Positions 1 to 64,000 of a stretch of 64,000 nt of DNA are shown here, in pieces. The stretch is from Cafeteria roenbergensis (Eukaryota; Sar; Bigyra; Bicosoecida; Cafeteriaceae). Made by a program: the position numbers and the translations under genes. The stretch is from the NCBI GenBank assembly GCA_008330645.1, contig VLTN01000015.1:310001-374000 (forward strand), in the 5' to 3' direction. Each line of letters begins with the position of its first letter. The stretch's first letter is position 1. The notes below the pieces were generated by a model, which saw only the letters and a program-made list of their open reading frames with translations, did not search any database and was not told the DNA's origin.

Positions 1-506
1 AAACGCGCGGGTCTGCTTGTGGGTCTGGCGGACTGAGTCTGGCGACCAGCGGGCATGCAGCCAAAGGCTGTTGCGGGTCACCACCTGCTGCTGCTGCGCT
101 CCGTCCCCCGCTGCAGCGCTCTGTCGGGCAGCGTCGCCTCGCCAGGCCGCCGCGGCGCGCGAGGCCTCCATCCAGCAGCGACGAAGCCGGGCGCCTGCCC
201 GGCCGCGGACCGGCTGCGCGGTTGTTGAAGCGCGAGCGCTGGTGTTGCAACAAACAAGCATCTTGGCCGCGCCGCCAGCAGGCTCTGCCGGCGAGCCCTG
301 CGCAGCTTGAGCAAAGGCCGTCCCGCCCCGGACTCGGCGGCCGCACCTCGACCTCTCGCACCGCCTGCGCCCCGGAGAGCCACGACGCCGAGTCGTGCTG
401 CCCTCGCGGTTGTCAGGTCCCGCGCCGCTTCAGCGCCTACAGGGCCGACTCTCGAGGTCTCCGAACCCGAAGCGGTTCAACAACCGCCTTGGCGCCGACA
501 GCAGCG
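1..506. other. left-edge flank, no gene recognised
   Basis: The stretch holds only short open frames of arginine/alanine-rich composition on both strands, the pattern expected by chance in GC-rich DNA. It most likely carries the promoter and 5' leader of the membrane protein that starts at 507. I see no TATA-like element, RNA gene or repeat. Confidence 0.5.
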
Positions 507-3500
507 ATGCAGTCCTCCATGTACCATCCCGGGGAGGACCCGCAGCGCACCATGTACCGCGTGATGTTCTGGCTGACCATCATGATGAACTCGGGCCTGT
601 TCATCTGGGGGCTGGCAGCCACCTACTTTGCCTACAACGCGTCTTGGACTCCGTTCCCGCTGGCGCTGCTCGGGCTGTTTTCCGTCTTGAACGTCGGCTT
701 CTACGGCGACTACGCCATGAACCGCCGCGTCAAGAGCGACATGTACCGGTTTCTCACCATCCAGTATTTCCTGAGCGCCTTCACCCTCATCATCGCGGCC
801 TTCGCCTTCGTGCAAATCGACCAGGTGAGAGGATCGGAGTCATCTGGCCTCGCGCCACCCCGCCCGGCCTCCCCGCGCCCGTCGGCAGCGCGCAATCAAG
901 TCCGGGCATCGGTGTGGCCCGTGTCCGGGTTGAGCCGTGGGCGTCCGGGGCGCTGGTTCGAGTGCCGGCTGGACGCGCAAAACATGGGCTTTGTTTTTCC
1001 GGGCTCCCGCATGACACGTCGCCGCTCGCGAACCTCGGGCAGCGGGACGCGGCCGCTTGTGCGCGCCCGTTGTCCTGCCTGCCCCGAGTCGCTTTCCCTG
1101 GCCCGATGGGCAGGGTCGCGGGCCGACCGCAGCTTGGCTGTGCGACCCCAAGTGGCGCCGTTGCCTCAGCTGCAGTTGTTGAACCTCAGCGCGACTGCTC
1201 CGCGCTGCCTGCCCGAAGCCCGCCCGCCCCCCACCGCTGCTTCCTGCCGACGACTGTGGCGACAACCCCTCGCAGGGAAAGGCGTACATCGCTGACAACT
1301 GGCCCATCATGTCCCAGCAGGTGATCCCCTTCACCACGCAGCTCAACCAGCAGCGTCTCTTCGCGTCGCTGCAGAACACGCTGTCGTGGCTCGGCTGGTT
1401 CTCCGCGCTGGTGGCTCTGCCGCAGATGCAGCGCGCCTTCGAGCTCCTCGACGAGAAGTTCGCTCGCTTCGCCCTCAACCCGTTCCGCGTGCTGGTGCCC
1501 CAGCTCTCGCTCATCTTCGTCATCGCCGTGATCACGGCCACCGTCGGTGCTGACGCCTCCATCGTGTCCACCTACGGCAACGACGACGACGAGTCCGCGC
1601 TCATCTTCACCATCGTGACGGCCTACCTGTTCATCATCGCCATCCCCATCGCCATCGCGGCCGCGTGGATCCTCGGAACGCACCACACCACCTACACCAT
1701 CGTCTGGATCCTCTTCTCCGTCCTCACCGTCTTCGCCCTCTTCGGCGGCTCCATCCTGTCCGCCCAGGCCGCCGACATTGAGGTCTTCACCGTGCCGCGG
1801 TGGGACTACATCCGCATCTTCGTGCCCAACTCCTACCAGCAGAAGCCAGTGCAGGTGTACGTGCGGGACGCCGAGACGCTCCTCCGCGGGGCGGGCCTCG
1901 GCGGCGTGATGCTCTTCATCTTCGGCCTCATCCTGGTCCTCACCTCCATGCACTCTGCCTTCCTCATCGCCGCCCTCGCCCCGTCCGTGGGCGCCGGGCC
2001 CGACGCCATCCACCACGCGACCGCGTCGCTGCGCGGAAGCATCCCCGCCTCCGGGTCCACGTCGCAGGACGTCGGCAAGCAGGCGTCCGGCTACTACGGC
2101 GCTCTTGTCGGCGAGGAGGGCGGCCCCGACGCCCGGCCCAAGCCGGTCTCCGCCGCCTCGGGCGACGAGGAGGACCGCCTCGGCGACGTTGAGATCGTGG
2201 AGAGCGACGACGAAGAGGACGACATTGGGGGCGGCTCGGCGCACGCCAGCAAGGCCCAGGGCGTGGGCAGCTACCAGGCCGGCGGCGTGGGCGGCCTTGA
2301 CGGGTCCGCGATGGAGCGCGGGCGGTCCACGTCCGGCTTCGAGCTCCCGGCCACCGGCGGCGCCTTCGAGGGCGCGGCTCTCACCCCGCGCGGCGGCCGC
2401 GGCGGCTACGGCAGCTACGGCACCGAGGGATCGGCCAACCCGGGCTACGGCGCCGCGACCACGACCGCCGTCGCCGCCGACTCGGCTGTGGCCCACTACG
2501 GCGCCGTCCCGCCCCCCGAGGCGGACACGCACACGCCCAAGCTGCCCTCGTGGGGGGAGTACTCGCAGGTCTCGTCCAACCTTCTCCGCCGCGAGCTTGG
2601 AAGCCGGCCCACTTGCCTCATCATTGTGGGCGTGTACGTGGTGGCGACGCTCGGGCTCCTCATCGGCGCGCTGGCTGGCCTCGGGACTGCGGCGCGCTGC
2701 GGTGCGCTCGCGCGCCAGGGCGGCTTCACCAGCACGTACTCGCAGAGCTTCGTGGCTGAGAACAACGCGGTCATCAACGTGACCAACCTCTTCCCCTCGG
2801 GCCGCCTCCGGTACATTGCGTACGACGCGTACGAGGCGGGCTACGGCAACTTCACCGTGACCGTGAGCACTTACTCGCTCAACAAGGACCACATCTTCTC
2901 CAAGCAGCAAGTCAAGGACGCTGTCAAGTTCAAGGGCCAGGGGGGCTTCTTCCCGGACCCGTTCGAGACCTCCCTCGTCGTCAACGTGGCACCCCTTGTG
3001 GGCGACAGCGACGCCGCTGGCGCGTGCGACGCAGCTGATGTGGTGGTGCGCGTGCCGCTGTCGAAGCTGCAGCTGCTGAGCAGCGCCCGGGACGTTGCCG
3101 AGGGCACGTCCCTGCCGCAGCGCCTCCGCGACACGGCGGAGCGCGCCAAGGCGGCGGCGACTGGCTTTGACCTGTCGTCGGTGCGCACCACGTACCCGGT
3201 GTCCAGCGTGGGCGACGTGTTTGCGACGTCGGCGGTGCCTCAGCTCCGCAACCCCGCCATCCTCCACAGCTCTGCGGAGGCGTCCGGAACGCGCCTCTCG
3301 GCCATCAACCAGGAGATCCGGCGCGTGGACGCCGTTCGCCGCGCGGCCGCCAGCAACCCGTCGGCCGCGCTGAGCGCCGTGCTCGAGCGCCTGGAGGACC
3401 CCGCGGCGGTGTCGGCCGTGCCCCCCGTCCACTCGATGCTGAGCCGTGTGGCGTCCGGGTACGGCCCCGGCGGCGCGGCCGAGCGCCTCGGCATGGGCCA

Positions 3501-4923
3501 GCCCCTGCGCATCGGGGCGGCCGACTCCGAGCACGGCATGTACTTTTCGGCCGTTGACCCGTGGGAGCGCGAGGCGGCCAGCGCGCACACGGAGCGCATG
3601 AACAGCATCGTCGAGGCCGCGCGCCTCCGCCACGGCAGCCACCCCGCCTTGGACCGCGTGAAGACGGCGGCCGACGCACGGTCGTGGTCCATGCTGCTGG
3701 ACGCGCGCGCGGACGCCAAGGCGGCGATGGAGGCGGCCGAACCCGGAAGCGAGGAGGCCACGCTGGCCGCCTCCCGCAGCGAGGAGGTGGAGGCGCTGTA
3801 CGCGGAGGCCGCCGGCCTCGGCGACCCCATCGCCCTCTCCCAGCAATCGTCGGTGAACCTTCGCACCACTGCGGCGTTTGTGGACCTGGAGTCCTTCCTG
3901 CTGTTCTTCCCCCCTGCCATCTCGACGCTCAACGTGGAGACGGTCACGGGGCCCGTGACGCTCATCTCGTCCTTGTGCGTGCCCACGTTCGGCGACCCGA
4001 GCGTGTACGGCCTCTCTGTGCGCGTGCGCTCTGTCTCCGGGGACGTCAACGCCACGACCATGGTGGGCCCCGGCATTGACATCGAGACCGGCGGCGACAT
4101 CTACTCCGAGGGCGTGGTGTCGGCGCTGCTCCAGATCAACCCGCTCACTTCGGCGGTGGTGTTCAACGGCAAGGGGAGCCTCCGCACGGTGGCAACCGGA
4201 ACCGGAACTGTGACGCTGACGCAGGGCCTCGGCGGCTACGACGCGACGCTGGCCACCGACTCCGGCACGCTTCTGGTGACCAACTGCGCCGGCGCCGTGG
4301 GCACGGACGTCTCGTTCACCGCCTCGGACGGCGGCGACATCTGGTTCACAACGCTGCTGCTCGCGGGGGGCAACATCACGCGAGTCAAGCTCACGGGTGG
4401 CACGTTCACGGCCAACGTGATCTACAGCAACCGCGTGCTGGTCGACGGCACTGCCGGCGGCAACTCCGCAATCCTGGAGGCCTTCCTCGGCATCGGCACG
4501 CTCAAGACCGGCGTGGACCCGCCCCTGACCACAAACTACTCCAAGCCTGGCCTAATTGCCAACCACCCCTCGGGCTCCATCAAGGTGACTGGCATCGGCG
4601 CCGCCCCCGCAGCGGACCCCGACGCGCCGGCGGAGCAGTTCACCTCCTTCATGGTGGTGGACCTCACCACCACTGAGGGCCCCATCACGGTGCAGATCAA
4701 CGGCGGCGGCTTCAACGGCCCCTACACCCTGGACACCAAGCACGGCCAAGCCACTGTGGAGCTCAACGGTGTGGAGGGCCCGCTCACGGGCACGCTCGGC
4801 ACGGTGTCCGAGTCGGTCCCGGCCTTTGGCTACATCAGCCTCAAGTCCGACTACGGCGACATCGACATGACGCAGCTGGTCAACAGCATCCCCGACCTCA
4901 GCGCTCTGGGAATCGTGATCTGA
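507..4923 (+). CDS. polytopic membrane protein with large glycosylated ectodomain
   Basis: Two exons, 507-824 and 1276-4923, joined in phase 0 across a 451-base GTGAG...CGCAG intron, give 1,321 residues. Exon 1 supplies three hydrophobic segments (about 19-43, 48-69, 82-104). Exon 2 adds segments near 182-200, 212-239, 245-266 and 314-343, then a low-complexity acidic Gly/Ser/Ala linker with an EDDIGG stretch (about 350-540) and a last segment at about 552-576. The remaining 740 residues are rich in Thr, Gly and Val, contain several N-x-S/T sequons (NVT, NFT, NAT, NIT, NYS) and have the alternating hydrophobic pattern of beta-rich adhesin-like domains. The sequons suggest that the C-terminal part faces the lumen or outside. 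I do not recognise the family; a surface or vacuolar membrane protein is an inference. The ATG at 507 is the first in frame that leads directly into the first membrane segment. Confidence 0.8.
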
Positions 4924-5668
4924 GCACTGCAACCGCCCTCAGCGGTGCCGTCAGGCCAGCAAGCAACAGCGATGACAAGCGCGAGGCGAGCGGTTTGGAG
5001 AGCTAGGATGATGCGGTTGGGCTGCCCGTCGCTCGTGCGCGCTGGGCAGGCGCCTGCGCTCCACCTGTTCGGTGCGCCCTCCTCCCCACCTTGCCCTCGG
5101 CCTCGACCGTCCATTCCTCCAGACTCCGCCCCCTCGCCCAGGAGCATGCGCGCTCGCAGGCCGTGCTCCGACCCCCCCCCACCCCACCCTGCGCGGGCTG
5201 GCGCACGCCCTGCGAGCATTGCATGGTGCCCGCAGTGGTCTGCTGCGCCGCCCCCGCTCCGCTTCCCTAGCCTCGCCCTCCGAGCTTCCGGTCGGCACCC
5301 TCCCTTCCTTTTGCCACGCCAGGCAAGGCGGAGCGGTAGCATCGCGCGCGACTTCCAGCATGCGTGGCACGGGGGAAATATCCCCGCGCGCGCCCTTTGA
5401 CTTGCGTGTCCCAACAATGAGTATCATGCCTTGTGGGTTGTGGCGGTCAGTTTGACTCCACGGCATTGTCGTCCCCCGCGCTGGGCTTGCGCGTTGCGAC
5501 TTGGTCACACGCTCCCATGTGCACACACTGCCGTGGCGCGGAGGGGTCACCGTTGCGCTTCGCGGCCCAACGCACCGGCCGGCAAGCCAACAAACTAAAC
5601 GTGACTAACTTGTGCGACAGGCCACGCACCCGGTGGCGGCTGGCAAGCCGTGGGGGCGCAAGGGCAGT
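4924..5668. other. convergent intergenic spacer
   Basis: This 745-base spacer lies between the 3' ends of the membrane protein and the LRR gene. It contains a C-rich run near 5171-5188 and several short frames of no recognisable protein. No RNA gene, transposon end or clear polyadenylation signal is visible. It probably holds two 3' untranslated regions. Confidence 0.5.
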
Positions 5669-8481
5669 TCACGCCATGAGCGCCACACCAACTGTGCGAA
5701 GCCTGGCGGTCAGGTCCGCCAGCAGTGCCTTGTGACCGGGCGGCGCCACCGCCCCGACCCCGTGGATGGACGAGGCAAGGACCACCTTGACTTGCGACGG
5801 CGCTCGGCTTGACCACTCCTCGCCTGCTTTGTCGTTAGCCGCGGGCGACGCGCTGCTGCCCTTGCGCTGGCTCGCGGCAGCGCCCCGGGCAGACCCCGCG
5901 CCGTCCGCGCTGCCCGCCGCCGACGCCGCGCGCGCAGCGTCGACAAGATGCAAGGGTGCGATTCCCGCGACGAGGGCCGCCATGGCACCATCCCCCAGCG
6001 CGTTCCCCGCCACATCAAGCACCTCAAGGCCCGACGCACCCTTCACCGTGGTCAGCGGGGGACCTTGCGGCACGGCTGCATCCGCCTCTGCGGAGGCCTG
6101 CGGGTGAGCGGCCGAAGAAGCCTTGCTAGCGGCCTTCTTGCCCTTGCCTGCCGCTGCAGCCGAGCTGGAGCCCGCAGCCGGGGCAGCAGCAGCGCCCGGG
6201 CGGTCACCCGCTGAAGCTCCAGCAGCAGCGTCTGCAGCTGCAGCAGCGGCTGCCGCAGCAGCTGCCGCGTCGGCGGCAGCCGCTCGTGCGCTCGCTGCTG
6301 CGACCCACGCAGCTGCCCAATTGGGGGCAGACGCGCCACCCGCATCTGCCGCATCCGCAACCGCACGCGCCAAGGCCATCGCTTCGGTGTCGCCGAGCGG
6401 CTCCTCCCGCCCGGGCCTCAAGACCGCCGCTGCCGCCGCCTCGGCCCCGGCCTTGCCCTTGGCCTTTCCGGACCCAGCCGATGCGCCCTTCTTCCCGGAG
6501 CCCTTGCCTCCCCCTCCCTTGCCGCCGCTCCCCTTATCCCCGCCAGCGCTGTCCGGGTGCTCCGCGGCTGCGCCCCCCAGCTTGGCCACGGCGGCTGCAG
6601 CCTCCTCGGCCGCTTCTGCCGCCTCGGCTGCCGCAGCGGCGCTCTCCGCAGCTGCCATTCGGTCCAGGGCCTCCCTCCTCGCAGCGCATGCCGCCGCGTC
6701 GCTGTCCTCCACCAAGGCAACCTCCGGCTCCTTGGACCCGCCCTTGCCCCCCTTGCCAGACCCCTTCGAAGGCGCCGCCGTCCCCGCTCCAGCCTTGCCC
6801 TGGGCGGCCCCGGCTGCTGCGTCTGCTGCGGCGGCCCCGCCCTCGGCGGCCTCTGGCGCGGGCACCGGCGCGGAGACCACGCTGCCAAGCAGTGCTCCGA
6901 GCAGCGCCACGGCAGAGGCGGGGCCGAGCCCGCAGCGGCCCAGCGACAGCGTTCTGAGCGATGCGCTCTCTCGCACGCCCTCAAGCAGCGCTCTCGCGGC
7001 GCCATCGCCGAGGACGTTTTCTGAAACATCCAGCGACGTCAGCGTGGCTGCCATGGCCACGCGTGCTGCCAGCAGCGATGCCCCGTCGCTCACTGTCACG
7101 GGGGCATCAGCCCGCGGCACGTCGGCGTCTCCCGTCGCAGCCGCATCGCCCCCCTCGACGCTGCTCGGCGCAGGGCCAGGAGGCAGGGGGAGCGCGTCGC
7201 CGATTCGCATGCCCCGCAGCGACACGGAAGTGACTGCCGCGCTGCAGCCCACCATTCGCACCGCCTCGTCGCGCAGCGCTGCAGCCGCGGCGTCTGCCGC
7301 AGAGGAGCCTTGCTCGCCCAAGGAGTCTCCGGCGCCGCTGCGCAGGAGCGGTGTGCAGTGATCCACCGCCACAGTCTGCACCCAGGACGCTGGGGCCGCG
7401 AGCCAGCGACGCAGCGCCCTCAGGCTGCTAGGAGCCACCTCCACTGCGCTGAGGCGAACCGCCCTCAGCGACGACGCGTACGGCAAAGCCAGGCCGACCG
7501 CGCGCACGGTCGCGCTGTCAAGCTGGAAGCCGCGAATGCGCAGCTCTGACAGCGGCGAGGTGAGGTCGAACGCGTCCATGGGCACTGACTCGCCGCCGGG
7601 AGGGGGGATAAGCAACGTGTCGTCGTCCTCGGCGGCGCCGCCGCCGCTGCCGTCGTCCACAGCGGCCTCGCTGGCAGTCTTGGCGCTGTCCTTGCCGCCG
7701 GCAGCACCCGCGTCCGGCGCGCGCCGGGCCGTGCCGGCGCTGGCGGCCGGGCGAGAGGCGCCGCTCCTGGCGCTCGACGGCTGCGTGACGGACGACGGCG
7801 TGCTGGGTCGAGTAGACGCCGGTGCTGCGTCGGGGTCAAAGGGAAGCGCCCGCTGCCGCGGGTAGGCTGCGTCGGGCTCCACGGCGTCCGCGGCTGAGTC
7901 AAGCAGCGCGAGTTCTGCCGCCCGACGTCCCTGCGTTGCTTTGAGCGCCTCGATGCGCGCATCCTGCCGCGGAGCGCCTTCGAGCATGTGCCGCCGGAAC
8001 CTGCGCACCTCCACAACAGCTGCGAGAGAGGCAGAGGCGAGGACGAGGACGGGCAGCGGCGAGAGGCGCATGCACGTGAGGGGCCCGGCAGCTGGTTTGA
8101 GCGCTGGGGCTGCAAACTCGACCCTGCAGCCGAAGAACCAACGCCGGCATCCAAGTGAGCGCGGATGGGCGCTCGGCGCGCAACGGGGCAGCCGCAGGAA
8201 TGCAGGCGCCCTTGGCCCTTGGGCTCACTCATCGGCCTCCGGATCCGCTTGACGATGCACGGGTGGGGCGACACCCCCAGTCCCTTGCACATGAAAACAT
8301 AGTCCCTGAGCAAGTCCCCAACCGGGACGTATGCCTCCAGGTTGGGCATCTGCGCCTCGTCCTGCAAGGACTGGGAGCTCGTCCACGCCCGCATGGACGA
8401 CGGCGCCGGCACCGGGAGCATGTAGCTCGCCATCTTGGCGGCAGCATCGTCAGTCGTCCCGCCCTTTTTCTTCGCGGGCAT
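5669..8481 (-). CDS. leucine-rich-repeat protein, ribonuclease-inhibitor type
   Basis: Two exons on the minus strand, 8481-8229 and 8109-5669, are separated by a 119-base GTGAGC...TTGCAG intron. The junction (phase 1 plus two bases) gives an uninterrupted 897-residue protein. Exon 1 encodes a lysine-rich start (MPAKKKGG) and a helical segment containing LRDYVFMCKGLGV. Exon 2 opens with LRR-like strands, then runs through alternating LRR segments (for example LTSLDVSENVLGDGAARALL and LEVLDVAGNALGDGAMAAL) and long Ala/Gly/Ser/Lys-rich disordered or coiled stretches. LRRs of this class form curved protein-binding scaffolds. The partner is unknown. The apparent signal peptide MRLSPLPVLVLASASLAA is not an N-terminus: it lies inside exon 2 and is an LRR strand. 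The gene is head-to-head with the hydrolase at 8824. Confidence 0.75.
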
Positions 8482-8823
8482 GGTACCGTCGGCCCGCCGG
8501 CCTCGCTCGGTGCGGGAGCTTCGCGCCCGCGGCTCGTTGCCGTTGTTTCCGCCTCCGCCACTGGCAACCGGACATGGCTCTGCCGGCTTGTTTTCCCGCA
8601 GAACAAGGAAGGCTCCTGGCACTCTGCTCCCCGATCGCGGGACCCGGGAATGGCAGATGCAAAGCGCGTCACGCTGGAAGAAGGCCCCGCAGTTGGGAGG
8701 CCCTCCCCGAACGAGCGGCGAGCCCTCGGGGCGCTCGCGGACGCGCCGGTGCTCACTGCGGCTCGTTCCATTGGATTTACGCTGAGCCTCGGCGACGAGC
8801 ACAATGGGAGGGCTGCCACAATC
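8482..8823. promoter_or_regulatory. divergent promoter region, LRR gene and hydrolase gene
   Basis: The two start codons point away from each other across 342 bases, so both promoters must lie here or extend into the genes. An in-frame upstream ATG at 8650 could lengthen the hydrolase by 58 residues. I did not prefer it because the extra codons lack the strong third-position GC bias seen in the rest of the gene. No defined promoter motif is visible. Confidence 0.4.
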
Positions 8824-10338
8824 ATGCCCCTGACTGTGAGCCAGGTTCCCGGGGAGGGCGCCTCGTGGGGAGGACTCCTGAGCAGGGGGCGGCCGCCAGC
8901 CCCACCGCGTTCTGAGCGCGGGCTGAGTGTTGCGCCTTGCGGAGACTGCCTCCGCCCCCTCCCAGGCGCAGTGCCAGGCTGCCCCCCCCCCGCTGCGCCG
9001 CAAACCACTCTCGAGGCTGGCCGTCGTGGCCCTTTCCCCAACCGCGTCCTCCCGCAGACTGACATCGACATCTCGCCGCACCGGCTGGGCGGGTCTCCGG
9101 GCATCTCGTCCACAACGCGGTTCTGGCGGCACGCAACGCCGACGGACAGGCCAAAGTCCATCGTGGTGTACTGCCACGGGTACGGCCACCACTCCCGCGG
9201 CGGCGCCCTCTTCCGCCTCGCCACCGAGCTCTCGCTCAGGGGGCACGCCGTCGTGGCCTTCGACTGCGAGGGGAACGGCTGCAGCTCCGGCCTGCCCGGC
9301 TTCATCGTCAACTTCCAGCGGCTGGCGGTGCAGGCCCACGTGGCGCTTGAGTTTGCCCGCCTGCAGCTCGGGCACGAGGGCGCGGAGACTCCCGCCTTCC
9401 TGCTAGGCGAGTCCATGGGAGGCGCTCTGGCCACCACGGCCGCCCGGCTCAACCCGGAGCTCTTTGCTGGGATGATCCTGTTCGCTCCAATGTGCGGCAT
9501 CGACCCGTCCATCATTCCCGCCGCCCCCATCGTCGCCCTGGCAAAGTGTGTCGCCAGCTGCTGGCCGAGCCTGCCTCTCATCGCCGTCCAGGACCACCTG
9601 CCCGCCTGCTTCAGGCTGGACAACGAGACCGTTGCCGCAGGCGCGCGCGCCGACCCCCTCCGCTACGACGGCAAGCAGCGCGTCGGCACCGGCATGCGGC
9701 TCCTCGACGTGATGCAGCACATGCACGAGTCGGCGCCCTCGCTCTCCATGCCGCTGCTCGTCTTCCACGGCACGGCCGACCGCGTGACCGACCCCTCGCT
9801 CTCCCTCCAGTTCTGGGAGCAGTTTGGCGCAACCGACAAGACCTACATCCGCCTCAAGGACGCGTGGCACGTCCTCATGTTCGAGCCCTACGCCACGCGC
9901 GTGTTCGTGATCGAGGCGCTCGACGAGTGGCTCTGCCAGCGGGTGGAGCTCGCAGAGGAGGAGAAGGCGGCTGCTGCAGCAGGGTCCGCAGCGAGCAAGA
10001 CGACCTCCGCCGCCGGTGCGCTCGTCGGGGGGGCGCGGGTGCTTGAGGCGGTGGACGCAGGCGACGTCGTGCCCCTGCCCCCGGACACGGTGCCTCGGCC
10101 GGGCAGGCAGTCCGTGGGGGGACTGTGGTGGAGCGTGGACCCCCGCGCAGTGGACGGCGCTGCGCCTGCTGAGGCTACTTCTGCGGCGGCCGCATCAGCA
10201 GCCGAAAGTGCAGCCCCGCGCGCCTCGGGGGGCGCGCCCGACTACGGCAGCGTTCGCTTGTCTCTGGTGGAGGGCCCGCTGCTGCCGGCGGCGTGGGCCT
10301 CGGCGCCGACGGCGCGCAAGTGGACCGTCCCCTCGTGA
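8824..10338 (+). CDS. alpha/beta hydrolase, monoacylglycerol lipase-like
   Basis: A short first exon (8824-8835, MPLT) is proposed to splice in phase 0 to 9058-10338, giving 430 residues. The family (serine aminopeptidase S33 / monoacylglycerol lipase) hydrolyses fatty-acid esters such as monoacylglycerols or lysophospholipids. Visible hallmarks are the oxyanion motif HGYG, the nucleophile elbow GESMGG with Ser123, an acid at Asp245 in HGTADRVTDP and a His275 in DAWHVL, all correctly ordered and spaced. The C-terminal 100 residues are Ala/Pro-rich and probably disordered. No signal peptide or membrane segment is seen, so a soluble or peripherally bound enzyme is likely. The catalytic domain is certain. 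The first exon is the weak point: the alternative is an in-frame ATG at 8650. Confidence 0.82.
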   Translation: MPLTVSQVPGEGASWGGLLSRGRPPAPPRSERGLSVAPCGDCLRPLPGAVPGCPPPAAPQTTLEAGRRGPFPNRVLPQTDIDISPHRLGGSPGISSTTRFWRHATPTDRPKSIVVYCHGYGHHSRGGALFRLATELSLRGHAVVAFDCEGNGCSSGLPGFIVNFQRLAVQAHVALEFARLQLGHEGAETPAFLLGESMGGALATTAARLNPELFAGMILFAPMCGIDPSIIPAAPIVALAKCVASCWPSLPLIAVQDHLPACFRLDNETVAAGARADPLRYDGKQRVGTGMRLLDVMQHMHESAPSLSMPLLVFHGTADRVTDPSLSLQFWEQFGATDKTYIRLKDAWHVLMFEPYATRVFVIEALDEWLCQRVELAEEEKAAAAAGSAASKTTSAAGALVGGARVLEAVDAGDVVPLPPDTVPRPGRQSVGGLWWSVDPRAVDGAAPAEATSAAAASAAESAAPRASGGAPDYGSVRLSLVEGPLLPAAWASAPTARKWTVPS

Positions 10339-10648
10339 CGCGAGTTTCGTTTCGGCCAACGGTGGCATATTGGCTAGCGTCGCGACGAGTGCATGGCGTG
10401 CTGTGAGCAGGTATTGCGTGTCGATTTGCCACGCCTCGATGGCGCCTGGCGGCTGAGCAGTGCGAGACGAAGCTCATTGATGCACAGGCGCGGCAAGAGG
10501 CGAGCCGCTAAACAGCGGGCCGGCTCACGCAACTCGCCATGAACTCGCACTGCCGGGGAAATGCGGGAGGGCGCGCGACTGACGCGCCAGGTGCTGGCGG
10601 CGGCGTCATGGCCGCGGCGCGCTTCGGCAGTGCAAGGCCCCGCAGCAG
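10339..10648. other. convergent intergenic spacer
   Basis: These 310 bases lie between the stop codons of the hydrolase and proteasome beta-3 genes. No coding region, RNA gene or repeat is evident. Confidence 0.5.
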
Positions 10649-11878
10649 TTAGTCAGGGCGGCCGCGCAGGCGGCGCGAGGTGACGCCGTCAGCCGTGATG
10701 ATGTGAACGATTCCGCCCCAGCCGGAGATGGCGTCCCTGTCCACAGCGGACAGCAAGCACTGCGCCAGCGTCTCAAAGAGGGCCTCGGGCTCCTGGTCCG
10801 GCTTGTACATGGACTCGCACATGCCGTACATGTTGTCGGGGCAGGTGCCAGAAACCACAAAGTCCTTCGCGAAGCACTCAGCGCCGATGAGGTCCATAGC
10901 GCTGATGAAGGGGGCGCCGTCCTTGTCGAGGCCGGCCACGACCGGCTCGACGAACCAGGGCGCAAAGCGCTTCTCGTACAGGGTGTTGGAGATGAGGGTG
11001 GAGAAGGCCTTCGGCTCGATGTCGCGCTCCTCACGCAGCTTGAAGAGGTTCAGCTTGAACCGCATGGTTGCCGAGCTGCGACGAGGCGGGCCAGAGCAGC
11101 AGCGGGGCGCGCTAGCGCGGGCTTGACAGGCGCAGGGCGTCGACCCGCGACACATGCCGCAACGAACCCTCGTCGCAGCCAACAGCGGGCGCAGCCGCAG
11201 ACGCTCACATCGTGTGCACGTCGGTGGCGAGACCCGGAAGGCCAACGTAGAGGCGGTCGTGCATCTTGAAGATCTTCTGGAAGTCGGTGCCCACAGTCAT
11301 GGCCTGCATGCCAAGCCGAGTGTCACTGCGCGAAGCCGGGGGGAAGGGCAGGCCGGAGCAGGGGAGAGGCGTTCAGCGGGTGGCCGGGGGCAGAAAAATA
11401 AAAACACGCCGTCGCAATTCTCCGCCAAGGCGCTGCAGTCGCCTGCGACGGCTGCGGCCCGCGCCGCACAAGCGAGCCACCGTCCATGGCGTCCTCTCTC
11501 GAGGGGGCGGGGCAGTGGCGCGCACGCGGGCGCCGCCTGGAGCTCACGCCGCGATGCCCACGCAGCCCTTGCCAACCATGGCAATGCATGCCGCGCCGTT
11601 GATCTCCGTCGGGGACTGAGCGAGGGAAGCGGGGAGGGAAGGGCGGCCGCAACAAGGGCTGGCTTAGGGGGGGGTATGGCGGGGCAACGGCCCGCAAGAC
11701 GGGCTCGCGGGCGGGTGCAGGGGGCGGCTGGACATCGCCGACGGGATTCCTCAGAGAGCAGGCGAGCAGGGCGCGGCGCCGCGCCGCGCTCCCAAGCGAT
11801 GCACGCGCGCCGCGCGAAGCCCCCCGGGCGGGAGACACGTGCGGGCCCGTCGGCCCGTGCCGGCGCGCTCACCGACAT
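10649..11878 (-). CDS. PSMB3: 20S proteasome subunit beta type-3
   Basis: Four minus-strand exons, 11878-11873 (only 6 bases, Met-Ser), 11615-11548, 11325-11209 and 11075-10649, join with matching phases (0, 2, 2). They yield 205 residues, the same length as human PSMB3. Diagnostic stretches are [73 protein letters not shown] and [18 protein letters not shown]. Beta-3 is one of the non-catalytic subunits of the beta rings of the 20S core; it has no propeptide or N-terminal catalytic threonine, and none is present here. Its role is structural within the protein-degrading core in cytosol and nucleus. The 6-base first exon is inferred from the ATGTCG-GTGAGC sequence and phase continuity; it could not be found by a simple open-frame scan. 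Confidence 0.93.
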
Positions 11879-12037
11879 GACGCCCCAGCCGCTCGCCAGG
11901 CAACTCGTTGTGGCTGCAGCGGCCGTCCGCCCGCGCTGGCAGAGCCGCGGGGCGATCCGTCGCCGAGGCCCGCGATCTCGGAGGCCGGCGCGGCGCACAC
12001 CCCACCGCGAACAGTCCGCCGGGCCCTCTCTTTCACC

Positions 12038-13818
12038 ATGGCTGCCGCAGCAGGATCCGCCGCCGACGCGCCCGTCTCGGGCCGCAGGGAGATGTACCCC
12101 GCGATGGAGCCCTTCAACTCCGGAATGCTCAAGGTGCGCGCAGCTCTCGGCTTGCCCGCCCGCCAGGCCCCAAGGGCCACACGCCGCCAGGCAGCGTTGC
12201 GCAAGTGACCACTCGTCCACGGCGCGATTGATGGGACCGTGGGGTCTGTTCCCTCCTTGCATTGGCCGGCGACGCGGCGCCAGTCGAAGAACAACCACAT
12301 CTTGTTCTGGGCCCTGCGCCCGGCCCGTCGCCTCGCCACCCCCTCAGGTTTCGGACGTCCACAGCATCTACTACGAGGAGTCCGGCAACAAGGTGAGCTG
12401 GGGAGGGAAGTGTGTCGTGGTGCCGCTTTCCAGAGCGGGACAATGCCGTGCTTGTCTGGTGCGCGAGCTTGGTTGTGCGCGGCTCGTCGTTCGACTGCCT
12501 GCCCGCGACAGCGCCCTTTGATGGCATGGCACTCCGCAGGCCGGCAAGCCTGCCGTCTTTGTGCACGGCGGCCCGGGTGGCGGCACCTCCGGCACCGAGC
12601 GCGGCTTCTTCGACCCGGCCAAGTACCGCATCGTGCTGATTGACCAGCGCGGCTGCGGCAAGTCGACCCCTCACGCCGAGATCGAGGGCAACACCACGTG
12701 GGACCTCGTTTCCGACATCGAGGCCGTCCGCAAGCACCTCGGCATCGAGAAGTGGCTCGTGTTCGGCGGCAGCTGGGGCTCCACCCTCTCCATCACCTAC
12801 GCCATCACCCACCCCGAGGCGGTGACCGAGCTGGTCCTCCGCGGCATCTTCCTGCTCCGCCGCAAGGAGCTCGAGTGGTTCTATCAGGAGGGCGCATCCT
12901 TCGTGTACCCCGACGCCTGGGAGACCTACCTGGAGGCCATCCCGGAGGAGGAGCGCGGAGACATGATGGCCGCATACCACAAGCGCCTCACCAGCGACGA
13001 CCCCAAGGTGCAGATGGACGTGAGACCGGGCGACTGCCCTTGCCTGCCTGCGTCCGCCCTCGCGCGCGCCCCGTCCAGAACCGTTGCGGGGGCGCCCGTT
13101 GCTCCGCCCGTGCCTCTAACGCCAGGCTCCGGCCTCGCCGCCCTTCAGGCCAGGCCCAAGCCCCCGCTCCCGGTGCGCGCCGCCAATACCTCTTGTGGGC
13201 CGCTGCCGCCGCTTCGAACCGCCGCCTGCAGGCTGCTCGCGCCTGGAGCGTTTGGGAGGGCATGACCTCCAAGCTCATCCCCCAGGGCGGCTTCTCCGAC
13301 AAGTACGCCGCCGACGACTTTGCCCTTGCCTTCGCTCGTATTGAGAACACCTTCTTCGTGAACGGCGGCTGGTTCGAGAGCGAGACGTGGCACTTTGACA
13401 ACATCGACAAGATCCGCGGAAAGTTCCCCATCGTCATCGTCCAGGTGAGTCCTTGGCTGGCGATCCTGCCGCTGGCCCGTTTTTCCCGGCGCAACGCTGC
13501 CCCCTGGGCCGGTCGCTGCTCTGCGAGAGCGCGCGTGCCTGTTCCAGCAGCGGCACCAGCACCAGCAGCCGTGTCTTGCGCGGCTCTCGCTGCACGGTGA
13601 GTTGCGAAGTCGACCCTGGTGTTTGCGCTCGGCGCCCTCACGCGCCCTCGCAGGGCCGTTACGACATGGTGTGCCCTATGACCACTGCTTGGGAGCTCAA
13701 GAAGGCCCTCGGCGACGACTGCGAGTTCCACCTCATCAAGGACGCCGGCCACAGCGCAGGCGAGCCCGGCATCCAGGCGGCGCTGCTCGACGCAACGGAC
13801 AAGTTCGCAAGCCTCTGA
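12038..13818 (+). CDS. proline iminopeptidase
   Basis: Five exons (12038-12133, 12348-12392, 12540-13019, 13232-13444, 13654-13818), all joined in phase 0, encode 332 residues, the usual size for the S33 proline iminopeptidases. The enzyme removes N-terminal proline from peptides. Family signatures are HGGPGGG (oxyanion region), DQRGCGKSTPH, the nucleophile elbow GGSWGS (Ser125), GRYDMVCP with Asp282, and DAGHSAGEPG with His311. WSVWEGMTSKLIP and ENTFFVNGGW are typical of the cap region. No targeting peptide is evident, so it is probably cytosolic. The 15-codon second exon (VSDVHSIYYEESGNK) matches the expected beta strand before the catalytic core. The gene lies head-to-head with PSMB3, the two start codons 159 bp apart; both act in peptide turnover, though the pairing may be chance. 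Confidence 0.93.
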
Positions 13819-14153
13819 GCGGATGCGAGAAGTGTGTGTGTGGGGAGGGGGGGGGGGGTGGCATGGGAGGCCGAGTTGACAGCGCGACCTCGTTCCGATG
13901 CGTGCGCCCGCAGCGCGCCGCCCAAGAGATGCAGTGCTGCCGGCGGCAGCGGTTCGAGCCAGGACCCGCGCGGCCGTCAACGCTCGCATCGCCGGCACCG
14001 CGTGAGCGTGCGAGCGGCTAGCGCGCACTTTCTCGCTGAGGGCAGGCGCACAACGCGCGGCTGCGCTCGCTTCGCGCCGGTGCCAGTGACAGAGGCAGTG
14101 CGGTCCCGTTGGTGCCAGCGGAGCGCACGCGGCACACACAATCACGCAAGCGC
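13819..14153. other. convergent spacer with simple repeats
   Basis: These 335 bases separate the stop codons of proline iminopeptidase and the Whirly-like gene. A short GT run (about 13832-13842) is followed by a nearly pure G tract (about 13847-13858). The rest shows no gene or RNA. Confidence 0.5.
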
Positions 14154-15079
14154 TCAGGCGATGTGGAAGCCAGCGCTGCCGCTGCCCATGGAGGGGGGGG
14201 AGAAGATGCTGCCGAGGCCGGTGATGTGAGGCAGCGCCGAGTACATGATGTGCTTCATCACAAAGAGCTGGTGAGGCGCAATGTTGGCCGTCAGCGCCTC
14301 CCCAGTGCCATCGTCGATGGTCATGTCCACGGTGCCGTCGCCGGCGTTGGACGGGGACATGACCAGGCGGCCCACGACTGCCTCCCCGGCGTCGCCCTGG
14401 CTGGCGGGGTTGCGCACGCGCCACTTGAGCTCAAGCGCCTCGTCCTCGGGCGTGGTGGCGATGAGGCCGATGTTGTCCGCGTACAGCCGAGCATTGCGCC
14501 GCACCGCGTAGTCAGCGCGGGGGCCGGCCTCGGTGTCCACGACCGGGAAGATTCGCAGCTGGACGAAGCCGGCACGGCTGACCTTGATGGAGCTGGGGCC
14601 GTCGCCGTTGTCCTTGGAAAACGGGGTCGGCGCAAACGCCGGCGCCTCGACGGTCATCTGCGGGGGCGGAGGGGCAGACGCGGTCAAGCACCCGGCATCG
14701 CGGCGCAACCATGCCCACGCTGACAGGGCTCCATGCGAGGCCCTGTCCCCCGGCCCACTGGCGCGCACGCGCGCGTGCGCGTCGGCCGAGTAAATGCTCG
14801 CCGCCAGGCTCGCTCCGCCCGCTGCCCCTCCTGCGATCGGCGCCCAGCTTGCGGGCACCGGCGCGAGCGCACCTGCACGATGGACCGGTTGGCGGTGTCG
14901 CGGATGGAGTAGGCCGAGAAGTTTTGCGGCTCCGAGGACATTGCGCGGCCGCCGACGGGGAGAGCGACAGATGCAGCCGGCGCGGCGGCGACAAGGCCGC
15001 GCATGGCGACGGCGGGCCGCACCGCAACCACGCGGCGGCCGGCCCGGGCTACCACACGAGCCGAACGCGAGAGGGCCAT
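14154..15079 (-). CDS. Whirly-like ssDNA-binding protein, mitochondrial
   Basis: Two minus-strand exons, 15079-14873 and 14657-14154, join in phase 0 to give 236 residues. The first about 40 residues (MALSRSARVVARAGRRVVAV...) are Arg/Ala/Val-rich with no acids, a typical mitochondrial targeting peptide. The mature part resembles the Whirly fold in order and spacing: a Y-x(n)-V-x-APAF strand start, then KVSRAGFVQLRIFPV, a strand pair around ARLYADNIGLIATTP, and a C-terminal helix ending LPHITGLGSIF, corresponding to the plant LPHLIGW segment. Whirly proteins bind single-stranded DNA and stabilise organelle genomes in plants; kinetoplastid MRP1/MRP2 share the fold and bind guide RNA. The assignment rests on pattern similarity, not on a search. 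Start codons of this gene and the deaminase-like gene are 235 bases apart and divergent. Confidence 0.62.
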
Positions 15080-15314
15080 TCTTCGGGGCCGGGAACCGAT
15101 TGGGGAGTGCCTGCGCGGCGTTCCGAACGGCCAGCATTCCGCCGGGCCAGGTGGCAGAGCTGACGCCAGCAAGCGCGTCGTCGGGCGCGCCCGCGACCCC
15201 GCTCCCGCCGGAGCCGCCACCCCTCCTCCGCGCGCGTCGGCGTGCTGGACAGAGCGGTCCGCGCGGGCTGCCTGGCGGTCGCCCACTCGCCTTTGCTCCG
15301 CGCCCACGCATCAG

Positions 15315-17777
15315 ATGGACCCGCTGGAGTTGCCGGACGAGGATGTGCGCGTGCTGGTGCACATCGTCAGCCACCAGGACATTGTGTTCGACATCACCCC
15401 GGCGCAGGCCAAGGGCGGCGATGCGGCGGGGAGGCCGGCCGCCTCTGAGCCCCGCGGGCACCTCTTCGCCAAGCCCAAGTTCCACCGGTTCAACCTGGCC
15501 ACAAAAAAGGCGTACTGGCACATGACGCCCGAGCCACAAGCAGCGGCCCCCGGGGCTGCAGCCGGCGCGTTTCCGTTCCGGGAGCGCATGTTCAGCGACC
15601 CCGAGCGCCCAGACCTCGGGCAGTGGCCCCTCGGGCTGGACTTGTCCGAGCCGCTGGACTTCGCGTCCAGGGTGCGCTTCCCGTGGTCGGCCTCTCGCGA
15701 TGTGGAGATGGGCTGGGAAGACTTCTCATGGAACAACCCCGCGCCAGGCGGGGCTTCCTCGGCGTCGGCCCCGGCTGACGAGGACGCGGCGGAGGCAGGA
15801 GCCTCGCCGGCTGCGGTGGCGCCGCCGGGGCTGGCTCTGCCTGCTGGCAGCCAGTCGAGCCCCCGCGCCCGGGCCATCCTCTTCCCGCTAGTGGCCACAC
15901 TGCTGCCGCTGTGGCGGCTGGCAGTGCAGCGCGCGACCAGCAAGAGCGCGGGCAGGACTCGCTACGTTCTCCTGCTCGTCTCCGGCTCCGGCCGGCGGCG
16001 CGACGACACGTCTGTGCAGGACAACTCCACCAGGTACACGGCCCGCCTGATCCGCCGGTTCGTCTCGCACGCCTTTCGCGACGTGGAGGTGTTCGTGGCC
16101 CACTCGCACCACGACGTGTACCGCTTCGAGCAGAACGTGCGCTTCCTCCGCTCCGTGCAGACGGCCATACGGTCCCTCCGGCACAGGGTGGTGCTCCGCC
16201 ACGGCAGCGACTGGGCCAAGCACTTTGGCGTGTCCGTGACCCTCGGGGGCGGCACGCCTGCCCGCGTGGCGGCCGCCACCGCCTCGCTGCGCGTCTTCTC
16301 CCCGCAGATGCTGCACATGGTGGAGCTGAAGCGCCTCTGGTTCCTCGACCAGCTTCGGTTCGCCGACGTCGACCACAGGAGCTTCGAGGCCGGGGAGGCG
16401 CAGTTCGAGGCCGCGGCGGAGGCCCTGCCCGGCCCGCTGCGCATGCTCGTTCGGGAGATGCGGGCGCACTGCCGCGCCTTCGAGGCCGTCCGGGACAGCG
16501 GGGACGGAGACGCGCGCGGGCTGGGCGGCAGTGCGGTCTCGGGCGAGCCCTGGGGTCCGGCCGCCACTCCCTCGGCTGGCGGGGCAGCGTCTCAGCCCAT
16601 GCACGACCTGGCAGACTTTTGGATGCGCAAATCCAAGAAGCCGGTGCTGGCCGTGCTGCTTGTGCGCTGGCCGGAGTCGCTGCGGGCGCGGCACGGGCTC
16701 CCCGAGCTGGAGACGTTTCGCGGAATCAACCTGGAGGTCTCGCTGCCGACGGGGTCGCTCTGCTCCGAACGGGCGGCCATCGCAGCGGCAGTGGCACAGC
16801 GCCCGTTCCTCAGGCGGGAGCACTGTGTCGCCATCGCTGTGCTTTCGGCTTCGCTTGTGCCGGCCAGCCACTGGTCGCGCGGCGCTGCTGCTGCTGCTGG
16901 TGCTGCTACTGCGGCTGCCACTGCGGTCTCTGGGCCTGCGTCCCCAGGGGCGCCGACGGCTGGGACGCCAAGAGCGCCAGAGCCCTCCAGCCCGGCTGGC
17001 CGCGCTCGAGGCAGCGGCTGGCCCTCCAAGTGCGGCTGCGCAAGCAGCGCCTGTGCCAGCCCGGACAAGCGCCAGCCGGGAAGCAACGGCGCGCCCTTCG
17101 ACGGCCGCCGGCTGCTCCACGCCGGGGCCAGCCAGGGAGAGGTGTCGCACGGTATCGAGCTGGAGCTGGCGGGGCAGATGCCGGACCAAGCAGAGGTCGG
17201 CAGCTGCCTCGGCTTCGTCGAGGCGCCCTTCGGCTGCTGCTACGACGACGTGTTCGAGGCCCTCGCCCAGGAAGGGGGCACCGTGCTCAGGCGGCGCGGA
17301 GGCCGCGACGCCGCGCGGCGAGCGGGCGCCAAGGCTGCAGCATCGTTGCACCCTGGCCCACCGGCAACGGCGGACGGCTGTGACGGGTGCGCGGACGAGG
17401 CATGCTGCGACACGCACGCCGGCGCCGGGCCCGGTAGCGAGGAGCTCCAGGCTTCCGGCACGGACGCGCTCGGCGCGCTGCCTGGGTTCGGCCGGCCCTT
17501 CCCTCTCGGCTCGCCCGGGTCGCCGCAGCGGGCCATGTCGCTCAGTCCGAGCTGCGAGATGTCGGAGCTGCCGGACGACTCAGCGGAGGCTGCCAAGGCA
17601 AGGTCGCGGGGGCTGGGCGCTGGTGTGGCGGCCTCGGACGTTGTGAGCAACCCGCTTCCGCCGTGCGGGTCGTGCTCTGAATGGCTGAAGAAGATCAACG
17701 AGGTTCAGCCGGACTTCCGGGTCCTCATGTTCCGCGACACCAGCTGCACCACGGCCATCGTGCGGTCTGTCGAATGA
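15315..17777 (+). CDS. large deaminase-superfamily protein
   Basis: A single exon gives 820 residues from the ATG at 15315. The C-terminal half carries the two zinc-binding signatures of the cytidine-deaminase fold: LPTGSLCSERAAI, with Cys483-x-Glu485 (ligand plus proton-shuttling Glu), and PPCGSCSEWLKKI, with Cys784 and Cys787. Hydrophobic strands flank them (VLAVLLVRW, CVAIAVLSA, FRVLMFRDT). Between the motifs lies an insertion of roughly 270 Ala/Ser/Gly/Pro-rich residues, far more than the few tens usual in the fold. The first 400 residues include a conserved-looking block (RYVLLLVSGSGRRRDDTSVQ; VFVAHSHHDVYRFEQNVRFL) that I cannot place. Substrate is unknown: free cytidine, a nucleic acid or a signalling nucleotide are all possible. 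The ATG follows directly after CAG, so a non-coding 5' exon is conceivable. Confidence 0.75.
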   Translation: MDPLELPDEDVRVLVHIVSHQDIVFDITPAQAKGGDAAGRPAASEPRGHLFAKPKFHRFNLATKKAYWHMTPEPQAAAPGAAAGAFPFRERMFSDPERPDLGQWPLGLDLSEPLDFASRVRFPWSASRDVEMGWEDFSWNNPAPGGASSASAPADEDAAEAGASPAAVAPPGLALPAGSQSSPRARAILFPLVATLLPLWRLAVQRATSKSAGRTRYVLLLVSGSGRRRDDTSVQDNSTRYTARLIRRFVSHAFRDVEVFVAHSHHDVYRFEQNVRFLRSVQTAIRSLRHRVVLRHGSDWAKHFGVSVTLGGGTPARVAAATASLRVFSPQMLHMVELKRLWFLDQLRFADVDHRSFEAGEAQFEAAAEALPGPLRMLVREMRAHCRAFEAVRDSGDGDARGLGGSAVSGEPWGPAATPSAGGAASQPMHDLADFWMRKSKKPVLAVLLVRWPESLRARHGLPELETFRGINLEVSLPTGSLCSERAAIAAAVAQRPFLRREHCVAIAVLSASLVPASHWSRGAAAAAGAATAAATAVSGPASPGAPTAGTPRAPEPSSPAGRARGSGWPSKCGCASSACASPDKRQPGSNGAPFDGRRLLHAGASQGEVSHGIELELAGQMPDQAEVGSCLGFVEAPFGCCYDDVFEALAQEGGTVLRRRGGRDAARRAGAKAAASLHPGPPATADGCDGCADEACCDTHAGAGPGSEELQASGTDALGALPGFGRPFPLGSPGSPQRAMSLSPSCEMSELPDDSAEAAKARSRGLGAGVAASDVVSNPLPPCGSCSEWLKKINEVQPDFRVLMFRDTSCTTAIVRSVE

Positions 17778-18185
17778 GTGCGCGCGCGCCAGTGAGCAGC
17801 CCAGGCCGACCCGGTGCGAAGCAAGCGCTGCGGAGCGCGTCGCGACCGAAACGCATGGCCCCTCGGTTCACACACACACACACACTCATGCGCCCATCTG
17901 CAAAACGCAACCCCCGGGCAGCGCAGCCGTGCGGCGCAGCGAATGTTTGCCAGCCGTCGAACATTGGCACCGGGCAATGCGTGGACGCAACGCAGGGCCA
18001 TGCAGCGCCAGCATGCGCGCCAAGCTCACACTGGCGCCTGGCTAGCGGCGGGCCGCTCCACTGCAGGTTCTGAATTGCCTGCGGGTGCACGTGTTGCGCG
18101 CCGCTGGCGGTCAGACGGCGGGAATTGCCTCAACGGGCATCCGCGTCGCTGCTTCGGAGCGCCGCCTCGGACAGCAACGAGCGCA
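17778..18185. repeat. intergenic spacer with CA microsatellite
   Basis: This 408-base spacer precedes the giant FN3/WD40 gene. It contains a (CA)n run at about 17869-17885. No coding region or RNA gene is recognisable. The 3' part should include that gene's promoter. Confidence 0.6.
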
Positions 18186-19531
18186 ATGGCGGGCTCCCAG
18201 GCGCGAGCGGCGCTACCACATCTCCACTCGGGCGCTGTGGTGGCTGGGTCCCGTCGCGGGGCGTCGCCCACGGCCTCGGCCGGCAGCCGCGGCATGACCG
18301 CGTCCGACATGGGGTCGCTCGCACCAGCGATGCGGCAACCCGGCTCGACGCCCTCGCTCGCCGAGTCGAGCCTTGCCAAGGCCAAGGCCGGCGGGTCTCG
18401 CAGTGCGTCCCTCCTGCCTGCATCGGGCTCTTCAGCCGCAGAGGCGCGAAAGGCTGCCCGCGACGCGGCGGCCGAGCAGAGTCTCGCTCGGGCAGCAGCC
18501 ATCAACCAGCAAGGGTACACGCGGATGCTCTTCGACCGTAGCAAGACTACTTTTGAAGTGCACACCGCGATTCGGTGAGCAGTGCCCGCGTGCTGGTGCG
18601 ATGCCCCGTGCCCCGCGCCTCGCTTGCGGCTCTTTGGCGCGCGTGTTCGTCGTGACAGCAACTGGCCTTGGCCCTGCGCCGGCCCGCGCTCTTGCTTCGC
18701 AGGACGGTCGAGGCGGACCTTCCGGTCGCGCTCAAGCACACCCGCGACCGGCTCACGCAGCTGGACGACCTTACCGAGCGCGTGGCTCGCATGCAGGACA
18801 GGCTGCGGAGCTCGCTGGCGCCCTCCTTCCTCGAGCGGGCTCTGGAGCAGTCGGGTGAGGCCGCGCTGGCCAGGAGCATTCGGCGCGTGGAGGCGCCGGA
18901 GGAGCCAACCACGCGGGGCAGCACGGCGCGGAGCTCGGCGCGGGCTGGCTCCAAGGGGGGCGGCGGAGGCAAGGACGACGACGACGACGCGTGGGAGGCG
19001 AAGCTGTCCAAGGAGGAGGACGAGGTTGCGAGGCGCCTGCAGGCCCGCGAGCTGGACCTCACCACTGACGAGCTGGCGAGCCAAGCGGTGGCGCAGTGGG
19101 TGGGCGGGGCCGTGGCCCGAGCGGAGGACGCGGCGGCGGAGGACGAGGCGAAGCGGGAGACGCGCAGCCGAGGGCGGCAGCGGGCGCTGCAGCAGCGCCA
19201 GCGCGAGCAGCGCACGGTCTCCGATGGCGGGGGCGCTGGAGCGGCCGCGCCTGGCGACGGGGGCGAGGGAGGCGGCGCGGGCGCGCAGCTCGCGGAGTCG
19301 CTCAGGGACGCCCACCACAGGCCCGCAGCGCACGGGCTCATCAACGTCCTTGCGAGGGTGACGGCGGACGAGGACGACCCCGCTGCCTCCTCTGCGGCCG
19401 GCGGCCTCGGGCTGGGGCTCGTGCCCCGCGGCGGCACCTTGCCGAGCCTGGGCTTCGGGCTGGGCGGGGCGGGTCTGGCCGCTGGCTCCGTCCCAGCCGC
19501 GACGTGGAGGCACGACGACGACCTGGACCCC

Positions 19532-19562
<31 letters not shown>

Positions 19563-21823
19563 AGGCCCGCGAGGCGAACATGCGCGCGGCGGCGCTGCGC
19601 CGAGCCGGGCTCGCTGGCAGCCTGCTGAGCCAGGGAGCGGGGGCCCAGGAGGCCGAGGCTCGGGCGCGCCTGCTGCACGCCACGGCTGGCGGGCCGTCTG
19701 AGCTCCGGGCTCTCACCGTGCCCGGCACGTTCGGCGCCCGCATGCAGCTCGCAGCGATGGAGGGCGAGGCCGGGCCTGCGCCGCCACCCCGGCAGCAGCA
19801 GGGGCGGCAACAGGCTGGGGCGCGCCCGCCTCGCTCCGGTGGCGCTGCTGCAGCGGGCGGCCCGGCCGCTCGGGGAGGCCCCACCCCAGGCGCCGCGGCG
19901 GCCGCGGGCGCCAGCGGACCGGCGGCGGCGGCGGCCGACCGGAAGGCTCTGGACAGCCAGACGCTGGCCAAGCAAAGGCTCCGGCGCAAGGGCGTGCCCT
20001 CCGCGGAGGCGCCCGCGGCGACGGCTGGCCGCGGCATGGCTCTGCTACCGATGCAGCCGTCGGACATCCGGTCTCACCTGCGCGCGTTGGGGGCGCCTGG
20101 CTCGGCGTCACAGCCCTCCATGCTGCGTGGTGGGCTGCTGCCCACGTCAATCCGCCGAGTGCAGGCAGGCGACTTCCAGCCCGCCAGCGCTGGCCTGCCC
20201 CTGGAGGAGCAGGCCGAGCAGGCTGACGCCGAGGGCACGCCGGAGGGGGCCAAGCCCGCGGCCGAGGAGGGGGCAGGCAGCGGTCCTGGCCCTGCAGACG
20301 GGCCGCCCGAGCCTCGCGCGCTGGACCCAGCGCCGGCGTTGGACGACGGCCCAGCGGAGGAGGAAGCCGCCGACGATGAGGCCGCGGCGCCGGTGCTGAT
20401 CACGGACCGGCCGCTGCGCCGCGCGCCCAAGGTGGAGGCGCAGGTCACGTGGGAGGAGGCCCAAGTCGACGCCTCGGAGTCGTTCGGCCCGCCCGGCCCG
20501 CCGCAGCAGGTCCAGGTCGCGGACAAGGGCCACGACTGGCTGGCCGTGCGCTGGATGCCGCCCGCCTTCGACGGCGGCTCGCCAGTGGTGGACTACGTCA
20601 TCCGGTACAACGCCATCGAGCGCAGGTTTCCGGATGGCAGGCCGGCCGCGGGGGAGGGGATGGACGACGAGCCGCTTGCCCAGGAGGACGAGGCGGAGGC
20701 GGAGGCCAACGCGGACCGGGGCGAGGCGGTGCCCACCGTGGTCGCGAAGCCACCCTACCGCACCACGCAGTTCGTGGGGGCGGACCCCATTGCGCAAAGC
20801 GGCGCCGTGCTCCGGGGGCTGCGGCCGGGCGTCTGGTACACGGACATCACCGTGACCGCGGTGACGCTGGCAGGCGGGGAGGGCGACGCCTGCGTGCCTC
20901 TGGAGCCGGTGCGGACGCTGAGCGAGCCGCCGCTGCTCTCCTTCCCGCAGGAGTTTGAGCTCGTCGAGGTCACCAGCCGGGGCTTTGACCTGCGCTGGCT
21001 TCCCCCGCACGCGACGCACGGCCAGCGGATCCGCCACTACCGCCTCAGCTACACGGTCCACTCGTCCATGCTAGGCCACGACCAGAAGCCCAAGTCAAAG
21101 CGCCTCGTCACCATCAAGGTGCCGGCGCCGAGGCAGCGTGTGACCTCGCAGGCGCCCCCGCGGCCCCCGCCCGGTCCCGCGCCGCTGGCGGCGGGGCTGC
21201 CTGTGTTCGCGCCTCTGAACCCGCTCACGGAGGCGGACCTCGTTGCGCGCGCGGATGCCGAGGCGGCGAGCCAGAAGGTGCGGCCGGGCGACTGCCCGTA
21301 CGAGGGCGCTGAGGAGCGCGGAAGCGAGCGCGAGGTGGTGGCTCGGGTGCGCGGCCTGCAAGGCAACCAGCGTGTGACTGGCATTTCGCTCGTCGCTGTC
21401 TCCCTAGAGACCGGACGAGCCAGCGCGCCGCTCGAGCTGGGCACGGACCTGGTGACGCTGGCGCCGTCGAGGCGGCAGAGCGTGATGGCGGAGCTTCAGC
21501 GCGTCAAGGCAATTCGCGCACACGCGGAGAAGAACGAGGACGGGGCGGACGCCTCAGCCCCGCTGCTGGTGGACACGGCGTTCATGACTGCCGCGCTGCA
21601 GCGTGTCGAGGCTGGGGAGTACGAACGGCGGCTGTGGGATGAGCTGCAGGGGCTGCCAGACGCGGCGGCAGAGGCTCGACGGAAGCGGGCGGAGGCCATG
21701 CGGCAGCGGCAGCTGCTGCTCAGGGCGCAGCAGCAGGCCCGCGGCGCTGGTCGGAAGCAGCGGGGCCGCAGAGCCTCAATCAGCGTGCGGCAAGCGACGG
21801 GACAGACCTTGGCGCCCGGTGGC

Positions 21824-21857
<34 letters not shown>

Positions 21858-24800
21858 CCCTCACCAAGCTGAGCGAGGCAGCCACGGAGGCAGAGCGCCT
21901 GGCGGCGCAGGCAGAGGCAGACATGCTGGAGCTGGCCACCATCCCCGTCCCGCGGGGCGTCATCGAAGGGCAGGCTGCGGGGCGGGCCGGGTCCCCTTCG
22001 AGGAGCAGGCAGGCCGGCCCGTCCGGCCGAGCCAAGCTCTCGACGCCCGGGTCCCGCCGCCAAGGCAGGCCCGCTTCCCCCGCGTCGGCCATCAGTGGCC
22101 TCCCGAGCGAAGCCGGGTCGTACGACTCTGGAAGCGACGTCGAGCCCAGCGGCGCCACTTCGACGCCTGTCAGTCAGGGAGCGCGCGTGCCCTTCGCCGG
22201 CCGCAGCTCCTCAGCAGCGACGCAGCAGCGCGGCAGGTCCGCGCAGCGCAGTCGCGAGTCTGCGAATCGCCCGGCAGGGGAGCGGTCCGCCGGGGTCAGG
22301 TCGTCGTCCCCTCCTCAGCGGCGACCAAGGAGCGGCGCCGGGCCCACGCAGCGGGCGCTCAGGGCGGCGACACCGCCCGCCCCGGGCCGCGGGCGCCCTC
22401 CCACTGCCTCCATCGGGCAGGCGTCGGCCGCCACGTCGGCAGCCAGCTCGGGCTCTCACGTGAGCGCCGCCGACCGGGACGTTGAGCGCGCTGCAGCGGC
22501 GGCGGGGCGCCAGACGCGGGCGCGTCGCGGCTCTGCCTTGCAGCTGGGGGTCAACGCGCGGGCCGATTTCATGCTGCCCCCCGTCCTGCCCCCCCACCCG
22601 CCTGCAAGCGCGGAGGCGCGCCGTCGTGCTGCGAAGCGCTCCGTGGCGCCGCTGCGAGGCCGGCCGCAAGCCGCCGACGCAGCTGCGGCCGACGGTGCGG
22701 CCGGGCACGACGGGCTGCCCATCATCCCCGAGGCGGGCGCGGGAGCTGGGGAGACGTCCGACCCCGAGGCTGAGCGCGTGGCGTTGGCGGCGCGGGAGCT
22801 TCGCCGGTCGGCCACGGCCGCCGCGATTATGAGCGGGCCGGGACCGCTGCGCCACACCGCAGCCAACACGCTGGCAAGGGCCGGGCAGGCGAGGCGGGAC
22901 TGGGCGCGCGACCAGGCCGCTGTCACGGCCAAGGCGCAGCGCCGGCTAGCTGCTGCGGTTGCCCGCCGGAGCTCTGCCGATGCGCCAGACGCTGCGAGCG
23001 CGGCCGCGGAGGAAGCCGGGGGACCCCACGACGACGCCAAGGGCGCTGCGTCCGGCGCCGGCTCCGGCGACGGGGCTCCAGGCGCGGCTGCTGGCGACCA
23101 AGATGGAAGCGCAGGCGCGGGCGCCGGTGCGGGCGCAGAGGGGCGCAACGGCTGGTCGCGAATCCGGGGGGGGTTGCGGCGCATCGGCACCGCGGTGGGC
23201 TCGGCGATGAGGGAGCGCGCGGCCGACGCGGCGCGACCGCTCGCCGGTCTGGTCTACGACTTCACGGGGCACCGCATGGCTCACATGCGCGATGCAGACG
23301 GCCTGGGGGAGCAGCGGCTGCAGTGGGGCGCGTCGCGCATCCGCAGCGAGGAGGAGCGGAGAGCCAGAGCGGCTCGCAGGGCGGCCGGCAGGCGCGGCAG
23401 CGTTCTCGCCCGCCAAGGGCTGCTCTCGGGAGGCGGCGCGTACCGGGACAGCCCGGGTGGCGGCGACGATACGGAGGAGGGCGGCGGCGGCGGCGGCGAC
23501 GATGAGGGCGAGGGCGGTGCGGACCCCAAGCCCGCCGCAGCAGACGATCTGTCGGGGCTCGACGACAGGCAGCTCCTTCGCAGGGCAGCAGAGCGGATGG
23601 AGGACGGGGGCGGGGTGGGGCGGCTTCGGCGCGTGCGGACGTTCCGCGTTGGCCGCATGCACACGTGGGGCCGGGGGGAGGGCGGCGACATTGCGGTGAA
23701 GGACCACGACCCCGGCGTCGCGGGGGCCAAGGGGCTGCGGCAGCAGCGGCAGGCTAAGGGCTTGGAAGTGTCTCGGACCGCGGCTGACCGGCGCCAGCGC
23801 GCGGCGCTGGAGCGTGCCGAAGCCATGCTGGCAGCAGACGAGGCGGCAGAGGCAAAGAAGCGGCAGGAGGCGAAGGACGACGTCGGCAGCCGAGCCCCGA
23901 GCGCAAGCGCGGCCGCGGCAAGCGCATCCAAGCAGCGCAGCGGAGACTCCGGGGCCAGGGGCGGAGACAGGGCCAGGCGCGCGTCGGTGGCGTCCGTGGA
24001 AGAGACGTTCAGCGTGCTTGCGGGGTGGCGGCCGCCGGAGGACCCGGACTCCGACAGCGACGCGGAGCCGCAGGGCGCAGCCGCGTTTGAGGCGGCTGTC
24101 GAGGCGGCGCAGTACAAGCGCGACCGGCGCGGGTCGGCGGTGAGGGGCCGTCGGGGCAGCAGCGCGGGCAAGGCCGTTGCCAAAGACGGCGAGGCCGTGA
24201 CTGGCAAGGTGCGGCGCGGGCACCGACGGGCGTCAGCTGCGCGTCGGAGGCAGATCGACACGACGGGCGCCAAGGACGAGATCGCGCGGCAGGCTCGGCG
24301 GCGGCTGCGGCAGCGCGAGAAGGAGAGGCGGGCCAAGAGGCGCATGAGCATCATCGCTGGGAGGCGGGACGCCCCGTGGCTGACCGCTGAGCAGAAGGAC
24401 TACCTGATTCGGCGGCAGCAGTTCCTGGAGCGGATTCAGGCCATGCGGAAGCTGGCCGAGGAGGCCGACGCGGGCCGTCGAGCGGCGGAGGAGGAGGTGC
24501 GGGAGCTGGCGCGCACTTCGCAGTCTGAGCGCGCTCGCATCGGGCGCATCCTCGTGGAAGTGTCGCGCGCGGCGCGCGGCGAGGCGCCCTCGTGGGTCAT
24601 CATGTCCCGGGTGCGGACCGGCGCCCCGCAGGAGTTCGACGCGGGCAAGCTGATCCAGGCCCTGGCCGACGAGGCCGTCGCGCTCCGCAGCGTGCTGCTG
24701 GCCAGAGCCAGGCGCGCGTGGGTGGCCTCCCGCCGCGGCAGGGAGCTGGCGACCAGGTGCCGTGTGCTCATCGCGTCGGCGGACGCGAAGAAGGCGGCGC

Positions 24801-27800
24801 TGATGCAGCTCACCCGCAGCATGCAGGCCGCGGAGCGGGCTCAGCGCGGCGGCGGAGGGGCCTGGCTGCAGCGCGGCTTTGGCCTTGCGATGACGCAGGC
24901 CAAGCAGGCGGAGGCCCAGGAGGCAGGCACGACAGCGTCGGCCGCGTCGGCGGAGCGCGGCGTCGCCCTCATGACCTCCGAGGAGAAGAAGACGCTTCGA
25001 AGCCTGGCCTTCACCGCTTGGGTGGAGAAGTGGCGAGAGGCCAAGCAGGAGAAGGCCTTCCTGCGGTCCATCATCCTGCGCATGCTCAGGCGCCAGCTCG
25101 CGGAAGGGTTCGGGAAGTGGGTGACCGCGGCGCGAGAGGTTGGCGAGTGGTGGACGAGCGGGGGCGGCCTGGACGGCTCGAGCAAGGGCAAGCACGACCC
25201 CGGCGGCAAAGGCACCCGCGAGCTGGGCAAGGCCGAGGGCGCGAGGCAAGGCATGATGGCGACTGCGGCGCGGGTGCTGGAGGACATGGGCAGAGGAAAC
25301 GAGGCGCTGCAGCTGCAGCGCAAGGCGGAGCGCTGGCAGGACACCGAGGAGGCGGCCGACGCCGACGAGGACAGCGACGCTGGGTCTGTGGTCGGCGACG
25401 CGTCGGCAGAGGAGAAGCGGGAGACGAAGCTGCGGCGCGCCATCGGGCTTGGCGGGGGCGCAGCGGACATCATCTCTCGGCGGCGGGCGCTGGCGAACAA
25501 GGAGACCTCTGGGGCGCTGCTGCTGGCGACGGGAGGCGCAGCGGCGGCCGCGCAGGCAGAGGCGGCGCAGAACGCCCGGGAGTTCGCGGTGCCGGGGCGA
25601 CTGCGGCTGGCGCAGTCCCTGGAGGAGCGGACGCTGCAGAGGCGCCTGCTGCGGCGCCTGTTCATGGCCTGCACGGTGTGGGAGCCTGCGCCGCCCAACG
25701 AAGCGGCCATCCTTGCTGCCGAAGAGTTCCGAGCCCAGCGGCAGGCCGAGGCAGACGCCAAGGCGAGGGCGCGGCGCGAGCGGGCCGAGAAGTACAAGCG
25801 TGTCAGGCTGCGGCAGGCGCGCAGGCACCAGCGGGAGGAGCGCCTGCAGCTCGCCGCCAAGGCCGGCGTGCGCCTCGAGCTCGCGGACGAGGACCCAGAG
25901 CTGGCCTCGGGGTCCGGAAGCGACGCTGGTGACGACGCTGAAGGCGGGCCTCAGGGCACCCCGCGGGCTCGCGGAGCGGCCGCCACGGGAGGCGACATGG
26001 CCATCGTCGTTGCCCGGCCCCGCCCAGCGTCACCGCCGCCTGGGCTGGCGCTGTCTCTGGATTCTGCCAAGCCGCCCGCGTCCGCTGCGTCGTCGCTCAC
26101 TGCCTCCAAGGCAGTGACCCCGTACACGGAACAGGTCGAGAGCGACGGCGGGCTCGTGTTCGAGGCAGCCATGGGCCAAGCTGGCGGGGCCGGAGGCGGT
26201 GGCGCAGCCGCGGGGGACGGCAGGTCCAGCGCAGCTGAGCGACCAGGCACGAGGAGCGGCCTGGCGCAGGCGTCCGACGCCAACACGCCGTTCTTCGCGC
26301 ACGTGGCTGGCTCGGCCTTCTTCCGCGCTGGGAACTACCAGGGGGCACAGAAGCAGTATGCCAAGCTGGCGGCCGTGTCGGAGGACTCGATCGCGGCGCT
26401 GCGGGGCAGGGTCAGGGCCATCGCCTCGCAGGCCAGGCACTTGGCCCGCCGCGTCAGGGTGGGCATCGCGAAGCGCATCCAGGCGAGCAAGGCAGCAGCA
26501 GCGCTGCCCGGTGGCGCCGACGGCGAGTCCGCGATGGACGCGGGGGAGCGCGCCGCGTTCTCGGCAGACGTGACGGCGGGGCCAGCATCTCCCAAGGCGC
26601 TCCCTGGTGCAGATGTGCTCCGGTCCGAGGCTGCGGGGCGGTTCGTCGTGGACAGCGACGGCGACAGCGAGGAGGAGAGTGAGGAGGACGAGGACGAGAC
26701 CGACGGCCTTGGGCCGCTCGGCTTCCGCGACGCCTCGTCGGTTTTCGACGGCAACGGGTCTCCTCGCGACAGCGAGGCCCTAGGCGAGCTGGAGGCGCGG
26801 TGGAACGACGACCTGCCCCCTCCGGCGACGGTGCTCGGCGCGGCGCTCTCGGCCAAGGCGCGCGACTTCGTCAAGACCCAGGGGGACATGCAGCCGAACA
26901 TGAGCGTGGGCGCCACTCCGGGCGCTGCCGGCGCCGGCGGCTTCACGGCTCCACCGCCGTCTCTGCGCCGGATGAGCTCGCGGGGCTCGATGGCTTCGTC
27001 CGCAGGGGGCGGTTCCGGCGGCGCAGGGACTTCCGGCGGGCCCGGGCTCCAGCGTGCGATGTCGTCCATGTCGCTGTCAAGCCTGGGGAGCCAGGACCGC
27101 GAGGCGGAGGTGGTGCGGCGGGGGTGGGGGCCGCTCGTTGCGGCGGGGCTGGTTGTGGGCGACGCGCTCGACGCGATGGTGCAGCTCAAGGCGAGGCTGG
27201 TGGCGGCGACGGGCGCGCTCGAGGCTGAGGAGCTGAGGCGGCGTGCGCTGGCCCTCCGCGCTTGCGAGTGCGCGGCCATGGCGGGCGACCTCGCGGTGGC
27301 GCTGGACGGCTACTCGCGGCTGCGGCAGGGCCTGGAGCGAGAGGGCGACGCGGCGGGGGCAGCAGTGGTGTGCGAGCGCGAGTGCTGGCTGGCAGCCAGG
27401 CGGGGCCAGCTGCAGGGCGCCAAGGGCTGGGCCAAGCGCGCGCAGAACCTCTGGCGCGAGGTCATCGAGGTCCGAGGTGAGGCCTCCCGCGCAGCGCTGG
27501 GGCTCAAGCTGGGAACGGAGATTATGTGGCTGGTGGGCGGCAGCGGCAAGGTCAAGGGGACCGACACCTGGCTCTTTGCCTCCGTTGCCGACGCCCGCGC
27601 GGTCAGGCTCGGGCAAGGCCGTGCGGAGGCGGCGCGCGGCCTCGGACGGTGCGTGTCGGTCGAGGAGTGCCTCTGCGCCATCACAGGCGACGAGGCCGGC
27701 GCTGCCCAGGCGCGCATGCGTCGCTCGCAGTTCGGCCTCGGCCCCGGCGGCGACGGTTTCGGGGTGCTGCATGCCGCCCCGGCAGCCGTGCCCGCCGCGC

Positions 27801-30800
27801 TGCTTCTGGACGGCGCGGGCTCTGTCAGCGCGTCAGCGGTTGCTGGCGAGTCAGCACTCGCCGCGTGGCGCCCTCCCGGCCAGGCCAGCAGCGGGAGCGG
27901 CTCTCTTGGTGCCGAGGCCTCGCAGGCGCGCGACGCAATTCGAGCGCGACGGGAGGCAGCTCAGTCAGCGCAGTCGGCCGCGTCGTCCCGGAAAGAGTCT
28001 TCAGGGCCCGTCGGGAGCACTTCCAAGCTGGGCGTGCGGGGACTGCTGGAGGCGGCCAAGGAGCGCCGCCGGCAGTCCGTCGCCCAGGCTGCAGACTCGG
28101 CCGGCGAGGTAGGCGGTGGTGGTGCGCCAGAGGACGCGAGTGGAGAAGGCCGAGCACCGGGCTCAGCGGCGAGCGCGGCCGGGGCAGGGTCGAGGGACGC
28201 CGTGGCCCTGGAGCAGCGCCTGGCAGCGGCAGCGGCGAACCTGAGCGCGCTGGCAGTCAGGCTGCAAAAGGCCGTTGCCAAGGTGCTGCCGGACCTTGCG
28301 CTTGAGCAGGTCTCGGCGGCCGTGCCTCCGCTGAGGGCCAAGGTGCGAGCTTGCAGGCGGATGATCGCAGGCCTTGAGAAGGCCATCTCGGAGATGCAGG
28401 CCCGTCGCACGGAGCTCGGCGACGCCACCGAGGAGGACGCCGCTTTGCTCGCGGTGCTGCGAAGCACGACTGCGACGCACATCGACGTTGCTGTGGCCGG
28501 CGGCGCAGCCGCGGCGGCGGAGGCGAAGAAGGCCCGGCAGCGGGGCGCCGTTGTGTCCACGCAGCGAATGACGGTCGCAGAGGCACGGTTCCTGATCCAA
28601 ACGCGGCTGGAGATGGCGGAGCGCGAGCGCGACGAGCTGCAGCGGCGCGTGGGGGTGGCGGAAGTCCGCATCCGCAACCTCAGTGACACGCTGTCGGACC
28701 TGTCTAAGGAGCTGGCTGCGTCGACTGGAGCGCTCGCCTCGGCCGCGCTGGGCCGTCGCGCCGTGCGGTCGGCATGCTTCTACCAGTGGAACGCGCTCGG
28801 GAACCAGGTGATGGGGCGGGGCCGGGTGTGGGCCATGGACGGGGCCGGCGGCGAGGTCGAGGTCATCTGCCCCAACTGCGGGGGCGCGCAGGTGATGGGC
28901 GGTGGCCGCGGCCGGTCCCCGCTGACGGACGAGGACCTAGCCGGCGGGGGAGCAGGGGGGGCGCGGGCCAAGCTGCTTGCACTGCGCCGGGCGCGGGCAG
29001 AGCGGGCAGCTGCTGCCAGCGGAGGCCAAACGAAGACCGGCGTATCTTCCAACGCCGGTGGCGGGCGGAACCGCGGCGCCAAGGCCGGGAAAGGCGCCGC
29101 CGCGGACGACGCGCCCTGGGAGCGCACGCCGCTCGCCAAGTACGTGTCGGCCAACGGCCGAGCGCTGCGCAAGAGCACGTCGGCCGTCGTTGGAGCTGCC
29201 CGCGTGGCGCAGAGCGCGGCCAAGCTGGCAGCTGCGGCGGCAGGCGGGGCAGCCGACGGCGCGTCGGCGGCGGCCGCAGCCGAAGGCGACAACGGCGAGG
29301 TGGACTCCTTCAGCCTGCTCACGGGCGGGGGCGCCAAGAGCGTGGGGATGGAGGCCGTCGCCAGCGAGGGGCGGCAGGTGTTCGACGACGAGGAGGACGA
29401 GGAGGCGGAGGAGCGGGAGGGCATCGAGGCAGGGTCGGTCCAGTGCTCCCAGTGCAAGTTCGTGCTGGGCGGGGCGCTGCTCGGTCTCTGCCCCTACATG
29501 GCCGCAGTGCAGGGCGACGACGTGGTCATCCACCGAGTGTTCCGCGGTCCGGGAGAAGCCGCGGCGGAGGAGAGGCGGTACAAAGGCCGGATGGGCGAGG
29601 GACGAGCAGAAACGCAGGAGCTGGCCCCAGGGCAACGGCCCAAGAAGGCGGCGGCGTCGGAGCATCCGCTCGCACGTCTCAGGCTGTTGAGGGAGCGCAC
29701 GCAGAAGCGTGCCGCGCTGCTGGAGAAGCTCGTCGGGGCCGCGGGCCGCAAGAACAAGTCTGCTGCTCAGGCAGCGGCCGCGGCGCTCTTTCGCGAAGAG
29801 GAGGCCGGCGACGACAGCGACGACGAAGCGAGCGCAGCCAGCGCCCTGCGCGCGCAGCTGGCGCGTGCTCCGCCGATCGTGACCAAAGCAGTGCGCGTCA
29901 TTCCGGGCAACTGGAAGGCGCTGCTGGCCCGTGGCGTGCGAGGCCTGGGCCGGGACGGTGGCCTGAGCAGGGACAAGCGTATGGCCCTGCTTGTGGCGGC
30001 GGGCAGGATGGGCAACCGCACGCTGGTCGAGCACTTTGCCGGTGCCGTTGAGGCAGGAGGGGGCGTTCCGGGAAAGGAAGCGGAAGAGGAGGCTGCCGAG
30101 GGGCAGGACGCCGCCAGCAAGGACAAGGACAAGGCCAAGGCCAAGGGGAAGCCCGCAGGCGGCTCTGCGGCTGCAGACGGCAAGCAAGACGTGCAGGCCG
30201 TTGCGTCGCGAGTGGCGCGCGGCCTCATCTCCGTGGAGGACGCGGAAAAGGAGCGGAAGCGTCTGGAGGAGACGCACGCCGCGTACCTCGCGACGCTGCG
30301 GGCGGGTCACGGGCGAGCGGTCACGTGCGTCGCGATGACTGCGACGCGGGTCTTCACGGGCAGTGCAGACGCTACCATCCGCGCGTGGAACTGGCGAACT
30401 GGCGACGTCGTGGGAGAAATGGTCGGCCACCGAGGCACCGTGACATGTCTCGCGCTGGACGTCGACGCGCGCACGCTGCTCTCGGGATCCAGCGACGGGA
30501 CGGCCCGGCTCTGGGACACGCTCAGCTTCCGCTGCCTGCGAACTCTTCGGAAGCACGAGGGCGGGATCACATGTAAGCTGCCGTCGCTGCGTTTGTGCGT
30601 GTCCGTGTGCGTTCGTGGCTGGCCCCCCAGGGCCCCGTCGCTTAAGCCAGCCGGCACCCGCCGCGGAGCTCCCGCTCCGGCAGCGTGAGGGCCGCCCGCG
30701 CCGCCCCCCCGGTTTGGCCCCGCCTCGCTGTCGCTGCCGCCACCCGTTGATGCCTCGTTGGTTGCTCGCTCACGTCCCGCAGGTGTTGCCATTTTCCGGG

Positions 30801-33368
30801 ACATGTTCGTGACCGGGAGCGCGGACCGCAGCGTTGGCGTGTGGGACCTGGCCTCGAAGCCGCTGCGGAACGAGGCCGCCGATGAGCTGGAGGCGCTGGC
30901 CGAGTTCAAGATGAAGCAAGAAGGAGACTGGGCGTTCCAGCTGCGCGAGGCAGTGGAGCAGGAGAAGAAGCTGGAGCGCAAGCTGGACAACGACGAGGCC
31001 TCGGACGACGAAGAGCGAGAAGCAATGGGCCGGCCCGCCCGCGGGTCCGAGTCGGAGTCCATCAACTCGGACGACCTGTTCGAAACCAGCTCCGAGTCGT
31101 CCGAGCTGTCCGACGGCGAGGACGGCGAAGACGAGGACTCTGGCGACGTGTCCACCACAGACTCTGAGGATTCCACGCGCGAGGCCCGCATCACGGTGTG
31201 GGAAAAGGAGCAGCGGCTGCTGGACCGCCTGGTCGGGGACAGGGAGGCGCCGCGGCCGAACGAGCTCAAGGTTCGCATCAACGCCAAGGGCCGGCTCGCC
31301 GGCGTGGGATACAAGTGAGTGCTGCACCGCCGCTCGTGCCCGGCGTCGCGCGCGCTGTTTCTCGCGAGCCCGTGGTTGCGCGGCCCCGCGCCGCTGCTTC
31401 GGCCCCGCGCTGCGAGCTCCGCCAGCTGCCGCCTCCTGCCTCGCTGCCGGGCGCAGAACGTTCACCCGCGGCGGCGCGTACCGTGCCAGGCAGATGCGCG
31501 AGAAGCGCGACAACTCCAAGCTCACCAGGAGGGAGCGCGAGAAGGCCATCAAGCGGGGAGAGAACCGCGTTGCGCAGGCCCGCCGCGCTGGAGGAGAGGA
31601 CGCTCCGCTGGAGGACGAAGACGAGCTGACCCTGACGGACATGTTCCAGAACCTTCGCTCGAACATGCGGGCCCGGCGCGACGCCCTCAAGCGCTTCCAG
31701 AAGATGCGTGTTGCCGAGAAGCGCAAGCGCCGGCGACGGCGGTTCCGGATCAGGCGACTGGCCGCCACCAAGACGCGCAGGCGCCAGCTGCAGTCGCAGA
31801 TCAACACGGAGCGGCGCAAGGCTGAGCAGCGCATGCTCTCGCTTCAGCGGCGCGTGACGTCGCAGTCGGGGCCGGGAGCGTTTTCCGAAGGCGACGGCGT
31901 GATCCGCGTCACCGCCGAGTCGCTTGGCTTCGACATCAACATGAGCGCCGACACGCTGCAGGCGGTGGCCCACCTGCCCCGCCACAACCTGCTGCTCGAC
32001 GTCCACACTGCGGCCATCACCTCCGTCTGCCTGACCACGCCCTTCGTCGTGTCCGGCGACGCCATCGGGGTCGTCATCATCTGGGACGTCGTGCGAGCGG
32101 TGCCCCTGCGCGTCATCGACACGCAGCCCGACATGCCGCTGCCGCCGCGCACGACGCTCCCCATGCCCCGCATCCTGCAAGAGGACTTCTCCAACATCCA
32201 GGGCGTGGTGGGGGTGGTGCGGCGTCGGCGGAAGCTGCCCGACGGCCGCGTCGTCACCTACACCGCTGGCCAGGAGGCTGACCTTGCCGGCCTGGGCGCT
32301 ACCGGGCTCTCGCCAGAGGACCTGGGCGGGCTGACAGTGGCGGGGGCGGCAGCGGGGAAGCGCGACCTTGCAGCGGAAGCCGCGTCGTCGTCCTCCGAGG
32401 ACGAGGACGAGCTGCGTGCCAAGGAGCAGCAGCGCCTTGCCGCCATGTCTGGGCGCGAGCGGGCCAAGGAGCGCGCCCGGATCCTTGAGGGCCAGATCGC
32501 GAGGCGGTTCTTCCTGGAGGCCCTGACCGGCCTGCCGACGCGCCTGCTGGACGGGGACGCGAGCGACGAGGATCTCGGCGACGAGGACCTCGCGGCGCGC
32601 GCCATCGTGCAGCAGGCCGGTGCCGCGGTGGCGGCGGCGTTGCCCCCCAGCCTGCCGCGCGGCCCGCGCATGCCCTGGGACGCGGACAAGCTGTGGAGGC
32701 TGGACCCCGAGTCGCTCATGATGGGGCGACAGCCGGGCGAGGACCCGGTGGATGTCAAGCTTGAGCGACGCGAGAGGGCCAGGCGGCGCAGGCTGCGGCG
32801 GAAGCAGCGGGCAGTGGCCATCGCCGACGGGGACTTTGGCGACGGCGCAGCCGCGGAGGAGGACGCCGGAGCCGACAGCAGCGGCGACGACGACCCGATC
32901 GCGAGGGCGGACGCGGCGGCCAAGGCCGCGCGTGAGGCCATCAAGGCTGCGGAGCGGCGCTTCCCGGTGCTGAGCTTGTTCGCCGACCCGCGGCGAGTGG
33001 CAGTCGGCGTCGGGTCTGGCGAGGTGCAAATGTTCGATCTGATTTCGCTGGAGCGCGTTGCGACGCTCCACCCCGCCGAGATGCGTGAAGGCGAAGCAGT
33101 GTCCGGGGACATCGGCCGAAGGCAGCTCAGGATGCTCCGGGGAACGCTGGTGATGGACTCGGGCAAGGTCATGGCCGCCTACAACGACGGCAGAGTGAGG
33201 CGCTGGGAGATTTACACTGGTGACGGCGACGAGGAGGCTGCCGTGGAGTCGGAGGGCAAGGCTGGCGCGGGGGGCGGCAGGCGCGCTGCCGCGCCAGCCG
33301 CTTCAAGGAAGAGCGCTGCCTCGGTGGGCGGCGTGGCCGTCGGGGCGGGTGGCGGGTCGCTGGCCTGA
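18186..33368 (+). CDS. giant FN3 / WD40-repeat scaffold protein
   Basis: Four exons, 18186-18574, 18703-30572 (11.9 kb), 30783-31314 and 31457-33368, join with matching phases (2, 1, 2) into 4,900 residues. Order of parts: helical N-terminus; two fibronectin-III domains (about 725-865 and 875-1055, for example LAVRWMPPAFDGGSPVVDYV and FDLRWLPPHATHG); a very long Arg/Ala/Glu-rich disordered and coiled-coil region; a TPR-like helical zone (about 3,200-3,400); a coiled coil (about 3,300-3,490); two Cys pairs CPNC (about 3518) and CSQC (about 3710) that could bind zinc; WD40 blades at about 3,990-4,110 (HGRAVTCVAMTATRVFTGSA; the third blade, GGITCVAIFRDMFVTGSAD, is completed only by splicing exon 2 to exon 3); a basic coil; and further WD-like strands to about 4,840. 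I infer a cytoskeletal or ciliary scaffold. No enzyme motif is seen. Confidence 0.8.
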
Positions 33369-33705
33369 GCGCGTGGACAGACTTGCGTTGGTAATGTGTG
33401 CGGGTTGCACTGAGTTCACAAGCATGCACGCCACTTCGTGAGCACCACATCCAGGACCCAAGGAACCCCGCAGCGGACCCCACGCCTTGGCCTCGGTCCT
33501 CTTGGTGGGAGGGGCGCGGGGGACGAGCACGCTGCCGGCCTTGCGGACTCGGGGGCCGGGCGCTGCAGAGCAATGCCCTGCGACGCTCGGCCGTCGGGTC
33601 GCTCTGGGCCGCACCGCATCCGAGCGGGTTCGCGCACAGCAAGTGCCTTTGGTATTGCGACCAGCGTGCGGGTGTGGAACCTGCGCCCAGGCAAACCGGC
33701 CCCCG
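33369..33705. other. intergenic spacer
   Basis: These 337 bases lie between the giant gene and the glycosyltransferase-like gene on the same strand. The downstream frame is open from a non-ATG codon at 33487, but this part has no recognisable protein character and precedes a clear signal peptide. I see no RNA or repeat. Confidence 0.45.
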
Positions 33706-35961
33706 ATGCGCGCCTGCGCGCTGGCGGGGGCTGTTGCCGCAGTCGCAACTTTCGCCGCGCAGGCCCTGACGCCGCTGCCGGGCTTTGTCCGCCCGGCATT
33801 GGGCATGAGCGTTATAGTTGTTGTGCCAGCGTGTGGCAGCGCGCGGGGGGCGGACCTTGCCGACACCGAAGCGTCGGCAGCCGAGTGGGTCGCTCGCAGC
33901 GGAGTGGGCGCCTCAGCCGCGACAACTGTGGCAGATGCGCCAGCAAGCCTGAATAGCTCGTGCCTGGCCGACGAGCCGCAGTGCGCTCGCGACCTGTCGG
34001 ACGCCGCTGCGGCTGCCGTGTCTCGCTGGGCGTCGGTCACGGCGCACGAGTTCGTCGGGTACGCGTGCCAGCTGGGCACCCCGGAGTGCCTCGGCGCCAG
34101 AGTTCGCTCCGTCGTGCTCGTCCCAGGACCCGGAGTCGTTGCTGACGTTGTGCGTCGAGACTCGGTGTGGGCGCAAGCGGCAGCGCTCGTCGCCCGTCGC
34201 GCGGGCGCGGCAACTGCGGCAGTTTTTACGACGCAGCCAGCAGCCGGCGACGCCGACGACGACTGCGCGTGCGCGTCGCGGTCCCACGAGACGGAGGTCC
34301 TGCTCTCTGGAGCTGCACCGGCCGGCGAGGCCATGGAAGCGACGGCCTCCGACGTCGAGGCCGCGCATGTGCAGGCGTGGCGGCGCCGCGGCGGAGTGTG
34401 CACACGAGCCGTTTGCCGAGAGCGCCTGCGCGGGGGGCAGCTAGCGCTGAGCAGCTGGCAGCATCCGGGGCACGCCCTGTCTCTCCAGCCCGAGGCTCCC
34501 CGCCTGCGCCCCAGGCTCGTCGGTCCGCTGCAGCTAGCCTCGTCGCGCGACGCACTTTGCGGGCACTTCTGCAGCCGACCCCGGGGGAAGCGCCAGCTCG
34601 GCCCGCCGCCTGCAGGGTGGGTCGTGGTCGTGCTGGGCAACCAGCGTGACGCCGCCGTCCTGCTGGGAACCGCCCGCGCTGTGGCCACAGGCCTCACTGC
34701 CGCTCTCAGACGCCGCTCCCCAGACACCCGATCAGTGCAAGTTATCGTCTGCCACCGGCGTGGGGGAGCCCTGTGCAAGCCCGGCGCGCTGGCGCCGTTT
34801 CAGGTCGTCGTTCTCGGTGCACATGTGCTGGCCGCCACGCACAGCCGGGCGCCGCTGCCCTGGGAGGCGCTGCGGGCCGGCGCCCCCGCATGCGCGTGGC
34901 ACGCGAGCATCCCCCCGACGGCCATTGTGGTCAACACAGAAGTGCTGCCGGTCCCTGGTCAGGCGGCTCCCGGCTCGGCTGCGAGCCCGTGGGCGACGGC
35001 CGAGTTCGTGTGCCTGCTGCGGGCGTTTCGCGTGTGGGACGTCAACCGGGCCAACGCGGCCCGACTGGCCAGGCACTATGCGGTGGACGCGTCCGCCCTG
35101 CAGCTTGGCCCAGACGCCGGCTGGGCCCGGGAGCGGGAGGCCGACGGCCAGGCTGCCGCCCTGGACCCGCACGGTGAAGCCCAGGACCCGCGCGACGAGG
35201 CGGCTGGCTCTCGGCAGGCGGGGGCAGCGGGCGGGTTCGCAACAGAGCCACTCGCTGTGCCCCCGGCCGCGGCGTGGCTCCATGGGTGCGAGATGCCATC
35301 CTCGCCGTCGCGCTGCCGGCTGCCCGGGAGCACGGCCGTCGCGCAGTGCCTGTCGCCGCTCGAGCCGCCGCAGACCCCGGCAGGCGAAGGGTCTTGCTGC
35401 GCCCACGCCTCGGATCTGCTCGTCTGGCGAGACCTTGCCACCAACGACATCGTCGGGGTCAACGCAACTGTTTCGCAACGGCGGGACGACCCTGCGGCGA
35501 AGTTCCATGTTCTGCTCGCTGGAGCGACAACGCCGGTGCGCGAACCAGTCATTGCCGCTCTCCGCGAGGTGCAAGGCTTGCGCGTGCATGTTGCGGAGCA
35601 AGCGCTCGGGCGGGAGCTAGCTTCGCTCGTCGACGGCAGCCTGCTCTCGCTGTCTCTGTCAGCCTACGGACAGCGTGGAGAGTCAAAGCTCCCACGGGTG
35701 CTGCCTTTGCTCGCTAGGGGTGCGGTCGTGGTGTCGGAGTTCGGCGGCGAGCCCGGACGGGACGATGAGTGGCTGGTGCAGGAACGCGCGGTTGCCGCTG
35801 CAGCAAGGGAATGCATTGTGCCGGTGGCCCTTGGCCTGCTGGCGGACCCCGACGAGCGTGTTCGGGTGTCGCGACATGCCGCACGCCTGGCTGCCGGGGA
35901 AGCAAGCCCGTCCACGGCTGACAGCATCGCGCGGCTGCTGCGCGAAGCGCAGGAACAGTGA
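33706..35961 (+). CDS. secretory-pathway glycosyltransferase-like protein
   Basis: Single exon. The ATG at 33706 starts a good signal peptide (MRACALAGAVAAVATFAAQA), so I chose it over the longer open frame, giving 751 residues. The middle is Cys- and Ala-rich with alternating beta/alpha pattern. The C-terminal 150 residues (about 600-751) resemble the nucleotide-sugar-binding half of GT-B glycosyltransferases: FHVLLAGATTPVREPVIAAL, a short helix-strand ending LASLVDGSLLSLSLS, then LPRVLPLLARGAVVVSEF, which corresponds to the R-x(5)-L-x-x-G-x-V-V-x-S-E signature that contacts the sugar donor. No membrane anchor is visible beyond the signal. A Golgi or ER enzyme of glycan assembly is the best guess; donor and acceptor cannot be read from the sequence. 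Codon use matches the neighbours. Confidence 0.55.
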   Translation: MRACALAGAVAAVATFAAQALTPLPGFVRPALGMSVIVVVPACGSARGADLADTEASAAEWVARSGVGASAATTVADAPASLNSSCLADEPQCARDLSDAAAAAVSRWASVTAHEFVGYACQLGTPECLGARVRSVVLVPGPGVVADVVRRDSVWAQAAALVARRAGAATAAVFTTQPAAGDADDDCACASRSHETEVLLSGAAPAGEAMEATASDVEAAHVQAWRRRGGVCTRAVCRERLRGGQLALSSWQHPGHALSLQPEAPRLRPRLVGPLQLASSRDALCGHFCSRPRGKRQLGPPPAGWVVVVLGNQRDAAVLLGTARAVATGLTAALRRRSPDTRSVQVIVCHRRGGALCKPGALAPFQVVVLGAHVLAATHSRAPLPWEALRAGAPACAWHASIPPTAIVVNTEVLPVPGQAAPGSAASPWATAEFVCLLRAFRVWDVNRANAARLARHYAVDASALQLGPDAGWAREREADGQAAALDPHGEAQDPRDEAAGSRQAGAAGGFATEPLAVPPAAAWLHGCEMPSSPSRCRLPGSTAVAQCLSPLEPPQTPAGEGSCCAHASDLLVWRDLATNDIVGVNATVSQRRDDPAAKFHVLLAGATTPVREPVIAALREVQGLRVHVAEQALGRELASLVDGSLLSLSLSAYGQRGESKLPRVLPLLARGAVVVSEFGGEPGRDDEWLVQERAVAAAARECIVPVALGLLADPDERVRVSRHAARLAAGEASPSTADSIARLLREAQEQ

Positions 35962-36199
35962 CGGGGCTCGAGCCCCGTCAAAGTGCCGCGAGGCGGCGAC
36001 GATGCGTGGCGCCACGCGGCCTGCTGGGCCGGGCGCTTTGGCGGGCCTTGTGTGTCTCGCGGCCCGTGTGCTGCTCGCTCTGTGCTGGCTGGCTCGGCGC
36101 CCCGCAAACTCCCGCTGAGACGAAGCAAAGACTCGGGTGCAGAGCAGTGTCTGCGGGCAGCTCGACGTGCGGGCCAAAGCACTGTTGACGACCGCAGCC

Positions 36200-38103
36200 A
36201 TGGCGGCTGCGGCGGTGGGGTCTTCCGACTGCGCAGGCAAGTCCCTGGCAAGCGTGTCGTGGACCGGCCCAATGAAGGAGTATGACGAGCAGGTGCTCCG
36301 GAGCGCCAAGGTGAGGCCGATGACAATGCGACGTTCCCGCCAGTGGCCGCAGGCCGCATCCTCGCCCCACAACCCGCGCGCGGGCCATATGTCTCCGTAT
36401 GTTTCTGGCCGCTATTCCCGCAGGAGAGAGCGCGTGCCGGTGAGTTGGCCGGCCGCTCGGGGCTGCCCTGACCAGCATTTGACGGTCGCTTGACGCTCGC
36501 TGCGGGGCGCCGCAGCGCGCCCCCTGCTCTCCAACTGTGCGCAGGTCGCGTTTGTGAGGACCTTTGACAATTTCCCTTTGCTGCGTGCCTCAATTTTGCG
36601 GGCATGTGCAGACCTGGACCTCGACGAGTGGGAAAAGCAGGGCTGGGCCTCAAAGCCGATTGCGGTGGCCGAAGGTGCCACGTATGGCCACATTGAGCGG
36701 GTACACACCGACGATCTCTCTGTGGAGGCCTTCCGTGAGCGCTTTGAGCGCGCCAACCTTCCAGTCCTCATCGGCGGCGTGGTCGACAAGTGGCCGGCGG
36801 CAGTGAACTGGGAGCCGGAGCGCCTGAGCAAGCGGCTGCGGCACCGCATGTTCAAGTGCGGCGAAGTGAGTTGCGATCGGCGCAGAGTGCGGCAAGGGGG
36901 CGGTCAGATCGGGGCGGCGGGGGCAAGGGGCGGCAAGAATGTGGCGCGTGGGTCGAGCCGTGTGTACTGCATTCTGCAAGGTTCCCGCGCGCTCACGGGT
37001 GGTCCGCCCGTGCTTTGATTGCTCCCGTGGTGCTGCCGCAGGACGACGACGGGCATGCCGTGAAGATCAAGCTAAAGTACTTCAACCGCTATATGGCAAC
37101 GACGAGGGACGACTCCCCGCTCTACATCTTCGACTCGGCATTCACAAAGGACGACCGCTGCAAGAAGCTCATGGACGACTTTGAGGTGCCGCCGCAGTTC
37201 CCTGAGGACCTGTTCCAGCTCTCCGGGGACTCACGCCGCCCGCCGTACCGCTGGTTCCTGATGGGACCCCGCAGGTCCGGGACATGCCTTCACATCGACC
37301 CGCTGGCGACGAGCGCGTGGAACGCCCTCGTGAGGGGGCGCAAGCGCTGGGTGCTCTTCCCGCCCGACGCGGATGTGCCGCTTGTGCGCGGCAAGGTGGA
37401 CGGCATTGTCCGCAGCGGCGAGGACGACGAGGCGGTCGACTACTTTGCCCTGCACCTCCCCCGCATCCTGGAGAAGGGAGGGGGCGCAGAGGCCATGGGG
37501 TGCATCCAGTTCGTGCAGCACCCGGGCGAGACGCTCTTCGTCCCGTCTGGCTGGTGGCACGCGGTGCTCAACCTGGACGACACCGTGGCCATCACACAGA
37601 ATTTCGCGTCGACGGTCAACTTTCCCCGCGTCTGGCTGGAGACGCGCGGAGGGCGCCCCAAGATGGCCAGGAAGCTTTTGCGCGAGCTGTCCAAGTGCCG
37701 CCCGGACCTCGCCGCTCAGGCGCGCGCCCTGAACGAGCGCGACGGCTTCAGCATGGTCGAGACCCCTGCGCAGAGGGCTGTGAAGCTGGAACGCAGGCGA
37801 AAGCGCGAGGAGCGAAGGAATCAGCGCAAGGCCAGGCGCGCTGCCCGGGCCGCGAGTGGAGACGGCAGCGACTCGGATGCGTCCACCACCTCGACGTCCA
37901 GCTCCAGTTCGTCCTCCACATCGCTCACGGACAGCGACTCGGACGAGCTGAGTACCGCTGCGGCGGGCGCTCCCGTGCCTGCGTCATCGTCTTCGGCAGC
38001 AGCGGCGGCGGCAATGGGCAGCAGCAGCAGCAGCAGCAGCAGCGGCGGCGGCGGCGGCGGCGGCGGCGCTGCCCGCTGGTCCGCGGGGCTGAGCTCGCAG
38101 TGA
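36200..38103 (+). CDS. JMJD6: JMJD6-type JmjC hydroxylase
   Basis: Three exons, 36200-36310, 36545-36865 and 37042-38103, all in phase 0, encode 497 residues. JMJD6 is an Fe(II)- and 2-oxoglutarate-dependent lysyl-5-hydroxylase, also reported as an arginine demethylase, acting in the nucleus on splicing and chromatin proteins. The iron triad is intact: His228-x-Asp230 in CLHIDPLATSAWNALVRG and His317 in PSGWWHAVLNLDDTVAITQNF. Family blocks such as RWFLMGPRRSGT, GRKRWVLFPP, HPGETLFVP and NFPRVWLETRGGRPKMARK follow JMJD6 closely. After a basic stretch (RRRKREERRNQRKARRAAR) that could serve nuclear import, the tail is unusually long: Ser/Asp runs, then poly-Ala, poly-Ser and poly-Gly encoded by triplet repeats. 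JMJD6 has a poly-serine region too, so this is family-like but expanded. Confidence 0.92.
37945..38075 (+). repeat. triplet repeats encoding poly-Ser and poly-Gly
   Basis: Inside the JMJD6 tail, an AGC-type run at about 38020-38043 is followed by a GGC run to about 38067. They encode eight or more serines and then a glycine block. Length variation between strains would be expected. Confidence 0.75.
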
Positions 38104-38399
38104 GTGAGCAACGCACTGCAACAGGGTGTGTCCGTGTGTGGAGGGCTCGTGGTCCGCTGTGCGTGAATGTGCTTGCGGCAAGACGCAACCGCGCTCCGAC
38201 ACAGTTGAAGCGTGTGGAGCAGAGCGCAGCGGCAGCCAGCCAGCCAGCCAGACAAGCAGCCGGGCAGGCCAAGCAATGTTGGTGGGTGAACGGCACGCAT
38301 GGAGGTGGCGAGGGATGATGATCAAACTCATCACGGACCGAGAGGGGAGCCGCGGCACGGTGCCGGCAGGACGCCCCCTGTGCGCCTTCTCCCTCCAGC
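38104..38399. other. convergent spacer with CAGC repeat
   Basis: These 296 bases separate the JMJD6 and carrier stop codons. A short CAGC tetranucleotide run sits at about 38234-38250. Nothing else is recognised. Confidence 0.5.
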
Positions 38400-39722
38400 C
38401 TAGCGACGGTAGATGAGGTCGTACACGTTGGACGTGACCGTCTTCATGAGCATGGTGGTCATGGCAACGTGAGCCACGCGCGCCATGAGGCCGCGGGTGG
38501 ACATCTGCAGCATTGCGGGGATGCCCTTGGACAACTGCTCCTTGTAGATGCTGACGAAGCTGACCTTCTGGCCTGCCTTGGTGGCGTCCTGGATGATGGA
38601 CACGGTCACGTCCACGGGGATGGTCGCGAGGGCCGAGAGGCAGCCGCCGGCCAGCGAGCACATGAGCTTGGTGGAGTTGGACAGCTTCTTCTTGGTGTCG
38701 CGGCCCTTGACCAGGTCCTGCACGAGCTCCACGAATGCGAAGCGGGTGGTCCAGTCGAGGAAGCGCTTCGACGCAAAGACGCCCATGCCCTTGAACAAGC
38801 CGCCCACGCCCTCCGCCTGGATGACGCGCATGCCGATGGCGGTGGAGGCCTTGGTGGACTGCCAGGCAGAGGCGCTCTTGCGGAAGGACGAGTCCGTCAT
38901 CACGCGCGTCTTGAGGAGGAGAAGCGGAGACATGACCACGCCCTGCACGAAGCCTCCAATGCCGCCAGTCAGCACCATCGTGGCCTGGGAACCGAGGACC
39001 GTGTTGTCGTGCAGCAGGGCCATGGCTTGGGCCTGCCCAAACGAGAAAACGGCGCCCTTCACGAGGCACTGGAGCAGACCCCAGGGCATGAAGCCGTCGA
39101 GCGTGCCCATGAGGCCCTTCTCCGCAGTGATGCGACGGGCGATGGTCGCGTACGAGTCGGTCGAGGTCTGCTTGGCGATTTTGAGAAACTCGAGGAAATG
39201 CCCGCCGGCAAAGGCCTCGAAGAACACGGTCACACCGCCGCCAATCAGGAACTTGGCGACGGGGGACTCGACCTCCTTGCCGCTGTCGTGGCTGGCGGCG
39301 ATGACCACGGGGCTGGTCGCGCGCCGCGGCTCGAAGGTGCGCGCCTGCACGACCTCGAACCGAGGGGTGCTGAACATGGCCATCCTGGATCCGGCAGTGG
39401 AGTTGGCTCCCGCGAAGCCAGCGATGGTGCGGGAAACGGGGGCCATGGCCGCCTCCCAGCCAGCCGCGCGACGCGAGTCGCCGAGCATCATTTCTGCCTG
39501 CAAGATGCGAGAAGCTCCCAAACACAAGCCAGGGGCAACAACGGGTCGTGGGGCAGGCGGGCCGGCGCCACCAGCGCGCACCGGGCGCGGCAATCACCTG
39601 TCCGCCCCGCCTCAAAGCGCGAATACCCCGCTCACCGTGCGAAAACGCGGAAGCGCCAGGCGGGGAGTGGGGCAGGCGGGGCGCCAAACGACGCGCCGCG
39701 CCAAGCCTTCGAGGGTCACCAT
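38400..39722 (-). CDS. divergent mitochondrial carrier family protein
   Basis: The main minus-strand exon is 39497-38400. A candidate first exon at 39722-39636 (MVTLEGLARRVVWRPACP..., ending in GTGAGC) joins it in phase 0 for 394 residues; otherwise translation would start at ATG 39491. The first exon looks like a mitochondrial targeting peptide. The body has the three-fold layout of SLC25 carriers: about 100-residue repeats with glycine-rich odd helices (KFLIGGGVTVFFEAFAGG; LTGGIGGFVQGVVMSP; MCSLAGGCLSALATIPVDV) and the repeat-end pattern GLFKGMGVFASKRFLDW. The signature P-x-[DE]-x-x-[KR] is degenerate in every repeat: HFLEFLK in the first, PLLLLK in the second, PVDVTV in the third. Such decay is known in carrier relatives with altered transport roles. 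The substrate is unknown. Confidence 0.75.
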
Positions 39723-39854
39723 TTTCGGCTCTGCCAGGCTTCACCGGCGGATGTTTGCCGCCGCAAAGCATGGCCGGTGCTGAGGCTGCCGCATCGCCGC
39801 TCGGCCGCACGCGCCCCACGGCCAGCACAGCCGGGCCGACCAGCCGCCCAGGTG

Positions 39855-42398
39855 ATGATTGGGTCACCGGGGGCCGGGCACAGCTCCGCGGGCGCGGCGC
39901 GCCCGCCCAAGCGCCCTCGCTCAGACGACGAGCTTGCCCAGGCTCCCGCTCAGCGCCCTTGCGCTGCGCCAGGACGGGATGGAGGCCCTGCGCCGGCCGG
40001 CGCGGCTGCGCAGCATGTCCGCGGCCCGCTGCCGGGCGTCCCGCGTGGCGGGGCGTCGTCAGGCGCCAAGCATGCGGACTGCATCTACTCGACGCCGGGG
40101 CAGGTCTTTCTGTCTGCCTCCGAGGTCGCGCGCATGGGGACCCGCGGCGTGAAGAGCTTCAGCGGGGATCTCGTCAACCGCATCAAGGCGGGACAGGTCC
40201 CGTTTCCGCTCAAGCGCAACTGCATGACCCTTGAGGACGACGTGTGGCCCATCATGCGCGACTTTGCGACATTTCAGCCTGCAACGAGCCACGGCGAGTT
40301 CGAGGTGTGGGGCTACCACGAGGAGCACCGAGCCCTGCCCTTTCTGTTCGGTGAAAGGGAGTCGACGCCGGAGGCACCGGCAGTTGCGGCGGCAGCGTCA
40401 GAGCAGGCAGCAGCACCCGTGCCAGGCCCCGAGCCCGCAGCAGCCACCGCTGGCTCGCAGCCCGACCTGCTTCCTGGACAAGTGCATCCGCACACGCGCC
40501 AGCTGGCTCGGTTTGCAGGCGGCTTCATCGTGCTTCCGTCGGACAAGGCAGCTCACCAGCGGTTTGCGGCGGTGACCGACTTCTTCACGGAGGACGTGCG
40601 CATGCGCGCGCGCAGGGCTAACGAGGCCGACTGCCCCGCCGAGCTGTGGCGCACCCCGTCTGTAGCGGGCCGCGCGGTGGCTCGAGCCTTGCGCAAGTAC
40701 GGGGAGATCTCCCAGTTTTCGCTCCGGCACGCTCTCTTCGCACAGGTGGCGGGCTGCAACGTGTTCAAGCCCGAGGCAGCAAAGGCCGTGTACCAGCTTT
40801 TCGGGGCCACCGCGGTCTTGGACATGAGCGCCGGATGGGGGGATCGCCTCCTTGGGGCACTGGGTACGGCTTCCGTTACGCGCTACCTCGGCTTCGACCC
40901 GAACACGTCCCTGCGAGACGGCCACTCTGGCATGGTCAGCGAGTTTGCCCGCGCCACTGGCAGAGACACTGCCGGCTTCGAGGTTCGCTACGAGCCGTTC
41001 GAAGAGGCCGACCTCGGCCAGGAAACGTTCGACGTGGCCTTCTCGAGCCCGCCATTCTTCGACCTGGAGCTGTACCGCTCTGCCTCGGCCGAGGACCGGC
41101 AGTCCTCCACAGACTACCCCGAGTTCGCTGCTTGGCGGGAGCGCTTTCTCTTCGCCGCGATGCGCAAGCAGTGGGACGCGCTGCGTCCCGGGGGGCACTG
41201 CTGCATCTTCATCAACGACATCCTGAAGCACCTCATCTGCCGCGACTTGCTGGAGTTCGCGGCGCGCTCGCTGCCTGGGTGCGTCTTCGAGGGTGTGGTG
41301 GGCCTCTGCGCCGAGGCAGCTCCGCGAGTCCGTCCGATCTGGGTCTGGCGCAAGGCCGCGCCAATCGCCGACGGCGTGCCTGACGATGCCACTCCCCACG
41401 AAGCGCCCTGCGGACCTGGCAGGGGCGCCAAGGCGTACGCTCTGGTCAAGGCAGCTCCCAGGCAGCAGCGCATCAACCCGTGGGCCGGCGACGCGGCTCC
41501 CCAGCGCGCCCTCGAAGCCGTCGCTCGCTCGAGCAACCCAGTTATGGTGCTTGCCGACGCCACGGCGAAGAGCCCCGACGCCGAAAAGCCGGATGTGACG
41601 GTCACCGTGATCCACGACGACGAGCTTCCCGGCGGCACGAAGCAGCGCGCCCTCACAGCCTTCATGCGGTTCACTGTGGACGCGGCGAGGAAAAGCGGCA
41701 CCCCCGACTCGGTGAAGCACGAGTTCGTGTACGCCGGGCCGATCCAAGGCTTCGCCCAAATTGCGCTCGGCGTGTGCGCCCATGCCACGGGCACGGTGGG
41801 CACGTCCTTCGTGGACAGGGCCCCCGCGCGGTCCCCGCTCACGGACTTCTCCGAGGCAGTTGGCACAACGGTTCGCGAGGTCGGGACCGAGGACGACCAC
41901 GCCAAGCTGTGGCAAGTGGAAGCCACGGCCGAGAGCTACGCCAAGCGGCGCAACCTGCTGGCGCCCGGCACCTGTCACGTCGTGCCGTTTGGGTTGGACC
42001 ACCCCGATTTCAACCGCCTGCTCCGAGAGGCCATCTTGAGTGCGATGCCGCCATCCTTGCGCGAGAAGCCGCCTCGCCGCCTCTGGCTCGTGGCCGGGTC
42101 TGGGACTATCTTGAAGACCTTGGCGACAATTTGGCCAGAGACGTACTTCTTGGTGGTGCAGGTGGGCAAGGAAATCCCGCGCTTGACGATGAAGCGAGTG
42201 CCCCACTTCTGGGCGTTCAAGGCGCCCATGCCCTTCGAGAGCCCCGCAGACCCCCAGGAAATGCCGCCGTACCCGTCCGTGACCAACTATGACGCGAAGC
42301 TCTGGGGCTTCGTGCGCCGCTACGCCGAGCCCGGCGACTTTGTTTGGAACGTGGGCCGCGACCCGCCGGCGCCGGCAAGCGCGCAGCCGCAGGAGTGA
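39855..42398 (+). CDS. methyltransferase-PLP enzyme fusion, candidate base-modification enzyme
   Basis: A single exon gives 847 residues. The start MIGSPGAGHSSAG is followed by PPKRPRSDDE, a monopartite nuclear-localisation-like motif. Residues about 80-250 include KSFSGDLVNRIKAG and DDVWPIMRDFATF. A Rossmann methyltransferase follows: FKPEAAKAVYQLFG, motif I AVLDMSAGWGDRLLGALG (Asp323), RYLGFDPN, then motif-IV-like SSPPFFDLELY (Ser397 to Pro400), as in amino-methyltransferases of DNA bases, and LRPGGHCCIFINDILK. The last 270 residues look like a fold-type-II PLP enzyme of the ACC-deaminase/D-cysteine-desulfhydrase kind: VTVIHDDELPGGTKQRAL with candidate Schiff-base Lys596, EFVYAGPIQGFAQIALGVC, and LWLVAGSGTILKTLATIWP. 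Family knowledge suggests nucleic-acid modification; the substrate and the joint reaction are inference. It is divergent from the carrier gene across 132 bp. Codon use matches the host. Confidence 0.7.
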   Translation: MIGSPGAGHSSAGAARPPKRPRSDDELAQAPAQRPCAAPGRDGGPAPAGAAAQHVRGPLPGVPRGGASSGAKHADCIYSTPGQVFLSASEVARMGTRGVKSFSGDLVNRIKAGQVPFPLKRNCMTLEDDVWPIMRDFATFQPATSHGEFEVWGYHEEHRALPFLFGERESTPEAPAVAAAASEQAAAPVPGPEPAAATAGSQPDLLPGQVHPHTRQLARFAGGFIVLPSDKAAHQRFAAVTDFFTEDVRMRARRANEADCPAELWRTPSVAGRAVARALRKYGEISQFSLRHALFAQVAGCNVFKPEAAKAVYQLFGATAVLDMSAGWGDRLLGALGTASVTRYLGFDPNTSLRDGHSGMVSEFARATGRDTAGFEVRYEPFEEADLGQETFDVAFSSPPFFDLELYRSASAEDRQSSTDYPEFAAWRERFLFAAMRKQWDALRPGGHCCIFINDILKHLICRDLLEFAARSLPGCVFEGVVGLCAEAAPRVRPIWVWRKAAPIADGVPDDATPHEAPCGPGRGAKAYALVKAAPRQQRINPWAGDAAPQRALEAVARSSNPVMVLADATAKSPDAEKPDVTVTVIHDDELPGGTKQRALTAFMRFTVDAARKSGTPDSVKHEFVYAGPIQGFAQIALGVCAHATGTVGTSFVDRAPARSPLTDFSEAVGTTVREVGTEDDHAKLWQVEATAESYAKRRNLLAPGTCHVVPFGLDHPDFNRLLREAILSAMPPSLREKPPRRLWLVAGSGTILKTLATIWPETYFLVVQVGKEIPRLTMKRVPHFWAFKAPMPFESPADPQEMPPYPSVTNYDAKLWGFVRRYAEPGDFVWNVGRDPPAPASAQPQE

Positions 42399-42463
42399 AA
42401 GCCCCCGCCCTGCACTCCTCCCCGCGGGCTTGCGAACAGGACCGCGCTGCTGCGCCTGGCCGG

Positions 42464-45001
42464 TCATTGCGAGGCCGCCACGGCTTGATTGGCCGGTCCG
42501 GGACAGACTCCTGGGATGTACCCGACTCGCGCGCCTGACATGTCGCGGACGATGCCCTCCTTGCTCACAGACCCAACCAGCTCGCCCCTCTTGTTGAACA
42601 TGAGCCCCGACGCCATGGAAGGCATGCTTGCTCGCATCGGGCGCCACAGCGACTTGTCGCCAGCCTCGAGCCGCGCTGCCTCGCTCTGCAGCATTTCCTT
42701 CGTTGGCTGTTTCGGTCGCTCGTCGGCGGGAACCAGGCTGTGGTCCTTGCTCCACTGCCGTCGTTGAGCCTGCTTGGCCGCCGCGGCAGCCTTTTGGGCC
42801 AGCACGCGCTGCTCGTCAGCGCGCTCGTCTGCAAGGTCAAGAGCCGCGTGGCGCGTCACAGCCCAGCGATAGCCAAGCGCCAGGGCTACCACGCCCGCCA
42901 CGGTGCCCAGCAGGCCCCCGATGAGCGGGGCCCAGTTCGGAGGTGGCTCCGGGATGGGCTCCGACAGCCGCCACGCGGCCTCCAGCCGGTGGTGGGGAAC
43001 TACGACCGTGGCAAGGAGCGCTGTCCCGCCGCTCTCTGGCCTCTGCTGGTTTGCAGCCCGAGCCAGAGCAAAGCAGGTTCCCCACGCGCCCGCGTCCGCG
43101 CTGGCATGCCCCGAAAGCCCAATCACGGATCTCAAGTCTTCCCGTGTCAACGCAATGGACATCAAGAGGGAGCTGTTGGCGGGAACCGGCGGAAGCATGA
43201 GGATTCGGTGGTGGGGCTGGGGCTGCCCAGCCGCGGCTGCGGACCAGTCATCTTCAAACCTGCGAAGCGCCATGGAAGCAAACTGCGCGCGGCCAGCGAC
43301 AAGGCGAGGGGCTGAGGTTGCATTGTCCGAGGACGTAGGGACAAACGACCAAACCGGGTCGAACGGCTCCACAGCGCTCCATGCCGGGCAGGCAGCGCCA
43401 ACGAGCGCCGCTGCAGCCATGGTGTCATCGGCGGGACTGCCGCCGCTGACTGGCCAGTCGTCAGTCGCAGCTTGGCCGGCGCCCAAGTCTCGCGGAAGCC
43501 GCGCTGCGGCCCTTGCGGCAGCGTCCAGCTTGGCCAGCTCCTTGCGTTCAGGGTGGGGGTACCAAGCTGGGAAGGAGCTGCTGTTCGGCGACTGCACGCT
43601 CGCCGGCGTGCTCATGTTGTGGAGCCGGCTGAAGACCAGCACGTGCACGCGCTCGGGGGGTGACGCCGTCCATCCGGCGTTGCGAACCGCGAAGTGAAGC
43701 TGGAGCGGCGACGCAGAGTCCACCTCAGCGCGCTCCGTTGGTCCCTCTTGGCTGGAGGCTGCCGCACTCGCCAGAGCGTCCAGCCACCACTGTCTGGAAA
43801 GCATGCTGAGATCCTGGACGGAGGGTTTGCTCTCAAACTGGTCAGGTGGCGTAGGAATTCCGCTGTGCGTTGCGTTGGCCAGATCAACTCTGCGGCCTGG
43901 ACCGTCAGGCGTCATTCCTGTTGCCATGCTTGCCGCCTGCCCGCTGCGCGACAGCTCGGGCTCCAGCCACACACCGTCAACGAAGTTCACTAATGATGTT
44001 GCGCCGCGGCCGTTCGCGCTCAAGGAGGGAAACGCCAAGGCTCGCGCGGCCCAGTGTGGAGACGGCGCCAGTGTGGCGGAGCCAGTGTCTGCCACAGCAA
44101 AGACGCAGGCAGGGGCTCCCTGCTTTAGAGCAACAGGGGTTGCTTCGCTTGGCAGAAGTCCCCAGTAGCCGTCGTCGTCCCAGTGGATGTGAAGCGTTGC
44201 TGTTCCAGCGCCAGCTGTTTGGCCGGGATCTCGAACAGCGCACCCCCTGTCAACGACAGCGGTGGTCCTGCCCTTGAGCACGCGAATGCCGGTGCTAAGC
44301 GGGTGGAATCTGTCCACTCCGTTGGCAAGGGGAGGCCCATTCATCATCGAAAGCTGGCCACTGTCCCGTGCTGCTGAGTTGCCCAGGGGGGCAACGTTGC
44401 AGCGAAGCATTGGAAATGGCGGCGACGGGGGCGTTCCCTCCATGCTCGACACCAGGAGCGGCAGGGACGGCGGTCGAACTGGCGTGTGCCTCGAATCGGC
44501 TGTGCTGCGCACCTGGCCCGCTTGCGCCATCGTAGCTGGAACCACCACGAGCCAAACCGAAATGTTCACAAACTGGCCATCTGTGTCGGGACAGCCCACA
44601 GCCAGGGAGTCTGCTGCCAGGTCCTCCCCCGGGACGGGCTGGTGAACGCGCACGGATAACCCTGTGCCCGGTCCGGGGCTTGCTTGCCCCGTGACAATGC
44701 AGCAAGTCGGGAGACTGTCGCTGCCGTTCCGGAGCGTGGTTTCTCTGGCCGGGGTCGCAAGTGCCTCGCACGCTCCGCAGGCGCTGGGGCGCCACAGGGC
44801 CGCCGCCTCGCTCGTTTCAAGCGTGAGAACCCCGGTCCGATCGTCTGCCGAGCCACAGAATAGCTCGCCGTTTGCGGCTTGCGCGCACAGCTCTAGCCCC
44901 ATGAAAACTGGACGCGGACGAGTGGCACCGGCACGGAGGTCCACAAGGGCCCCGCCCAGCAGAGCCAGGAGTGCAAAGACCCCCCTTCGGGCACGGGTCA
45001 T
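42464..45001 (-). CDS. type I membrane protein of unknown family
   Basis: One minus-strand exon. The ATG at 45001 opens a signal peptide (MTRARRGVFALLALLGGALV), so I prefer it to the longer open frame reaching 45250; the product is 845 residues. The ectodomain (about 25-685) has paired cysteines near the start (LCAQAANGELFCG; SACGACEAL; TCCIV), scattered N-x-S/T sites (NIS, NAT, NMS, NSS) and no domain I recognise. A single membrane helix at about 690-713 (PLIGGLLGTVAGVVALALGY) is followed by a tail of about 130 residues that is Lys/Arg/Ala-rich and ends in VGYIPGVCPGPANQAVAASQ. Plasma-membrane or endomembrane location is likely. Function is unknown. The stop codon is only 65 bases from that of the converging methyltransferase fusion gene. 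Confidence 0.68.
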   Translation of the reverse strand: MTRARRGVFALLALLGGALVDLRAGATRPRPVFMGLELCAQAANGELFCGSADDRTGVLTLETSEAAALWRPSACGACEALATPARETTLRNGSDSLPTCCIVTGQASPGPGTGLSVRVHQPVPGEDLAADSLAVGCPDTDGQFVNISVWLVVVPATMAQAGQVRSTADSRHTPVRPPSLPLLVSSMEGTPPSPPFPMLRCNVAPLGNSAARDSGQLSMMNGPPLANGVDRFHPLSTGIRVLKGRTTAVVDRGCAVRDPGQTAGAGTATLHIHWDDDGYWGLLPSEATPVALKQGAPACVFAVADTGSATLAPSPHWAARALAFPSLSANGRGATSLVNFVDGVWLEPELSRSGQAASMATGMTPDGPGRRVDLANATHSGIPTPPDQFESKPSVQDLSMLSRQWWLDALASAAASSQEGPTERAEVDSASPLQLHFAVRNAGWTASPPERVHVLVFSRLHNMSTPASVQSPNSSSFPAWYPHPERKELAKLDAAARAAARLPRDLGAGQAATDDWPVSGGSPADDTMAAAALVGAACPAWSAVEPFDPVWSFVPTSSDNATSAPRLVAGRAQFASMALRRFEDDWSAAAAGQPQPHHRILMLPPVPANSSLLMSIALTREDLRSVIGLSGHASADAGAWGTCFALARAANQQRPESGGTALLATVVVPHHRLEAAWRLSEPIPEPPPNWAPLIGGLLGTVAGVVALALGYRWAVTRHAALDLADERADEQRVLAQKAAAAAKQAQRRQWSKDHSLVPADERPKQPTKEMLQSEAARLEAGDKSLWRPMRASMPSMASGLMFNKRGELVGSVSKEGIVRDMSGARVGYIPGVCPGPANQAVAASQ

Positions 45002-45662
45002 GTCGGGGGTCGACTGTGTTGTACGGTACCCAGTGGCCGGCCGCTCTCGAGGCGAAACGCGCATGGCTGAACCCCCGGCAACTGAGCCACGGGGGTTGCC
45101 GCTCGTTGCGACGCGGGAGAGAGCGCCCCCCAGCTGCACCACCGTCCGAATCTGCCGCTTGAGCCTTTCCCTCCCCGATGCGCAAAGCCGGGCTGCAAGG
45201 AGTGTGGCGTCGTGCACGGCTCCGAGTGGAATGCAGCTCTGCAGCAACAAACGTTGTTGAAAACTGGGGCAGAACCAACTACAGGGCGCGGGCTGCGAAT
45301 CAAAGCCCGCAGAGCAGCTTCACTCGCGGTCAGAACTAGTGATGGAGCTTGCGACCGGCCTGCACCCGGGCTTGCGGGCCAAAACAACTGAATGTCGCTC
45401 GAACTGCTCGACGCCGGCCAGTTCCCGAGCGAAGTCCGGCCAGCGCCGCGGCCCAGAGGAGCCGCATCCTGTGTGCGCAGAGGGAGGGCATGCAGCAAGG
45501 CAGGGGCGTGCGCGTCCTGGAAAGGCCCATCCGAGGCGCCGAACGCGCGCGACATTGTGCCTGGGGCTCTGCCTTGCTCTGCCGGGCTCTGCCGTCGCGG
45601 GCGCGCGCTGTCGCGCAATCCGGCAGCACACAAAAACACGATTAAAGCGATTTAAAAAGACA
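45002..45662. promoter_or_regulatory. divergent promoter region upstream of CDC20
   Basis: This 661-base region lies between the starts of the type I membrane protein and CDC20. Just before the CDC20 ATG, positions about 45625-45662 form an A-rich stretch (acacaaaaacacgattaaag and on), striking in DNA that is otherwise about 70% GC. It could be a transcription-initiation or leader element. The open frame extending the membrane protein upstream to 45250 lies here too and is judged non-coding. Confidence 0.45.
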
Positions 45663-47437
45663 ATGTTCACGCAGAAGGACCGCGTTGAGTTTGACGAGGT
45701 CATGGACTGCAACAGGCCGATCGAGTCCGCCGTGATGCCGCGGTGGAAGCGCAAGGCTCTGGCGCGGGCGTCGGCGGCGGCAAGCACGCCGGGCAAGTCG
45801 GTTGTGCCCCCCGTGTGCGCCTCCGCCCCCGTGACCGACGGCACGCCTACGGTGAGTCGCGTGAACTGCGTCTGCCTGCGTCCTGCACGCGCGTCTGGGG
45901 GCGCTGGGCCCGCGCGACGCGCGCCAGGGCCGCGGCTGGATCTTGGGTGGACGGCCACCACCAAGTTTCGCCGTTCGACCCTACCGGCCCGGTCGCCTCG
46001 CCCCCGCCACCTTTTCGACCTCGTCGGTTGCCCCCGACACACTCTCCGCAGGCGTGCCGCATGGTGCCCTCTCGCTCCGGGATGGATGTGGAGGTTGGGC
46101 ACTTCGCCCTCACCTCGAGCGGCGCTGCCAGCGCTGCCGGTGCTGATGCGGAGACGCAGACGTACCGCGCCGCGCTCGCGGCTAACCTGCTCGGCGGTGG
46201 GAGCATCGAGGCATCCGAGAGCGCGGCTGGCGCCGCGGCCGCGACCGAGGGTGCCTGCGGGTCGCCCGAGGCACGCGTTCTGGCATACAAGGGCAAGGCC
46301 CCGGCCGCCCACGCCTCCAGCCTCGGCGGAGCGCGTGTGCTCTACAGCCAGAACAAGGGGACTCGTGCGGTGCATGCCAAGCACACGCGCCACATCCCGA
46401 GCGCCCCTGAGCACTGCCTCGACGCACCCGACCTTGTGGACGACTACTACCTGAACCTCCTCGACTGGTCCTGCTCGAACGTCGTCGCCGTTGCTCTCGG
46501 CCCCAGCGTCTACCTGTGGAACGCCGCCACCGGCTCCACCGAGGTGATGTGCGAGCTTGAGGGCGAGGGCGACTACGTGACGTCGGTGTCTTGGATCAAG
46601 GAGGGCGGCGGCTACCTCGCCGTCGGCACTGCCAGCGCGGACGTGCAGCTGTGGGACGTGGAGAAGTCGAAGCAGGTCCGCTCCATGGCCGGCCACACCG
46701 CGCGTGTGGGCGCCCTGGACTGGAATGCGCACACTCTCTCCTCCGGAAGCCGGGACAGCACCATCATGAACCACGACGTGCGCGTGCGCGACCACCTGAC
46801 CGCGACCCTCCGGGGCCACGAGCAGGAGGTGTGCGGCCTCAAGTGGAGCCCTGATGGGTCGATGCTCGCCTCCGGCGGCAACGACAACATGCTCTGCATC
46901 TGGGACGCGGGAGCGTCCGGCGCCCCTGCCACCGCCTCCTCCGGCGGCATGCGCGGCGACGTGACCCCCAAGTTCGTCATCCGCGAGCACACCGCGGCTG
47001 TCAAGGCCCTGGCCTGGTGCCCCTGGAACCGCACCACCCTCGCGTCGGGCGGCGGATCCTCGGACCGGTGCATCAAGACGTGGAACGCCTCGACCGGCTC
47101 CATGCTCCACTCCGTGGACACCGGCTCCCAGGTCTGCTCCCTGCTGTTCAACAGCAACCACCGCGAGCTCATCTCCACCCACGGCTTCAGCCGCAACGAG
47201 ATCAACGTCTGGCGCTACCCCACCTTCACCAAGGTGCGCGAGCTCACGGGCCACACCGGGCGTGTCCTGCACATGGCCGCTGGCCCCGACGGCTCCTCCG
47301 TGGTGACAGCGGGTGCCGACGAGACTCTGCGCTTCTGGAACCTCCTCGGCGAGCCTCGTCAGCAGGCCGCCAAGGACATGGATGCCGCCCGCACCCTCGG
47401 CCGCACTCGCCTCGTTTCGTCCCGAAGCATCCGCTGA
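45663..47437 (+). CDS. CDC20: anaphase-promoting complex activator CDC20
   Basis: Two exons, 45663-45851 and 46052-47437, join in phase 0 to 524 residues. CDC20 recruits substrates to the APC/C ubiquitin ligase and is the target of the spindle checkpoint. The N-terminus has PRWKRKALARA, a C-box-like ACRMVPSRSGMD (residues 64-75), GARVLYSQNKGTR, matching the checkpoint-binding motif region, and HIPSAPEHCLDAPDLVDDYY leading into LNLLDWS. Seven WD40 blades follow, with DYVTSVSWIKEGGGYLAVG, GHTARVGALDWN, GHEQEVCGLKWSPDGSMLAS, EHTAAVKALAWCPW and GHTGRVLHMAAGPDGS recognisable. The last residues, SRSIR, give the Ile-Arg tail that docks on APC3. FSRNEINVWRYPTFTKV favours CDC20 over FZR1/CDH1. The C-box departs from the usual D-R-[FY]-I-P-x-R. 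Confidence 0.92.
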
Positions 47438-48351
47438 GGTTCTCACCGCCCTGGATCCATCGTCTTCCCGCTTCCTCGCCGCATGCGGCGCCCGCTTGCC
47501 GGCCGTCAGTGTTCGCCTGCGCTCTCGCTCTCCTGGCTCGCCCCTCCCCTTCTCGCCCTCTCGCTCGCTTGCTCGCCCGCCCACCCTTCCTCGCCTCTTG
47601 CATTTGGCCCGTCGCCAAACGGGTGAGCCTTCGGGCTCGCTTGTGCTGGCTACAGCCGCATTGTGCGGAGCGAGGGTGGGAGTGGGAGAGCGTGCGCGGA
47701 TGCGCGGGTGGGATGGGATGGGAGGCAAGGTCAGCGAGCAGTGTTGGTTGCAGGACTGACGGACTCGGTAGGGCGTCGGGTGTGGGATGGCGGGGGAGCG
47801 GGTGATGGGCCGGAGCAGAGAGTACTTTCTGGCATCATGCGCTGTGGTCGGCTTGGCGCTGACCACAAGTGCTGGCCACGATGAGGGACAGCGGCGGCGG
47901 TGGCGACCGCAGCTGCGGCATCTTTGGGACTGGGCGTGAGCTGGTGGCTGCGACTCCGGGCTGAAGGTACAGTTCGATGCCACATGGTGAGGCGTGGCGC
48001 TCCAAGCGCTACGCCTTGCCGATTTCAAGGGGAATGAGCATGGTGGCACCACCTCCCAGCAGCGCTTCGGCCGGCGCATATCGCATGCAAGGGCCTTGGG
48101 CTTCTGGGATGGCACCGACATGGGGCGGGAGGCAATTGTTCCGGCGGCGAGGTGAAGACACGAGGCATGGGCCTGGTCGCACTTTGCTGCTGCGAACGCG
48201 GGTGTGAGGCACGATGGTGTGCCTCCAGCCCCCAGCAGTCTGAGGTTCTGACCCGACGCAGTGGTTGCTCGTTGCCTGCCCAGGCGGGCGCGACGGCGTC
48301 TGCGTCCTCAGGCTGCGAGAGAGGTGTCACCGGCAGACCTCTGAGGCTCGA

Positions 48352-48793
48352 GGGCTTGAGCCCCTCTCCCTCCGTGGGGAAGGGTTCGCTCCAGAGCTTC
48401 AGCGGATCAGGCCTGAAGCAGTGGCAGCAGTGCCTCTGCACAAGTCCGAGGGGAAAGGGTTCATTCCCGGACCTGAGGGGAGGCTATGACTCTTGTTCAC
48501 CTCCGATGCCCAAGGAGACGGCCGCAACAAAGCGCGTTCAAGCGGTGGCATGCTTGCAAGCCGAGGCGCTTCCGCTGGAGGGTCTCGAGTCCCTGGCACC
48601 GGCTGGAGGTAAGGCGGGGGCAACGGCACCGTCCGATGCGAGGGAGGTATTCGCCTGCTGCAGAGGAGGCTCGGGGTCTCGTCCCCGTTCCACTGCTCTC
48701 AGGTGTCCCTCGCTTGGGCGGCGCTAGCCCCCGTCTGTCTCTGCAACAGGCCCTTTGCCACGGCGCGAGGCCCAGAGCGGGAGGGAGTCTCCG
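48352..48793 (+). repeat. cluster of six T-arm-like short stem-loops
   Basis: Six elements of the form GGG-loop-CCC or close to it occur at 48352-48364, 48382-48392, 48457-48468, 48580-48593, 48673-48686 and 48783-48792. Most are preceded by a GAGG or GTGG tract 5-20 bases upstream. Two of them (gggttcgctcc and gggttcattccc) resemble the T arm and internal B box of tRNA-type polymerase III genes. No full cloverleaf can be drawn around any of them. They may be remnants of tRNA-derived repeats or part of a structured RNA. Confidence 0.35.
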
Positions 48794-49190
48794 GCTGCCC
48801 GCCCGCAACTGTGGGGGACGACGCATTTGGCCGGATTCTGGGACCCCCAGGTTTCCTTTCCTCCTGCCTTCAAAAGGGTTGGATACTGCCGCGCGCACGC
48901 ACTCGATTCGACGCACTGGACCGGACCCATGTTCTCTTCTTTCTGGAGGCCAGGCACACATCACCTATTCACTGGACAGGGACACGACATTCTGGACACA
49001 GGAGGACACACCGGTATGGACACTGCATACATCAAGGACTGGACTGGGCTGCATGATTCACTGTCTGCATTCCCACCCCACCCCGTGCACGGTTGCACGT
49101 TTTACCACCTTGGCCGGACGGCTTGCCGTTCCGTGTCTTCTGCCGCCGCTGCCTTTTGCTGCGCTGCGCCCGAAACGCGATCACACACTG

Positions 49191-49226
49191 TCTCGTCTCT
49201 CTCGCGCTCTCTCTCTCTCTCTCTCG
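49191..49226 (+). repeat. CT microsatellite
   Basis: A pyrimidine run, mostly alternating C and T with two CTCG interruptions, lies upstream of the SAYSD1-like gene. It could serve as a GAGA-type promoter element on the other strand, but that is speculation. Confidence 0.7.
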
Positions 49227-49417
49227 CTGCTTCCGGGTCGGGATTGACCGACGACGACGGCTGCGGACTCCCCGGGTCGTGCCAGCCGCGTCCTTCCCCT
49301 CCCAATGCCGGGGGTTAGCTGAGAAACCAGCGACCACACGATTTGGCCAAAGCAGAGCCCGGGCTGCCAAATTTCGTGGGTTGCGCCACTCGCGCTCGTC
49401 TCAGCGAGCGCAGGGCA

Positions 49418-50284
49418 ATGTTTCCTCGCATTGTCGACGGAGAAGTTGTCTACGACGAGGATGACGGCGGACGAGCAGCAGCACACGCAGTGCTGATGCG
49501 GCGCGGCCGGCCGCTGGAATTTCCCAGAGTCGTGCAAGCTCGGCCCTCGGGCACGGCAGCGGCGGCCGGCGCAGGTGCAGGGCGCGCTGGCGATGGTGAG
49601 ACAGTAGCACCACACACAGGCGTGCACGCGCAACGCAAATTGGCCGCTTGCCTCGTGATGCCGGCGAAGGCGTGACCGTGGCTTTCCGTGCTTGCGCTCC
49701 CGCGCAGCAACCTCGGAAGTGAGGCGCGACGGCAAAAGCGCAAGCGACACCTTGCTCGAGGGCTTGTCTTGCGTGGGAAGCTGGGCGCTGGGGTGGGCGC
49801 GGTGGGACGTGCTTGGCTGGGCAGCATTTTGGGGCGGTTCTCTCTGGCTGCTGCAGGAATTCTGGCCGCTCTGGCTTCTGTCCTTCGTGCTCTTCATCGT
49901 GAGACGCGAGCGGGTGTGGGTTGCGCTCGGGGAACGGGGCTGCCGTGCGTTGGCAGTGGGCGAAAGCTCCGCACTGGTGCTCTCTCCACGCTTTGGCCCT
50001 GGAAGCGAGTGCATGTGGGCTGTGCTTCGCAGACTTGGGCATGCAGCAAGCACGGCAAGCGCACGCTCGAGGACGGGCTGAGTGCGTACTCCGTGTTTAA
50101 TCCTGGACATGTGCGGCTCCACGGGACGCTGACAGCAGAGGACTTGCAGTCGCAAATGTCGGGGCTGATCCCGAGGCCAGGCGGCGCGGACGACGGCATT
50201 GACGAGGCCCTGGAGCGGCAGGCCGAGGCGCAAGAGGCAGCCGAGCTCCAGGCGGCAATGGAGGCAAGCCTCCGAGACTTCTGA
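49418..50284 (+). CDS. SAYSD1: SAYSvFN-domain membrane protein
   Basis: Three exons, 49418-49595, 49708-49898 and 50033-50284, join with phases 1 and 0 to 206 residues. The hallmark LEDGLSAYSVFNPG near residue 135 defines the SAYSvFN family, followed as in animals by GTLTAEDLQSQM. Before it lies the family's hydrophobic hairpin or helix (DVLGWAAFWGGSLWLLQEFW and PLWLLSFVLFI), which anchors the protein in a membrane. Animal SAYSD1 sits in the ER and has been linked to clearance of stalled translocating ribosomes. The Ala/Gln/Glu-rich C-terminal helix (ALERQAEAQEAAELQAAMEA) resembles a ubiquitin-interacting motif. Exon 2-exon 3 splicing is fixed by the family alignment (LFI joined to TWACSKHGKRTLEDG). 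Confidence 0.85.
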
Positions 50285-50415
50285 TGCGTGATGCTGGCGC
50301 GCGCACGCAGCGGTGGCGTGCCGCGGGTGGTGCTGCGCTTCGTGGTTCGCAAGGTCAACGTTCCTGTGGCTGCGCCGCGCGTGCCGGCGCACAAGCCCTC
50401 GCCAGCTCACAACAC

Positions 50416-53400
50416 TCATTCAAAGCCAGACCGGGCCGCACGTGCGTCACCGATGGACACAAGCAGCTGGCTCCGGCGCGCGGCCGCGCTGCGCTGCTCG
50501 GCCTGACCCGGCGGGCCCTCGCGGCAGGTTTGCCACCCCGCCTGCGCAGGCCGCACCGAAAGGCGTCTGGAGGGCTCCCTCGACGTGGCAGGCGGGCGGT
50601 GGGACCCCGCCAGCACCAGCGTAGCGGCGCCCCGCTGCGGGCGCCGCTGCGCGAACGCGTGCGCGGATGACGTGCCGTCCGCGCCTGCCGCAGCCCGAGA
50701 GCTGCGGCGCCCCGTCATCGAGACGAAGCTCGCTGCGGGGCCTGGCAAGCTGTGCGCGATGCGCATCGTGCCGGGGGCGGTCTGGCCTCCCGCAGGCCCG
50801 TCCAGCGGGTCCCGCGGCGACACAACACCGGCCGCAGCCCAGCGCCTGCCGGCTGACGTGCCCATCGTCAGCGCGGCGGCATCAGCCGCCATGCCTGCCC
50901 GAGCGATGTCAGGGGCTCTCGCGTGCCGCGCTCCGGGAAGCTGCCCGTCAAGGCGGCGGGGGATGAGGGCCTCCATCCTGGCCTTGTAGTCTGGCTGCGG
51001 CCGCCGGTTCGATCTGGCGGACAGCAACGAGTCGGGCCGATCCAGCGCGCGGAAGGCGGCGGGAGCGCTGGATCCCGCCCCGGCAGCCTGCTCGCCAGCC
51101 GCCCGAAGGTGCAGCAGCAGAGCCGCACCCTCGGGGACGTTTCCGCCTCGAAGGCTGGTGGCTAGCTGCAGCATGACGTCAGCGGTGCGCGACCCCGTCA
51201 CTCCCGCCCCGCCGCGCTCCAGCCCGCGCCCAGACGTAGGGGCGGCGTCTGGCCGCTTGGCAAGGCGCGCGGATCGCTTTCCGCGGCTCTTGTGGAGCAA
51301 GTCGGGGCCCTCCGTTGCAGCTCGCAGCAGCGGCCCGGCGGAGGCGAAGAGCACTTCGCAGTCGCCGCCTGCTTGCGTGGCATCCGCCTCGCGACTTCCC
51401 TCCTCGACGCGAGCCAGCTCCATTGCCGCCAGGGCGGCGGGCCCTCCGCCGGGCCGCGCCCTCGTGTCGCTGACGGCGCTGCGCGGCGATGACGCGTCTC
51501 CTCCCGCAGAGGGCGCAGCCGAGTGCGTGAAGCCCAGCGCGCTGCTCCACGACGACGTGCCGCCCCTCTTCAGGGCCTGAGCAGCCCGCGCGGCAATGGT
51601 CGCCAGCGAGTTGTCCGAGGCGTTGTCCTTGGCCGCGGCCGCCTGGCCCCAGACCGGCCGCCCGCGCTGAGCCTCCACTTCCAGCGCCGAAGCGATTTCC
51701 AGCCCGCCGCCGATGGAGATACGCTCCCGGTAGAGCCGCAGGGGCCCGTCGTACGCATCGAACTCGGGCGCATCGAGCGCCCTCTTGAGCCTCGCTGGCA
51801 AGTTCTCCGACGGGTCCGTGCCCCCGAGCTGCGGTTCGCCCTCGTTCGCGCCGCCAGCCTCGGACTCGCCCCGACGAAGAACGGGCCTCCTGGCCGCACG
51901 CGCGAACGGGGAGCTCGCGTCGATGCCGCCGTGGGACCGCAGCGCCAGGCGAGGGACGAGGGGCTTCTTGCTGCGCTCGCTGGCCTGCTGCTGGCGCCGG
52001 GCCTCTCGGGACCGGGGCAGGTCCTCCAGCACGCTCTCGCGCGTCGACGTGGAGGACGCTCCGGGAGACGCGGGCCGGTGAACGCGGCCGCAGTCCAGGA
52101 TGTCGAAGGCACCCCGTCGGTCTCTATGGGCCAGGGCGTCGGCTAGCGCCGCGTCCGCTGAAGCCAGCCCCAGGCCACAAGTGAACCCGAGGGCTGCCCC
52201 GAGGCTTCCACCGCCGCCAGCCGGGGCTCCACTCTGACCAGGGGCTGCTCTTCCTGGCACCTTGGAGTCTCCGCTCTCGCTTCTGCCGTGCGCGCGCGGA
52301 CTGGCGAGCCGAAGCGGGTCGGTAGCAAGCAGCGGCCGCCCGCCGCCCTTGGCGACCACGCGAGCGAGCCGTGACGGCACGCCCATCGCGCGCATCTCCC
52401 GCGCGCTCCCCATGACGCGGGGAGCAGGCCGTCGCGCAGGCGCCCGCTCGGCCATCGGGCGAGACGCGCGTGAAGCGTTCGCGGGGCTGGCCCGAAGATG
52501 TCCCGCGCCTTGGTGCGGGGCGCCGCCCACAGACGTGGTCGCGTCGTAGCCGCTGCACGACTGGTCGCTGTCGGTCAGCCCGTCGCTCTTCTCCGAGTCG
52601 CTCAGCCACGCCTGGCGCTCCGCGTCGTCCGTCCACGGCAAGCCAGCGGCACCGCCGGAGCCGTCCTCAGTCTCGTCGTCGCATGCGCCGGCTGCCTGAA
52701 GCAGGGCCGCTCTGGCAGGCAGGAGCAGCCGTGCCTCCGCCTCGTTGCTCTCGGCACAGCGGCCTCGGCCGGGGGAGTCAGCGTCGCCAGCCGCCCGGCG
52801 GGTGCGGCCTGAGTCGACCCCGTATCGCCGCGCGAGTCGGCGCAGAGCCCTCCTGCACGTTGCTCGATCAGCACCTTCCGGCTCTGCACCAGGTTCCGCA
52901 CCCGGCTCTGCCGGAAGCAGCGCCGCCGTGACGCGGCGGCCCACAGCCCACTCGCACTGGGCTCGCGCCCTGTGCGCTGCCTCGGCCAGCTGCCGCCATG
53001 CACGTCGCTCGCTCCCGCTGAACTCCCGCTGCGCTGCCGCAGCCACGGCTGCGCACCGAGACGTCGCTGTCGCGAGCAGGCTGCGAGCCATGGCGGCGTC
53101 AGCCGCCCACACGGCAGACTCGTCGCACGCGCGTGCCCCGGAGGACGCGGCCCACGCGAGCACCAGGTCCGAGGCGGCGGCGAACACGCCGCAGTTGCAG
53201 CACGCGCTCACCAGCGCACCCGCTCCGCCCGCCCTCCCGCTGGCGCCCGGGAACGCGGGGCTGGGCTCTGCCCTTGCTGCAGAGCCGCTGCACTCCGCGA
53301 GCTCCGCGGCCTCCACCAGCGCCTCGAGCGCGGCCCCAAGCACCAGGGAGCGGCCGCACATGCCCCCGGACGCCGACGGGCTCTCCGGCGAGCCCGCGCT

Positions 53401-55626
53401 TCCGCGGCCCAGAAGCAGCGCCGCCTCCACGCGGATGCGCTGCGAGGACGTCGAGGGGGCGGGGATGGAGCCCAGGGCTCGGGCCGCCCAGTGCGACGCC
53501 CGGGGGAAGCCGCGGGGCAGGCTGGGCAGCGACTGGGTTGAGGAGGCCTCGGCCCCGGCTGGCACCACCGACTTGCGCCTGCCCATGGCAGCTGCCATCC
53601 CAGCCGCTCGCATGATGCTGCTGTTTCGGCGCCGGCGCGCTGCTCTGGCAGCGTCGCCCGAGGCATCTGCCCGCCCGCTGCCAGTCGCCACGGCGATCGG
53701 CCGGCAGTCTGCCTTGGCAGCCCGCACCAGCAGCAGCGCGGCAGCGCCTCTGAGAGCTGCCGCCAGGCCGGCCAGCACGGCTGGCCAGCAGCGCGCGCGC
53801 CGCAGCGCCACTCGGAACGCTGACCGCAGGGACAGTGCCTCTGGCGCCGACAGCGCCCCCAGCGCGGCGGCCGGACGCTCCTGCGCTCCAGCCATGGGCC
53901 CGCGGAGTGCGGCCACCACGAGTGCCGCCGCGAGCCGGGGAGCCGCAAGCATCGACCCCACGGCAGCCGGGTCCAGAACGCGCGACGGCCCCCGCCCGGC
54001 TCCTCCTCCGGCCGCGTGCTTTGCCCGGGAGTCGGCGCCCCTCGCGAGAAGCGCCGTCACTACAAGAGCGCCGCTGGCGGCGGCAGCGCCGTCTTGCTCC
54101 GCTGCAGGCGGGCCAAGCGCTGGAGGCGATGCCGACGGCGCCGGCCCGGCGCGCCGAGCGCGGCCCAGCACGCCGCCGCCTGCCAGCGCCTGGCCTCCAG
54201 CGGGGCGCGCAAGCGCCTCCGCGTCTGATGGCCGCATCGTCCTCCCCACAAGCAGGCCCACCGCTGCGCCCGCCACCCGCTCGAACGCGCCTGCGCCGCC
54301 GCTGCCTGCCCGCGCCGCCGGCTCCCCGCCCCCGGCGGGCACTGCGGCTGCCCCTGCCATGGAGAGGAGCAGCCGCTGCCCCATCCCGTGCACAGCCTCC
54401 GCCCCGCTCGCCCCCGCCACGTGCGCCCCGGGGCGCGGTCCCCACTCGCTCAGCAGCTCCTGGGCGATGTCCTGGCTTGAGAGCGCGGCGGCGTCCGCCG
54501 CGAAGCCGCCCGCACTGCCCCCGCCCGCAGCATGGCGCTCTGCGGCGAGGGAGGTGCTCGACAGTCCCGACCACGCCTGCTGGGGTCCGAGCATGGATTC
54601 GAGAGCCGCGTGCGTGGCCGCCCCGCCGCCGCCGCCGCCGCTGCTGCTGCTCCTGCCGCCGGGCGGCGAGCTCGTCAGGGCCGGCGCCGAGGCCCACGCG
54701 GACCGCCTCTGGATCACGGTGGCAACCGCGGCGGCGGCGTCGAGGCCGGCCAGCCTGCTCGCCGCCTGCGCCCCTCCCTGCCGCAGCAGGTGCACTAGCA
54801 GCGCCAGCGTGGCCGCGTCCAGCTCGGCCCGCGCCCGCCGGTGGCGCTTCGCGGCAAGCTCTGCCGCCGCCGCGGCGGCTGCCGCTGCGTCTGCCGCTGC
54901 AGAGGAGTCGCTCCGCGGCGACGTAGCCGCCTCGGCCTTGGCGGGGTCTGGCTCGCAGGCGCTCTGCAGCAGAGCCGGCAGGAGCGGCGAGTGGAGCACC
55001 AGCCCTGCCGCCACCGAGCCCCACTTGCCGGCGCACAGCTGGCAGAGCAGCGCGATGGCGCTGCGCGCGTCCCGACACCACTGAGCAGGATCGCCGCCGC
55101 CGCGAACTCGGAGGGTCGCTGCGCCCTCGGCCGGCCGCAGACCCAGCGTTGCGGTGGCGTGGGCCGCAACCCTGGCCGCCACGCGCAGTGATGCGTCCTC
55201 GCTGAGCGCGCTGGCCAGCGGCTCCGTCCGCGGCAGAGCCTCGAGGGCGGCGGCGAAGGCTCGCGACAGCTTGCCAACGACGCTGTCAGAGGCAGCCGCC
55301 GAGGCAGCTCGGTCCGGCGGCAGGGACATCGCTGAGGTGGACGACAGGATGGCCCCTGCGACGGCTGCGGGGGCGCGCACGCCGCCGAGCGCGCCCGAGT
55401 GGGCTGCCGCTAGCAGCGCCTGCGACTGGGCCGCGGACCCTTGCACAGCGCCGGCTGCCGCCTTGGCCGCGGCTTCCTCCGGGCGCAAAAGCAGCCACCG
55501 AACAAGCTTGCTCCGGGAGGCATGGTCCTTCGCTGCGTTTCGGCTCGACAAGCCCACGGCGGCAAGCGGGGCAGGCAGCAACGGGCATGGTCGCTGCTTG
55601 CCTCGCCGGCTGCGAAGCGTGAGCAC
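50416..55626 (-). CDS. large Ala-rich protein of unknown function
   Basis: One minus-strand exon is open from 55626 to the stop at 50416, 1,736 residues. No ATG exists between the preceding in-frame stop and codon GTG 55626. Translation must therefore start at ATG 55329 or in an upstream exon (a candidate ATGCGG-GTGAGC lies near 55730), and the true 5' end is open. The N-terminal 900 residues are helical with repeated LLxxL, ALA and LLP patterns (for example RSKLVRWLLLRPEEA and GLVLHSPLLPALLQSA), suggestive of armadillo/HEAT-like repeats, broken by poly-Ala and poly-Gly. The second half is Arg/Ser/Ala-rich and probably disordered. No membrane segment, catalytic motif or known domain is recognised. 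Strong third-position GC bias over the whole frame supports coding. The gene is divergent from the PH-RCC1-FYVE gene. Confidence 0.62.
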   Translation of the reverse strand: MLTLRSRRGKQRPCPLLPAPLAAVGLSSRNAAKDHASRSKLVRWLLLRPEEAAAKAAAGAVQGSAAQSQALLAAAHSGALGGVRAPAAVAGAILSSTSAMSLPPDRAASAAASDSVVGKLSRAFAAALEALPRTEPLASALSEDASLRVAARVAAHATATLGLRPAEGAATLRVRGGGDPAQWCRDARSAIALLCQLCAGKWGSVAAGLVLHSPLLPALLQSACEPDPAKAEAATSPRSDSSAAADAAAAAAAAAELAAKRHRRARAELDAATLALLVHLLRQGGAQAASRLAGLDAAAAVATVIQRRSAWASAPALTSSPPGGRSSSSGGGGGGAATHAALESMLGPQQAWSGLSSTSLAAERHAAGGGSAGGFAADAAALSSQDIAQELLSEWGPRPGAHVAGASGAEAVHGMGQRLLLSMAGAAAVPAGGGEPAARAGSGGAGAFERVAGAAVGLLVGRTMRPSDAEALARPAGGQALAGGGVLGRARRAGPAPSASPPALGPPAAEQDGAAAASGALVVTALLARGADSRAKHAAGGGAGRGPSRVLDPAAVGSMLAAPRLAAALVVAALRGPMAGAQERPAAALGALSAPEALSLRSAFRVALRRARCWPAVLAGLAAALRGAAALLLVRAAKADCRPIAVATGSGRADASGDAARAARRRRNSSIMRAAGMAAAMGRRKSVVPAGAEASSTQSLPSLPRGFPRASHWAARALGSIPAPSTSSQRIRVEAALLLGRGSAGSPESPSASGGMCGRSLVLGAALEALVEAAELAECSGSAARAEPSPAFPGASGRAGGAGALVSACCNCGVFAAASDLVLAWAASSGARACDESAVWAADAAMARSLLATATSRCAAVAAAAQREFSGSERRAWRQLAEAAHRARAQCEWAVGRRVTAALLPAEPGAEPGAEPEGADRATCRRALRRLARRYGVDSGRTRRAAGDADSPGRGRCAESNEAEARLLLPARAALLQAAGACDDETEDGSGGAAGLPWTDDAERQAWLSDSEKSDGLTDSDQSCSGYDATTSVGGAPHQGAGHLRASPANASRASRPMAERAPARRPAPRVMGSAREMRAMGVPSRLARVVAKGGGRPLLATDPLRLASPRAHGRSESGDSKVPGRAAPGQSGAPAGGGGSLGAALGFTCGLGLASADAALADALAHRDRRGAFDILDCGRVHRPASPGASSTSTRESVLEDLPRSREARRQQQASERSKKPLVPRLALRSHGGIDASSPFARAARRPVLRRGESEAGGANEGEPQLGGTDPSENLPARLKRALDAPEFDAYDGPLRLYRERISIGGGLEIASALEVEAQRGRPVWGQAAAAKDNASDNSLATIAARAAQALKRGGTSSWSSALGFTHSAAPSAGGDASSPRSAVSDTRARPGGGPAALAAMELARVEEGSREADATQAGGDCEVLFASAGPLLRAATEGPDLLHKSRGKRSARLAKRPDAAPTSGRGLERGGAGVTGSRTADVMLQLATSLRGGNVPEGAALLLHLRAAGEQAAGAGSSAPAAFRALDRPDSLLSARSNRRPQPDYKARMEALIPRRLDGQLPGARHARAPDIARAGMAADAAALTMGTSAGRRWAAAGVVSPRDPLDGPAGGQTAPGTMRIAHSLPGPAASFVSMTGRRSSRAAAGADGTSSAHAFAQRRPQRGAATLVLAGSHRPPATSREPSRRLSVRPAQAGWQTCREGPPGQAEQRSAAARRSQLLVSIGDARAARSGFE

Positions 55627-56018
55627 TGCACCGCGTCGAGCCTTCGCACGGCACCTGAGCCCCGTTTAAATCGCCAGCCAGCATGGCACCGCATTGGACC
55701 GGCCGGCCTTGCCGCGCGCGCGACGCTTCTGCGCTCACCCGCATCCCAGCTGGAGAGCAATGCCTCGTCAGGGCGAGCCGCGCGAAGCGCCGTCGGCAGG
55801 CGCCGCGCAGCCTCTGACATCCCTGCTGGCGGCAACGTCGGGCGCGCAGGCCGGTCGAGTGCGTCGCCCCTCCTGCCGCGCGAGGAGCGCGGCTCGCCCG
55901 GCCGTCGCCCAGATGTTTGCCCAGCGCCAGACATCCCAAAATGCAACCGTGCCCCCGCATTGGAGGGCGCGCCCCACAGGCAGAAGGCGCCACCAGCTCG
56001 GCGGGGCGAGGGAGGGGG
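55627..56018. promoter_or_regulatory. divergent promoter region
   Basis: These 392 bases lie between the large unknown gene and the PH-RCC1-FYVE gene. They should contain both promoters and possibly a short first exon of the minus-strand gene. A small AT-rich island (gtttaaatcg) lies at about 55664-55673. Confidence 0.4.
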
Positions 56019-59000
56019 ATGCCCTCTTCGTCGCGGCGCCCTGACGTGCCGTGGGAGTCCATCGAGGTGCTGCAGCGCGGGGCGCCGCTGCTCAAGTTCG
56101 GCCGGCAAGGCGAGCCTCATTTTCGGTGAGCATTCCCTACCCAAGCGCGCGCGCGCGCCGTGCACGCCTGAGCGCGCCAGGGACGGGGCGCGTGGATCTG
56201 CGACCGCGTGGCGCTGTGCGCTTTGGCCGCGGGCTTCGGCTTGCTCGCCTCTGGCTAGGTTGTCGGTCGGACTCCCGTTCGCCTCCGGCTGCGCTTCCGC
56301 CTGCCGCTGCGCTCAGTGATTTCCGCGTGACGAGGGACTGCACCAAGCTGACTTGGTTTTCTCCCAAGAAGAATGCGGACGACTGCCAAGGTGAGGGCGG
56401 CCCGGGGTGCGTTTCCCGCCGTGCGTCCGGCATCCCAGACTGGCGCACGCTGGGCTCCACGTACGCGCCGGGGCGCTTGCCTGCTGTGTTGGCGCCCGCT
56501 GCGCTCCCGCAGTGGTGCTGTCCGAGTGCCGCCTCGTGCTAGGCCAGGCGACACGGGTGTTTCTGAAGCAGTCGTCTGACGGCATCCGCATGCTGAACCT
56601 GTCGCTGTCCTTGCTATATGACGCGCCGGGGGGCGGCGGGGCTGGCGCCGCCGCTGGCGCAAAGGCGGCGATTCGGTCCCTGGACGTTGTGTGCAAGAGC
56701 GGGGCGGAGTTCCGCCTGTGGTCCGTCGGCCTGGCCTACCTGGTGCAGGGCCCGCCGCCGCCCGCCGCCCTCGCTGCTCACCGTGCCGCTGTGCATGCCA
56801 GGGAGGAGAGGCGCACGCTGTGGGCTGCGCTGCGGCGCCAGGTGGATGCGGCGACTGGCGGGTTCCCGGGCACGCTGCCGTGGGAGGTGCTCGCCGGCCC
56901 TGCCTGCCGGGCCGAGGCGGCCGCGGCCGCGAGGGCGGCCGGGCCGTTTGAGGACGAGGCTGTGGCGGCTCTCCGACTGCCCATGGCAACGGTACCGGCG
57001 AGCCTCGCCACGGCTTCGCTCACTCCCTCCCTCGCCGGGGCGATGCTGCCGACTGGATTCGCTGAGGTGGTTGGGGGCGGGGCCGGCGGCAGCAGGGGCC
57101 GCGGCAACGAAATCCGCCTCGCGCTCCGCAAGGCTAGGAGGGGGTCGAACGACGTCTTTGCGTGGGGAGAGGGGGCCTGGGGCCAGCTCGGCCTCGGCGA
57201 CGACAGGGACCGCGAGAGCGCGCAGCTGCTGCCGCTGCTGCTGGGCCGGGCGGTCAGGCAGGTGGCGGCCGGAGCGGAGCACACGGTTGCCATCACAGGT
57301 GAGCCGAGCGCTGGCCGCCTCTCTCCCCGCCGCAGCGCCCGACGGCAGCCGGCGGCGCGCCCAAGCTGCGGCGCCGCCCAGCTCTGTGCAGGGCGATGCC
57401 TCACGCGCTGCTCCCCCGTTTTCGCTGTGCCCACCCTAGCCGCAGATGCGCTGGAAGCCTTCGCGTGGGGGTCGGGGTCGTGCGGCCGGCTCGGCACGGG
57501 CAGTAGCGACGCCGCCTTCGCCCCGCAGCTGCTGCGCCACCCGACCGGCGAGCCGTTCCGGTTCACCAAGGTCGCGTGCGGCGCGCGACACTCGCTTGCA
57601 GTCGCCGCGGACGGGTCCCTATGGGCCTGGGGCGACAACTCCGGAGGCCAGCTGCTGCTCGGAGACCGCCGTTGCCGCCTCGAGCCCACCAGAGTCGATG
57701 CTCTCTCCGAGGCTGGGGTCCGGGCCGTCGACATCGCCGGAGGGAGCGCACACTCCGCAGTTCTGTGCTGTGAGCCTTCCCCGGGGCCAGCAGCGCCGTG
57801 CCCGCGCCAGGAAGAAGAAAAAGTTGTCGCGAGCCTGCCGGGCAAACAAACCTGCTCCGCCGCCTTTGCTGTTGTGGCTGCCGGCTTGCGACTGTTCTCC
57901 CTGCCCCCGGTAGCGCCCCACTCCGCTCGCTCCTCCCCGCAGCGATCGGAAGGCTCTTCGTCGGGGGGAGGAACGACTGCTACTGCCTGGGCCTCGGCAG
58001 GTCTGCGCGGCTGGCGGGCGCGCCAGCTGAGGCGGCCGAGGAGCCGGCAGCACGGCCCTCGGGGTGCCCCTGGCAAGTGCTGACACGCGGTCCACGGGTG
58101 TCCGACGGCGAAGTGGTGCCTTGGCCGCGGCGAGTCCTAGGCATCGCCGAAATCGGCGCCGCGTCTACGGAGTGCGTGCCTGGGGCGCTCGCCCTTCCCC
58201 GCGCGGCGGCTGTGGTCAGCGTGGCATGCGGCGAAGCCCACACGGCTGCGGTGACTGCGGATGGGCGCTGCTTGGCCTGGGGCTGGAACGAGCTCGGCCA
58301 GTGCGGGCAGCCCAGCTTGCGCAACGCGCAGTCCCCCCGTCCGGTGCAGAGTCTGGGCTCGGGGTGCGTGCAGGTGGCGTGCGGCGCCGCGCACACCGTC
58401 GTCGTGGCGCGCCCCGACGGCGGAACGGAGCGCGAGTTCTGCGCGTTCGCTTTTGGGGCGGCGGGGCACGGCCAGCTCGGCCACGTCGTGGCGCCTCCAG
58501 CCCCCCAGGCTGCGAGCGCAGAGCGGCGGTCCGCCAGAGCGGCGCCTGAGCGCGCCTCCGGGAGCGGCGCCGTTTCCTCCAGGAGCGCCGGCGGGGACCA
58601 CTCCCCAGCGGCCTGGAGCCTGGGCGGCACTGCCACGCCGAGCCCGCGCAGCAAGCAAGCCGAGTCGGAGTGCGTGCCCTTCGTGGTCAAGCCCGTTGCC
58701 ATCACCGTGCCGGCCGGACAACCGCCCCCGACGGCGATGGACGCGGGCGCCGGCAGCGCTGCGGCTGGCGGCAGCGGCGCTGGCAGCAGCGGGTCCGGCC
58801 TCGTGCCTGGCAGGCCACTGAACGACGTGCGCATGGTCGCGTGCGGCGAGGCCCTCACCGCTGTGGTTGAGTGGTCGGGCCGCGTGGCCTTGTGCGGGTC
58901 GGTTCGGCCTGGCGCCGCGCCGCTGGCCGCCAGCACGCTCTCGCGGCGCGGCTCGGCAGAGGATCGCTCGGACGAGATGGACACGCACGGCGCCGGCACC

Positions 59001-60956
59001 GAGCACAGCGCGCCGTCGTCGCCGGAGTCTTCGCCATTGCACGGGAGCGCGTCGCGGGGCCACCTCACTCGCTCCCCTTCCGTACGAGGCATCAGCGTGC
59101 AGCTCAGGCAAGCCCGGGCCGCGAGCTTCGCGGGGGACGCATTTGCGGCGGGCCGACCTGCCCTCGGCAGCGCCAGCCCGAGCAATCCCAGCCCCGGTCG
59201 AGAGTGGGCTGGGCTCGCAGCGGCGGCTGGGGAGCCTGCCTCCCGGTCCCCGCTGCCCCACTTGCGCGGCGCCTCCGAGCTCCTGCCCTCCGACGCCGGC
59301 ACTGGCAGCCCGCTGCCCGCCGGCCGCGTGTCCGCCGCCCTGGAGGGAGTGACGCCTCTGAGCGTGTCCCGCCACCGGCTCTCTGTAGCAGGGCCGCTCG
59401 CGCACGAGATGGCAGGGATGACCCTCGCGGCGCTGGACGACGAGGACGAGGATGACGAGGACGAGGACGACGCCGACCGCTACGACGACGGCCGCTTCGA
59501 GACTGGGACCGGACAGACAGCCGACAGCGACAGCATGCTCGGCGGCCACGCGGCCGGGCGAAGCGCCAGCGGCGCCAGCCACGGGTCGCTGTCCAGCAGC
59601 GCTGCAGGCACTGCGCACCGAGGGGACGACGGTTCGAGGTCGCCCTCCCGGCAGAATCCCCGCGGGGCCGCCGGGTGGCAGTCGATGCCTGGCTCCCCTT
59701 CCCATGTTCCCTCGGGCGAAACCAGCAAGACGTCGAGCCGCCGGTCCAGCGTCGGCACCCGCATCGCCGCGGCGGCGAGCAAGAGCCTCCGCAAGCTGAG
59801 CCGGCTGGCGGGCCACAGCGGCGACCCTGAAGGCGTCATGGCGGCGCTCGACCGCCTCGACATCGGGCAGGGCAGCGGAGCGAGGGCGAGGTGGCGCCCA
59901 TCCGCAAGCGGCCGTGCCGAGATGCGCGCCCACGGCCATGAATCGCTTGACAGCCCGGCAATGCACCGGTCTCGCTCTTCCCCGAGCCCGTCGCAGCCAG
60001 CCAGCGCCAGTCCGCCCGCGCTGGCCGCCCTGCAGCTTCCTCCGCCGGCTGCCTCGCCCCCCGCCCCCGCTGCCATCTCGCTCGACTCCCACGAGCTGGC
60101 GGAGCTGCGGCTGGCCGTCCAGCAGGCCACGGCGGCAGCGCAGCTGCGCGCAGGCTGGCGCCGGCAGGGAGTGCCTGGGGACTTGCGCCCACGCACTGTG
60201 TCGCACTTTGACCAGTTCTCGAGCACTGACATGGACGACGACGTGGCTGCAGCTGCCGACCAGCAAGGCTCCGGGTCGCCCTCGCCGGAGGCCAAGCCCT
60301 TGCGTCGGACGGACTCGTCGCCGCTGCACCAGCCCAAGCAGGCCTCCTCGCCGGACTTGAGGGGGCGCTCGCCCGACGCGCTGCCGCCGTCGCTGATGAG
60401 GGCGTTGTCCGAGTCACCGCTGCCGGCGGCCGCAGTCTCGTCTCACTGGGAGGTCGCCGAGTCCGACCGCCTGCGACCGCAGCGGGCCGGCGCACCGGCC
60501 TCGGCCGAAGGAACCAGCCCGTGCACGTTGGGCATCGGGCCTGTGTGGTGCTACGGCCTGTCGGGGCGGGAGGCCCGGGCCGTCGCGTGCGGAGCAGCTC
60601 ACGTGGTCGCGGCGGTTGCGGCGGAATGGGTGCCCGACGCCAGCACGCACGAGTGCATGCGGTGCCACGCGCCGTTCCGCACGCTGACCCTGCGGAGACA
60701 CCACTGCCGCGGCTGTGGCGGCGTTTTCTGCGAAAGCTGCACTGCCAGCAGGATGCCACTGCTCCGGCTTGGCTACATTGAGGCGGTGCGCGTGTGCGAC
60801 GGCTGCTTCGTGCGGCTCCGGCAGGAGGACGGCGACGACGAGTCGCGGTGGGCGCCGTGCGCATCGCCTGACCCGGTAGGGCGCGCCGGTGCAGACCACT
60901 CGCTGGGAGACCCGCTGGCGCTGTCCATCTCGTCGGAGCTGGCGGCGTTGCTCTGA
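56019..60956 (+). CDS. PH-RCC1-FYVE domain protein
   Basis: Five exons, 56019-56125, 56317-56390, 56513-57298, 57446-57769 and 57943-60956, join with phases 2, 1, 1, 1 into 1,434 residues. Residues about 10-140 form a PH domain (LKFGRQGEPHFRDFRVTRD, LTWFSPKKN, WSVGLAYLVQG). RCC1 blades follow from about 275 to 615, each with the WGxGxxGQLGxG and VACGxxHTxAV patterns. A disordered Ser/Pro-rich segment of over 500 residues splits the last blade. The FYVE finger at about 1325-1390 has eight zinc cysteines in CMRC, HHCRGCG, FCESC and RVCDGC and the RRHHCR pocket that binds phosphatidylinositol 3-phosphate. By family, such proteins link endosomal or plasma-membrane phosphoinositides to small-GTPase or polarity control. 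Plant PRAF proteins share this order but add a BRX motif, which I do not see here. Confidence 0.88.
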
Positions 60957-61320
60957 AGGCCCAACCACTACCGAGAGACTCTCCCGTGCCTGCGACTCGG
61001 AACCTTGGCATCTGGCCCAGCGCTCGGGAAAACGCACCGGGGCATGTATGTGTGCGTGTGGCGTGTGGGGGGGGGAGCTTGCGCGCTCGCGCGCGTGTGT
61101 GTGTTTGATGGGCCACGCGTCGGCGCGCGCTCGGCTGGCGGCGTCATGATGTTGAATCGCAAGCGCACATGCAGAGCGCCGAGCCGGCAGGCACCGTCGC
61201 CAAATCTCAGCACTGGCAGCACTCCCTCGGGCTGCGGCTTGCCGAGCCCGCGACCCCCGCTTCCTCCTGAGGCAGGGAGTGTTTCGGCTCGCCTAGCAGC
61301 CAGCAGAGGCCGCTTGCCCC
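60957..61320. other. intergenic spacer, Rab28 promoter side
   Basis: This 364-base spacer has an alternating CG/TG run near 61079-61106 and no coding character. It should contain the Rab28 promoter and leader. Confidence 0.5.
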
Positions 61321-62079
61321 ATGGCTGCCGGCGCGCAGGCCATGAAGCTGGTGCTGTGCGGAAACGGCAGCGTGGGCAAGTCGAGCATCATCCGGCGCTT
61401 CGTCGCCGACGGCTTCGACCGCCAATACAAGCAGACTGTGGGGCTGGACTTTTTCGAGAAGGCGATGCGGCTCAAGGGCGATGAAATGACCACGCTGCAG
61501 GTTTGGGACATTGGCGGCCAGTCCATTGCGTCTGCCATGCTCGACAAGTACATGGGGGGCGCCCACGTGGTCTTCCTTTGCTATGACATCACTGACACCC
61601 GGTCTTTTGCGGACGTGGACCGGTGGCTGGCCAAGGCGCGGGCGGCGGCCGCCAAGCACCGCAGCGCCGATGCGCCCAAGCAGCATGTGTTTCTGGTCGC
61701 AAACAAGGCCGACATGATTGCCTCCCGCGCCGTGTCGGAGCGCGAGCACGATGAGTTCGTGGCGACCAACGGCCTGGACGGGGGCTTTTTCGTTTCTGCG
61801 CGGAACGGTGACCGGGTGACCAAGTCTTTCTACGCCGCAGCAGCGCAGGCAGCGGGCGTCGAGATGTCTGCCCACGACCTCGCGTTCCACGACACGGTCG
61901 TCGGGTACAGCGCGCCGACTGCGCACAGTGGTGCGGGCGGGACTGCGCCTTCGGCACAGGAGGACGCCAAGCTGGCCAAGATTCGAGAGGAAGACGCGGA
62001 AGCGGAGAGGCGGATGATGGCGGCCATGGAGGCCGAGGCGAGCGGCGAGAGCAAGGGTGCGTGCTGCGCCGTGATGTGA
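61321..62079 (+). CDS. RAB28: Rab28 small GTPase
   Basis: A single exon gives 252 residues. All GTPase motifs are present: P-loop GNGSVGKS (14-21), effector region YKQTVGLDFF with the conserved Thr, WDIGGQ (62-67), NKAD (128-131) and SARNG. The WDIGGQ box, KQTVGLDFF and MLDKYMGGAHVV are characteristic of Rab28 rather than other Rabs. The C-terminus CAVM is a CaaX prenylation box; Rab28 is unusual among Rabs in using CaaX instead of a double-cysteine ending, and vertebrate Rab28 ends CAVQ. The protein is a cargo of the BBSome and intraflagellar transport in ciliated cells, so its presence argues for a flagellated host. The region before the CaaX box is longer than usual and Ala/Glu-rich. Confidence 0.92.
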   Translation: MAAGAQAMKLVLCGNGSVGKSSIIRRFVADGFDRQYKQTVGLDFFEKAMRLKGDEMTTLQVWDIGGQSIASAMLDKYMGGAHVVFLCYDITDTRSFADVDRWLAKARAAAAKHRSADAPKQHVFLVANKADMIASRAVSEREHDEFVATNGLDGGFFVSARNGDRVTKSFYAAAAQAAGVEMSAHDLAFHDTVVGYSAPTAHSGAGGTAPSAQEDAKLAKIREEDAEAERRMMAAMEAEASGESKGACCAVM

Positions 62080-62300
62080 CAAGCCGGGTTGTGTGGCGGC
62101 TGCGGAGCCAGCCGGGGGCCGGAAGGCCACAAAGTCTTGTTGCAATCCAGTGCACGGGCGCGGGCCCGGCGACGTCTCGTCCAGGCACCGCTGCACCGGC
62201 CAACAACGAAATCAGTCTCACAGCTCCCGCGACACAAGCGATGCGGGGAATGGGGCTAGCCCGACGCCGCGGGAGGCCATCGCGCCACACGGCAGCCAGC

Positions 62301-64000
62301 TCACGCCACGTAGTGGAGCAGCCCGTGGTCGGCCTCGTCGCGCTCCATGTAGTCCTGCTCGATGAGGTGCTCGATCCGCTTCTTGGTGAGGCGGGGGTCG
62401 GGCGCGAACATCCGGCGCGCCTGTGCCTCCGTCTCCAGCACGAGCGCCTGCAGCTTCATCGTCTTGCGCGTCTTCATGATACGCACGATAGCGGCGTCGA
62501 GCACGTGCTTGCGGCCCACGTCGATGGCGGCCTTGTTCGCCGTCTCCTTGAGCTGCACCTCGGGAACCGTCACCAGCTTGCGCTTGGAGACGAACCTGCC
62601 GTTGAACACGAGGGTGTGCTCCGGCTCAATGACCTTGCGGATCTTCTTGCCGGCCTTGTGGTCGTCGGCGAGGGTCTGGTCGATGATGACGCGGCAGCTG
62701 CTGCTGAACACGTACGGCTTGATCAGCTGCGCGCAGTCTGCCGGCGACACGCCCACGGCACTGGCCAGGTCTGCGCACTTCCACGTCTCGCTGGCGTTGA
62801 AGTGCAGCAGGTGCAGCCCCTGCAGCGTGTTGCAGCGGAAGTCGTACCAGGCGTCCTTGCCCCCCTTGGAGAAGAAGCCGCGCACCGTCATAGTGCCCTC
62901 AGCCAGCGCGAAGTCGACCTTGCGCGAAGACTGCTTGCTCCGATAGAGCGCGACGAAGTCATCCGTGGCGGACCTCAACAGAGGAGGGAGCGTCACCGAC
63001 GTTGTTTGGAACGGCGGCGGCCAATGGCCGTGGCAGAGCGTCTTTACCTCCAAGTCGAAATCACTCTTGCCTCTTGCGGCGAACTCCCGCGACACGTCGT
63101 CCGGGGACGCCAGGTCGGTGAGCATGCCCTCGAACTTGTTCGTGTACGACGGACCGCGAGACTCCTTGAGCTTGCCGATGAACTCACGCTCGGACTCGTT
63201 TGAAAAGGACGACTCGCCGAGCAAGCGGCGCGCCAGCAGCGTGCGGTGGCTCTCCTGGAAGAGATCGCGGTCGTTGAGCAGGTTGAGCAGCTCGTTCACC
63301 TCGACGATGGCTGCGGAGATCGCCGTCTCCCCAATCTTGGTGTCCTTGCGCTTGCCGCGCATGATCATGTCCACAAAGGCTGCGATGAGCTCTCCGGTGG
63401 GATGCGCGTCCGATTCGCCGCGGGCGTTTGTGTTGATGATCACGTTGAGCGCGCCCTGCACCTCCTTGCGGAAAATCGGGTCAGACTCGCAGCACTCCGC
63501 GATGATGGTGTCGAACCGAGTCTGCAGTGCGATGATCTCCTCGACGAACTCGTGGTCCTCGGCTGCAAGGCAGGGGCGGCCAGAGAATGGGGCGGGGGGT
63601 GGGAGCGGGAGGGTCTCGTGTGGCAGGCGCTGCGGGTCGGGCAGGCGGGTGCCATGGCTGCTGCCGCACGGCTAGAGCGGTCGCGAGGAGGCGGGAGGGA
63701 TGCGCCCGCAAGGCGGGGTCGCCTCTGGCGCGCGCTTGCCTCACCTGCGTACTGCTTGCCGTCGGGTGCGCCGAGCTTGGTGGCGCGCTTCCTGACGATG
63801 GCCTCGCCCGCGGTGCGGACGAAGCGTGCGATGCCAGCTGCCACAGGCGCGCTGCCGCCCTCCCACAGCGAGAAGAGCCGGTACATGCGGCCGATGTCCT
63901 CCCTGCGGTCGGACTCGAGCATGTCGGCCAGGCCGGTTGGTGCTTCCCGGATGGCGACGGCGCGGTCCCGCAGCATCACCTCCACAAGCGCCGCGCGGAG
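62301..64000 (-). CDS. cullin, N-terminal part cut by window edge
   Basis: Two minus-strand exons are visible: 64000-63745 (open at the window edge) and 63562-62301, joined in phase 1 across a 182-base intron. Together they give 505 residues of a cullin lacking its N-terminal repeats. Cullins scaffold RING-type ubiquitin ligases. Seen here are the end of the cullin repeats (LGRMYRLF-like DIGRMYRLFSLWEGG), the RBX1-binding cullin-homology domain (NRDLFQ-like DRDLFQESHRTLLARRLLG; LQGLHLLHFNASETWKCADL) and the winged-helix end with the neddylation site region AAIVRIMKTRKTMKLQALV and LTKKRIEHLIEQDYMERD, finishing in HYVA. The ending resembles CUL3 and CUL4 more than CUL1, but the paralogue cannot be fixed without the N-terminus that selects the adaptor. 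Confidence 0.9.

Follow-up and report, generated by a model that had tools for sequence, protein, structure and literature searches.

Does a eukaryote carry, and perhaps use, a phage-type enzyme that rewrites the bases of its nucleic acid? Phage DNA hypermodification is chemically rich, and to our knowledge few DNA hypermodification systems exist in cells. The question is raised by one gene in the window, the whole 64,000-nucleotide stretch of Cafeteria roenbergensis DNA analysed here, in which a putative Rossmann amino-methyltransferase (MT) domain is followed by a PLP domain. We consider it probable, from the homologies and gene neighbourhoods described below, that this gene encodes a phage-derived, fused enzyme that modifies bases of nucleic acid, most plausibly DNA, and that it descends from a two-enzyme phage-type module acquired by this bacterivorous flagellate. 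The features are as follows.

39855 to 42398, plus strand: the fused gene, 847 codons plus stop, with its ATG at 39855 and a stop-free frame.
39909 to 39920, plus strand: KRPR, NLS-like, residues 19-22, in the low-complexity N-terminus; suggestive only.
40557 to 41357, plus strand: predicted Rossmann amino-methyltransferase domain, residues 235-501, found with a viral-contig profile lacking the window row (190 bits).
40821 to 40847, plus strand: motif I (SAM site) DMSAGWGDR, residues 323-331, from alignments with phage-type amino-methyltransferases.
41043 to 41060, plus strand: motif IV SSPPFF, residues 397-402, TSPPYF in the phage consensus, preceded here by F (FSSPPFF).
41358 to 41597, plus strand: linker, residues 502-581, with a poor codon score in frame.
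41598 to 42356, plus strand: predicted PLP domain, assigned by sequence to the PALP (fold-type-II) family, residues 582-834, found with a viral-contig profile.
41640 to 41642, plus strand: Lys596, the expected Schiff-base lysine, in DDELPGGTKQR, invariant in 30/30 rows.
42096 to 42104, plus strand: GSG, residues 748-750, at the PLP phosphate-loop position.
42267 to 42305, plus strand: PYPSVTNYDAKLW, residues 805-817, the C-terminal signature of the phage clade.

The two-domain architecture of the original prediction is confirmed, in one open frame. Profiles made from viral-contig proteins only, both built without the window protein's row, recovered both halves, with E-values of 1.7e-57 for the MT domain and 1.8e-45 for the PLP domain. 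When the gene's own 36.3 Mb genome was searched with the fused gene, the single match at E <= 1 was the gene itself. A search of the window protein against Pfam gave no matches up to E 5.

The first half had been predicted to resemble amino-group methyltransferases, and DMSAGWGDR and SSPPFF do align with 27 phage-type rows from viral contigs. The SPP of motif IV is identical in all 28 rows of the MT alignment, showing that the site is kept in the phage relatives. The window domain retains 33 of the 37 positions that are at least 90% conserved among the 27 viral-contig rows, the changes being T397S, Y401F, N452F and E493R. Pfam N6_N4_Mtase is matched by 26 of the 28 alignment rows, with the window row among the misses; the window domain, with motif I and the catalytic motif present, is thus a candidate member of this superfamily, tied to it through its relatives only. 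PF01555 found no match in the host genome, and it also misses the window protein itself.

In the second half, the signature VIHDDELPGGTKQR aligns with a profile that has lysine in 30 of 30 rows, and Lys596 aligns in addition with the serine dehydratase lysine that lies in the SFKIRG-type motif. The PLP assignment is upheld by this lysine, which the phage relatives keep, by the profile match and by the clade signature. GSG at residues 748-750 presumably has the phosphate-loop role that we assign to it from fold type II enzymes. The signature pattern of the PYPSVTNYDAKLW region occurs in 27 of the 30 PLP alignment rows (window row included) and none of the eight host PALP loci examined has it in any frame; YDAKLW and WN are present in the window protein, in which the FWN of the clade reads VWN. 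Conservation here amounts to 17 of the 21 positions that are at least 90% conserved over 29 rows (changed: R587H, F806Y, L829F and F830V), and to 38 of 52 once four Asn-synthase-associated rows are omitted, with 14 changed in this narrower set. The changed conserved residues in both halves may have altered activity or specificity. An AlphaFold2 model of residues 556-847 has a mean pLDDT of 92.3 and a pTM of 0.88. Pfam PALP is matched by 26 of the 30 rows, again with the window row among the misses, and PHROG 7093 matches the window protein at E 2.1e-9.

An affinity of both halves to phage rather than host-metabolic proteins had been proposed, and in the collections searched the best matches were indeed phage-type proteins, several of them annotated as DNA methylases, and not ordinary host enzymes. 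The reading as an ordinary host metabolic PLP enzyme is rejected, as the best host PALP frame reached only 4e-5 with the phage PLP profile, compared with 1.8e-45 for the window protein, and in the tree the window PLP domain and 32 phage-type rows split from four host PLP enzymes with support of 100/97. Membership among the ACC deaminases or D-cysteine desulfhydrases was likewise rejected; there is no Pfam PALP match, and the phage profile fits far better than the metabolic PDB matches of the PLP profile (serine dehydratase-like best at 3.8e-7, ACC deaminase at 1.5e-5). Because its branches are long, the tree does not single out a donor lineage, and the grouping of M6 gp52 with the Asn-synthase-associated rows drew a warning from the tree program as possibly spurious. 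Viral contigs scanned with the whole window protein as query gave no match, nor did plasmids scanned with the L138 relative of the PLP half.

In viral contigs, relatives of the two halves are neighbours. Among the best 80 of 155 PLP relatives, counted as loci and not as independent events (some are near-duplicates or the same contig twice, as with L098 and L304, and L110 and L327), an MT is present at 78, with ParB in addition at 70. The MT precedes the PLP gene on one strand in 76 of these 80, which is the domain order of the fusion, and in 75 of the 76 MT-first loci the two lie within 500 nt. The scans each cover the best 80 relatives, out of 155, at least 410, 405 and at least 565. A second PLP set added, among the matches listed, 75 new loci, of which 70 have an MT. 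Bacterial genome contigs were also scanned for the PLP half, and this set and the second PLP set together contain six single-ORF PLP-MT frames (L217, L233, L240, L241, L249 and L207). At L325 the MT is followed by the PLP gene with a 4-nt overlap, in the same order as in the fusion, and in five loci Asn-synthase-like and TS-like genes cluster with PLP and MT.

Homology of both halves, retained active-site residues, phage-type gene pairing and the high-confidence structure predicted for the PLP half are the basis of our reading, from which we infer DNA as the substrate, the base, the donor group, the order of steps and action in the nucleus. The bacterivorous flagellate would have acquired a phage-type MT and PLP module, whose two enzymes became a single protein. 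In this protein the MT domain would flip a base out of DNA, or less likely RNA, and with SAM modify an exocyclic amino group (N4 of C or N6 of A). The PLP domain, tethered covalently beside it, would act on the side chain of an amino acid that the base carries. That the fused enzyme modifies nucleic acid of some kind is likely, judging by its sequence relationships, and DNA is the more probable substrate. An economical route would need SAM as sole substrate, the MT-like domain transferring its aminocarboxypropyl part and the PLP domain decarboxylating or eliminating the group; we offer this SAM-derived amino-acid route as a doubtful suggestion. Speculative to a similar degree is the fullest version, in which one fused enzyme would let a free-living eukaryote place a hypermodified base, so far undescribed, in its own nuclear DNA: the MT-like half would load an exocyclic amine with a SAM amino-acid-derived group, which the PLP half would trim.

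A simpler possibility, which we regard as unlikely, is that the MT half merely methylates DNA, giving N4-methylcytosine or N6-methyladenine, with the PLP half either carried along as a passenger or catalysing a separate small-molecule reaction. The window-class MT seems also to act alone, because among the matches listed 119 of 143 loci have no PLP gene in their flanks (24 do), and a PLP match is absent from 11 of 22 records of at least 40 kb, which may be fragments, and present anywhere on the other 11. One phage relative is annotated as an N-4 cytosine-specific DNA methylase, and N4-methylcytosine is reported as an epigenetic mark in bdelloid rotifers in the available part of PMC8885841. A passenger, however, would be expected to decay, whereas the PLP domain retains its lysine and clade signature, and in viral contigs the PLP gene almost always has an MT neighbour in the best 80 of 155 relatives.

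It is quite unlikely that the fused enzyme modifies RNA (tRNA, rRNA or mRNA) instead of DNA. Rossmann methyltransferases with NPP/SPP-like motifs act on RNA too, and RNA is known to carry aminocarboxypropyl groups derived from SAM. Among weak PDB matches (E 0.035 to 0.27) are a 16S rRNA methylase and the methyltransferase 3evz, but the best match of the MT profile, itself weak (E 0.013), is a putative modification methylase, nearly all rows of the MT alignment match the DNA methylase family N6_N4_Mtase, and the phage partners include ParB, with its DNA-binding domain, and a TS-like gene.

We think it very unlikely that this is a virus-derived or defence gene, marking host DNA as self or modifying invading giant-virus or virophage DNA, that arrived via a virus of the flagellate and not directly from phage. 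CroV and mavirus infect Cafeteria, integrated mavirus can be carried (PMC6972860), and endogenous virophages are reported in the available parts of PMC8547959 and PMC10945749; the fully inspected loci L098, L099 and L325, however, look like phage DNA, a weak point from three loci only, and of 10 neighbouring ORFs scanned in the window, the 4 that Pfam recognises are of cellular types.

In DNA as GC-rich as this window an open frame by itself counts for little: 234 nt taken at random, in a randomly chosen frame, are stop-free 53% of the time, and a longer stop-free frame from a GTG at 38469 includes that of the gene. The linker has a higher codon score in another frame, the N-terminus also scores poorly as coding, and 3' splice-like stretches occur at 41455, 41497 and 41650, within the linker or close to it; Cafeteria genes have a mean of 1.67-1.89 introns (PMC6972860). 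Two adjacent genes or a pseudogene joined by chance read-through are nevertheless extremely improbable, as both halves are in one frame and no stop intervenes, so that an unspliced message holding the MT half reads on into the PLP half, most conserved residues are intact, and 5' splice-like pentamers of the kinds tried were not found in 41301-41700. The KRPR motif is suggestive only as a candidate nuclear-localisation signal, K[KR]x[KR] arising by chance in 420 of 20,000 shuffles of the first 75 residues.

If active, the gene would be a eukaryotic example of phage-type DNA hypermodification, and, if our reading is true, of eukaryotic DNA hypermodification outside the 5-methyl and 5-hydroxymethyl routes. 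Its host is a cultured bacterivorous protist that serves as a model for infection by a giant virus and a virophage. A photosynthetic alga as host was rejected, since a six-frame search gave no match to chlorophyll-binding families; the control matched in Synechococcus alone, in line with expectation. For strain BVI, PacBio RS II reads are public (SRR9724614, PMC6972860); should they include kinetic data, the question may be open to an immediate test. The gene also points to a large MT and PLP module in viral contigs, both ParB-associated and ParB-free, of which no description was found in the literature searched; in the same partial search no description of a eukaryotic gene with the MT-PLP architecture was found, and the original claim to that effect is not contradicted.

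Among known systems, the phage trio of ParB, DNA methylase and PLP enzyme (PHROG 498, 12517 and 7093), seen in Erythrobacter phages R6L and ZS04 and Microcystis phage Mae-JY30, resembles the window gene in several respects. The window PLP domain is 33% identical to the Erythrobacter phage protein, the trio MT has SCPP and DLExY motifs, and Mae-JY30 has the MT-PLP order. In contrast, the trio-class MT (two rows) sits on a branch distant from the window MT, the Erythrobacter phages have the PLP domain inserted inside the MT, and the trio includes ParB; ParB_N had no match in six frames of the host genome, and the window protein had no Pfam ParB match. In the large viral contigs L138, L141, L325 and L358, a window-class MT adjoins or overlaps a PLP gene, and at L138 and L141, as in the window gene, ParB was not found. 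All four have two separate genes where the window has a fusion, and L138 and L141 are 28% (PLP) and 24-25% (MT) identical to it.

We know of no PLP domain in the N4-methylcytosine system of bdelloid rotifers. That system is a bacterial-type amino-methylation mark in a eukaryote (PMC8885841, available part). CmoX and CmoY, which make carboxymethylcytosine, share with our proposal a phage MT-made handle followed by a second enzyme, with ParB associations and an Asn-synthetase-like ligase; CmoX, however, is described as a C5-cytosine MT like HhaI, with an SPPC motif and carboxy-SAM, and is set apart as a homologue by this description only, while "PLP" and "pyridoxal" are absent from the available text (all from the accessible part of PMC12783734).

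Pseudomonas phage M6 gp52 and the Sphaerotilus phage SN1 PLP enzyme belong by profile to the same PLP clade as the window domain. Against the PLP profile M6 gp52 reaches 102 bits, where the highest of 2000 shuffles reaches 5.0, and it has the C-terminal PFPxxxxYDxKxW...FWN signature common to the clade. In the SN1 paper the PLP enzyme is part of an M6-type thymidine-hypermodification cassette, and, unlike the window domain, works in a 5-hydroxymethyluridine pathway with a kinase, aGPT-Pplases and a radical SAM enzyme. No methyltransferase annotation appears among the 20 features shown around M6 gp52, and tblastn with the L138 MT matched no Pseudomonas phage. M6 gp52 reportedly acts on an amino acid attached to thymidine in DNA.

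The original prediction placed a methyltransferase (MT) and a PLP-dependent enzyme in one uninterrupted frame, and all 847 codons at window positions 39855-42398 (+) were found open, with no stop between the halves. Codon scoring was best in the fused-gene frame for 40083-41346 and 41580-42395, while the frames tied over the first 76 codons and another frame scored higher across the linker (41347-41579). As 53% of random 234-nt stretches in the window are open by chance, the fusion is supported by the absence of a stop and not by the length of the frame. A search of 41301-41700, around the linker, yielded none of the kinds of 5' splice-like pentamer tried and three 3' splice-like stretches. 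Codon-position GC of the gene (0.69/0.54/0.82) is similar to that of four neighboring genes, in a window with 65-77% GC per 2 kb, and the gene itself was the sole match to the fused protein at E <= 1 in the Cafeteria roenbergensis assembly (36,303,456 bases in 167 contigs). Every Pfam match among ten scanned window ORFs was cellular-type, as listed here:

Pfam matches in window ORFs
mitochondrial carrier, adjoining the fused gene
RCC1 repeats
alpha/beta hydrolase
15003-17777, LmjF365940-type CDD/CDA-like deaminase domain (E 8.9e-42)

Some 22 kb separate the fused gene from the deaminase gene, whose product might target nucleic acid. Six-frame searches of the assembly detected no C5 DNA methyltransferase (PF00145; the control was positive in 10 of 14 genomes) and, for the light-harvesting families sought, no member, which fits a plastid-less grazer.

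Both predicted domains were recovered by profiles built without the window row, with residues 235-501 found by the MT profile (E 1.7e-57) and residues 582-834 by the PLP profile (E 1.8e-45). Searches of the fused protein against Pfam and NCBIfam gave nothing up to E 5; PHROG 7093 ("threonine dehydratase") matched the PLP half (E 2.1e-9) and PHROG 498 ("DNA methyltransferase") the MT half (E 2.7e-5). The window row was also among the misses when Pfam N6_N4_Mtase matched 26 of 28 MT alignment rows and PALP 26 of 30 PLP rows. With tblastn, 22 of 50,697 phage records matched; among the matches listed, those to the PLP half included Erythrobacter phages R6L and ZS04 (33%, 3e-25) and Microcystis phage Mae-JY30, and those to the MT half came from Bacteroides, Vibrio, uncultured, and staphylococcal or mammaliicoccal phages. 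An AlphaFold2 model of residues 556-847 had a mean pLDDT of 92.3 and a pTM of 0.88. Most conserved positions are retained, 33 of 37 in the MT half and 17 of 21 in the PLP half (38 of 52 with a narrower row set), and the PLP-half lysine aligns with the one in the SFKIRG-type motif that serine dehydratases carry. Y401F, N452F and E493R, at positions identical in all 27 phage-type rows, would count against full MT activity. The NLS-like KRPR is present, a pattern also found in 2.1% of shuffles.

In phage-type loci, the two genes are partners. When the Mae-JY30 PLP protein was used to query IMG/VR and the best 80 of 155 relatives were taken, an MT was present in the fetched stretch of 78 loci, together with ParB in 70; the order MT then PLP on the same strand held in 76 (75 of them <= 500 nt apart), the exceptions being two opposite-strand loci and two without an MT. 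A second viral set (best 80 of 405 relatives, with our own sequence as leading query) added 75 new loci, of which 70 carried an MT; so did 26 of the 31 bacterial loci, possibly including prophages, that the PLP profile matched (a 32nd locus had no match by this profile). Starting from the MT instead, a PLP gene was in the fetched flanks of 24 of 143 loci among the matches listed, and anywhere in 11 of 22 records of at least 40 kb in the first MT set, four of these 11 being the profile's own rows. The PLP gene thus nearly always has an MT partner, whereas the MT can stand without a PLP gene in view. At L325, a locus from a viral contig, the MT gene comes first and the PLP gene follows with a 4-nt overlap, and in Erythrobacter phages and loci L217, L240, L241 and L249 the PLP domain sits between two MT parts in a single frame. 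In Erythrobacter-type phages (L010 2326-4764; L009; L217) the insertion point lies between MT motif I and the SCPPY motif.

A PLP tree of 37 rows separated four host PALP enzymes from the 32 phage-type rows and ours (split 100/97), with ours among MT-associated rows on a branch so long (2.24) that its exact position is not fixed. The MT tree placed ours within a large group, again without a fixed position, and set two MTs of the class found in ParB-MT-PLP trios apart (100, SH-aLRT only). These trees make it likely that the fused gene derives from phage-type DNA, directly or via a bacterium or virus; we infer the direction of transfer from the wider diversity in viral contigs.

Five loci (L098, L109, L110, L118, L156) combine the MT-PLP pair with genes of a TS-like and an Asn-synthase-like cluster, a candidate undescribed hypermodification cassette. 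In L110, the one scanned with Pfam, Asn_synthase and glutamine amidotransferase domains were clear and TS scored 20.7 bits, under the 24.3 cut-off. Locus L099 (2604-9163) has three MT genes of our class; a short SPPY methylase and a P-loop/GNAT protein are encoded in the intervals, and a further gene resembles a PP-loop ATPase by eye. Near the L325 pair lie two additional SPPY methylases and a GNAT-like gene (7449-8243) that by eye resembles Mom. The MT of an uncultured 485-kb phage (L014, 2946-6635) is a single 1229-aa, intein-like frame containing LAGLIDADG endonuclease domains (Pfam E 1.7e-38).

Mechanistically, the MT half may target a base amine and put a SAM-derived donor group on the base, and the PLP half would then act on the base-bound group. 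SAM as sole donor to such a two-domain enzyme would explain MT-PLP pairs that seem to lack an evident biosynthetic cassette; methyl and aminocarboxypropyl transfer are indistinguishable from sequence. The substrate loop is usually SSGN-type, with Asn, and replacement of this Asn in the phage PLP clade and the window protein hints at an unusual substrate. The M6-type PLP enzyme reportedly decarboxylates an amino acid that the base already carries (Lee et al. 2021).

Among known systems, the PLP protein of locus L138 matched 39 phage records, 35 of them Pseudomonas phages, with M6 and its relatives at ~25% identity. The 30-row PLP profile scored M6 gp52 at 102 bits (best of 2000 shuffles, 5.0), a profile that takes in four Asn-synthase-associated rows, M6's nearest in the tree, where the program warned that this long-branch join is possibly false. 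M6 gp52 adjoins gp51 and a gene whose annotation reads "DNA repair photolyase", and the SN1 genome paper names the PLP-dependent enzyme among members of the M6-type thymidine-modification cassette (PMC9476957). Our literature search, partial in coverage so that an earlier mention is possible, returned no description of an MT-PLP module or a eukaryotic fusion.
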